This document shows, piece after piece, positions 1 through 35,372 of a stretch of 35,372 bases of DNA (within the stretch, counting starts at the first letter, position 1; every line of letters starts with the position of its first letter). The stretch is from the IMG/VR virus record IMGVR_UViG_3300005664_000021, positions 1 through 35,372 of that record. The stretch is one strand, 5' to 3'. Below the pieces are notes generated by a model. That model was not told the DNA's origin and did not search any database. It worked only from the letters and a program-made list of their open reading frames with translations. The position numbers and the translations under genes were made by a program. The DNA comes from a virus.

Positions 1-1
1 A

Positions 2-121
2 TCAGCAGTTGATTTAATACCTGAAATGCAATGGGCAAAAGACAAAATAAAATGTGATGCAGATATTCGCTCAATCTGTTCTGCTGGATTTGCAGAGGCG
101 TTCTTTCAGAATAACCGCTAA
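2..121 (+). CDS. C-terminal end of a gene cut by the left edge (unknown)
   Basis: An open frame enters from the left edge and stops at TAA 119-121, giving 39 residues that end in FFQNNR. An in-frame ATG lies at 29-31, but the frame stays open upstream to the edge, so this is most simply the tail of a longer gene. It contains two Cys residues and no motif I recognise. It has the same orientation as the small genes that follow after a 136-base gap (122-257) in which I see no gene, promoter match or hairpin. Confidence 0.45.
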   Translation, partial: SAVDLIPEMQWAKDKIKCDADIRSICSAGFAEAFFQNNR

Positions 122-257
122 CTATCTTATATGGATGAGTTTTACATCTTATATCTATTGAAACGGTATGTAAGGGCTGAAAATGAGTAAGACAATAACA
201 GCATAGTTTTACTATCAATAACAAGAGATAATTAACTTAAATCAAACAAATACCAAC

Positions 258-479
258 ATGACACCACAACAGATTTCAGAGCTATTCGATAAGAATGCAA
301 TGCTTGTGCATACATCTAAGGAAACACTCGACAAAGACACATTCCTTCGCCTTGTTGAAGAGATTGAAAAAGATGCGATAGTAGCATTTTCAGATTGGTA
401 TAATCATGAATACCATTATAAGGATATGATTGTATTAGAAAACATTCAAGATTACCTAATAGAAACTAAAAACAAGTGA
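258..479 (+). CDS. Small hypothetical acidic protein (73 aa)
   Basis: ATG start after an A-rich leader with no Shine-Dalgarno sequence, as is usual in Bacteroidota. The protein is acidic and predicted mostly helical, rich in Asp, Glu and Lys, with an aromatic segment near residues 45-55 (WYNHEYHYKD). No transmembrane segment, signal peptide or known motif is seen. The stop is 3 bases before the next ATG, so it is probably translated in one operon with the 266-aa protein downstream. Function unknown. Confidence 0.6.
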   Translation: MTPQQISELFDKNAMLVHTSKETLDKDTFLRLVEEIEKDAIVAFSDWYNHEYHYKDMIVLENIQDYLIETKNK

Positions 480-482
480 GAT

Positions 483-1283
483 ATGAAAACAATAGACTGG
501 AACAGATTACGTGATAAATTCACGGATGATTATAAAGATGGATTCTTACAAATAACCAAAACAGGCATATTCGACTGGTTTGAACGTGAACTTAATCAAC
601 TCGAATCCGAATCCCCCCGACCTGTGGAGGATGGGAATGATGTAAGTAAACAGTTAGTTGACTTTATTAAATGGGTCGGAGATGGACACGACTTTGAAAA
701 AAACGCCGAAAGGATTGTAAATCAATATATATCCGAACACATGGATGTATCAGAGGGGAAGAAAGAAGAACGGAAATCGAAAATAGAAGTAAAAGCATCA
801 GGAGTTAAACTAAATCGAAATCAGTATAAGGAATTGGTTAGTACTCTTGAAAATATACAGAAAGAATTAAAATATCACTTAGAAGTTCATGTAAATGGAT
901 TCGTGATTGACTATCGAGAGCTACACGAACCAATTCAAGACAGACTTGAGAAATTTGATAGATACCTTGCGGATACTATACCTAAATCTAAGTTGAATCA
1001 GCAACCCAATCAGGAGGCGAGTGCTGAAAAGATACTTCAAAATAGAGCCTCACTATCTGATTACGAAATGCACGCAAATCCTAATGAAAAATTAGTTACC
1101 GTACCTGAATGCTTAGAAGCTATGCACGAGTTCGCATCACTCCGAGAGGTGAAGATGCCTGATAGGGGTGAGTACATTACATTTTTAAATAGTTTAAATT
1201 TAGGTAAAGCGACTAAAGAGAAAGCCATATTCGGCTTCGACTACTACGAATCAGAACTAAAACGTTTAAATAACTTAAAATAA
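483..1283 (+). CDS. Hypothetical protein, 266 aa
   Basis: Soluble, charged, mainly helical protein. A Lys/Glu-rich stretch around residues 95-110 and a probable coiled coil at about 110-135 separate an N-terminal part (Trp-rich, WNRLRDKF and FDWFEREL) from a C-terminal part ending in YYESELKRLNN. The C-terminal repetition of short helices resembles phage early-gene proteins of unknown role, but I recognise no family. It is the largest gene of the left plus-strand cluster. Its neighbours are small membrane proteins, which gives no functional clue. Confidence 0.6.
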   Translation: MKTIDWNRLRDKFTDDYKDGFLQITKTGIFDWFERELNQLESESPRPVEDGNDVSKQLVDFIKWVGDGHDFEKNAERIVNQYISEHMDVSEGKKEERKSKIEVKASGVKLNRNQYKELVSTLENIQKELKYHLEVHVNGFVIDYRELHEPIQDRLEKFDRYLADTIPKSKLNQQPNQEASAEKILQNRASLSDYEMHANPNEKLVTVPECLEAMHEFASLREVKMPDRGEYITFLNSLNLGKATKEKAIFGFDYYESELKRLNNLK

Positions 1284-1288
1284 ACATC

Positions 1289-1471
1289 ATGAGAAAAATA
1301 AGATTAATTGCATCATTATCAATTTTGATTACCATTATCCTATTCCTTGGATTCTCATTCTTTTGGATGTCATTCAATCCGAATACGTGGAGTGAAGTAA
1401 CGAGAGGAATGTTTATCTTTTTAGACTTCGTTTGCATTGGACTTATTGCACTTGGTATTTTAGCGGATTAA
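1289..1471 (+). CDS. Small membrane protein, 2 TM (60 aa)
   Basis: Two hydrophobic segments (about residues 7-26 and 42-58) flank a short loop carrying W--FN---W----RGMF. This spacing is repeated in the next gene (1481-1687), so the pair look like tandem paralogues. The start lies 5 bases after the previous stop. Small two-TM proteins are frequent in phage early regions, and some act in exclusion or membrane remodelling. Nothing here points to a specific role. Confidence 0.5.
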   Translation: MRKIRLIASLSILITIILFLGFSFFWMSFNPNTWSEVTRGMFIFLDFVCIGLIALGILAD

Positions 1472-1480
1472 CAATTTGAA

Positions 1481-1687
1481 ATGATGAAAACTATTTTAAC
1501 TATTATTGTCTTATCAATTGTATCGATTGGTATTTTATTTTGCGCATTCTCTTTCTATTGGCTTACTTTTAACTTTGCGCTATGGGATCAAGAAGCGAGA
1601 GGTATGTTTGCAATATTAGCACTCGGAGCAATGGCATTAACAATTATACTAGTATTAGCAATAAACGACCTTAATAAACAGAAATGA
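1481..1687 (+). CDS. Small membrane protein, 2 TM, paralogue of the preceding gene (68 aa)
   Basis: Starts with two Met codons (1481 and 1484). Two hydrophobic helices surround a loop with F-SF-W--FN---W----RGMF, the same pattern and spacing as in the 60-aa protein just upstream, which points to duplication and divergence. The stop overlaps the next start by 4 bases (ATGA), so translation is probably coupled. Function unknown. Confidence 0.5.
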   Translation: MMKTILTIIVLSIVSIGILFCAFSFYWLTFNFALWDQEARGMFAILALGAMALTIILVLAINDLNKQK

Positions 1688-1896
1688 TGCAATCAAAACG
1701 CTACTCACTTATTGAGGCTGTAAGTAATACTATTGTAGGCTTTTTAGTTTCAATCCTTGTACAACTTATAGTTTATCCCGTTATGGATATACCTGTTAGC
1801 TTATCGCAAAATATCGTGATTACTTTTATATTCACAGTAGTTTCAATACTAAGGGGCTACGCTTTACGCAGATTTTTTAACTTAATACGGAAATGA
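1684..1896 (+). CDS. Phage membrane protein, DUF7220-like (70 aa)
   Basis: A 70-residue protein with two predicted membrane helices. It has an N-terminal SLIEAVSNTIVGF segment, a Pro-containing turn, and a C-terminal LRGYALRRFFN end. This layout (SLIEA-NT--G ... V-S--R-Y-LRR-FN) matches, from memory, the DUF7220 family of small phage membrane proteins. Its role is unknown. It is coupled to both neighbours by ATGA overlaps. Confidence 0.6.
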   Translation: MMQSKRYSLIEAVSNTIVGFLVSILVQLIVYPVMDIPVSLSQNIVITFIFTVVSILRGYALRRFFNLIRK

Positions 1897-2036
1897 TGCC
1901 TGATATATCAATGTGTAAACAACACCTATGCGAAGTCAAAGATACTTGCATTAGGTACAAATCAAAGCCAAGTGAATATCAATACTATCAAGATTTCCCG
2001 AAAGTGGGATGTAACTTTTATAAACCTATGAAATGA
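1893..2036 (+). CDS. Cysteine-containing small protein (47 aa)
   Basis: A 47-residue frame with ATGA overlaps at both ends. It has four Cys (positions 8, 13, 18 and 40) and an aromatic, Lys-rich C-terminus (YYQDFP...CNFYKP). The Cys pattern could bind a metal ion. The two translational overlaps and the clean length between them argue that it is real even though it is short. No family recognised. Confidence 0.45.
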   Translation: MMPDISMCKQHLCEVKDTCIRYKSKPSEYQYYQDFPKVGCNFYKPMK

Positions 2037-2206
2037 AAAAACTATTTAAAAGATTTAGCTTTTACGCAATAAGTAAATATTACTTTACCGTAATTCCTAC
2101 AATTGAGATTTACTTTGAGCAAGTCGAATCGGGTTCGTGGTATTTCGATTTTGATTTCGTTGTGTTCTTTTGGAGTTGTGGATTTCATATTAACCCTAAA
2201 GTATAA
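2033..2206 (+). CDS. Small aromatic-rich protein (57 aa)
   Basis: Starts in the ATGA overlap with the preceding gene. Residues 1-12 are basic, and the rest is dense in Tyr, Phe and Trp (SWYFDFDFVVFFWSCGF), probably beta-structured or weakly membrane-associated. No motif recognised. It lies in a run of tightly packed tiny genes and was probably translated with them. Confidence 0.45.
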   Translation: MKKLFKRFSFYAISKYYFTVIPTIEIYFEQVESGSWYFDFDFVVFFWSCGFHINPKV

Positions 2207-2210
2207 CATC

Positions 2211-2333
2211 ATGACCACCCCCGATAAATGCCCGATGTGCGGAAGCTCAGGTAAGTTTACTGGTAATATTTGCCGAGTATGCAATACGGATAGGACAAAG
2301 ATCAAAAGAAAAAAGCCCCTATTTGGGGCTTAG
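2211..2333 (+). CDS. Small zinc-ribbon protein (40 aa)
   Basis: Contains CPMC at residues 7-10 and CRVC at 21-24, a two-knuckle zinc ribbon of the CxxC-x10-CxxC type, followed by a basic tail. ATG at 2211 is preferred over the upstream in-frame ATG at 2103, because 2103 would run through the preceding gene and the zinc knuckles follow directly after 2211. The last codons form one side of a terminator hairpin used by the opposing operon. It ends the left plus-strand gene run. DNA or RNA binding is plausible but not shown. Confidence 0.6.
   Translation: MTTPDKCPMCGSSGKFTGNICRVCNTDRTKIKRKKPLFGA
2303..2331 (-). terminator. Intrinsic terminator of the leftward operon
   Basis: On the minus strand a perfect 7-bp stem AAGCCCC/GGGGCTT with a 5-nt loop (2313-2331) is followed by TTTTTTCTTTT. 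That is a classic Rho-independent terminator at the stop codon of the DnaA-like gene. It overlaps the last codons of the convergent zinc-ribbon gene, so the hairpin could also slow rightward transcription, although the plus side lacks a U-tract. Confidence 0.85.
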
Positions 2334-2641
2334 CTCTGTAATAGTATTCCGAAAGATCGTTCAGACAGTTCGATACTCATTGAATAGTATCTGTTATACT
2401 TGGCACGTATTGACCTGTCAGAAAACATAAGATCGTCAAGCGTCTTAATTCCATGTAATACCGTTGCATGGTCAAGTCCGAAAGGTCGCCCGATCTGTTC
2501 TAAAGATAAATACGGATGATTAGTTTTACCAATCTTAAAGCACATATAACGGGTTATTGGTAAGTTTCCTTTTCTTGAAAGGTCGGAAGGGTCAAGCCCC
2601 TCCGCCTCGAATACCATTGTAATCATGTCGTGATATTTCAT
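2330..2641 (-). CDS. Stand-alone DnaA domain-IV-like DNA-binding protein (103 aa)
   Basis: Residues about 30-70 (ITRYMCFKIG...LSLEQIGRPFG-DHATVLHGIKTLDD) match the helix-turn-helix and signature of the DnaA C-terminal domain, whose consensus reads R---MYL-R---SL--IG--FG-RDH-TVLHA--KI. There is no AAA+ domain: 103 residues against about 450 for full DnaA. In DnaA this domain reads 9-bp DnaA boxes. A free domain could bind host oriC or phage boxes, act as a decoy, or serve as a regulator. It is the last gene of a leftward operon, with an ATGA overlap to the upstream gene and a terminator at its end. Confidence 0.75.
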   Translation of the reverse strand: MKYHDMITMVFEAEGLDPSDLSRKGNLPITRYMCFKIGKTNHPYLSLEQIGRPFGLDHATVLHGIKTLDDLMFSDRSIRAKYNRYYSMSIELSERSFGILLQS

Positions 2642-2784
2642 ACCCGTTCCTGTTTAAATCCTATTTCTAAATACTTTAGGATTAGTTTAGCCTTAGACGT
2701 TTTTACGCCTTTCTCTCTTAGTTCATCAACTTCTTCGTACAATGCACGGTTAAGTTCTCTTGGGATGTCAATATTAATTTTCAT
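2638..2784 (-). CDS. Ribbon-helix-helix-like small DNA-binding protein (48 aa)
   Basis: A 48-residue peptide: an N-terminal beta-strand with alternating hydrophobics (MKINIDIP), then two Lys/Glu-rich helices (ELNRALYEEVDELREKG and SKAKLILKYLEIGF). This is the size and layout of Arc/CopG-type ribbon-helix-helix repressors, a family inference from pattern only. ATGA overlaps with both neighbours couple it to the DnaA-like gene and the zinc-finger gene. It could be the autoregulator of this operon. Confidence 0.55.
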   Translation of the reverse strand: MKINIDIPRELNRALYEEVDELREKGVKTSKAKLILKYLEIGFKQERV

Positions 2785-2924
2785 TTCACATAAGGTATTA
2801 AGTTAAACTCATCATAACATTCGGCACAGATATTAACGTGCTGCTTTCCGTCTTCCATGCACTCAGCCTCGACAGATGTCGGGAAGTAGTGATGGCCACA
2901 GTATCGGCATAGTATTGCTTTCAT
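2781..2924 (-). CDS. Small zinc-finger-like protein (47 aa)
   Basis: Contains C6-x2-C9 with HH directly after, and C33-x2-C36, with a further Cys at 22. The pattern resembles a treble-clef or HNH-like zinc knuckle, although the catalytic part of an HNH nuclease is not present. It overlaps both neighbours by ATGA. A nucleic-acid-binding role is plausible; no specific family recognised. Confidence 0.5.
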   Translation of the reverse strand: MKAILCRYCGHHYFPTSVEAECMEDGKQHVNICAECYDEFNLIPYVK

Positions 2925-3580
2925 AAGTTATTTATTTCAAACCACTTCTTAGCAGTTTCATAAGCGAATAGTCTAAGATTCGATTTTAAGCTGTTATCAT
3001 TTGGAAACTCATTAATATTATTCCAAAAGTCAGCATCCCATTCGGTAATTTTGCGAACATAGCATCCCATTTTTACATATTTCTCTCCACTTTCTGAAAT
3101 AAATGGAATTACAACATATTTGTAAAGCCCTGTAAAAACGTGAGCTATTTTTATTTTTATACCGGACAAGTTAGCACCGGACAAGTTAGCACCGGACAAG
3201 TCAGCACTGGACAAGTCAGCACGGGACAAGTAAGCACCGGACAAGTCAGCATAGGACAAGTCAGCACTGGACAAGTCAGCACGGGACAAGTCAGCACCGG
3301 ACAAGTTAGCATAGGACAAGTTAGCACGGGACAAGTAAGCACCGGACAAGTTAGCATAGGACAAGTTAGCATAGGACAAGTCAGCACGGTACAAGTCAGC
3401 ATAGGACAAGTCAGCACTGGACAAGTCAGCACTGGACAAGTCAGCACCGGACAAGTTAGCACCGGACAAGTTAGCACCGGATTTAACTGCTTCAATTACC
3501 GTATCTTTAACGGTGTTGTTTTCTTTTTCGTATTCAAAAAGAATACTTCCAATTCTCGATTTAATCTGAATTTTAATCAT
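2921..3580 (-). CDS. Pentapeptide-repeat protein (219 aa)
   Basis: After about 33 ordinary residues, residues 34-143 consist of uninterrupted five-residue repeats A(D/N/Y)LSx, where x is G, S, Y or R. Such repeats fold as a right-handed quadrilateral beta-helix. Some members (Qnr, MfpA, McbG) mimic DNA and protect or inhibit gyrase, but most have no known function. A C-terminal globular part (about 144-219) with Trp/Phe-rich segments follows. The repeats are nearly identical at DNA level (15-bp units), which implies recent expansion. ATGA overlap with the gene downstream. Confidence 0.85.
   Translation of the reverse strand: MIKIQIKSRIGSILFEYEKENNTVKDTVIEAVKSGANLSGANLSGADLSSADLSSADLSYADLYRADLSYANLSYANLSGAYLSRANLSYANLSGADLSRADLSSADLSYADLSGAYLSRADLSSADLSGANLSGANLSGIKIKIAHVFTGLYKYVVIPFISESGEKYVKMGCYVRKITEWDADFWNNINEFPNDNSLKSNLRLFAYETAKKWFEINNL
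3166..3480. repeat. 21 tandem copies of a 15-bp minisatellite
   Basis: The plus strand reads 21 consecutive 15-bp units of the form acaagtYagcaNNgg (315 bp). Variation is limited to Y=c/t (occasionally acaagtaagca) and the two bases before gg. The unit encodes the pentapeptide repeats on the minus strand. Because 15 is a multiple of 3, all frames stay open, which creates spurious antisense frames. Such an array is prone to gaining or losing whole pentapeptide units. Confidence 0.95.
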
Positions 3581-3584
3581 AGTT

Positions 3585-3881
3585 TTAATTATTAAGTTTT
3601 ACTTCATTCTCCAATTCCATAAGTTGAGCAGTCGAGCAGATTAGCCCGTTAAGGTCGATAGTTACCATTTCAATCGTTACTTCGCTATCGCATCCCCTCG
3701 GCTCATTGATTCCGTCACCGTAATACTCATCACGGATATGCGCGTAAAATTCGATTTCAATACATTCGTTACCAGTGTCGGCATCAATAGTATTGTGACC
3801 TTCTTCTACTTCATACTTTTGCATCTTGTCAAAGATCGCTTTCTTTAAGGCTTTGAACTGTTTGTCTGGCATTGTTTGCAT
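3585..3881 (-). CDS. Hypothetical acidic protein (98 aa)
   Basis: Acidic soluble protein with a basic N-terminal helix (PDKQFKALKKAIFDKMQKY), then a beta-rich acidic region (ECIEIEFYAHIRDEYYGDG). Met codons at 3881 and 3872 are both possible starts. No family recognised. It precedes the pentapeptide gene by 4 bases, and a GC-rich hairpin lies just upstream at 3897-3910, which might modulate its expression. Confidence 0.55.
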   Translation of the reverse strand: MQTMPDKQFKALKKAIFDKMQKYEVEEGHNTIDADTGNECIEIEFYAHIRDEYYGDGINEPRGCDSEVTIEMVTIDLNGLICSTAQLMELENEVKLNN

Positions 3882-3896
3882 TTGATTGGGTTTTAA

Positions 3897-3910
3897 GCCC
3901 CGTGAGGGGC
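3897..3910 (-). promoter_or_regulatory. Short GC-rich hairpin between two genes
   Basis: A 5-bp stem GCCCC/GGGGC with a 4-nt loop sits between the stop of the 70-aa gene (3919) and the start of the 98-aa gene (3881). On the minus strand it is followed by TTAAAA, not a U-tract, so it is a weak terminator at best. It may instead attenuate transcription or protect the mRNA end. Confidence 0.4.
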
Positions 3911-3918
3911 GGTTATGA

Positions 3919-4131
3919 TTATTTTAATATTATGCCTATTGGATTGACTTCCTGTATTCGGCTAATTGTTATGTTTAAATCTTTATTTAGTGCAGTATAA
4001 GTGTTGTAATATTCACTATGTTGATTTACAACTACTGTATTCTTATTTATTTTCTTAACGATACCTGAAACGCATCCGTATTTGTAAGAACCTGTAATAA
4101 AATCGCCTATTTTTAAATCTGTTGCTTTCAT
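3919..4131 (-). CDS. Small beta-rich protein, SH3-like (70 aa)
   Basis: Begins with LKIGDFITGSYKYGCVSGIVKKINKNTVVV, a strand-turn-strand pattern typical of small SH3-like barrels, in which GD and a later KKI/VVV pair mark the first strands. Function unknown. It is the first gene of the leftward operon 4131-2330, with an inverted-repeat site about 40 bases upstream that may control it. Confidence 0.5.
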   Translation of the reverse strand: MKATDLKIGDFITGSYKYGCVSGIVKKINKNTVVVNQHSEYYNTYTALNKDLNITISRIQEVNPIGIILK

Positions 4132-4169
4132 TTTGTTTGTGTTTGGTCTGATAAAAGTAATACATTCTT

Positions 4170-4193
4170 TTGTATAAAAATATAATTATACAA
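4170..4193. promoter_or_regulatory. Inverted repeat, possible operator upstream of the leftward operon
   Basis: A perfect 8-bp inverted repeat TTGTATAA/TTATACAA with an 8-bp A+T spacer lies 39 bases upstream of the first gene of the 4131-2330 operon. Dyads of this size are typical repressor operators, and the operon itself encodes a ribbon-helix-helix-like peptide that could bind it. No clear TAnnTTTG promoter is seen here, so the promoter is unassigned. Confidence 0.45.
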
Positions 4194-4238
4194 ACTATTT
4201 TACTATCCGATGCTAATTTATACTGATTATAAACAAGA

Positions 4239-4269
4239 AACTCCCTCAATCATCGCGACTAAGGGAGTT
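4239..4269 (-). terminator. Hairpin, probable terminator after the lysis genes
   Basis: An 8-bp perfect stem AACTCCCT/AGGGAGTT with a 15-nt loop. On the minus strand it is followed by the T-rich TCTTGTTTATAA, consistent with a terminator for the leftward lysis/late transcript that carries the tRNA-like element. The loop contains a TCGCGA palindrome. The U-tract is imperfect, so an mRNA-end stabiliser is an alternative. Confidence 0.5.
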
Positions 4270-4321
4270 CAAACCAAAATAATACCCAAACCAAATTACT
4301 AACTATGAAAAAACCAAATCA

Positions 4322-4403
4322 GGGAGCCGTCAGGATTCGAACCCGATACTTATCCCTGCTATCATTGTTCAGGCTAATTCCTGATAATAGCATGAACGAC
4401 TCA
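4322..4403 (-). tRNA. tRNA-like element (degenerate, or a tRNA 3' end)
   Basis: On the minus strand, positions 4346-4330 form a good T-arm (TCGGG, loop TTCGAAT, CCTGA) with the invariant GGTTCGAATCC box. Positions 4402-4397 (GAGTCG) pair with 4329-4324 (CGGCTC) as an acceptor stem of 6 bp. A possible D-arm GCTA/TAGC with a GG-containing loop follows. However, the linker before it is too long, no 5-bp anticodon stem with T33 can be drawn, and CCA is not encoded. The span (about 80 nt) fits a tRNA. It begins at the stop codon of the spanin gene. It may be a decayed tRNA, an unusual one, or an attachment site derived from a tRNA 3' end. Confidence 0.4.
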
Positions 4404-4904
4404 AATAAAAACCTTACGCAATTTAAAACCAATAAATAACAAAAGCAATAGTATTGTAATAATTCCTATCCAGCCTGTAACTTTCCAGAACTTCGGGGTA
4501 TATGGCACATTTACGGTATGTTTCTCATTATTATACTTAGATTGCCAAAATTCAGCGTTTTTAAGTGCATTTGAGAGAGTTATTATCAGAGTTGTATCTT
4601 TATCCGCTAAAGTTAAAGATATGTTATTATTGCTTATCCATGCGCGCGCTGTTGCAAGATTACTCTCAGCAGTTACAGGTCGGAAACTGACAAGTCCGTT
4701 TTTGACATAAACCGTATCTTTTACCGTTACAATTTTAGCCGGTAAGGTTACGAATATAGTAGTATCTCGGTAAGTGATTTTTTCCCGAATCGAATCTTTT
4801 ACTATCGTGATAGTTTGCGGTGGATAACGTAGATTACATTTTTTCTGTGTAACACATGATGTTAACACTAATAGTGCAATAAGTAAGTATTTCATATTAA
4901 TCAA
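4401..4904 (-). CDS. Unimolecular spanin (lipoprotein with C-terminal TM)
   Basis: N-terminal lipoprotein signal with lipobox LLVLTSC (Cys about residue 17), a beta-rich periplasmic middle (about 30-135), and one strong transmembrane helix near the C-terminus (WIGIITILLLLLFIGF) followed by basic residues. An outer-membrane lipid anchor plus a C-terminal inner-membrane helix in one chain is the u-spanin design known from phage T1 gp11. Such proteins fuse inner and outer membranes in the last step of lysis. It lies directly after the endolysin gene with an 8-bp overlap, which supports the call. Sequence similarity to known spanins is not claimed. Confidence 0.7.
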   Translation of the reverse strand: MINMKYLLIALLVLTSCVTQKKCNLRYPPQTITIVKDSIREKITYRDTTIFVTLPAKIVTVKDTVYVKNGLVSFRPVTAESNLATARAWISNNNISLTLADKDTTLIITLSNALKNAEFWQSKYNNEKHTVNVPYTPKFWKVTGWIGIITILLLLLFIGFKLRKVFI

Positions 4905-5268
4905 CTATTTGAAAATGTGGCAAATCCCATTCAATTACTGCAATCTTATGCTTCATTCTACCCTCTTTATATAATCTTTCAGCTTGTTGTAAAACAAACT
5001 TTCTAAACTCCTTAAAACGTGTTAAATTATTCCAATCAATCGGATAAGGTGCTAAATCCACAGCTTTTGAAGGTCTTTGATTATGCTTTGAGTTCGGCCA
5101 CTTTACTTTACTATGTCCATCTTCAAAAGCCTTATTCTGATCTTTTTCGTTTCTGAATCCGCAAAGCACCGTAAAGTCAGTAATCATAATCATTTCATTG
5201 CATAGGACTTGTAGGTCTGCATGGCATTCTAATAATTTCCGTTTCGATGATGGGCTAAAGTGTGGCAT
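4897..5268 (-). CDS. Endolysin, M15-family L,D-peptidase (123 aa)
   Basis: A single zinc-peptidase domain of the VanY / L-alanyl-D-glutamate peptidase type. The sequence shows SKHN (H62), AVDLAPY (D71) and DLPHF (D115, H118). In the family, the His, Asp and second His bind zinc and the Asp before PH is catalytic. The length fits phage M15 endolysins such as that of T5. No signal peptide is present, so export would rely on the holin. It is flanked by the u-spanin and membrane proteins in one leftward lysis cassette. The 97-base gap upstream holds only a 14-codon frame. Confidence 0.85.
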   Translation of the reverse strand: MPHFSPSSKRKLLECHADLQVLCNEMIMITDFTVLCGFRNEKDQNKAFEDGHSKVKWPNSKHNQRPSKAVDLAPYPIDWNNLTRFKEFRKFVLQQAERLYKEGRMKHKIAVIEWDLPHFQIVD

Positions 5269-5365
5269 AATTCATTGTTTTAAAGGTGCGAAGCCCTGTC
5301 TATTCTCTTCCGACACCTTATTTCTTTGCGTCTATTTTGGATTCAATCCTATCGAGTGGCATATC

Positions 5366-5812
5366 TTACTGTATTTCGTGAATATATGGCGGGTTACTTT
5401 CATCATTCCAATATACCGAATCATATGGCATCCCATTTGCACCCCTTGAATATTGATTTATAGGCTCCATTATATATGTTTTATTCTTACCTAAAATTCC
5501 GGTTCCGTAAAGAATAGTGATAATTGTAAATGAAATGCCAATGAACCATTTAAGATTAGTATTCGCTTTGTCTAATGTTTTTCTTTCGGCTTCGATTCCT
5601 ACCATGAAATCATTGATACCGTGTATTGCCGTCTTTAAATCGCTTGTTTGATTCTTTAACTCCTCAGTGCTTACCCTCAACTCTGTTACTGTTGTAATTA
5701 GTCCTTTTTGCCCATTATCGTATAAAGCATGGTTAATATGTTTAACCGATTCGGAAAGTTTTACAATGTTTTCCATTTGATCGCAAATGTGAGTAGAGGC
5801 TTTAGCTGTCAT
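5366..5812 (-). CDS. Membrane-anchored coiled-coil protein, lysis module (148 aa)
   Basis: Residues about 10-85 are helical with heptad-like Leu/Val/Ile spacing. One transmembrane helix follows (WFIGISFTIITILYGTGIL, about 89-107), and then a polar tail. This resembles phage proteins placed between holin and endolysin genes, which act as holin partners or minor membrane proteins. It is not a typical spanin because there is no lipobox. Its position between holin (5839-6051) and endolysin suggests a role in lysis timing; this is inference. Confidence 0.6.
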   Translation of the reverse strand: MTAKASTHICDQMENIVKLSESVKHINHALYDNGQKGLITTVTELRVSTEELKNQTSDLKTAIHGINDFMVGIEAERKTLDKANTNLKWFIGISFTIITILYGTGILGKNKTYIMEPINQYSRGANGMPYDSVYWNDESNPPYIHEIQ

Positions 5813-5838
5813 TGTGAGAGAGTTATAAGGTTCATAAA

Positions 5839-6051
5839 TTATTCAGCTTTCAAGAGCTGATCTTTTGAGTTTGTAAACAGGTTCTTAACAAGGTAACTAA
5901 GCAATGCAATAGCAGATGCAATAGCTAACTTTTTCCAGTCTATTTCAGGCGATTGTAGTTCTGTTAAGAATGTTAATACACCTGTAATAATAGCAAGTAT
6001 AAGACCTTTAAAGAAGTCGTTTAGATGCAGTTTGAATAGTTTTGATTTCAT
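5839..6051 (-). CDS. Holin (70 aa)
   Basis: A short protein with two hydrophobic helices (FKGLILAIITGVLTFLTEL and WKKLAIASAIALLSYLVKNLF), a charged N-terminus and a Lys-rich C-terminal tail. Size, topology and position next to an endolysin cassette are those of class II phage holins, which form inner-membrane lesions that trigger lysis. The start is preceded by a T/A-rich leader with no Shine-Dalgarno. Confidence 0.7.
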   Translation of the reverse strand: MKSKLFKLHLNDFFKGLILAIITGVLTFLTELQSPEIDWKKLAIASAIALLSYLVKNLFTNSKDQLLKAE

Positions 6052-6101
6052 TGTTTTATATTTAATTATTGTGTATCCGAGTTGAGATGAAACTAATTAG
6101 A

Positions 6102-8171
6102 CTATTTATATTCTATGAACTGTTTCGCTTCTTCGATTGATACAATATCAATATTTTGAGAATTTATATAATCAATTATTTCATCAATAGCATCTTCCAG
6201 TATTTGTCCCCATCCATGCCAAAATATAACTGCCATTCTATTATCAAGACATAAATCAACTTGATTTTTTACATTTTGAATTTGTGTGGCATTATCCACT
6301 TGATCGACAAGATAAGGCTCGTCTAAATCAAGTGCTATTGAATTAATTCTATACAGATCAATTATCTCTGGATTTGTTGTGTAAACTGACCCTCCCCCTG
6401 CCGTTGGAGTACCCCAAGCAAACATAGTATCAAATCCTAATTTATGGGTGTAATAAGCCATCTGTGGCCCTTGACCGCTATGTCTATTTGCCACGTAATT
6501 ATCGCAGGGCAAACCATACGATAACTGAGTTGCCTTTGCTGTAATTAATTCAGATTCTAATGTAGCTTCTCCATCATTATAATCAACATCATAATTATTA
6601 TGACATGCAATGACAACACCTTCAGAATGCATTGATTGAAGCTGTGGCCAAGAGGCTAATGTAGATGTTAAGGTTTCTACATAAGTGCCGACCTGTGCAG
6701 CATGAATGCCACAGACAAACGATGATACATTTTTACTCTTTAAGAAAGGCCACCATTTTGTATATGAGTCTTCATATCCGTCATCTATCCTTAATACTAC
6801 CATTGGTTTAGTTGTTTTCAAATAACCCAACTGAACGTAATTATTGACATCAAAATCAATAGCTCCTGATGTTTTAATTGCTGCGAAAATATCTTTGGTG
6901 TAGGTTAATATTTTTTGGTGTTCTAATCCTTTGTGGTCAGTAGTATAAAGTATTACTTCTGTTAAGAATTTCCTATCCCATCTCTCGACTGAATTATCGG
7001 TAAATTTAACAGCTAATCTACCTTTATAATCGGGTTTAAGCCAAGATAGTAAAGTCCTCTGATTTAATTCTGTAACATGAAAATCTTTAACATTTGAAGC
7101 GTCATAATAACCAAGTCTTGCGGCATCTTCCCAAATGGTTGCATTTGACCTATCAAAAAAAGCATTTGTAAATCTTATTTTTGAATCATTAATTGCGTTT
7201 ACTGTCTTTGAATTAGATGAATGTTCATCAACCAATCTATATTGAGTTAAAATTCCACCAACTGCCGTAAAGTCAATAGGTATTAATGACCCATCATATT
7301 TATAACCGACATATCTTTTAATTTCTGTTGAATCAATTTCATTTATCTGATATTCATTAAAACCATAATCAAGCAAATAATTATTGATGCTTGTATAATA
7401 TTTATGAGTTTCAACTAATCCAACAGATCTATTCAAATGCAAAATATTTTCAGATATATCAACTCCTGAAAGTATATGCGGATAGTGCATTTGCAAATCA
7501 GTAACATAAGTTTCATCAATACAATTAGCTAATGTCTTTAACGCATTAAACTTTTTGAAATTTGATACTACTGAATAATTACACGTGAATGTAAAGTTAC
7601 CGGCATTATTATTTGTGTTAAAAACAAACAAGGATAAGTCAGCAGTCTGCGTATGTATTTGCGTTCCGTTAGGTTCGTAGGTAGTAATTACGCAATTTTT
7701 TGCAGCGTAATCAAATCTCACTAGAACATGAACATATTCATACACCTTATAAAGATTGGCAGTCGTTGTAAGATTATTATTTTTAGTTGTTACCCCATCT
7801 GAGCATCTTACTGATAAGGATGTAAAGTTCCAAAAGAATTTAAAAATTCTTCCAGAAGTACCACAATTAAATATTTCCCTTGCAGTATCTCCTGGGATGT
7901 CAGCTACTTGTTTAAATCTAAAATATATTGTATGATTATTACCATCATAAATATGTTCTTGGACTCTTGTCTTATCCCCATATATTGTTTTTACATTATC
8001 TCCATAAAATTCTGATAGTAATATAGTAGCCTTAGCTTCACCACTTACAGAATCAATCAAAGAACTACCTGACCTAATAGATAAATCTTCAAGTAAATCA
8101 CTCTTAAATGGTATAGTCCCGTTACGACTGCCCGATCTTCCAAACCTACTATGTAAACTTCTTATTGGCAT
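6102..8171 (-). CDS. Tail spike/fibre with polysaccharide deacetylase domain (689 aa)
   Basis: Residues about 455-689 form a NodB-type (carbohydrate esterase 4) domain: RIDDG at 461-465 (motif 1), H524 in ACHNNYD (motif 2), NRHSGQGP at 563-570 (motif 3) and WHGW at 651-654 (late His motif). Family members remove N- or O-acetyl groups from chitooligosaccharide-like, capsule or peptidoglycan sugars using a metal ion. Residues about 1-230 look like a beta-sandwich (LamG/concanavalin-like) virion-attachment or binding region, and 230-455 is an unassigned linker. Its position between connector and lysis genes fits a receptor-binding tail protein that modifies host capsule or LPS. Motif 2 lacks the usual HxxxH spacing, so activity is uncertain. 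Confidence 0.75.
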   Translation of the reverse strand: MPIRSLHSRFGRSGSRNGTIPFKSDLLEDLSIRSGSSLIDSVSGEAKATILLSEFYGDNVKTIYGDKTRVQEHIYDGNNHTIYFRFKQVADIPGDTAREIFNCGTSGRIFKFFWNFTSLSVRCSDGVTTKNNNLTTTANLYKVYEYVHVLVRFDYAAKNCVITTYEPNGTQIHTQTADLSLFVFNTNNNAGNFTFTCNYSVVSNFKKFNALKTLANCIDETYVTDLQMHYPHILSGVDISENILHLNRSVGLVETHKYYTSINNYLLDYGFNEYQINEIDSTEIKRYVGYKYDGSLIPIDFTAVGGILTQYRLVDEHSSNSKTVNAINDSKIRFTNAFFDRSNATIWEDAARLGYYDASNVKDFHVTELNQRTLLSWLKPDYKGRLAVKFTDNSVERWDRKFLTEVILYTTDHKGLEHQKILTYTKDIFAAIKTSGAIDFDVNNYVQLGYLKTTKPMVVLRIDDGYEDSYTKWWPFLKSKNVSSFVCGIHAAQVGTYVETLTSTLASWPQLQSMHSEGVVIACHNNYDVDYNDGEATLESELITAKATQLSYGLPCDNYVANRHSGQGPQMAYYTHKLGFDTMFAWGTPTAGGGSVYTTNPEIIDLYRINSIALDLDEPYLVDQVDNATQIQNVKNQVDLCLDNRMAVIFWHGWGQILEDAIDEIIDYINSQNIDIVSIEEAKQFIEYK

Positions 8172-8175
8172 GGTG

Positions 8176-8499
8176 TTATTGTTTTGTAATCACATGATCA
8201 CACATAGTATATTGACGTACTTTCTTATCGGCTGTATAAGCTCCGATATAACCACCGTCTGGAGCGTAAACATAGTCACCTTTATCGAATACAAATCCAG
8301 TGTAATTGTTAGCAGTCATAAAGTTAACCGCCTCGCCTAACTGATTAGCGCCTGTCATGACTGTGAACGTACAACCGTCTTCCATTACTTCTAGTAGATG
8401 GCATTTTTGATCTGTTACAGCTCCGGCATTCTTTATAATTCCGCCGTCTTCACCACCTAAGTAAAGACTAAGATAATCGAATTGATTAAGTGTTTTCAT
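8176..8499 (-). CDS. Small virion-associated hypothetical protein (107 aa)
   Basis: Beta-rich, Gly-rich acidic protein without TM segments or a signal peptide (LYLGGEDGG..., FVFDKGDYVYAPDGGYIGAY). It is packed 4 bases upstream of the spike gene and 2 bases after the connector gene, within the structural operon. It may be a minor virion or spike-assembly protein; the sequence alone does not decide. Confidence 0.5.
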   Translation of the reverse strand: MKTLNQFDYLSLYLGGEDGGIIKNAGAVTDQKCHLLEVMEDGCTFTVMTGANQLGEAVNFMTANNYTGFVFDKGDYVYAPDGGYIGAYTADKKVRQYTMCDHVITKQ

Positions 8500-8501
8500 T
8501 G

Positions 8502-9011
8502 TTATAAGTATAAAATTGTTTTCTTTCTACATTCAAGTGAGCCGATAGGATTCGATAAAGACATTGGAAAATTAGAAATGTTTGCAATAACAAACCTTTG
8601 GCAATCTTCCCAATAAGTAAATGCTGTTTTCTTTACAGCGTTTTGTCTATTCTTAACTATGCCTAAATCAGCATGGCGCGAATCATCTAAGTTCTTTTCT
8701 ACAAGACCTGAGAAAGTATCAAACTCATTCGATACACCAATATGACGGGCGTATAAGAAGTAAGCAAGTACGTATTTAAGTCCTGAGTAAATATAAGTCC
8801 TTCCGTTATATGTGTAAGTACCACCGTCTAAAAGTTTAGCATTCCATTCACTAGCGGGATTCTGAACCATATCTTGAAAGAAGTCAAAACCCATTAAAGG
8901 TTGCAAATCATCAATCTGCACCTCTTCAGCTAACTTCGAGAAGTCAGTAACCCTGTTCTTTGATATCGGCTTAATTGCCTGTTGTTCTGATATTGTCCAA
9001 AGGATGTCCAT
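8502..9011 (-). CDS. Head-tail connector-like protein (169 aa)
   Basis: All-helical protein with ISKNRVTDFSKLAEEVQIDDLQPLMG near the N-terminus and a following YVLAYFLYARHIG helix. This resembles the DUF6712-type proteins that accompany portal genes in Bacteroidota phages and are thought to be gp6-like connector subunits. That assignment is from pattern memory, not a search. The ATG overlaps the portal stop by one base, which supports co-translation with the portal protein and a neck role. Confidence 0.55.
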   Translation of the reverse strand: MDILWTISEQQAIKPISKNRVTDFSKLAEEVQIDDLQPLMGFDFFQDMVQNPASEWNAKLLDGGTYTYNGRTYIYSGLKYVLAYFLYARHIGVSNEFDTFSGLVEKNLDDSRHADLGIVKNRQNAVKKTAFTYWEDCQRFVIANISNFPMSLSNPIGSLECRKKTILYL

Positions 9012-10186
9012 TATTCAAAAGTTAAAGGGGTTATACTCCAATCAGCATTGCGATACTTTTCATCTGCCCAATTCTTAAACAGTTCACTAAAGGCGTTTTG
9101 AATTACATCTCTCTTTTGTAAAGTCTGTGAGTTGTAAATCTTAGCAGCTTGGTTAAGTGCTTCGCCTGAAGTAGTACCCAACTTACTATCCTCGTATGCG
9201 ATAAGTATTTGAGGGATAGCATCAAATGCCATTCTTATGTTATTCTGTGTAGAAGTTTCGTAAGATTCGAATATCTTGTCGTTAATATTCTGTTCAATCT
9301 TTTCAATCTTTATAGATTCATTCTCAATAAGTTTACCGTCGGGGCCAAACTTACCTTCCAAAACCATTACAGATACATCGTGATCGCCTCCCATCATCTT
9401 CTTAGCAGCCTCGGTAAATTCGTCGGCTTCTTTAGTGCTTTCAAACTCGGTATGATGTATAATATATTTAAGAAAGAACCCCCTTCGAAGTTCGCCATTC
9501 TTAAACTTACCGATTTGGCTCTCAGTATCAGCATCCCACGATACAGGATCAATAGGACTTACAGGATAAATATACTCATCATCAATGAAGTTGAAATACA
9601 TTTGTCCTTTATACTTAGTGATAGCCTCGGTTTCTGTAATCTTATTAACCTTAGCGATCTTAGCTATCTGTGATTTAATAACGTCTTGACGTGGATTGAA
9701 TATATCCACTACTTTAAAATCTTTTTTCTCAGTCTTTTGATTGCGGTACTTATCCCAATTGTTATAAACAACTATCTTACCTGCGTAGTCCTGAGAATCC
9801 AACATGCCGAATCGGCAATACTTAAATGATTCATGCTTTAATCCGGCTACATTAAAGTTACCATCATATTGAACACGTGTATAAAAGCCATTAAACTTGC
9901 TGAATGAGTTAGCAATCTGACAAAGTAACTTATAAGCCGTTACTGGTTTGTTGTATTCGTCACGACCTACTTCAATAGTATTTAGCTCAGGATTAGTAAA
10001 TCCTTTTCCGATAAGGAAACGAGCAAGCATTTTCTGAGCTGACTTAGCAGTGATTGAACTTGAGATAATACGTTCCATCCGTGTTGGATAGTTGTTATCG
10101 TCTCCATACTTTGTTATCCCGTCAGTCTTAACCGATTTAATCGAAAAAGCTGGCGGTAATTCGCCTAGCGTTATTTTTCTGCCCAT
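9011..10186 (-). CDS. Portal protein (391 aa)
   Basis: N-terminus has KYGDDNNYPTRMERIISSS followed by repeated Asn/Phe-rich strands (NSFSKFNGFYTRVQYD), the layout of Bacteroidota-type phage portals in which a (K/R)YG-DN-YP box precedes the stem. Late in the protein, IPQILIAYEDSKLGTTSGEAL corresponds to the conserved P--L-G-----S-EA region of portals. Twelve copies would form the DNA channel at the capsid vertex and dock the terminase. It lies downstream of the capsid gene rather than next to the terminase, which is an unusual order. Confidence 0.75.
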   Translation of the reverse strand: MGRKITLGELPPAFSIKSVKTDGITKYGDDNNYPTRMERIISSSITAKSAQKMLARFLIGKGFTNPELNTIEVGRDEYNKPVTAYKLLCQIANSFSKFNGFYTRVQYDGNFNVAGLKHESFKYCRFGMLDSQDYAGKIVVYNNWDKYRNQKTEKKDFKVVDIFNPRQDVIKSQIAKIAKVNKITETEAITKYKGQMYFNFIDDEYIYPVSPIDPVSWDADTESQIGKFKNGELRRGFFLKYIIHHTEFESTKEADEFTEAAKKMMGGDHDVSVMVLEGKFGPDGKLIENESIKIEKIEQNINDKIFESYETSTQNNIRMAFDAIPQILIAYEDSKLGTTSGEALNQAAKIYNSQTLQKRDVIQNAFSELFKNWADEKYRNADWSITPLTFE

Positions 10187-10189
10187 CGG

Positions 10190-10666
10190 TTATTTTTTAG
10201 GTCTTCTTTTTATTACTGGCTTAACTTCTGAAACCTCTACTTCGATAGGTTCCTTAACAGGTTCTTTAATGTCTTCTTTAGGTTCGATAACCTCTTTAAC
10301 TTTCTCCACAGGTGGATTTATAAACTGATTACGAAAGCGTGGAAACTCTTCACATATTGTTTCAACATCGCTATCGGTCAGGTTAGCCTGTGAAAATATA
10401 CCGTAAGGTGTATGAATTAGAGTACCTTCGACTTTGAATTTATATTTTGTTTTTACAGATGCCATGATCTTATTTTTTTCGATTTGTTTAAATCCTTCTT
10501 TTTGTAGTCTTTGGAAGTATAACGGGTGTTTTGTTTCGCAGGTACTACAAGCCTCATCATTTAGAAAAATCTTAGAATATAATCCTAGAAGTTCCATGAG
10601 TAATCGGGGAGTTTTCATTATCTCCCCGATTTCATGTTTGAATAGTTCTTCTAACCTATCCCGCAT
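10190..10666 (-). CDS. Virion-module hypothetical protein with charged repetitive tail (158 aa)
   Basis: N-terminal helical region with C-x2-C (DEACSTCETKHP), a central beta-like part (YKFKVEGTLIHTPYGIF), and a C-terminal low-complexity tail of alternating Pro, Glu, Val and Lys (about 115-158) ending in KRRPKK. An internal Met (MASVKTKYKF) could start a shorter product. It is packed 3 bases before the portal gene. Function unknown; a head-associated or assembly protein is likely from position. Confidence 0.5.
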   Translation of the reverse strand: MRDRLEELFKHEIGEIMKTPRLLMELLGLYSKIFLNDEACSTCETKHPLYFQRLQKEGFKQIEKNKIMASVKTKYKFKVEGTLIHTPYGIFSQANLTDSDVETICEEFPRFRNQFINPPVEKVKEVIEPKEDIKEPVKEPIEVEVSEVKPVIKRRPKK

Positions 10667-10670
10667 AACA

Positions 10671-11225
10671 TTAAGTTAATAATGCTTCGAGAGCCGCCTT
10701 TGTATTAGCGTAATCGGTATTGTGGAAGATATAACGTGAGTAAACTTCTCCCTCTCCGTCACGTGTTCCAAACTCGTAAGTAGGAATACCGTAATTGTCG
10801 TTGTAACGACCGGAAGCGGATTTCTTATGTAACCCTGCATTGAATCCAAGGATTACAAATTTACCCTCTGTTTTAGGTGCTTTAATCTCGACAACAGCCA
10901 CAAAATCATCCATCTCATCGAGTGCTTTAATAGCAGCCGCACTTCTTTCGTATGGCTGGAATGAAAACATATGAGTGAATAAGTCTGGGATATTGTCAGC
11001 ACTTACCAAATCGAACCCTGCATTAGCTTCTTTCTTAACCGCAGTAACCTTGTAAGCAACCTCAGCACCTGCCAGCGCAATAGCTGAAACAAGGTTTGCC
11101 GAGGCTCCTATTGTAAAAGTTGCTGAAAGGCGGTCAAAAATATAAGCTGTTAATTCAAGTCCTGCACTTGGTACGTCTGTACAAGTGTTGGTAATTGCTC
11201 TAGCTACTTTTGCTGCACATCCCAT
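10671..11225 (-). CDS. Virion structural protein, possible tail-tube or head protein (184 aa)
   Basis: The ATG at 11225 (MGCAAKVARAITN) is chosen over an upstream in-frame alternative at 11285, because that extension would overlap the neighbouring gene and adds no conserved-looking sequence. The protein is Ala/Gly-rich and beta-rich, without TM segments, ending NTDYANTKAALEALLT. The C-terminal half (FVAVVEIKAPKTEGKFVILGFNAGLHKKSASGRYNDNYG, given here only as a landmark region at about residues 100-140) is soluble and acidic. Size and position after the major capsid gene suit a tube or decoration protein. Confidence 0.5.
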   Translation of the reverse strand: MGCAAKVARAITNTCTDVPSAGLELTAYIFDRLSATFTIGASANLVSAIALAGAEVAYKVTAVKKEANAGFDLVSADNIPDLFTHMFSFQPYERSAAAIKALDEMDDFVAVVEIKAPKTEGKFVILGFNAGLHKKSASGRYNDNYGIPTYEFGTRDGEGEVYSRYIFHNTDYANTKAALEALLT

Positions 11226-11229
11226 AATA

Positions 11230-11685
11230 TTAGTTTTTATCGAAAAGTAAGTAATACCTAAGCTTTGTGTTCTGAGTGCTATCAATGGCAGTAATAGTAA
11301 CCTTTAAATAATTCTCATACACACTCGAAATTAATTTAGTTCCGGTCTTATGTCCACTCGCAGTAGTTGAAAGCACGCTAACAGTATCCCCAACTGAACT
11401 ATACCAATCGCTATTATTTGCCGATCTCATTATGATCGCACGAACTTTAGGTAAGTCGGCAGCTACTGAAGCAGTATCAATCTGAACAGTTAACCGGGCG
11501 TTTTCGAGAAAATCAGTAATGTAGAATGTTGATACAACATACTCGTTTTTATTCAAGTCGGCTGCTTTAACATAACCATAAACTTGATCTTTGTCAATTG
11601 TTCTAAGAGGGTTTGTAACACTCTGAGCCTGGAGGGCGCTAGTTACTATAACTAGCATCCCTAATATTAACATCAGTTTTCTCAT
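11230..11685 (-). CDS. Predicted secreted protein inside the capsid gene cluster (151 aa)
   Basis: From ATG 11685 the protein begins with a textbook Sec signal peptide: basic MRK, hydrophobic core LMLILGMLVIVTSAL, and an AxA-type site (QA|QS) near residue 20. An upstream in-frame start at 11733 lies inside the capsid gene and would bury the signal, so 11685 is preferred. The mature part is a beta-rich domain (about 130 aa) with many Thr/Ser and no Cys. It lies between the major capsid gene and another virion gene, where exported proteins are unexpected. Confidence 0.6.
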   Translation of the reverse strand: MRKLMLILGMLVIVTSALQAQSVTNPLRTIDKDQVYGYVKAADLNKNEYVVSTFYITDFLENARLTVQIDTASVAADLPKVRAIIMRSANNSDWYSSVGDTVSVLSTTASGHKTGTKLISSVYENYLKVTITAIDSTQNTKLRYYLLFDKN

Positions 11686-11686
11686 A

Positions 11687-12757
11687 TTAGTAAGCAACTG
11701 CGATTTGAGTTTCTTCCAAAAGTTTAGCATCAAGATACCAAGCTGTATCGAAATAATGGCTCAAAGTTACTTTGTCATAGAAAGCATCAAAGTTACCGAA
11801 TGAACCTTCGTCAGCAGTTCCAATAGGAATATTGGTAGTCGCGGTTAATACAGCTCTGTGAGGCAAGTTGTAAGTTACTGCGTTGTCCTCATAAGTTCTG
11901 ATATTACGATCCCAATCGTTACGAACAACAATAGGAATACCTCTGTAAGTATCCATTGCAGCGCCTTGTTCGGCAGTCTGAAGTTGGAATACTAATGATT
12001 TATCTTCAAGGAATGCTTTCCAGTTCATGTATAATGAACGGCTGATCTGGAATTTCAAATCTCCTTTATCGAATGCCTCAGCAGGTAGCGCTTCGTAAAG
12101 ACCTCTTAGAGTGTCTAATCCGGTTGTTGAAGCCAAAGCCAACTGAGCTGCGTAAGTTGCGCCTGCGTTCTCAGCGATCTCGATTTTCTGAGCTGCTGGA
12201 ATTGTACCGGCTGTAACGGCTGCAAAGATTTGTTTCCAAAGACCGTTAATAGTATTGAAATAAGTCTTGTCAGTACCTGCAGTTAATACACCACCATTTG
12301 CGATAACGTCAGCTGTTTTGTCATTGAACCAAGCGATACGGTTAATGTTGTTCACCATAGCTGCAACAAGTCTATCGGAAAGGAAAGCCATAAGAGCTGA
12401 ATCCATATTTTCCCAAGTTGTCAGAGCTTCTTTTGAACGTGGCCACATTTTGAAAAGCTGATCAATATCTGCCTGACAATGAATGAGCCTATCTTGTGAA
12501 AGATAAGGGTCCCAATATTTCTGTGATGCAACGATAGTACCTGCGTTTGAATTAGGGGTACAACCGTTTGCCACTTTACCCATAAGGCCAAACTGACCGA
12601 AAATAGGTATTTGTTTTTTCATCTGTATTCCGGTAGCTACAAAGTGACCATCAGATAAAGCAGGGTTGCTATATACCTGAGAGAAAATTGCTTCGCTAGC
12701 GGAACGTGCTTCCTCTGGATTGAGAGTTAAAGCTGCTAAATTAAGTTTACTTGCCAT
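11687..12757 (-). CDS. Major capsid protein, HK97-fold (356 aa)
   Basis: Length, Ala-rich composition and position directly after the protease-scaffold gene fit an HK97-type capsid subunit. Late segments GIPIVVRNDWDRNI, YNLPHRAVLTATTNIPIGT and FDAFYDKVTLSHYFDTAWYLDA are typical of the P-domain and terminal strand in Bacteroidota phage capsids. The start follows a very A-rich leader (12758-12775), the strong translation signal seen for highly expressed genes in this phylum. There is no N-terminal delta domain, so scaffolding is probably supplied by the upstream gene. Confidence 0.8.
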   Translation of the reverse strand: MASKLNLAALTLNPEEARSASEAIFSQVYSNPALSDGHFVATGIQMKKQIPIFGQFGLMGKVANGCTPNSNAGTIVASQKYWDPYLSQDRLIHCQADIDQLFKMWPRSKEALTTWENMDSALMAFLSDRLVAAMVNNINRIAWFNDKTADVIANGGVLTAGTDKTYFNTINGLWKQIFAAVTAGTIPAAQKIEIAENAGATYAAQLALASTTGLDTLRGLYEALPAEAFDKGDLKFQISRSLYMNWKAFLEDKSLVFQLQTAEQGAAMDTYRGIPIVVRNDWDRNIRTYEDNAVTYNLPHRAVLTATTNIPIGTADEGSFGNFDAFYDKVTLSHYFDTAWYLDAKLLEETQIAVAY

Positions 12758-12772
12758 TTCTTTTTTTGTTTT

Positions 12773-13864
12773 TTAATTTTTAACGAATACTTTTTCAAAC
12801 CGATTGACGGGTTTGTCGTCTTTGTCATCTACTGACTTTGAGAAACTTTCGACATCAGTTTTGATCTGAGCTTTGAAAGTCACAATTTCCTTTTGCAAGG
12901 TGTTGAACTTAGCCTCTGAATCAGTTTTGATAGCTAAAGCCTGAGCCTGAGCATCTGCCAACTGTTGTTTAAGCGTTTCATTTTCTGCTTTGAGTGCTTC
13001 CATTTCGCCACCTTCGTCACCTACAGGAACGATAGCAGTGATAGCACCTGCAACAAAGGTTAAGACAGTACCGTCAGGCATAACATAATCGCCTTCAGGA
13101 GATGACCCGTCTTCAAGTTTTGCAGTCATACCGACTGCGATCTCTGAAACATCTTGAATCTGTTCAGCGAAGTCGAGCATTGAACCGTCACCTGTGGTAA
13201 CGACTAAATTTTTAGCTTTGCTGAAAAGGTTCTTGATCTTAGAAAAGAAGCCTTCAAACTTCTTGTCCATTTCTAAACCGATTTCCTCTTTTGTCATTTT
13301 TAAATTGTTTTTATTAGAATTATATAAAGCTACTGCCTGAAGGGTTTGTATTACTTCCGTTGCAAAGCCGTAGTTTTTCGATTGCTCACTTGTCAGAGTA
13401 GTTTCTTTAGCCATTAACTCACGAATTAAATCTAGGTTAATGCCTGTTTTCTGAGTGTAGAAGTTAGCGAGTATGTTTTCAATTTCTCTTAATCCGTCTG
13501 CATTGCGTTGTAACTCATCGGCAGTACCCTCTGATTTAGTCCAAGGGTTATGAATGATGAACTCTGAGCCTGCTTGCATAATACGTTTTGACCCTGCTAA
13601 GTAGATAACAGTAGCTATACTTGCTACCATACCCTCGCCAATTGTTTCTATTGTCTTTCCTGAACGAACTAAAGCATCGTGAATAGCAAACCCCTCATCA
13701 ACATCGCCACCCTCAGAACGTATATGCACCTTTAACAGCTCGGCATCTTTAGCCATGTGCATCTGTTCGACAACTTCTTTAAGACCTACACGCCCGAACT
13801 TGTTAGTCGACTTGCTGTCCTGTGCAGAAATTACCCCGTAAATATATATATGAGCCTCGGTCAT
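12773..13864 (-). CDS. ClpP-like prohead protease fused to a scaffold region (363 aa)
   Basis: Residues 1-170 are an S14 (ClpP-like) protease: HIRSEGGDVDEG, the nucleophile S82 in EGMVASIATV, and H105 in EFIIHNPW. The usual third acid falls at E154 (KETTLTSEQ) instead of Asp. Residues 190-363 hold a Lys-rich helix, an SPEGDYVMPDGTVLTF element and a long coiled coil (about 275-345), typical of a phage scaffold. ATG 13864 is preferred over an upstream TTG at 13894. An internal ATG at 13297 after an A-rich leader could make the scaffold alone. It would cleave scaffold during head maturation. Confidence 0.8.
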   Translation of the reverse strand: MTEAHIYIYGVISAQDSKSTNKFGRVGLKEVVEQMHMAKDAELLKVHIRSEGGDVDEGFAIHDALVRSGKTIETIGEGMVASIATVIYLAGSKRIMQAGSEFIIHNPWTKSEGTADELQRNADGLREIENILANFYTQKTGINLDLIRELMAKETTLTSEQSKNYGFATEVIQTLQAVALYNSNKNNLKMTKEEIGLEMDKKFEGFFSKIKNLFSKAKNLVVTTGDGSMLDFAEQIQDVSEIAVGMTAKLEDGSSPEGDYVMPDGTVLTFVAGAITAIVPVGDEGGEMEALKAENETLKQQLADAQAQALAIKTDSEAKFNTLQKEIVTFKAQIKTDVESFSKSVDDKDDKPVNRFEKVFVKN

Positions 13865-13926
13865 TGCCTTATTTTTATTTAGACTAAATAACAATACGAA
13901 ATTAATGTAATATTTTAACGTAAGTA

Positions 13927-13957
13927 TTGTTTATGTAGAATGTAATTGTTAGATTTG
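13927..13957 (+). promoter_or_regulatory. Bacteroidota-type promoter for the antisense two-gene insert
   Basis: TTG at 13927-13929, a 20-nt spacer, and TAGATTTG at 13950-13957 match the Bacteroidota primary sigma consensus TTG-N19-21-TAnnTTTG. The expected transcription start lies about 10 bases before the ATG at 13973. It points rightward, against the surrounding late genes. Confidence 0.75.
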
Positions 13958-13972
13958 ACAATTAATTAATAA

Positions 13973-14182
13973 ATGATGATACTAACCCCAAAGGATTACG
14001 CATTAAAATTTACTAAAAATGATAAGGTATTACACGTTAATACTATTAAAAACCGTTGCAGAAACAATCAACTCCCGACTAATCACATTCCACATAAGTT
14101 ATCAGGCGGCTGGGTTATAGAAATTCAGGAGTTACCGGAAGAATGGAAGAACTTTGATGTAATATTAAAACCTAAGAAATGA
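13973..14182 (+). CDS. Small excisionase/MerR-like HTH protein (69 aa)
   Basis: Residues about 5-52 have the layout of small winged HTH proteins of the excisionase type: TPKDYALKF..., then VLHVNTIKNRCRNNQLPTN as helix-turn-helix, then the wing LSGGWVIEI. Such proteins bind DNA as local regulators or recombination directionality factors. It is on the plus strand inside the leftward virion module, has its own promoter, and overlaps the lipoprotein gene by ATGA. It may regulate that gene; this is inference. A second Met codon at 13976 is equally possible as the start. Confidence 0.6.
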   Translation: MMILTPKDYALKFTKNDKVLHVNTIKNRCRNNQLPTNHIPHKLSGGWVIEIQELPEEWKNFDVILKPKK

Positions 14183-14487
14183 GAAAGTTAATCCTATCAC
14201 TAATCGCACTTGTTTTGATTTCGTGTAGTAAGGATATTATTACTTACCCATGTGAAATAAATCACATAGGCTCAATTACGATAACAAATTCGACTTTATA
14301 TAAATTGAATTGCACCTTAAACGATTCGCATTATGTCATCAATGGATTAAAGACTATTACATTGAGCAATATAAAGTCTGATACGGTCGCAATTACAATT
14401 TCGAGTTATATGGACTTTGGAAATGTACCAACAAGACACTATTCTGCTATCGTATCAGATTGTAACAATACAGATATAATCTTTTAA
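14179..14487 (+). CDS. Moron lipoprotein, possible superinfection-exclusion factor (102 aa)
   Basis: Begins MRKLILSLIALVLISC: a lipoprotein signal with lipobox LISC and Cys at about residue 16, followed by SKD, and a beta-rich domain of about 85 residues with two further Cys. Small lipoproteins expressed from isolated, independently promoted genes in late regions are typical phage morons. Examples such as T5 Llp block the phage receptor. The gene is antisense to both neighbours, and its stop (TAA 14485-14487) overlaps the convergent stop of the tape measure-like gene. The exclusion role is inferred from context. Confidence 0.65.
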   Translation: MRKLILSLIALVLISCSKDIITYPCEINHIGSITITNSTLYKLNCTLNDSHYVINGLKTITLSNIKSDTVAITISSYMDFGNVPTRHYSAIVSDCNNTDIIF

Positions 14488-16262
14488 GCAATAGCCGCCT
14501 CAATAACCCGCCTTTGACTATTCTGCTTAGCCGTTACCCTATCGACTACTAAGATATTCTGTGCCTGTGATACACTATTATTATAGTTACCGTTGTTCGA
14601 TCTGCTTGTTAGTACGTCATTACCTGCATAGCTTAGTTGAGCAGGTGTAGGCTTTGGAACAGATGCGGAAACAGAGCCGCCTGAGATAGCAGAACCTACG
14701 CCCCCGTCACCACCTGGAAGTCCTGACTTAACTGCAAGTATCTTTTTAACATTGGCTAATCCAGAAGCAACTGCGGCTGCGGATGCGGAAACTCCGAGAG
14801 CTGGGCCGACTACTGGAATCCCTGCCAATGAACTAAAAGCGGCCGTTGCCGATGCGTATGTATTAATAGCCGTTTCAGCTATCGCAGCCGCTTTACCTAT
14901 TTTAGTTTGTTCACCAAATAATTGAGCTAGTGAACCTGTTAACTCTCCCATTACTTGCAAGGTTGCATCCCTTTTCTCAATCTCTATTGCCGCGTCATAT
15001 TCCGCTTTCTTTTCTTTGTATGCTGAAATTGCATCGATTGTTTCCTTATCAAGTTGCTTTCTATCCTCCATCCCCTCGGCAAAGTTTGCAAATATCTCAT
15101 TATCAAGCTCGGCAAGTGCATCGCGCATTGCCATTTCCTCTTTGATAACATTTTGATTTGCATTATAAGCGGCCTCGGCTTTTCTAGCTGCCTCATCTGC
15201 GGCCGTCTTTTCATCTACAGCTAGTTGACGCGCTTTCTCATCTGCCAATTTTTTAGCATCTGCAAGTTCCTTTTCCGTCAATGCACTTTTCTTAGCTGCT
15301 ATCTTTAGTGATGCACTTGATTCAATAGCAATTATCTGCGCCCGTAACTCAGCCTGCTTGTCAAGTAAGGCAGTATCTTCACTTCTAAATGCCAACATTG
15401 CATTAGTAAGTAGTAGCTCCTCATTAAGATCATCAACTTTAAATTTAATCAACTCAGCTTCTTTAGCTTCCGCCTGTATTAATATTTCTTTTTGCTCGGT
15501 TACGCTTTTTGAAGCATCCACGCTTTGAAGTCTTAACTGCTGAATCTCGGCCTCCATCTCAGCAATCTTTACAACATCATCACGATCGCCCTTTCGCACC
15601 TTATCCATCTCCTTAGCTACCTGTAAAGCTCCGGCGGCATTTGCTGCAGCTCCATAATTTCCCGCACCTGTAACAAGTGATTGAAAATACGTCTTTACGC
15701 TTTCTGTCCACAACTTAACGGCCTTTGCCCCGCCCTCTGTTTCAAAGAAAGCGTCTTTAAGTTTGTTAAATGCACCCGTAACCAAAGCAACCGGCCCCGC
15801 AGCCGCTAACATGCCTGCTCCAATTCCCTTCATAGCCCCCTCAACTGATGCACCGTAATTACCGACATTCATCTTATTACGGACATTCTCATCTGAATTA
15901 GCACGAATAGAAGCCGTATTAGCATCTATTTCTTTTATAATCTCTTTATTCCTTTTAACACCCTCGGCAGTAGAAAGATTTAACTTCTGTTGTTCGGCTC
16001 TTAGATTCTTATTACTTAGTGCTAATTTCTGCAAGCTACCAAGTTCCTGAGTTTCTGACTGAGTTAAGTGAACAAGTACCTTTTGATTGTTTTGATACTC
16101 AGTGCTAAGCGATTTCATTTGAGCCTTATTGACTTCTAGCTCTTCGGCTGTTAATCCGGTAGCTTCTTTTAGCCGTGTCATTTGAGCCGTAATGTCAGCT
16201 AACTTCTTTACGACATCTTCCTGTTTGATGTCGAGTTCAATGATGTTAATTTTCTCAGCCAT
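14484..16262 (-). CDS. Tape measure-like tail protein (592 aa)
   Basis: Long, largely helical protein with coiled coils at about residues 5-130 and 215-430, rich in Ala, Glu and Lys. An apolar segment at about 145-165 (GAMKGIGAGMLAAAGPVALVTGAF) and another at about 460-510 (INTYASATAAFSSLAGIPVVGPALG region) follow the usual tape-measure design of coiled coils interrupted by membrane-active stretches. It is short for a tape measure, which would mean a short tail. It is preceded by two large tail genes. An alternative is an internal virion protein of a short-tailed particle. Confidence 0.65.
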   Translation of the reverse strand: MAEKINIIELDIKQEDVVKKLADITAQMTRLKEATGLTAEELEVNKAQMKSLSTEYQNNQKVLVHLTQSETQELGSLQKLALSNKNLRAEQQKLNLSTAEGVKRNKEIIKEIDANTASIRANSDENVRNKMNVGNYGASVEGAMKGIGAGMLAAAGPVALVTGAFNKLKDAFFETEGGAKAVKLWTESVKTYFQSLVTGAGNYGAAANAAGALQVAKEMDKVRKGDRDDVVKIAEMEAEIQQLRLQSVDASKSVTEQKEILIQAEAKEAELIKFKVDDLNEELLLTNAMLAFRSEDTALLDKQAELRAQIIAIESSASLKIAAKKSALTEKELADAKKLADEKARQLAVDEKTAADEAARKAEAAYNANQNVIKEEMAMRDALAELDNEIFANFAEGMEDRKQLDKETIDAISAYKEKKAEYDAAIEIEKRDATLQVMGELTGSLAQLFGEQTKIGKAAAIAETAINTYASATAAFSSLAGIPVVGPALGVSASAAAVASGLANVKKILAVKSGLPGGDGGVGSAISGGSVSASVPKPTPAQLSYAGNDVLTSRSNNGNYNNSVSQAQNILVVDRVTAKQNSQRRVIEAAIA

Positions 16263-16264
16263 TG

Positions 16265-17779
16265 TTACATTTTTATTAATTCAACCGTTGCCGATTTATC
16301 AGTACTATTCAAAAGGTAATCACTTATCTTGTTAATATAGAATAAGCCTCCAAGTTGCTTAATAAATACAGGCTTTAAATTATCAAACTGATAAATATCA
16401 AGTATATTGAACAACATCTTTACAGTATAAGCAACTGGATTTGTAAGCATCTCAGTAATTATATTGTAATCATTTGATGAGTTATAATAAGTTGCAATTA
16501 CTTTACTGTCACCTGAAAGCGTTGTGTAAGGATAGTATGTAACAGTTCCTAATTTAGTATCCAAATACCCTGCCTCTATAATGATGCCAGTTGACAAACT
16601 TGTCGGCCCGTCACATATAAATATAAACTTGTCGAGTGACTTGGTTATTAATCCAATGTAGTCACCTCTAAACCCCATTGCGGGATAAATGTATTGTCGG
16701 TTACTCTTTTCTAATTCATCTGTTAGTATGCAGTACTTATTTGAGGTTGCTGAAACACCGAGCAAATTAACAAAAGGGAATACACTTGCATCGATTTTAA
16801 TCAAATCCTTTTCATAAGGTATGTTTAAGTTATTAGAATCCAAAGTGACCATATTCAAATCCTTACTTGCTCCACTCTCGGCATTGTATCTGATTCTATT
16901 CTTTTGCCCCGTTCCTTCAATCGAATACTTCTTTGATTCGATAGCCATGAGTTTATCGCTCCAATCATAGTAATTAGACTTATCGATAAGATCAAACTTA
17001 CTTATAGTTATTGTGGTTCCAGACATCTTATAGGTCGAGCAGAATATCTTCATCACCTCACGAAACAAATCATAAAACGTATCGGCCTCCCTTGGCTTTG
17101 CACTTACTACACTCACCGTTGGAGATGCAAATGTATTTGCTAAATAACATGATGACATTAATAATCTTAAATCTAAGAAGTATGAATCCGTCATTAAATC
17201 GCCTGCAAAGGTAACCCCGTGCAAGGCTGAGTATCTCGAAAATAAATACTTAACATAAACAGACAATGAGGACTTATACCAATCGTTTCTAAAGTCGCCA
17301 GTGGATACCAAGTGAGCTAAGGTGGTGTCATTCAGGATATAATCAAGTCGATAATTAGTCGTTCCGTTTATTAGGTTTTGAGTAAATGCAGATGGTAGCC
17401 CAAAGGATACTTCCTGAGTTAATGAAGCTAAAGTGACCGACTTCATATCATCAATCAATGACTTGTTGCCAATTACCTGCACGGTGTAAAAACCATCGTC
17501 ACTATCTGAGATGTAGCCCTTTCCTCCATCTACTATTAGAATACCATCTGAATAAATATCAATATCGAAATTATCGTAAGGTGTTGTACTTAATGATGAC
17601 GGATTATTTGAGAATCCAAATATCATTTCATTTCCCTCACGTGGTATCTGAAAGCTATTCGTATAATTAACTGAACGGTTGCTAATATCGGATATATCGA
17701 AGTTTGTTAAGTTATATCCAATAACCGTGTCCTTAGATATATTCACCTTAACCCCATTTATCTTTATCTCTAAGCTCAT
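16265..17779 (-). CDS. Tail protein, distal/hub-like (504 aa)
   Basis: Starts with two short beta-strands (LEIKINGVKVNISKDTVIGY) and a segment with DISNRSVNYTNSFQIP, a pattern I associate with baseplate or distal tail proteins of Bacteroidota phages and prophages, where a folded N-terminal domain with NR(S/T)--YT--F-IP recurs. The remainder is beta-rich with many Asp, Ser and Tyr. It overlaps the upstream 489-aa gene by 4 bases and precedes the tape measure-like gene by 2, so all three are one tail block. The exact tail role is not determined. Confidence 0.55.
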   Translation of the reverse strand: MSLEIKINGVKVNISKDTVIGYNLTNFDISDISNRSVNYTNSFQIPREGNEMIFGFSNNPSSLSTTPYDNFDIDIYSDGILIVDGGKGYISDSDDGFYTVQVIGNKSLIDDMKSVTLASLTQEVSFGLPSAFTQNLINGTTNYRLDYILNDTTLAHLVSTGDFRNDWYKSSLSVYVKYLFSRYSALHGVTFAGDLMTDSYFLDLRLLMSSCYLANTFASPTVSVVSAKPREADTFYDLFREVMKIFCSTYKMSGTTITISKFDLIDKSNYYDWSDKLMAIESKKYSIEGTGQKNRIRYNAESGASKDLNMVTLDSNNLNIPYEKDLIKIDASVFPFVNLLGVSATSNKYCILTDELEKSNRQYIYPAMGFRGDYIGLITKSLDKFIFICDGPTSLSTGIIIEAGYLDTKLGTVTYYPYTTLSGDSKVIATYYNSSNDYNIITEMLTNPVAYTVKMLFNILDIYQFDNLKPVFIKQLGGLFYINKISDYLLNSTDKSATVELIKM

Positions 17780-19245
17780 AGTCTTTGTGTATAAAGTTCA
17801 GGAAGTACCAAAGTGCAACTGAAGTTATCAAAGTTGTTTTTCTCTCTTATCGACTGCGATCCTTCAACTTCTACTAAAGTCCAAAGTGCTTCTGAATCGG
17901 TATCACCTGCCGAACCGCTCCAAAGATACACAGCCGGCGAAGTGAATATATCCATTAATGCTAACTGATCTTCTTTCGATACGTTTTCAGAGGTTACAAT
18001 CATTCTACTGTAAGCATCCTTATATCCAATGTTAAACGCGCGAGCCTGTTGACCTGCCATTGAATCGAATGAGTTTAACAAACTGCCTATCTTTGATTGA
18101 TTCTGTGACGTGGAAAAGTACTTATTGAATAACCAAAACTTATAATAACCTTGATTGCTTAGATAACGGATATACTTACCGCCGCAACTGCTATCCTTAG
18201 TATCAATTTCAAACGTACCATCTTCAACAGATAAGTAAAACTCATTTACCGTAAGAGTGCAATTTATCACAGTACCTAGATTATTTTTAAGAATCCAAAA
18301 CTTAGCCGTTCCTGTGTATAAAGCTACAAACGAAATTCGATTATTACCATCTGCTAATACGACTGATTGACTACCAACTCCAGATACATCCAGTATAAAG
18401 TTAGGAACTAATCCCGATATAACATTCAAGTCAATATTCAAGATATATTCCTGACCGGCTACAACTGCAAAACTATTTGATTCAGCTCTTGTGATTGATA
18501 GACCACTGTAAACACATGATGTTATATCTTCGCCTGATGATGTGAATGTAGTGAAACTTATGTTAGTCCATGATGTTATTACCTTTGTAGCATCATCTGT
18601 GACCACTACATTATGAATGCCTTTGCTTACAATGTAGGGTATGAAATCAAGTATATTTATTGCTGCAAGTCCTGTAACTTCATCTATAAAGGCAGTATTT
18701 GCCCACTTGCCATCAACTGCAAGCCATTGAGATAAAGGATTGGGGCCAGTCCACCAATACAATTCACATGGATAACCGGCAAAGTAATGAAAGCGATCTG
18801 AGTTAATCCTATCATATAGCTTTTGCATGGTTGCCCCATAAGCATTTCCGATCTGATTTACTCCGTGCGATAATAATGTAGTGACGTATTCGGTATCTGT
18901 TGAAACACCATCTTCAAGACCGTTTACAGTTATCAACTGACTTTTAACCAATGTACTTAATGAAGCACTTATTGCATCTAGTACAGTCTTATGATAGAAG
19001 CTATTATGGAAGTACTTTAGTATATCGGTTAGATTAAGTTCATACGTGTAAATATCAGGCGTTGCACCCGTATTCTTATTTGTTTCAATACCATTGAACG
19101 TATAAGCCCCGATAGTTACAGTCGAAGTAATTACCTTTGTATCTGTTGTCGGTTGAAAAGTCCAAATTAACTTAGTGGGATTGTGAACACTGATTAAGAA
19201 GCGCGAACCCTCCCAAGGATTCTGAGTTATTGTTAAGGTTGCCAT
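17776..19245 (-). CDS. Large tail/virion structural protein (489 aa)
   Basis: Beta-rich protein dense in Thr, Ser, Tyr and Asn, without signal or TM segments. The N-terminus TLTITQNPWEGSRFLISVHNPTKLIWTF looks like a small beta domain. The central part carries a possible carbohydrate-binding-type sandwich (about 215-340: Ser/Thr-rich strands with an EYILNIDL segment). It overlaps the 155-aa gene by 13 bases and the 504-aa gene by 4. Likely a tail or baseplate protein by position. Confidence 0.5.
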   Translation of the reverse strand: MATLTITQNPWEGSRFLISVHNPTKLIWTFQPTTDTKVITSTVTIGAYTFNGIETNKNTGATPDIYTYELNLTDILKYFHNSFYHKTVLDAISASLSTLVKSQLITVNGLEDGVSTDTEYVTTLLSHGVNQIGNAYGATMQKLYDRINSDRFHYFAGYPCELYWWTGPNPLSQWLAVDGKWANTAFIDEVTGLAAINILDFIPYIVSKGIHNVVVTDDATKVITSWTNISFTTFTSSGEDITSCVYSGLSITRAESNSFAVVAGQEYILNIDLNVISGLVPNFILDVSGVGSQSVVLADGNNRISFVALYTGTAKFWILKNNLGTVINCTLTVNEFYLSVEDGTFEIDTKDSSCGGKYIRYLSNQGYYKFWLFNKYFSTSQNQSKIGSLLNSFDSMAGQQARAFNIGYKDAYSRMIVTSENVSKEDQLALMDIFTSPAVYLWSGSAGDTDSEALWTLVEVEGSQSIREKNNFDNFSCTLVLPELYTQRL

Positions 19246-19700
19246 ATCTTTAAAATATCCGAATTAATTAATTCTGTTTGACGTGCTATTAACTTATTGC
19301 TTATGCCTTCAATCCACTTGTCATTAACAATATCTGAAATAACACCGCCTGAGTTATAAGTGTTTGGTACTTTAATTCCTTCGCGTACAATCTTCCAAGC
19401 TGCTGCATAAGGATTTACCGATATGCCTTTATCCTTTACCCACTGTTCTAAGATATGTCCAAGGCTTCGAGCCTGTTTAGTAGTCTGCTCTGCATTAGGT
19501 CGCCTGCCATATTGCATATAGTAGCTATGAGATGAACCCAGTAACCGTGCTTTGATAACTCCCGTTTGCTCTTCAATGACTACTTCTAAATCCTGTTCAA
19601 ATTTACCTGAAGCTTTTAAACCTTTTTCACGATAGGAATTAGCGACCATATCTTTAGTCGCGTTCATTTCATCTGTTATAAGGTCAATAAGTGTCTTCAT
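19233..19700 (-). CDS. gp10-like head-tail/tail completion protein (155 aa)
   Basis: Helical N-terminus, then SSHSYYMQYGRRPNAEQTTK and PYAAAWKIVREGIKVPN. A central (Y/H)-x-x-(Y/F)-x-(E/Q)-x-G-R--P box followed by a helix of basic and acidic residues is characteristic of HK97 gp10-like neck/tail completion proteins. A YGRRPN segment with a following A-KI-R-G is usual in Bacteroidota versions. It overlaps both neighbours by 1 to 13 bases. Confidence 0.6.
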   Translation of the reverse strand: MKTLIDLITDEMNATKDMVANSYREKGLKASGKFEQDLEVVIEEQTGVIKARLLGSSHSYYMQYGRRPNAEQTTKQARSLGHILEQWVKDKGISVNPYAAAWKIVREGIKVPNTYNSGGVISDIVNDKWIEGISNKLIARQTELINSDILKIWQP

Positions 19701-20170
19701 TAGTAGTCAATATCATGTTGAATAACTACATCGCAGGAAATAAAGTCAATGTTTTCGTCTGTTTGGTTTATAGCATCTGACATTCTAAGTGAAATAAGTT
19801 CTAACTCACCACCGCAAATAACAGCCTCAACATATGCTAACATGAGTAAGCGCATTTCATAAAGTCTTCGATCATACTTCTGTTGGTATGTTTCATCTAA
19901 CTCGGCTTTGTAACCGGTTAACTCTTCATCAACATCAATATCAAACTTACGGCCGAGCCAAATAGTAGTCGAAGTTGAAAACCTACTAACTCTATTGCCT
20001 GACCAAATGCCAACTGACGAATCGACTAAAGGAAATAGGGCAACTATCACAGCCCCGTCTGTTAAATCTTTGTTATGCAAATCGTAGTTAATGAACTGCC
20101 TAGCTCCGTAAAGTAAAGTATAGCCTAGTAAAGTTGCCTGAGTTTTGAACTTAGATACTATGTCAATCAT
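19700..20170 (-). CDS. Neck or tail-terminator-like protein (156 aa)
   Basis: An alpha/beta protein with ALFPLVDSS, then a strand pair and the helix YDRRLYEMRLLMLAYVEAV, ending in a strand ISCDVVIQHDIDY. The layout of strand, long helix and terminal strand is seen in tail terminators such as lambda gpU, and it is encoded directly upstream of a gp10-like gene as expected. Identification is by position and pattern only. A promoter at 20187-20219 lies just upstream, so it begins a separate transcription unit. Confidence 0.55.
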   Translation of the reverse strand: MIDIVSKFKTQATLLGYTLLYGARQFINYDLHNKDLTDGAVIVALFPLVDSSVGIWSGNRVSRFSTSTTIWLGRKFDIDVDEELTGYKAELDETYQQKYDRRLYEMRLLMLAYVEAVICGGELELISLRMSDAINQTDENIDFISCDVVIQHDIDY

Positions 20171-20186
20171 AATAATTGCTTTTATG

Positions 20187-20219
20187 CAAATTTAATTATA
20201 ATTAACAATACAAAGCAAA
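20187..20219 (-). promoter_or_regulatory. Bacteroidota-type promoter upstream of the tail gene block
   Basis: On the minus strand, TTTG (complement of 20216-20219), a 21-nt spacer and TAAATTTG (complement of 20187-20194) match the phylum consensus. It would start a transcript at about 20180 for the gene starting at 20170. It follows the terminator at 20245-20281, so it separates the packaging genes from the tail and head genes. Confidence 0.65.
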
Positions 20220-20244
20220 TTATTTATAATTAATCTTAATAATG

Positions 20245-20281
20245 AAAAAGGGCGGCAGTCTGGTTAACTACAACGCCCTTT
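20245..20281 (-). terminator. Intrinsic terminator of the packaging transcript
   Basis: On the minus strand an 8-bp stem AAAGGGCG/CGCCCTTT with a 19-nt loop is followed directly by a T-run (TTTTTCATT). It lies 25 bases past the stop of the 36-aa membrane gene and ends the terS-terL transcript. Confidence 0.75.
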
Positions 20282-20305
20282 AAGTGTAAAAATGAATCGC
20301 TTCTT

Positions 20306-20416
20306 TTAATCCGACTTATACATATCATCAACATCCCATAAGGCGATAGCTAAGACTACTATCAATCCAATGAATGCAAATATCCCGACTATTATAGAAA
20401 GTATTATTGTTATCAT
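20306..20416 (-). CDS. Tiny membrane protein (36 aa)
   Basis: One strong hydrophobic helix of about 24 residues from Ile2 to Ala25, then WDVDDMYKSD. A consensus promoter ends 4 bases before its ATG (20421-20451), and a terminator follows its stop, so it forms its own small transcription unit. Role unknown; single-TM peptides in such units can be holin-like or membrane-stress factors. Confidence 0.5.
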   Translation of the reverse strand: MITIILSIIVGIFAFIGLIVVLAIALWDVDDMYKSD

Positions 20417-20420
20417 TTGA

Positions 20421-20451
20421 CAAATATATAAACTATCTTATTAAGAATCAA
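20421..20451 (-). promoter_or_regulatory. Bacteroidota-type promoter abutting the 36-aa gene
   Basis: On the minus strand TTG (complement of 20449-20451), a 20-nt spacer and TATATTTG (complement of 20421-20428) match the phylum consensus. The -7 element ends only 4 bases before the ATG at 20416, so the transcript would start at or next to the start codon (leaderless or nearly so). Confidence 0.7.
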
Positions 20452-20457
20452 TATAAA

Positions 20458-20994
20458 TTAATGATGCTTAGCACTATAAATCTTTCGTAACCTGTCTTCA
20501 TATTCATACGTTACTTTGTTTAATTTAAGCTTTGTATATATCATGTTAAACGGCAAGGCTTCGATAGCGTCATACTTCAATGGGTCGCCACCTGCCAAGC
20601 GGTCAATAGTTGTAAATACCCCAAACTCTGAAAAGGTATCAATGCCGGCAGCCTCTTCCTCTCCACTCGGTGCAATGTAAAGCGTCTTTAATATCTCTTC
20701 AATATCTTTGACCTCATTTTGAATCCAATTGTAGAATGCAAATACCTCATGCCAATATCTTTGCTTTACTTTCTTACCCATTACGAATTCGCAGATGTAA
20801 TCCATTTCAGGCAGGTTAATCTCTTTGTTAAACAACATAAGAAGCTCCATAACCTTTCCGTACTTCATTTCGCGTAAAGGCTCAACTCCGAATGAGTTAG
20901 GAGTTATTAACAGACCTGTTGTGATATAGAAGTTTATATCATCTATTTCGAGCTTGTCGAGATCGGCAAACTTACAGTTATTAAATTCTATCAT
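20458..20994 (-). CDS. Hypothetical packaging-module protein, possible assembly chaperone (178 aa)
   Basis: Mostly helical soluble protein. The C-terminal part (IDTFSEFGVFTTIDRLAGGD--KYD-IEALPFNMIYTKLKLNKV) resembles phage proteins of the tail-assembly-chaperone type. They usually precede the tape measure gene, but here it follows terL with a 4-base overlap. I cannot confirm the family. It could instead be a terminase accessory or head-completion protein. Confidence 0.45.
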   Translation of the reverse strand: MIEFNNCKFADLDKLEIDDINFYITTGLLITPNSFGVEPLREMKYGKVMELLMLFNKEINLPEMDYICEFVMGKKVKQRYWHEVFAFYNWIQNEVKDIEEILKTLYIAPSGEEEAAGIDTFSEFGVFTTIDRLAGGDPLKYDAIEALPFNMIYTKLKLNKVTYEYEDRLRKIYSAKHH

Positions 20995-22298
20995 CTTGCT
21001 CCGGCTAGTTTGGTTGGTACTCTGTTAAGATTCAATTCGTAATACATTCGCATTATAAATACATCGAGCCAGTCAGGCGATCGACCTATAATCTCTTTTA
21101 TCTTTTCCTTTGGTAATATACGTAACTTATTATCTTTATCAACATCGTACGTTTTTAACATACTTAACTCTTCCCTTATTTTTTCAATCTCTGAATCCGG
21201 AAGATCACATTGAATAAAAATATCAGAAGCAAGTTCAGCAAGTTTATAACCGCATTCAGTTTTTAAATTCTGATAAACCGGATTATTAGGCTTTGAGTTA
21301 TTAACAAAACCTTTGCATCTCAACTCATCAACAATACCACCACCAACTCCATCTTCATCGCAAAGGATATCGCTAATCCCTATTTTATGTTTTGTTCTTA
21401 ATGCTTGTATAGAGTTTTTAATATCAACAGTTGATGAAATATTAAAGGCAATGTATTCAATTAACCTTAACCCCTCCCATACAGTTATAATAGCGCGGTC
21501 ACTACCATAACGGGCAATATCAGAAATAATACGCTTCCTTCCGATTGTTACAAAGTCATTACTAAATATATTGTTAATTGTTTCAATATCTATTAAGGTA
21601 GTCGGATCGTCTTCATAGTCCCAATTACCGTCCATTAGACGCGCCTTAGTTGACTTATCCTTTATACCTGCTAACTGATTACCATATTCTTTTTCGGTAA
21701 ATGGATTATCTTTATAAAGGCTTTGAATAAAGCATACATCATCTGGAAGTGATCCGTTTTTATAAGGTATGTAAAAGTTAGTATAAGTCCAGTTTCTTTT
21801 CGGGTTTCCCGTTAATGCTATCGTTGCTTTAACTCCGAGCTTATCGTTCATGTGACGGCCTATCCTTGTTTTCAATACATCATAAGCAAGGAAATGAATC
21901 TCTCCGCACTCTTCAATTGCCCCGTCTGTATATTCAACAGATCCGAACCGTTCATAAAGCGGATCAGATGGAAGGTAAGCAACATCTAACAGATCAATAC
22001 GGGAACCATTAGTAAACTCGATATAGTTGTATTGTCCGTTTAACTTCCAAAGTGATTGCGGTATGTTATGCCATTTACATACCTTGCACCAAGTAAGGTA
22101 AGTACTCGACATAAGACGCTTCAATTGTTCGCGCGCAATGAATGTTTTATAACCCGGATAAAGTAAGCAGTTTATTAATCGAGTTTCGCAAAGCCACCAA
22201 GATTTACCGCCTCCGGCTCCGCCACCAAAGAATACGACTGAGAATTTTTTGAGTGCCTCATTCGCTAGGTGTTGCTTCCATGTTGGTTGCAGGGTCAT
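20991..22298 (-). CDS. terL: Terminase large subunit (435 aa)
   Basis: ATPase domain first: Walker A GGGAGGGKS at residues 25-33 and Walker B region EYTDGAIEECGE at 122-133 (D125, E129/E130), with a TGNP coupling element at 163-166. The nuclease domain follows with acidic residues at D260 (SDIARYGSD), D314/D316 (CDEDGVGGG) and D409 (SPDWLD). The length is normal for this family. It packages DNA into proheads and cuts concatemers. It overlaps terS by 41 bases and the next gene by 4. Confidence 0.95.
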   Translation of the reverse strand: MTLQPTWKQHLANEALKKFSVVFFGGGAGGGKSWWLCETRLINCLLYPGYKTFIAREQLKRLMSSTYLTWCKVCKWHNIPQSLWKLNGQYNYIEFTNGSRIDLLDVAYLPSDPLYERFGSVEYTDGAIEECGEIHFLAYDVLKTRIGRHMNDKLGVKATIALTGNPKRNWTYTNFYIPYKNGSLPDDVCFIQSLYKDNPFTEKEYGNQLAGIKDKSTKARLMDGNWDYEDDPTTLIDIETINNIFSNDFVTIGRKRIISDIARYGSDRAIITVWEGLRLIEYIAFNISSTVDIKNSIQALRTKHKIGISDILCDEDGVGGGIVDELRCKGFVNNSKPNNPVYQNLKTECGYKLAELASDIFIQCDLPDSEIEKIREELSMLKTYDVDKDNKLRILPKEKIKEIIGRSPDWLDVFIMRMYYELNLNRVPTKLAGAR

Positions 22299-22572
22299 TT
22301 GGTATGATGTAGTTTATTTTTGTGATTGCAATGGATTGGTCATTTGAAGTAATATCAGTTTTCTTAGGTAACACATAAGTAAACAACTTAGAACACGCAT
22401 CGAGATACTTGCCAGGATCATTCTCTTTAACTTCCTGTAAAGCCTCTTTAATATTATCGACCTGACCAAGCAGAACCTGCTCAAGTAGTTCCTTAGCTTC
22501 TTTGGTAGTTCTTGAAACCGCCCCGACTGGTTTACCTGCCGGATTACCTGATTCACCTTTCTTGAATGGCAT
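22258..22572 (-). CDS. terS: Terminase small subunit-like protein (104 aa)
   Basis: Starts MPFKKGESGNPAGKPVGAVSRT, the DUF5681-like basic N-terminus common in phage small terminases and their homologues (FKKG-SGNP-GRP-G). A helix for oligomerisation (about 25-70) follows. It overlaps terL, as small and large terminase genes usually do. It recognises phage DNA and hands it to TerL. A consensus promoter lies 24 bases upstream of the start (22596-22627). Confidence 0.75.
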   Translation of the reverse strand: MPFKKGESGNPAGKPVGAVSRTTKEAKELLEQVLLGQVDNIKEALQEVKENDPGKYLDACSKLFTYVLPKKTDITSNDQSIAITKINYIIPNDPATNMEATPSE

Positions 22573-22595
22573 TGAATTATATTGTAATTTTCAGT

Positions 22596-22627
22596 CAAAG
22601 TTAAGTTAAATTTGCATAGGTGCAAAA
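22596..22627 (-). promoter_or_regulatory. Late promoter for terS and the packaging genes
   Basis: On the minus strand TTTTG (complement of 22623-22627), a 19-nt spacer and TAACTTTG (complement of 22596-22603) fit the Bacteroidota consensus closely. It faces the repeat cluster and the rightward leader, giving a divergent control region. Confidence 0.75.
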
Positions 22628-22638
22628 TAAATCTTCAT

Positions 22639-22920
22639 AGCTTACCACTGTAACTGATATTTTTTTTCGCCAGTAAGCTGACAAAGGCTTATAAACATTG
22701 AGAAAGCTTACCCGTAACTGGATTTTTACATAAATTAGTTTTTTTTATCATATAGAATCTTAGAATATAATACTACAATACTAATTTATATATGATTTAT
22801 ATAATCTCAGTAAGCTTTCTCAATGGTAGTAAGGGTTTATCAGCTTACTGGTTTAAATTATTTCAGTTTGCACTCAGTAAGCTATTCAATGTTTATAGTA
22901 CTTTAAATGCTTACAGTAAA
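22639..22920. repeat. Cluster of CAGTAAGCT-type repeats; candidate origin or operator region
   Basis: Perfect CAGTAAGCT occurs at 22671, 22808 and 22875, and its complement AGCTTACTG at 22842-22850. Partial copies sit at 22639 (AGCTTACC), 22704-22711 and 22909-22919. A 16-bp perfect inverted repeat (CATTGAGAAAGCTTAC at 22696-22711 against GTAAGCTTTCTCAATG at 22810-22825) spans about 100 bases of very A+T-rich DNA. A second repeat, AGCTTACC...GTAACTG, occurs at 22639-22657 and 22705-22720. Iterons beside an A+T-rich stretch upstream of a primase-helicase gene are the usual form of a phage origin. Repressor operators are the alternative. No gene is seen in 22573-23096. Confidence 0.6.
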
Positions 22921-22959
22921 TAATTAAAGAAAGATGATATTAATTAGAAAAATATTTTA

Positions 22960-22967
22960 TATCTTTG
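22960..22967 (+). promoter_or_regulatory. Promoter -7 element for the primase-helicase transcript
   Basis: TATCTTTG matches TAnnTTTG. The -33 region is weak, with no TTG at 19-21 bases upstream, so activation by a protein bound to the adjacent repeats is possible. The predicted transcription start (about 22972-22976) falls just before the first paired base of the structured leader at 22978. Confidence 0.55.
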
Positions 22968-22977
22968 TAATTCAATC

Positions 22978-23080
22978 AGCACCACTCATGTATAATAATA
23001 AAGATTTTTAGCTCATTAGATCGGATAACGATACTCGCCTCGGGTGGTGCTTAGGCTTATTGTGTCCGGTCTTTTGAGCT
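22978..23080 (+). ncRNA. Structured 5' leader with crossing stems (pseudoknot or switch)
   Basis: Stem P1 is 10 bp: AGCACCACTC (22978-22987) with GGGTGGTGCT (23042-23051), one G-U. Stem P2 has 16 pairs in two blocks of 6 and 10 around two T-T mismatches: 23010-23027 with 23063-23080. The 5' strand of P2 lies in the loop of P1, and the 3' strand of P1 lies in the loop of P2, so the stems cross. Linkers are 22, 14 and 11 nt. Either both form as an H-type pseudoknot or they are alternatives in a switch. It ends 16 bases before the primase-helicase ATG. No known class is recognised. Confidence 0.6.
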
Positions 23081-23096
23081 TTATATACATAGTATC

Positions 23097-25307
23097 ATGA
23101 AAAGAAAATTGTATGATAATTTTAGAATCTTTCCGGTAGAAGGTGGAAAAGACAAAGCCCCTTTATTAATTCGTGATAAGAATAATGATCCTATAATAAA
23201 AAAGGATGGTACTCCCATGCGCTATACATGGAGCAAGGTTGTAAAGAATAAATGTGAATGGTCTGAAATAGATCGCTATTCATATTTTGGTGTTTGTGGT
23301 GGTGTTGATGGATTAGAGATAATTGATGTAGATAACAAATTTCATGATGCAGTTGAGTTATTTAAATTTATTAAAGATAATTTTGATTTAACTGGCTTTT
23401 TAATTATTGGAACGCAAAGCGGAGGTTTCCATATATATTATAGGTGTCCTAATCCAATGGGAAACTTAAAATTAGCTATGCGACAAGGCACTGAAAATAT
23501 ACCGGGCAAAGCTAAGAAAGAAGTAATTACCTTAGTAGAAACGCGTGGTGTAGGTGGTTATGTAGTATTTTATGATAATATTCTACAAGGTAGTATTGAA
23601 ACAGTTCCAACAATAACAACCGAGCAAAGGGATGAATTATTAACTATTTGCCGGGCTTTGAATGAGGTTGAGGATAAGAAAGCACATGAGCCAAAGATTG
23701 AAATTAATGATAATGCAGAAGCACCTGGCAATAGTTACAATAATGATTATTCAAGTATAGCAGAAACAAAACAAATTCTTTTAAATGCAGGTTGGGTTGC
23801 TCAGGGCGATTATTATTGGAGAAGACCGGGTAAGACCGATTTAGGTATAAGTGCCTCATTTGGAAAAGTAGGAAAGAATAAGTTTTACGTTTTTTCAAGT
23901 AACGCCTCGCCATTTGATATGCAATGTTCATATAGTATGTTTGCTGTAAGGGCTTATTTGCTACATAATAAAGATTTTTCAGAGTGCGGTAAGGAGTTAT
24001 TTGAAAGATATAACCCGGGTAAAAAAAGAAGTGAAAAGAAAAAGAAACCTGAAAGTAATATTAAAGAGCCTAAGAATCAATATGAAGTGTTACAAAACAT
24101 TTTTAATGAATGGAATATAAAAGTAAGAAAAAATTTACTTATTGGTAATATCGAATTTCAGCGTGACGGATCTGATTGGGATAATAACTTCGATGTTTTA
24201 GTAGGTGATATTATGGTAGAGATGGAAACAAGCAGATTTACCAAAGTTAAAGATGAATGGAAACCTGTAAGAATATCAAAGAATAAAATCAATGATATTT
24301 TACTTACCAGTACATTTTGTGAAATGTATAACCCTGTAATTAAGTTTATAAATGAGTTACCCGAATGGGATGGTATTGATAGGTTTGATGAAATGACAAA
24401 ATACATTAATCTTCAAAAGGATGAAGACCCGGTATTTTTTGCCAGTATGTTGAAAAAGCATTTTATCAGGGCTTTTGATAGTATTTACAATGATAATGCA
24501 AATAGATTTGTATTTACTTTATATGGCCCTCAGGAAATTGGTAAAAGTAAATGGGTATCTTGGTTAGTTCCTGCCGAATTATATAATGATGAAATGATTG
24601 ATCCAATTGATAAGGATTCTATATTATCATTAACCCGGTATTTAGTAAAGAATATTGATGAACTTGATGATTTGGATAAAAAAGAGGTTGCTCATTTAAA
24701 GGCTTTCATAAGTAAAGGTGATGTGACAAAGCGTGTGAGTTATGGCAGATTTGACCAGAAGCATAAGAGAATAGCTACATTATTCGCATCAACAAATAAA
24801 AGTGATATTCTGGTAGATGTCAGTAATACAAGGTGGTTAATATTAAAGGTAAAGAGTTTTGATTGGAGAGGCTATACTGCAAATATGGATAGTAGGTTTT
24901 TATGGAGCCAAGCCTTGTATGAATATAAAAAGAATAAGAACGCCGGTGAGCTTACCGATGCTGAAAAATCTGAAAGAGATATAAGAAATGGTAGAGATTT
25001 CCTAAATATTAATCCTGAACGTGAAATGATTGTAAAGCATTTTAACGAATCGGATTATGGTAATAAATATACAAGCACTGACATTAAGGTATTACTTGAA
25101 AATCAGTATCCCGGTCAAAAGTTAAATTTCACTCAATTAAATAGGGAGTTAAAAAGATTATTCGGTGAACCTATGCAGACACGACATAATGGTATTAATG
25201 GAAGATATTTTAAGTTGAATAGTGATTTGAAAATTGTATCCCGTAGTGAGTACGGTGCGCAAAGTTTTAATGAAGTAGATAAGAAACAAGAAGAAGCACC
25301 TTTTTAA
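23097..25307 (+). CDS. PrimPol-VirE-type primase-helicase (736 aa)
   Basis: N-terminal primase-polymerase domain (about 1-195): catalytic acids D77 and D79 in LEIIDVDNK, H112 in SGGFHIYY, and ETRGVGGYVV at 148-157. A middle domain (about 215-305) has FYVFSSNASPF. The C-terminal VirE/VapE-type ATPase (about 330-640) carries Walker A GPQEIGKSKW (477-486), Walker B NIDELDD (519-525), sensor N566 in ASTNKSD and an arginine in NTRW (R579). It would prime and unwind DNA as the phage replication initiator. It is the first gene of the rightward replication operon, directly after the repeat cluster and the structured leader. Confidence 0.9.
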   Translation: MKRKLYDNFRIFPVEGGKDKAPLLIRDKNNDPIIKKDGTPMRYTWSKVVKNKCEWSEIDRYSYFGVCGGVDGLEIIDVDNKFHDAVELFKFIKDNFDLTGFLIIGTQSGGFHIYYRCPNPMGNLKLAMRQGTENIPGKAKKEVITLVETRGVGGYVVFYDNILQGSIETVPTITTEQRDELLTICRALNEVEDKKAHEPKIEINDNAEAPGNSYNNDYSSIAETKQILLNAGWVAQGDYYWRRPGKTDLGISASFGKVGKNKFYVFSSNASPFDMQCSYSMFAVRAYLLHNKDFSECGKELFERYNPGKKRSEKKKKPESNIKEPKNQYEVLQNIFNEWNIKVRKNLLIGNIEFQRDGSDWDNNFDVLVGDIMVEMETSRFTKVKDEWKPVRISKNKINDILLTSTFCEMYNPVIKFINELPEWDGIDRFDEMTKYINLQKDEDPVFFASMLKKHFIRAFDSIYNDNANRFVFTLYGPQEIGKSKWVSWLVPAELYNDEMIDPIDKDSILSLTRYLVKNIDELDDLDKKEVAHLKAFISKGDVTKRVSYGRFDQKHKRIATLFASTNKSDILVDVSNTRWLILKVKSFDWRGYTANMDSRFLWSQALYEYKKNKNAGELTDAEKSERDIRNGRDFLNINPEREMIVKHFNESDYGNKYTSTDIKVLLENQYPGQKLNFTQLNRELKRLFGEPMQTRHNGINGRYFKLNSDLKIVSRSEYGAQSFNEVDKKQEEAPF

Positions 25308-25318
25308 TACATAAAATT

Positions 25319-25570
25319 ATGAGCAACTGTAAATTAATTGATAGATTCGGAAACTGGGAATTATACTCAGATGGTAGTTTATGTCATGATGGTTATTATT
25401 GGATTACTGCCGATAGGTTAAAAGAACCTTTATGGATAAGACATTTAAGCGAAAAAAGATGGATTAACTGGAATACGTTTATCCCGGCTTATATGAAAGC
25501 ATTGGCAATTATTGACTGTAAGAAGTTAGAAATTATAGTACAATATGAAGCAGATACGTTTTACAACTAA
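25319..25570 (+). CDS. Hypothetical protein, Trp-rich (83 aa)
   Basis: Soluble protein with six Trp residues and a YYWITADRLKEPLWIRHL segment. No motif or family recognised. It follows the primase-helicase stop by 11 bases in the same operon. Confidence 0.55.
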   Translation: MSNCKLIDRFGNWELYSDGSLCHDGYYWITADRLKEPLWIRHLSEKRWINWNTFIPAYMKALAIIDCKKLEIIVQYEADTFYN

Positions 25571-25581
25571 TAAATAAAAAC

Positions 25582-25881
25582 ATGAGAAAATTAATAGTAT
25601 CAAATAGTATTAATATGAATGGTTCAAAGGAATTTAACCATGTGAGAATAGTAAACATTGATGATTTTTTTAATGCTTATGGTAATAACTTCGATTATTA
25701 CCGTTCACCATTTGAAATATTAGCCGACCTTGAAAAAGAAGTTAAGTTTTTGAATGAGTTTGAATCATGCTATTTAATTTCATATAAACCGGAAGGAGAA
25801 TGTATATTTGATTTTATTGATGTTAAAGAGATAGATCGTATTAGAGTAGTTACGTTCAAGTACATGGGTTCAGTGTCATAA
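25582..25881 (+). CDS. Hypothetical protein (99 aa)
   Basis: An alpha/beta protein rich in Phe, Asn and Asp (NIDDFFNAYGNNFDYYRS), acidic, no TM segment. No family recognised. It ends the first replication transcript; a consensus promoter begins 31 bases later. Confidence 0.55.
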   Translation: MRKLIVSNSINMNGSKEFNHVRIVNIDDFFNAYGNNFDYYRSPFEILADLEKEVKFLNEFESCYLISYKPEGECIFDFIDVKEIDRIRVVTFKYMGSVS

Positions 25882-25911
25882 TCTAAACTCATTCTAAATT
25901 ACGCTTACCCC

Positions 25912-25942
25912 TTGCACATTCAAATTATAAACTTTATATTTG
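25912..25942 (+). promoter_or_regulatory. Bacteroidota-type promoter inside the replication region
   Basis: TTG at 25912-25914, a 20-nt spacer and TATATTTG at 25935-25942 match the consensus. The 19 bases 25924-25942 recur exactly at 27404-27422 upstream of the coiled-coil gene, so the two units may share control. Confidence 0.75.
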
Positions 25943-25964
25943 ATGAAAATTAATACCAAACGAG

Positions 25965-26210
25965 ATGAAAAAGTTTTTAATGAATAATCTAAAGCAAGGT
26001 AAAGAAGTAGTTTTCGATAACGAAAGAACTTTTACCGATGATTTCAGAAGTATGGAATGTACTTTTAATGATGACCCAAAGCATACATGGGCTAATGGAT
26101 TTAAAATTAGTTTCAATGGTGCAATTTTCAGTTTTAAAACTTTTAATGCTTTTTTCAAAAAGTTTAATCAGTTAAAAAGTGATTTCAATTTAGAACTTAA
26201 AAGCTGGTAA
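25965..26210 (+). CDS. Hypothetical Phe-rich protein (81 aa)
   Basis: Twelve Phe residues in 81. N-terminal basic helix, beta-like centre (KISFNGAIFSFKTFNAFFKKF), no signal peptide or clear TM helix. First gene after the promoter at 25912-25942. Unknown function. Confidence 0.55.
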   Translation: MKKFLMNNLKQGKEVVFDNERTFTDDFRSMECTFNDDPKHTWANGFKISFNGAIFSFKTFNAFFKKFNQLKSDFNLELKSW

Positions 26211-26212
26211 TC

Positions 26213-26380
26213 ATGAAATTCGAGCCAGGCGATAAAGCGATGATAGTAGCTACTTGGGCATTCTTACCCATTGGAACCATTGTAACGATTACCGATGTTC
26301 ACAGAAGTTTCAATGTCTGTGACTTTAACGGTACAACACAATTTATGACCGATGATGAACTTGAACCAATTAATACTTAA
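26213..26380 (+). CDS. Small SH3-like beta protein (55 aa)
   Basis: Residues FEPGDKAMIVA...PIGTIVTITDVHR follow the strand pattern of small SH3-like barrels (GD-A-V, then G---TI--V). The ATG is 2 bases after the previous stop, and the next gene begins 4 bases after its stop. Function unknown. Confidence 0.5.
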   Translation: MKFEPGDKAMIVATWAFLPIGTIVTITDVHRSFNVCDFNGTTQFMTDDELEPINT

Positions 26381-26384
26381 ACTA

Positions 26385-26546
26385 ATGAACCCGAACGACC
26401 CCCCAATGAAATGGCGCACGTTCCTTTCGAGATTCTTTCTGATTCGCGAAGTAACCGAATTGTTTGTAACAGTTTTGTTTACTTGCCTATGTGTTATATT
26501 AGGCTTAGGACTTGCTTACTTTGTGTTTAACTTAATAACTATTTGA
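26385..26546 (+). CDS. Small membrane protein (53 aa)
   Basis: ATG 26385 (MNPNDPPMKWRTF) is preferred over the in-frame ATG at 26352, which would overlap the preceding gene by 29 bases. A basic N-terminal region is followed by one long hydrophobic helix (VTVLFTCLCVILGLGLAYFVF). Unknown role. Confidence 0.5.
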   Translation: MNPNDPPMKWRTFLSRFFLIREVTELFVTVLFTCLCVILGLGLAYFVFNLITI

Positions 26547-26547
26547 T

Positions 26548-26691
26548 ATGGCTTACATTAATCGTAAATACTACCATGACGAACAGCACCCAGAGGGCGC
26601 AGCAGTAGTCGTATTGATTGCATTCATAATGTTACTAATGGCAATTGCTATTGGTTACGGAATCGTTAAGCTAATAACCTACTTACTATGA
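26548..26691 (+). CDS. Small membrane protein (47 aa)
   Basis: Polar N-terminus (INRKYYHDEQHPEG) and one C-terminal hydrophobic helix (AVVVLIAFIMLLMAIAIGYG). It starts 1 base after the previous stop, and its own stop overlaps the next start by ATGA. Its compact position between coupled genes supports translation. Confidence 0.5.
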   Translation: MAYINRKYYHDEQHPEGAAVVVLIAFIMLLMAIAIGYGIVKLITYLL

Positions 26692-26846
26692 CCCGCATCG
26701 ACATCACCCGCGTATGTGAGCTAACAGGATACAAGCCTTCATACATCCGTTACTTATGCCATTACAAGCAGATACCTTATTACAGGGAGTCGCGCTTCGT
26801 GTACTTCTTTGAGGAGGAGATAGTAAGGTGGAGGGCGGGGGAATGA
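26688..26846 (+). CDS. Small HTH DNA-binding protein, excisionase/AlpA-like (52 aa)
   Basis: DITRVCELTGYKPSYIRYLCHYKQIP is a helix-turn-helix, and the wing YYRESRFVYFFEEEIVRWR completes the excisionase/AlpA-type layout. Overlaps of 4 bases with both neighbours couple it to the methylase gene. It may regulate early transcription or recombination. Confidence 0.65.
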   Translation: MTRIDITRVCELTGYKPSYIRYLCHYKQIPYYRESRFVYFFEEEIVRWRAGE

Positions 26847-27367
26847 ATACTATTTATTCACGAGTTTGGGAAATGCCTAATTCAAATACATTTCAAATTG
26901 AATGTATAAGAAAATTGATTTATAAATATTTAAAGCCTGAATTTAAAAGCATTGACCCGTTTGCGAATACATCAAGAATAGCATCAATTACAAATGATTT
27001 AAACCCTGATTATAATTGTGACTTTCAGATGGATGCTGTTGACTTTTTAAAAAGAATTGATTCAAATAGTATTGATTTTGTTTTATACGACCCTCCATAT
27101 TCATTAAGGCAAGTTTCTGAATGTTATAAAAGTGTTGGAATACCGGTTACAATGGAATCAACTCAAAGCAGTTTCAGGACAAAGCACATAAACCAAATTA
27201 GCAGAATTGTAAAGCCTAATGGATTTGTAATGTGTTTTGGATGGAATAGTTCCGGCGTTAGAATTAAAAGAGGGTTTGAATTATTGGAAGTGTTATTAGT
27301 CCCACATGGCGGAAGTCATAACGATACTATTTGCACAGTTGAAAGAAAGCGGCCTACACTATTTTGA
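26843..27367 (+). CDS. DNA adenine methylase, phage Dam-like (174 aa)
   Basis: Contains DPFANTS, a motif I-like region near residue 39, and DPPY in FVLYDPPYSLRQ (motif IV, about residues 82-92), the signature of N6-adenine/N4-cytosine methyltransferases. ATG 26843 is in the ATGA overlap with the HTH gene; an upstream frame start at 26828 is less likely. At 174 aa it is a minimal enzyme with no obvious target-recognition domain. It may protect phage DNA from host restriction. The target sequence is not predictable here. Confidence 0.75.
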   Translation: MNTIYSRVWEMPNSNTFQIECIRKLIYKYLKPEFKSIDPFANTSRIASITNDLNPDYNCDFQMDAVDFLKRIDSNSIDFVLYDPPYSLRQVSECYKSVGIPVTMESTQSSFRTKHINQISRIVKPNGFVMCFGWNSSGVRIKRGFELLEVLLVPHGGSHNDTICTVERKRPTLF

Positions 27368-27414
27368 TTCATTCCAAATAGCACTAACCCGATACAACCT
27401 ATTATTATAAACTT

Positions 27415-27422
27415 TATATTTG
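27415..27422 (+). promoter_or_regulatory. Promoter -7 element before the recombination genes
   Basis: TATATTTG lies inside a 19-base exact repeat (27404-27422) of the promoter at 25924-25942. The -33 TTG is not present at the right distance, so it is weaker or activated. Both copies are followed by similar A-rich leaders. Confidence 0.55.
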
Positions 27423-27445
27423 TGTATAATTAAAACCAAAACGAA

Positions 27446-28450
27446 ATGAATCAACAAATCGCAATTATCCTACCCGCAGAGGTTCAGGAGTTAGCAGTTA
27501 AAGTATCTGCAACAAAACAAACAGAAGTAAACACAGTATTAAATCAGATTTTCACAGGTACGGCCGAATGGGAAAATCAAGTCGATGCAATTACCGTTAA
27601 AGACATTAACGATAAAATGAGCATTCAACTTGCGGACGTTGCCCGTAAAAATATTAAATCAGCTCGACTTGTAGCTGAAAAGGTATTTGATGCAAAACGT
27701 GAAGAAGTTCAACAAGTGAAAGCCGAATATGATTTGGAAGATAAACTTTGGCTAAAAGCAAAGCAGGTTATGCAAATCAAATTCAAAGCTATTGAAGAAA
27801 AAGCAGAATGGAAAGCAAACTTTGTTAAACGCTATGAAGCTGAACAGGCCGAGTTAAAAACTCAAATCCGTATCGAAAAAGTCGCAAAGTATAATTCTGA
27901 AATAAACAGGATTGAGTTTGAACACATGAGCGATCAGATGTTTGAAATGTTCGTTTCAGGACTTGAAAAAGCAGAAGCAGAAAAGATCGAAGCTGCTAAG
28001 AAGTTGGAAGAGGAGAGAATCGCTAAGGAAAAAGCTGATGCCGAAATGAGAGCCGAAAATGAGCGTTTGAAAATCGAAGCTGAAAAGAAAGCTATTGAAC
28101 TGGAAAAAGAACGGGCAAAGGCAGAAGCAGAAAGAAAACAGGCAGAGGAAAAAGCCCGTAAAGAACGTGAAGCAATTGAAGCTAAACTGAAAGCTGAAAA
28201 AGATGCACGTGAGAAAGCAGAGGCGGAGATAATGGCAAAGGCAGAGGCAGAAAAGAAAGCAGAAGCCGATAGGATTGAAGCTGAGAAAAAAGCGGCAAAG
28301 GCTCCTAAAAAAACTAAAATGAATCTTTGGATTGAATCAATGACAATCACAGCCCCTTCAGGTCTTGAATCCGATAGCGATGTTACTGAGATAATCAACA
28401 AGTTCAACTCATTTAAGAATTGGGCAAAAACACAGGTAAATAACCTTTAA
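27446..28450 (+). CDS. Long coiled-coil protein of the recombination module (334 aa)
   Basis: A globular N-terminal part (about 1-85) is followed by a very long coiled coil (about 85-280) made of Lys, Glu and Ala in heptad spacing. A small C-terminal domain (MNLWIESMTITAPSGLE...INKFNSFKNWAKTQV) follows. Proteins of this layout often sit next to phage exonuclease and annealing genes and may organise the recombination complex; that is inference. Its antisense frames are artefacts of the K/E/A codons. Confidence 0.6.
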   Translation: MNQQIAIILPAEVQELAVKVSATKQTEVNTVLNQIFTGTAEWENQVDAITVKDINDKMSIQLADVARKNIKSARLVAEKVFDAKREEVQQVKAEYDLEDKLWLKAKQVMQIKFKAIEEKAEWKANFVKRYEAEQAELKTQIRIEKVAKYNSEINRIEFEHMSDQMFEMFVSGLEKAEAEKIEAAKKLEEERIAKEKADAEMRAENERLKIEAEKKAIELEKERAKAEAERKQAEEKARKEREAIEAKLKAEKDAREKAEAEIMAKAEAEKKAEADRIEAEKKAAKAPKKTKMNLWIESMTITAPSGLESDSDVTEIINKFNSFKNWAKTQVNNL

Positions 28451-28461
28451 AACCAAAACAG

Positions 28462-28935
28462 ATGACAACACTAACCCACTGGAAGAAATTAAGGGATCCA
28501 AATTACATCGGCTCATGGGACATCGAACAAGGTCAGGAACTTGTTGTAACACTCGAATCGGTATCGAAGGAACTTGTAACAGGGCCGGAAGGTAAGAAAG
28601 AATATTGCACGGTTGCGAAGCTCAAAGGAATGAAGCCTATGATTCTTAACGCAACCAACGCAAAGACAATCGCTAAGGTTTGCGGTTCACCGTTTATCGA
28701 ACAATGGCAAAACAAACGGATAACATTGTACGTTGCGCAAATCAAAGCATTTGGCGAAGTAGTCGATGCACTCAGAATCCGTGCTACTGCCCCCGAACTT
28801 CCGACACTAAACGAAAAGCACCCGAAATGGGCAAGTGCTAAACAGTCACTAAAAGATGGCAAGGTAACAATTGAACAGATCAAAGCTAATTATAAACTAT
28901 CCAAAGAAGATGAAGCAAAACTTATTCAAAATTAG
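28462..28935 (+). CDS. Conserved phage recombination-module protein, OB-like (157 aa)
   Basis: A beta-rich core (TVAKLKGMKPMILNATNAKTIAKVCGSPFIEQWQNKRITLYV) with a GK and a WQ-KRITLY strand suggests a small OB-like fold. A helical C-terminus follows. Together with the following exonuclease (26-base overlap), this resembles a phage ssDNA-annealing or DNA-binding partner. No specific annealing-protein family is recognised, so the role is inferred from context. Confidence 0.5.
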   Translation: MTTLTHWKKLRDPNYIGSWDIEQGQELVVTLESVSKELVTGPEGKKEYCTVAKLKGMKPMILNATNAKTIAKVCGSPFIEQWQNKRITLYVAQIKAFGEVVDALRIRATAPELPTLNEKHPKWASAKQSLKDGKVTIEQIKANYKLSKEDEAKLIQN

Positions 28936-29578
28936 AGCCAGTCAATGTCATTCGATAATGGCAAACGGTAAAGGCGGTAACTTATCGGTCGGAACAGTTA
29001 CATTTTTACAGAACTGGTATAAAGAGCAACTTTACGAACGTCGGAAAGAGTTCAAATCGAAGTACTGCGATAAAGGTACGGAAGTTGAGCAGATAAGTAT
29101 TGATTTCATTGCTGAACAGTTAGGATTGGGAATGATATTTAAGAATGAGCAATACTTTGAGAATGAGTTTATCTCAGGCACTCCAGATGTGGTAATTGAC
29201 CAGGTTATTGAGGTTAAAAACGCATGGGATTGTTTTACCTTCCCCTTGTTCGATACCGATCCTGATAATAAATATTACTATCAGTGCCAATGCTATCTTG
29301 ACTTAACAGGGCTTCAAAAAGCTACCTTATGCCATACGCTAATGAACACCCCTTCCGAAATCGTTTCCCGTGAAATGCAATACGCTTCGGAAGATGATTA
29401 TGATGCTATCATGGCAAAGCATAACTACGATAACATACCAGCTCGCTATCGTATCAAAACGTTTGAAATCGAACGGAATCAGGAACTAATCGATGCTATT
29501 CATGTCAGGGTTGCTGAGTGTCGGGAGTATCTGAAAGGATTGGATCGCATCTTTAACGATGGAGGGGAGGCGGTATGA
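28910..29578 (+). CDS. YqaJ/lambda-exonuclease-type nuclease (222 aa)
   Basis: PD-(D/E)XK fold residues are visible: SGTPDVVID (the Asp), then QVIEVKNAWDCF (E and K), then a Gln in YYYQCQCYLDL. This is the order of YqaJ or lambda-Red-alpha-like exonucleases, which digest one strand of duplex DNA for recombination. ATG 28910 (MKQNLFKIRASQCHS) is preferred over a TTG at 28871. It overlaps the next gene (SNF2 helicase) by ATGA. Confidence 0.75.
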   Translation: MKQNLFKIRASQCHSIMANGKGGNLSVGTVTFLQNWYKEQLYERRKEFKSKYCDKGTEVEQISIDFIAEQLGLGMIFKNEQYFENEFISGTPDVVIDQVIEVKNAWDCFTFPLFDTDPDNKYYYQCQCYLDLTGLQKATLCHTLMNTPSEIVSREMQYASEDDYDAIMAKHNYDNIPARYRIKTFEIERNQELIDAIHVRVAECREYLKGLDRIFNDGGEAV

Positions 29579-31752
29579 ACTATCAGGAGTTTTTACAGAC
29601 TAAACGAAAAACAGTAATAGAGTCTGGATTTGAAGTTAAAGAATTGAATACCCATTTATTCCCGTTTCAGGAGTTTATTGTTAAACGAGCCTTAAAAGCA
29701 GGTAAATACGCAATATTTGCCGATACCGGATTAGGTAAAACAATCATGCAACTTGAATGGGCGCATCGTGTAAACTTGCATACTAAAAAGCCTGTGTTAA
29801 TACTTGCACCTTTAGCGGTTAATTTACAGAGCATTGAAGAAGGTAGTAAGTTTAATATCGAAGTCAATCGATACGGTAAAGGACAAATACAGATAACCAA
29901 TTATGAGCAAATTGATAATATTGATTTCTCATTATTTGGAGGTGTTGTACTTGATGAAAGTTCTATCTTAAAAAATGAGATGGGAAAATACAGGAATAAG
30001 ATAATTGAACTTTGTAAATCAATCCCTTATAAGTTAGCGTGTACTGCGACCCCAAGCCCGAACGATCCGATGGAGTTGGGTAATCATTCAGAGTTTTTAG
30101 ACGTTATGAACTATAATGAGATGCTTGCAATGTATTTCATTCATGACGGTGGCGAAACTGCTAAATGGAGATTAAAAGGTCATGCAGTTGAGAAGTTTTA
30201 CGAGTTTGTCAGCTCATGGGCTATTATGTTAATGAAGCCCTCCGATATTGGATTTGAGCAATCAGGATATGATTTACCGCCTTTGAAACTTCATGAGATT
30301 GAAGTAAAAACAGAAACGCCCGAAGGTATGTTATTCGGAGGTTTAGCAGTAAATGCAACCGATTTTAACAAGAGTTTAAGAAGTACAGAAGCTTTAAGAG
30401 TTAGTAAAGTTATTGATATTGTTCGCACTATCGGAAATGAACAAATAATTATCTGGTGCAAACAGAATGAAGAAGCGAGTAACATTTATAAAATACTTAC
30501 TCAGTCAGGATATGATTGCAGAAACATACAAGGATCTGATTCACCTGAGAAAAAAGAGCAAGGATTAATAGATTTTGCTCATGGTGTTTATCAGATTTTG
30601 ATTACTAAAACTCAGATTGCATCAATGGGTTTGAACTTTCAAAACTGCCATTATCAGATATTTTCTTCAATAGATTTCTCATTTGAAAGTACATATCAAG
30701 CCATGCGAAGATCATACAGGTTCGGACAAACTAAGGAAGTAAATGTTTGGATGATTACTACTGATAGAATGATTAACGTGATTAAGTCAATTCACGACAA
30801 AGAAAAATCATTCAAAAAAATGCAAAAAGAAATGACACTTTGTATTGTTAAACATTTAAATAACGAAATAATGACAAGTAATGATTTTCAGGAAGATGTA
30901 AAAACAGATTCCTACCATGTTATGTTAGGTGACTGTGTAAGCAGGTCAAAAGAAGTAAAAGATAACTCAGTTGATTTGTCGGTATTTTCTCCGCCTTTCG
31001 CATCGTTATATACGTATTCTTCTCATAATGAAGACATGGGAAACTCAACAAACTTCGATGAGTTTGGTGAACATTTCAAGTTTTTAATTCCTGAACTTAA
31101 AAGAGTATTAAAGCCGGGGCGTATTTGTGCGGTTCATTGTATGGATTTACCTATTCAAAAAGGTAAAGAAGGATATATCGGTTTACGTGATTTCTCAGGT
31201 ATGTTAATCCAATGGTTCCAAGAATGCGGATTTATTTATCATTCACGTATTGCGATTTGGAAAGATCCCGTTGTTGAAATGCAAAGAACTAAGGCTCTCG
31301 GATTGCTTCATAAACAGTTAAAGAAGGATTCTGTAATGTCAAGAGTTGGATTGCCTGATTATGTTTTGATATTCAGAAATGAAGGAGAAAATGAGATACC
31401 AATTTCAAATGTGAATATTCCGGTTGAGTACTGGCAGAAAATCGCATCCCCTGTTTGGATGGATATTGATTACGGTAATACGTTAAATTACAGAGCCGGC
31501 AAAGATCAGAATGATGAAAAGCATATTTGTCCACTTCAACTTGATACCATTGAAAGATTAATTTTACTTTATTCTAATGAAGGAGAAACTGTTTTTAGTC
31601 CTTTTGGAGGTATCGGTTCAGAAGGTTTTCAGGCTCTTAAAATGAAGCGTAAATCAATCAGTATTGAGTTGAAAGAATCGTATTTCAATCTAAATTGTGT
31701 AAATCATAGAGGGGCTTATGAAGATAGTTTTTCACTTAAACTGGAACTATAA
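29575..31752 (+). CDS. SNF2-type helicase fused to a DNA methyltransferase (725 aa)
   Basis: Residues 1-430 are an SF2/SNF2 translocase: motif I FADTGLGKT (48-56), motif II LDESS (126-130, Asp-Glu of the DEAH box), motif III CTATP (156-160) and motif VI QAMRRSYRFGQ (375-385). Residues about 445-725 are a DNA methyltransferase of the beta type: catalytic FSPPF (471-475) comes first and the SAM-binding VFSPFGGIG (673-681) is near the C-terminus. The order IV then I defines the beta group (N4-cytosine or N6-adenine). No nuclease domain is inside, but a VRR-NUC gene overlaps its stop by one base. It may translocate along DNA and methylate it as an anti-restriction or replication-linked factor. 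Confidence 0.85.
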   Translation: MNYQEFLQTKRKTVIESGFEVKELNTHLFPFQEFIVKRALKAGKYAIFADTGLGKTIMQLEWAHRVNLHTKKPVLILAPLAVNLQSIEEGSKFNIEVNRYGKGQIQITNYEQIDNIDFSLFGGVVLDESSILKNEMGKYRNKIIELCKSIPYKLACTATPSPNDPMELGNHSEFLDVMNYNEMLAMYFIHDGGETAKWRLKGHAVEKFYEFVSSWAIMLMKPSDIGFEQSGYDLPPLKLHEIEVKTETPEGMLFGGLAVNATDFNKSLRSTEALRVSKVIDIVRTIGNEQIIIWCKQNEEASNIYKILTQSGYDCRNIQGSDSPEKKEQGLIDFAHGVYQILITKTQIASMGLNFQNCHYQIFSSIDFSFESTYQAMRRSYRFGQTKEVNVWMITTDRMINVIKSIHDKEKSFKKMQKEMTLCIVKHLNNEIMTSNDFQEDVKTDSYHVMLGDCVSRSKEVKDNSVDLSVFSPPFASLYTYSSHNEDMGNSTNFDEFGEHFKFLIPELKRVLKPGRICAVHCMDLPIQKGKEGYIGLRDFSGMLIQWFQECGFIYHSRIAIWKDPVVEMQRTKALGLLHKQLKKDSVMSRVGLPDYVLIFRNEGENEIPISNVNIPVEYWQKIASPVWMDIDYGNTLNYRAGKDQNDEKHICPLQLDTIERLILLYSNEGETVFSPFGGIGSEGFQALKMKRKSISIELKESYFNLNCVNHRGAYEDSFSLKLEL

Positions 31753-32216
31753 TGATCGAACTACCCCCAATGCCGCCTCGGAAACGACCGAAGGCGGCTT
31801 ATAAAAAGCCCCACTCAGTCAAGCACCTCGAAGATATGATAGCCGAAGCCTACCATGTAAAGCATCCTAATCTTCCGATAGTACGGGATAAGATGAACGA
31901 TAGCACTGCCAATGGGTTGACTAAGTGTATCGTTAAGTATATCGAGCTAAAAGGAGGCTTTGCAAGTAGGATAAGCGTGCAAGGTACGTTCAATGTAAGA
32001 ACACAAAGATACATACCCTCAACAAGTCGGAAAGGCTTAGCGGATATTATGGCGATCTATAACGGAGTGCCGATAAGCGTAGAAGTGAAAGTAGGTAAAG
32101 ACGTTCAAAGTGATGCACAAAAGAAGATTGAAAAAGAAGTGAATCAGGCTGGCGGTCGGTACTTTATTGCACGGGATTTTAGCAGTTTTGTTGAGTGGAT
32201 TGATGGGCTAATATAG
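31752..32216 (+). CDS. VRR-NUC domain nuclease (154 aa)
   Basis: GLADIMAIYNGVPISVEVKVGKD and later SDAQKKIEKEVNQAGGRYFIARDF match the VRR-NUC family (PD-(D/E)XK fold: D, EVK, then Q in a helix). Members are structure-specific nucleases or Holliday-junction resolvases in phages. The start overlaps the SNF2-methyltransferase stop by one base (TAATG), so the two are co-translated. An unfolded Pro/Lys-rich N-terminus precedes the domain. Confidence 0.8.
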   Translation: MIELPPMPPRKRPKAAYKKPHSVKHLEDMIAEAYHVKHPNLPIVRDKMNDSTANGLTKCIVKYIELKGGFASRISVQGTFNVRTQRYIPSTSRKGLADIMAIYNGVPISVEVKVGKDVQSDAQKKIEKEVNQAGGRYFIARDFSSFVEWIDGLI

Positions 32217-32266
32217 AATTGTTCTTAATAGTATTTTACTTAATTTTACATAAAAACAATAAAGAT

Positions 32267-32584
32267 ATGTATAAAATTGAATGGAAAAAATCAGGCTCAA
32301 ATTCGCTAAACTCATTATTCATTGATGGAAAACAATATCATAACGACTGTCAAAAGTTTGCTGAAAGATGCAATTATTTAGAAGATTTGTTCCGAAAAGC
32401 AACTCATGAAATTCAAGAAGATATTAATGAGAAATGGATTTCAGAAAAGAACGTTATTGAAATGCTATCACCCATAATATTTAATGATCTTATAGCGCAT
32501 GGTGAATTAGGGTATTCGATGATAGGAGGTGAAAGAGTATATGATAGATGGGAGGTTCTTAATATTAGAAAAACAATAGTCTAA
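32267..32584 (+). CDS. Hypothetical protein (105 aa)
   Basis: ATG 32267 is preferred; an upstream TTG frame start at 32219 adds a hydrophobic segment with no match. A basic N-terminal part (YKIEWKKSGSNS), an aromatic mid-region and a C-terminal WEVLNIRKTIV. No family recognised. It is the last large gene of this run before a gene-poor stretch. Confidence 0.5.
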   Translation: MYKIEWKKSGSNSLNSLFIDGKQYHNDCQKFAERCNYLEDLFRKATHEIQEDINEKWISEKNVIEMLSPIIFNDLIAHGELGYSMIGGERVYDRWEVLNIRKTIV

Positions 32585-32585
32585 A

Positions 32586-32624
32586 TTTTGCGTAAATGGT
32601 CAAAAACTACCCCATAACGCAAAA
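32586..32624 (+). promoter_or_regulatory. Inverted repeat just after a stop codon
   Basis: TTTTGCGT (32586-32593) pairs with ACGCAAAA (32617-32624), and inner ATGG/CCAT can extend the stem. It begins 2 bases after the stop TAA of the 105-aa gene. There is no U-tract after it, so it could be a processing or pausing signal, a weak terminator or an operator. Confidence 0.4.
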
Positions 32625-32730
32625 CAAAACGTAAACAAAGGATAGTTATTCGTACTGATGAAAAGTAAGACCACTATTAATATTTTACGACATGATATTA
32701 ATACCTTACCTTCCTTTGTTTATTTAAAAC

Positions 32731-32871
32731 TTTCAAAAATGGCTTATATCACAAGGTTATTCAAGGGAATATGGCACTTGTGGAGCTTGGTTAAAAGACG
32801 GGAAAATAATTACAGGTAAAGATCTTTTTTATAAATTGGAAGAATGGAAACAATTATATAATATAACATGA
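32731..32871 (+). pseudogene. Start-less frame, possible 5'-broken gene
   Basis: Frame opens after a TAA at 32725 and runs 46 codons to TGA 32869-32871 without any ATG, GTG or TTG suitable as a start. Yet the peptide looks real (WLISQGYSREYGTCGAWLKDG..., DLFYKLEEWKQLY) and ends in an ATGA overlap with the next small gene. A lost start, an upstream frameshift or a non-standard start are possible. The competing frame from ATG 32739 gives a 26-aa basic peptide and looks spurious. The remaining bases 32625-32730 show nothing. Confidence 0.3.
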
Positions 32872-32966
32872 AAGAATCTAAAATTATTATAAGAGTTGCA
32901 TTATATGTAGCTATACTTTTCATAATCTGTATGATGTTAGCTATTTCTAAACAATATATATTTTAA
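32868..32966 (+). CDS. Tiny membrane protein (32 aa)
   Basis: MKESKIII then one hydrophobic helix (VALYVAILFIICMMLAI) and SKQYIF. ATG 32868 overlaps the stop of the preceding start-less frame (ATGA), and the stop TAA overlaps a promoter -7 element. A real single-TM peptide is plausible; function unknown. Confidence 0.4.
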   Translation: MKESKIIIRVALYVAILFIICMMLAISKQYIF

Positions 32967-32971
32967 CTTTG
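32964..32971 (+). promoter_or_regulatory. Promoter -7 element before the SSB-like gene pair
   Basis: TAACTTTG fits TAnnTTTG. The -33 element is not clear. The following leader (gataaaaattaataaca) resembles that after the 25935 promoter. It would drive the 77-aa and SSB-like genes. Confidence 0.5.
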
Positions 32972-32987
32972 ATAAAAATTAATAACA

Positions 32988-33221
32988 ATGGGAACTCTAA
33001 ACAGAGCAGTAACAACAGTAAAAAAGATGTTTGGTTTTGGTAAAAATAAGCCAATTGAACCTCCAAAAGTAGAGGATAAAAACGCTGATTATGTGCCAAT
33101 AAAAAGGCGTTACAATTCAAAACCAAACAAACAAAATCACCCGACCATATCAGAACGCCGCGACAAACGCCGCGAACAGGGTAAGAGTAGGAATATTAAT
33201 CATAAAAAAGCAAGCAAATGA
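32988..33221 (+). CDS. Basic small protein (77 aa)
   Basis: Strongly basic with a disordered C-terminal half (KRRYNSKPNKQNHPTISERRDKRREQGKSRN, cited as a region at about residues 39-70). An N-terminal short helix precedes it. Basic, disordered phage proteins often bind nucleic acid. ATGA overlap with the SSB-like gene supports a DNA-related role, which remains inference. Confidence 0.5.
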   Translation: MGTLNRAVTTVKKMFGFGKNKPIEPPKVEDKNADYVPIKRRYNSKPNKQNHPTISERRDKRREQGKSRNINHKKASK

Positions 33222-33598
33222 GCAAAACAAACTATTCAGGAAGTATCGCTTTAACCAAACTGGTAAGCGTTGAAATGACAAAGAACGGTAAAGACGGTAA
33301 TCCCGTTAAAGGTATCTTTATCCCGTATGAAAAGAACTACATAACTGTTAAGGATAACGCTGCTTATCTTAACGTAAATGTGGTATTGCATGAAACACCC
33401 GACCAGTACAAAAATGACGGGTTCATTTCGCAAAAGTTGGATACGGAAAAGTACAAAGAACTCGGCAAAGAGGCTGCCAATGCTTTAAAACTCCCGATCT
33501 TAGGCAATGTTCGCAATTTTGCAACAGGTGGTAACTCGAATGATTCAAGCGGTAAGGCTGCCGAGGTTATTGATGAAAACGGAGATTTGCCATTTTAG
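33218..33598 (+). CDS. SSB-like single-stranded DNA-binding protein (126 aa)
   Basis: A beta-rich core of about 100 residues, with K-rich strands, is followed by a disordered Gly/Ser/Asn linker and an acidic C-terminal tip ENGDLPF. That tip (D-D/G-D-L-P-F) is the hallmark tail by which SSB proteins recruit replication partners. The core lacks clear similarity to bacterial SSB, so an OB fold is inferred. It overlaps the basic gene upstream by ATGA. Confidence 0.65.
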   Translation: MSKTNYSGSIALTKLVSVEMTKNGKDGNPVKGIFIPYEKNYITVKDNAAYLNVNVVLHETPDQYKNDGFISQKLDTEKYKELGKEAANALKLPILGNVRNFATGGNSNDSSGKAAEVIDENGDLPF

Positions 33599-33601
33599 CC
33601 A

Positions 33602-33856
33602 ATGACCATAACCATCCCCCCTCAAAGCTCTACCCATCGCCTTTGCGTGGTTCCTTCAGAAAGGCTCGTATGTAAGCCGTCGGAGGTTACAGAGATTGAG
33701 GGGTTTGGCGTGGTTATGGATTATTACGTTATCGAGCGAACAGATCCGATTCCGCGCGGGCTGTTACTTCTGAGTGTCGGCAAATGTCCTGATAATGTTT
33801 GGGGGCATTTTAGTAAATCAGATAAACTAATATTCTTTATTGTTAAACCGAAATGA
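33602..33856 (+). CDS. Hypothetical protein (84 aa)
   Basis: Beta-rich with two Cys in the N-terminal half and a further Cys at about 62. No motif or TM segment. Follows the SSB-like stop by 3 bases. Function unknown. Confidence 0.5.
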   Translation: MTITIPPQSSTHRLCVVPSERLVCKPSEVTEIEGFGVVMDYYVIERTDPIPRGLLLLSVGKCPDNVWGHFSKSDKLIFFIVKPK

Positions 33857-33857
33857 T

Positions 33858-34175
33858 ATGCAAAAGTTATCAAGTGAAATAAAACATAAGATTTTCGATT
33901 ATAAACTACTCGAAAGAAACGAACATTGCGCCATGTATTCACAGAATTTTGAAGGTGAATTAATTGGCATTGAGGTTTTCGCTATTAAAATTCAGAAAGA
34001 AACGGATATTGTTATGGGTGGTAATACTATTCATTTAATCGAAAAGGAATTATTTCCATCTGATAATGATTTTGGGGTTACTGCTTTTAGTGTAGGTAAA
34101 GATATGGTTAAGGCAAATAAACGCTTTATTAAACTTACACAAAACGAAATAACACGTAAATCGAAACTATCATGA
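33858..34175 (+). CDS. Hypothetical protein (105 aa)
   Basis: ATG 33858 (MQKLSSEIKHKIFDYKLLERN) is preferred; an upstream TTG at 33840 would overlap the preceding gene by 17 bases. An alpha/beta protein without recognised motif, ending in a Lys/Arg-rich tail. The stop overlaps the next ATG by 4 bases. Confidence 0.5.
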   Translation: MQKLSSEIKHKIFDYKLLERNEHCAMYSQNFEGELIGIEVFAIKIQKETDIVMGGNTIHLIEKELFPSDNDFGVTAFSVGKDMVKANKRFIKLTQNEITRKSKLS

Positions 34176-34303
34176 ACCAGTTATCATTATTCCCCAAAGA
34201 ATACTACCTATCCCGAATAATCGAATCGTGCAAGGATAAGGCACGGGATAAAAGCATAGTAAGGAAACGGAGTGTTTCGATTAGGGGGGTAAATGGGTTA
34301 TAA
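34172..34303 (+). CDS. Small basic protein (43 aa)
   Basis: A 43-residue frame in ATGA overlap with the previous gene. N-terminal LSLFPKEYYLSRIIE and a basic C-terminal half with several Arg. Its stop TAA (34301-34303) is the first part of the TAAC that opens the palindromic element, so the end of this gene and the start of the element coincide. Confidence 0.45.
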   Translation: MNQLSLFPKEYYLSRIIESCKDKARDKSIVRKRSVSIRGVNGL

Positions 34304-34426
34304 CGTTTGGCGGTATGATTTCGTGCCGGAATACGATGCACTTCACTTTCAAAACTTACAAATGATGACACGAGATACAAATTTACAAGCAACCACAACA
34401 CCCGGCATGAATTATACCGCGTGTTA
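34301..34426 (+). repeat. attC-like palindromic element, upstream copy
   Basis: The element opens with TAAC (34301-34304) and closes with GTTA (34423-34426). Inside, 34310-34329 pairs with 34402-34420 through 19 base pairs (17 Watson-Crick and two G-U) and one bulged T at 34321. The loop is 72 nt. A 5-nt and a 2-nt unpaired spacer separate the outer TAAC/GTTA pair from the stem. Paired outer boxes, an unpaired spacer, an inner stem with an extrahelical base and a large loop are the architecture of integron attC sites. The outer boxes do not fully match RYYYAAC/GTTRRRY. A related copy occurs at 35253. Confidence 0.5.
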
Positions 34427-35243
34427 CCAGCAGCCTTTTATTGTCGCTTGGTGGAGTGCTGGTATTACTTCCTCTGTGGCTTGTAAAATGGCTTTGGAAT
34501 TATACAAAAATGTTGAGCTTTATTATATTGATATTGATACGGCTCACGATGACAATGTAAGATTTAAGGCTGATTGCGAAAAGTGGTATGGCTGCGAAAT
34601 TAAGACTTTAAAAAGCAAAGATTTTAATAACCAGTTTGAAGTAATTGAAAAAACTGGGGCTGTAAATACTCCGAATGGCGCACCTTGCACTTTGCATTTA
34701 AAAAAGAATGTACGCTTTGACTTTGAAAGGCTAAACGAATTAAGCCTATTTAACACCCGAACTATTTTAAACCAAGTTTGGGGCTACGAATACGAACCGA
34801 AAGAAATAAACCGTGCAATTAGGCATTTGCAACAATACCCATTAACAAAACCACTATTTCCATTAATTGAAAAAGGATTAACTAAGGAAATGTGTGCTGG
34901 TTTACTTTTGAAAAATGGAATTGAATTACCTGAAATGTATAAACTTGGTTACTCAAATAACAACTGCATCGGTTGTGTGAAAGGCGGTAAAGGATATTGG
35001 AATAAAATAAAAACCGATTTTCCACCTGTTTTTAAACGCATGGCAGAATTAGAGCGTAAAGTTGGCCATTCATGTATCAATGGTTTATTTCTGGACGAAC
35101 TTAAACCAGAAATGGGTAGAATGAAGGTTGAAATTATGCCTAACTGTGGAAATATTTGTGAAGTTGAATTTGCAGATATTCCAGATAAGAATTTGCAAGC
35201 TATTTTATCGGGCAGCAAAAGTATCTACGAAGCTGTTCTTTAA
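34407..35243 (+). CDS. PAPS-reductase-family (PP-loop) protein (278 aa)
   Basis: From ATG 34407 the PP-loop is WWSAGITSSVACK (about residues 15-27), a variant of SGGxxS in the adenine-nucleotide alpha-hydrolase fold. Later CIGC (187-190) is followed by KGGKGYWNKIKTDFP, features of the phage PAPS-reductase-like family, whose substrate is unknown. Some relatives act on DNA or tRNA (for example DndC-like sulfur transfer). An in-frame ATG at 34293 would add 38 residues read from the palindromic element, so 34407, inside its 3' arm, is favoured. The gene is bounded by two such elements and by 13-bp inverted repeats (34423-34435 and 35244-35256, 12 of 13 matching). Confidence 0.7.
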   Translation: MNYTACYQQPFIVAWWSAGITSSVACKMALELYKNVELYYIDIDTAHDDNVRFKADCEKWYGCEIKTLKSKDFNNQFEVIEKTGAVNTPNGAPCTLHLKKNVRFDFERLNELSLFNTRTILNQVWGYEYEPKEINRAIRHLQQYPLTKPLFPLIEKGLTKEMCAGLLLKNGIELPEMYKLGYSNNNCIGCVKGGKGYWNKIKTDFPPVFKRMAELERKVGHSCINGLFLDELKPEMGRMKVEIMPNCGNICEVEFADIPDKNLQAILSGSKSIYEAVL

Positions 35244-35252
35244 GGTTGCTGG

Positions 35253-35372
35253 TAACGTTCCGCAGCTATACGAAGGGCGGGATTTTGAAACACTAAATTT
35301 AATATGATGCAGAAAACTTTATTTGAAAACGAGAACTTGATTAAACAACTTAACCCCGCCTTTTGTATAGGT
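35253..35372 (+). repeat. attC-like palindromic element, downstream copy (cut by the right edge)
   Basis: After TAAC (35253-35256), 35266-35281 pairs with 35355-35370 over 16 consecutive bases (14 Watson-Crick and two G-U). The loop is 73 nt, against 72 in the first copy. Loop sequences are also similar: ATGATG in the 5' part and CAAC near the 3' end. The closing outer box would lie beyond the window. Two copies bracket the PAPS-reductase gene, as attC sites bracket an integron cassette. The small frame inside it (35304 on) is probably not a gene. Confidence 0.45.

Follow-up and report, generated by a model that had tools for sequence, protein, structure and literature searches.

Upstream of the primase-helicase gene of a virus genome, the short leader that follows a promoter can pair with itself in two crossing stems. 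The locus raises the question of whether this leader is a genuine structured RNA, and of what it might do for the gene that follows. To our knowledge, little is known of replication-gene control in Bacteroidota phages, and we know of no such element described for their Prim-Pol/VapE replication module. A conserved leader able to form a pseudoknot ahead of a Prim-Pol/VapE operon would represent a testable case of RNA-level control of phage replication.

Position and helices of the leader

The window analyzed here is the whole of virus record IMGVR_UViG_3300005664_000021 (35,372 bases, GC 36%). Judging from its TAnnTTTG promoter boxes and from the relatives of its terminase, which belong to Bacteroides, Polaribacter, Flavobacterium and Cellulophaga phages, it lies among Bacteroidota phages. 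The leader is intergenic. On one side is a leftward structural and packaging block, including the terminase large subunit (20991-22298, PF04466) and a DUF5681 gene (22258-22572); on the other, a rightward block begins at 23097. The gene directly downstream of the leader (23097-25307, plus strand) encodes a 736-aa protein combining a Prim-Pol domain (PF09250, E 2.4e-6) with a VapE-like helicase (PF05272, E 1.1e-31), and its PHROG assignment is DNA helicase/primase. The rightward block covers about 12 kb, nearly all on the plus strand, and the leader is predicted to be its first transcribed part. At 29575-31752, a DEAD/Helicase_C helicase and an N6/N4 DNA methylase are fused in one 725-aa protein, and a phosphoadenosine phosphosulfate reductase-like gene (PF01507, 34293-35243) closes the block.

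Both stems proposed in the initial annotation were recovered, in the crossing order 5' P1, 5' P2, 3' P1, 3' P2. P1 consists of ten consecutive pairs, one of them U-G, between AGCACCACUC (22978-22987, AGCACCACTC on the plus strand) and GGGUGGUGCU (23042-23051). P2 joins AGCUCA-UU-AGAUCGGAUA (23010-23027) to UGUCCGGUCU-UU-UGAGCU (23063-23080) by 16 pairs, with a 2x2 UU/UU internal loop; its 5' strand can be read as AGCUCA, UU, AGAUCGGA and UA. The linker between P1 and P2, L1, measures 22 nt in the window (22988-23009) and about 18 nt in the related contig L004. A 16-nt spacer, UUAUAUACAUAGUAUC, separates P2 from the start codon. Two further helices, absent from the initial annotation, were recognized within the P2 hairpin. 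P2b, a short upper extension of P2, pairs ACGAU (23028-23032) with AUUGU (23059-23063), the last base of which competes with the top P2 pair. Above P2b, the apical helix P3 pairs GCCU (23037-23040) with AGGC (23053-23056) and closes a 12-nt loop holding the whole P1 3' strand, with 1 nt left on the 3' side. In nested folding, the pair probability was 0.97-1.0 for P3, and 0.53 in the window and 0.82 in L004 for P2b. Both helices are invariant between the two phages, P2b including a G-U pair.

A -7 promoter box of the TAnnTTTG type, which is that of the Bacteroidota primary sigma factor, was found by pattern match at 22960-22967 on the plus strand (TATCTTTG), and L004 has an equivalent box at the same place (5864-5871, TATATTTG). 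No TTTG -33 element was recognizable upstream of the window box. The TAnnTTTG consensus is centered at -7 (PMC7366714), which would place the window +1 near 22970-22972. Box and P1 are separated by 10 nt in the window and by 13 nt in L004. Thus, the P1 5' strand is predicted to occupy about +8 to +17, with P1 and P2 wholly within the transcript. The initial annotation had put the start of transcription at the first base pairs of P1; this has to be corrected, since from the position of the box P1 is predicted to begin about 7-8 nt inside the RNA. In both phages, P1 and P2 sit between the promoter box and the start codon. A short ORF (22988-23011; ATG TAT AAT AAT AAA GAT TTT TAG) starts right after P1, within L1. 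Its counterpart in L004 (ATG AAA CTA AAA GAT TTT...) has the same frame relation and runs on into P2; translation into a leader peptide is possible, on weak evidence.

The strength of this arrangement was assayed against dinucleotide shuffles. Crossing helices as strong as P1 and P2 (stem scores of at least 23 and at least 18) occurred in none of 1000 shuffles, and crossing helices at relaxed scores (at least 18 and at least 14) in 102 of 1000. The sense RNA from 22960 to 23110 folded at -41.8 kcal/mol, whereas its shuffles averaged -26.8 (z -4.4), and 0/200 shuffles were as stable. The L004 leader displayed the same arrangement, with a z of -3.7.

The initial annotation had left a choice between a pseudoknot and a pair of mutually exclusive folds. 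Chain lengths indicate that P1 and P2 can coexist as an H-type pseudoknot, L1 being long enough to run along P2. Thus, P1 and P2 need not exclude each other and may form a pseudoknot. A 10-bp P1 inside the P3 loop would be sterically unreasonable; therefore full P1 and P3 probably exclude each other, as alternative states. Nearest-neighbor estimates, in which the pseudoknot is the nested fold plus the P1 duplex plus a penalty of 7-9.6 kcal/mol, gave rough energies of -33 to -35.5 kcal/mol for the pseudoknot, compared with -40 (window) and -39 (L004) for the best nested fold. We judge that the method is not accurate enough to resolve this gap, so that either state may form. A helix between L1 and 23081-23096, which could mask the start site, was rejected: it does not stand out in the window, where 183 of 400 shuffles were as stable, and although strong in L004, it pairs different bases in the two phages.

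Comparison with a second phage

L004, from IMG/VR, was the sole true relative found among the viral contigs and genome contigs scanned. The scans used the primase (whole or in pieces), the terminase, and motif patterns for P1, P2, the core and P2b/P3. The L004 primase-helicase is 74-77% identical to the window protein (77% over the aligned part), and its leader (5885-5984) presents the same order of elements directly after a TAnnTTTG box. The comparative evidence is therefore that of two sequences from one collection. A global mafft alignment of the region misaligned P1 and P2 and was not used for leader identities; these were taken from a structure-guided alignment, fitted by hand to the structure and hence leaning towards it.

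In this alignment, both phages retain 32 of the named structure's 33 pairs. All 14 pairs of the P2 core are retained despite seven substitutions, and none is broken. Three of the changes, located in the distal eight pairs, are two-sided (A-U/G-C, G-C/A-U and G-C/U-G) and one is one-sided (U-G/U-A). Shifting the register by 1, 2 or 3 columns loses all two-sided P2 changes each time. When as many substitutions as observed were placed at random on the two P2 arms, all 14 pairs were kept in 80 of 200,000 trials (0.04%), and in 346 of 200,000 (0.17%) with a transition bias. The alignment shuffle control gave 63/500 and has little power with two rows; the claim of P2 covariation therefore rests on the substitution simulation.

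P1 hardly varies, so its covariation is uninformative either way. Nine of its ten pairs are identical in both phages; L004 lacks the outermost A-U and has an additional G-C at the opposite end. Thus, the compensatory changes by which the initial annotation proposed to judge both stems are present in P2 and absent from the near-invariant P1. In L004, GCACCACTC forms a 9-nt island of identity (5885-5893), preceded by a diverged promoter spacer and followed by a diverged L1 (4/10 identical). Conservation of both arms fits P1 but is no proof of it, as contact with a protein or ligand could conserve the same bases.

The best-conserved parts of the leader are its loop and junctions. The P1 3' strand lies within a block identical at 20/20 positions, and the two other blocks are identical at 10/10 and 9/9 positions, while the P2 stem covaries. 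In L1, the first 12 nt have diverged and AAAGATTTT (23000-23008) is identical in both phages. By comparison, identity between the window and L004 is 58% at third codon positions of the adjoining gene and 63% in the upstream repeat region. Conserved loop and junctions on a covarying stem suggest a pattern as in a specific recognition site. This pattern bears on a simpler explanation, in which P1 would pair the extreme 5' end and passively protect the mRNA from decay. The predicted 5' end does lie about 7-8 nt ahead of P1, but a plain stem needs neither an invariant 20-nt loop block nor a conserved single-stranded AAAGAUUUU, and we consider passive protection improbable. Altogether, P2 covariation and the extreme conservation of the core bear out the proposal of a structured leader before the Prim-Pol/VapE gene. 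They indicate that the leader is truly a structured RNA whose core is conserved, and that it very probably serves as a control element.

The folding analysis was also used to compare strands. Antisense RNA folded much more weakly (z -2.1), and the sense strand as single-stranded DNA had a z of -2.3. Wobble pairs are kept in P1 (U-G) and in P2b (G-U). These favor the sense strand, because the other strand would have A-C mismatches. The comparison is of interest because the stem-loop might instead act as DNA in a replication origin, where the opened strand would fold and be bound by the Prim-Pol/helicase, with the upstream repeats as iterons. A stem-loop beside a Prim-Pol/helicase gene is found in plasmid pRN1, where it is required for replication, and the same has been proposed for some phages (PMC4234260). 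The initiator here is of the same kind, a Prim-Pol domain with a helicase, the latter VapE-like. The fold of the single-stranded DNA and a GTAAGCT array immediately upstream in both phages also agree with an origin. However, the sense RNA folds far more strongly than the single-stranded DNA, the kept wobbles favor one strand, and both stems begin just past the promoter box and are complete before the start codon is reached. Moreover, the pRN1 stem-loop is about 100 bp long, is found downstream of the gene, functions as DNA, is variable and poorly conserved in sequence, and has no iterons (PMC4234260), whereas the leader forms a 71-nt hairpin upstream of the gene, its loop block (20/20) being the best-conserved part. 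We therefore regard the DNA origin as unlikely. The pRN1 precedent (PMC4234260) and the upstream array make it a still serious alternative, which, if it held instead, would support the recognition of stem-loops by Prim-Pol replication proteins.

The array itself (22639-22915) contains six exact copies and one partial copy of GTAAGCT/AGCTTAC, in both orientations, and adjoins the promoter on its upstream side in the window as in L004, where seven exact copies are present (5547-5819). Outside the arrays, a single stray copy was found in each of the two sequences. The flanks of the repeat core change in concert between the phages, being mostly CAGTAAGCT in the window and CTGTAAGCT in all array copies of L004. 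This would be expected for sites of one co-evolving DNA-binding protein, and the repeats are candidate origin iterons or operators. An inverted repeat (22670-22851), with 42-nt arms that are 86% complementary and 98 nt apart, overlaps the array.

Possible functions of the leader

The Rfam comparison suggested in the initial annotation was negative: with Rfam 15, no match in the window reached the gathering score, and relaxing the threshold to E 10 around the leader gave four chance-level matches (E 0.13-9.8). The known Rfam families were thus rejected, together with an HDV-like ribozyme. If real, the leader would add an RNA family absent from Rfam. A self-cleaving ribozyme with crossing helices of the HDV-like (theta) type is highly improbable. 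The order of a 5' P1 crossing P2 is shared with these ribozymes, but their nested double pseudoknot, with its own P3, P1.1 and the catalytic C of J4/2, was not recognized in the leader; by inspection of the alignment, neither sequence has a conserved P3 hairpin between P2 and P1 or a J4/2 catalytic C. Theta ribozymes usually adjoin tRNAs, and a tRNA is absent from the window. Gut phages do, however, frequently carry HDV-like theta ribozymes (PMC10879173).

A ligand-sensing riboswitch, whose binding pocket would be the conserved loop and junctions and whose alternating helices would be P1 and P3, would account for a conserved core on a covarying stem and for the competition of P1 and P3 for one segment. 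We nevertheless consider it improbable. None of the Rfam matches up to E 10 is meaningful, and an expression platform is lacking, as no intrinsic terminator or attenuator was found near the leader and no start-site helix is supported in the window. In addition, riboswitches are usually found many times, whereas this leader was found twice.

Early phage transcripts can also begin with a structured RNA of another known kind, the putL and putR elements of HK022 (PMC9378689). By analogy, the nascent leader might bind RNA polymerase and cause terminators to be read through along a long early operon. The leader is the first transcribed part of the nearly all-plus block of about 12 kb, and putL, of about 70 nt, similarly follows an early promoter at a short distance (PMC9378689). 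However, put sites consist of two adjacent stem-loops without a crossing stem, whereas the leader is one long interrupted stem crossed by P1. Moreover, the window holds a single copy of the leader, with no second copy detected, and no terminator-like site near it. Antitermination is therefore also unlikely, slightly more so than the DNA origin.

The position of the leader makes control of replication-gene expression plausible, and our leading reading, held tentatively and as somewhat less likely than not, is a cis-acting operator for translation of the primase-helicase, whose conserved core would be recognized by a trans factor. P2 is a long hairpin, kept by compensation, with its 3' end 16 nt from the start codon. 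From complementarity, the 5' end of the transcript may clasp the apical loop of this hairpin through P1, resulting in the H-type pseudoknot, and the P1 clasp and the apical helix P3 could together form the switchable part. The trans factor binding the conserved core would most likely be one of the phage's replication proteins, for example the primase-helicase, and we infer that the P2/P1 fold next to the start codon would tune how primase-helicase translation is initiated. Replication-gene dosage would then be set by an autogenous operator. Because the Bacteroidota hosts do not use Shine-Dalgarno sites, RNA structure around the start codon weighs more; in these bacteria, mRNA structure tunes initiation (PMC6847099).

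The closest working parallel to such an operator is the autogenous operator of gene 32 in phages T4 and RB69, where a leader pseudoknot, such as may form here, precedes a phage DNA-replication gene and where two phages likewise share the structure although their sequences differ (PMC535899). The T4 pseudoknot is about 28 nt long, in contrast to a leader of about 103 nt here. In T4, more than 40 nt of a less structured, UUAAA-rich stretch precede the start codon; here, the spacer is 16 nt and has no UUAAA repeats. Finally, the gene 32 product is a single-stranded DNA-binding protein that binds its own leader, whereas the product here is a Prim-Pol/VapE primase-helicase. Since spacing, UUAAA stretch and encoded protein all differ, the leader is not a member of the gene 32 operator family. 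A bolder proposal, which we consider doubtful, is that it represents a new class of phage RNA switch, in which the extreme 5' end of the mRNA would compete with an inner helix for the apical loop of a long hairpin next to the start codon, thereby coupling primase-helicase synthesis to a replication signal.

The replication module

DNA and protein searches of phages and plasmids returned distant VapE proteins only (about 24-33% identity) and no leader. In 17 relatives of the window terminase (L046-L062), the primase was not encoded in the DNA examined and a leader match was absent. Thus, the leader travels with the replication gene and not with the terminase. Indeed, the large terminases of the window and L004 are 24% identical, that is, unrelated or very distant, and beside them lie DUF5681 genes that are 72% identical. 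These identities place a recombination boundary between the packaging and replication modules at 20991-22572. Within the sequences compared, the leader is restricted to one module common to both phages, which otherwise differ; it comprises the DUF5681 gene, the repeats, the promoter, the leader, the primase-helicase, a small gene and a methyltransferase-like gene. Because the large terminases are unrelated or very distant, this module looks as if it was exchanged as a unit. In L004, codon 556 of the primase-helicase is an in-frame TAA (7666-7668) where the window has a sense codon, which reflects either a real nonsense codon or an assembly error.
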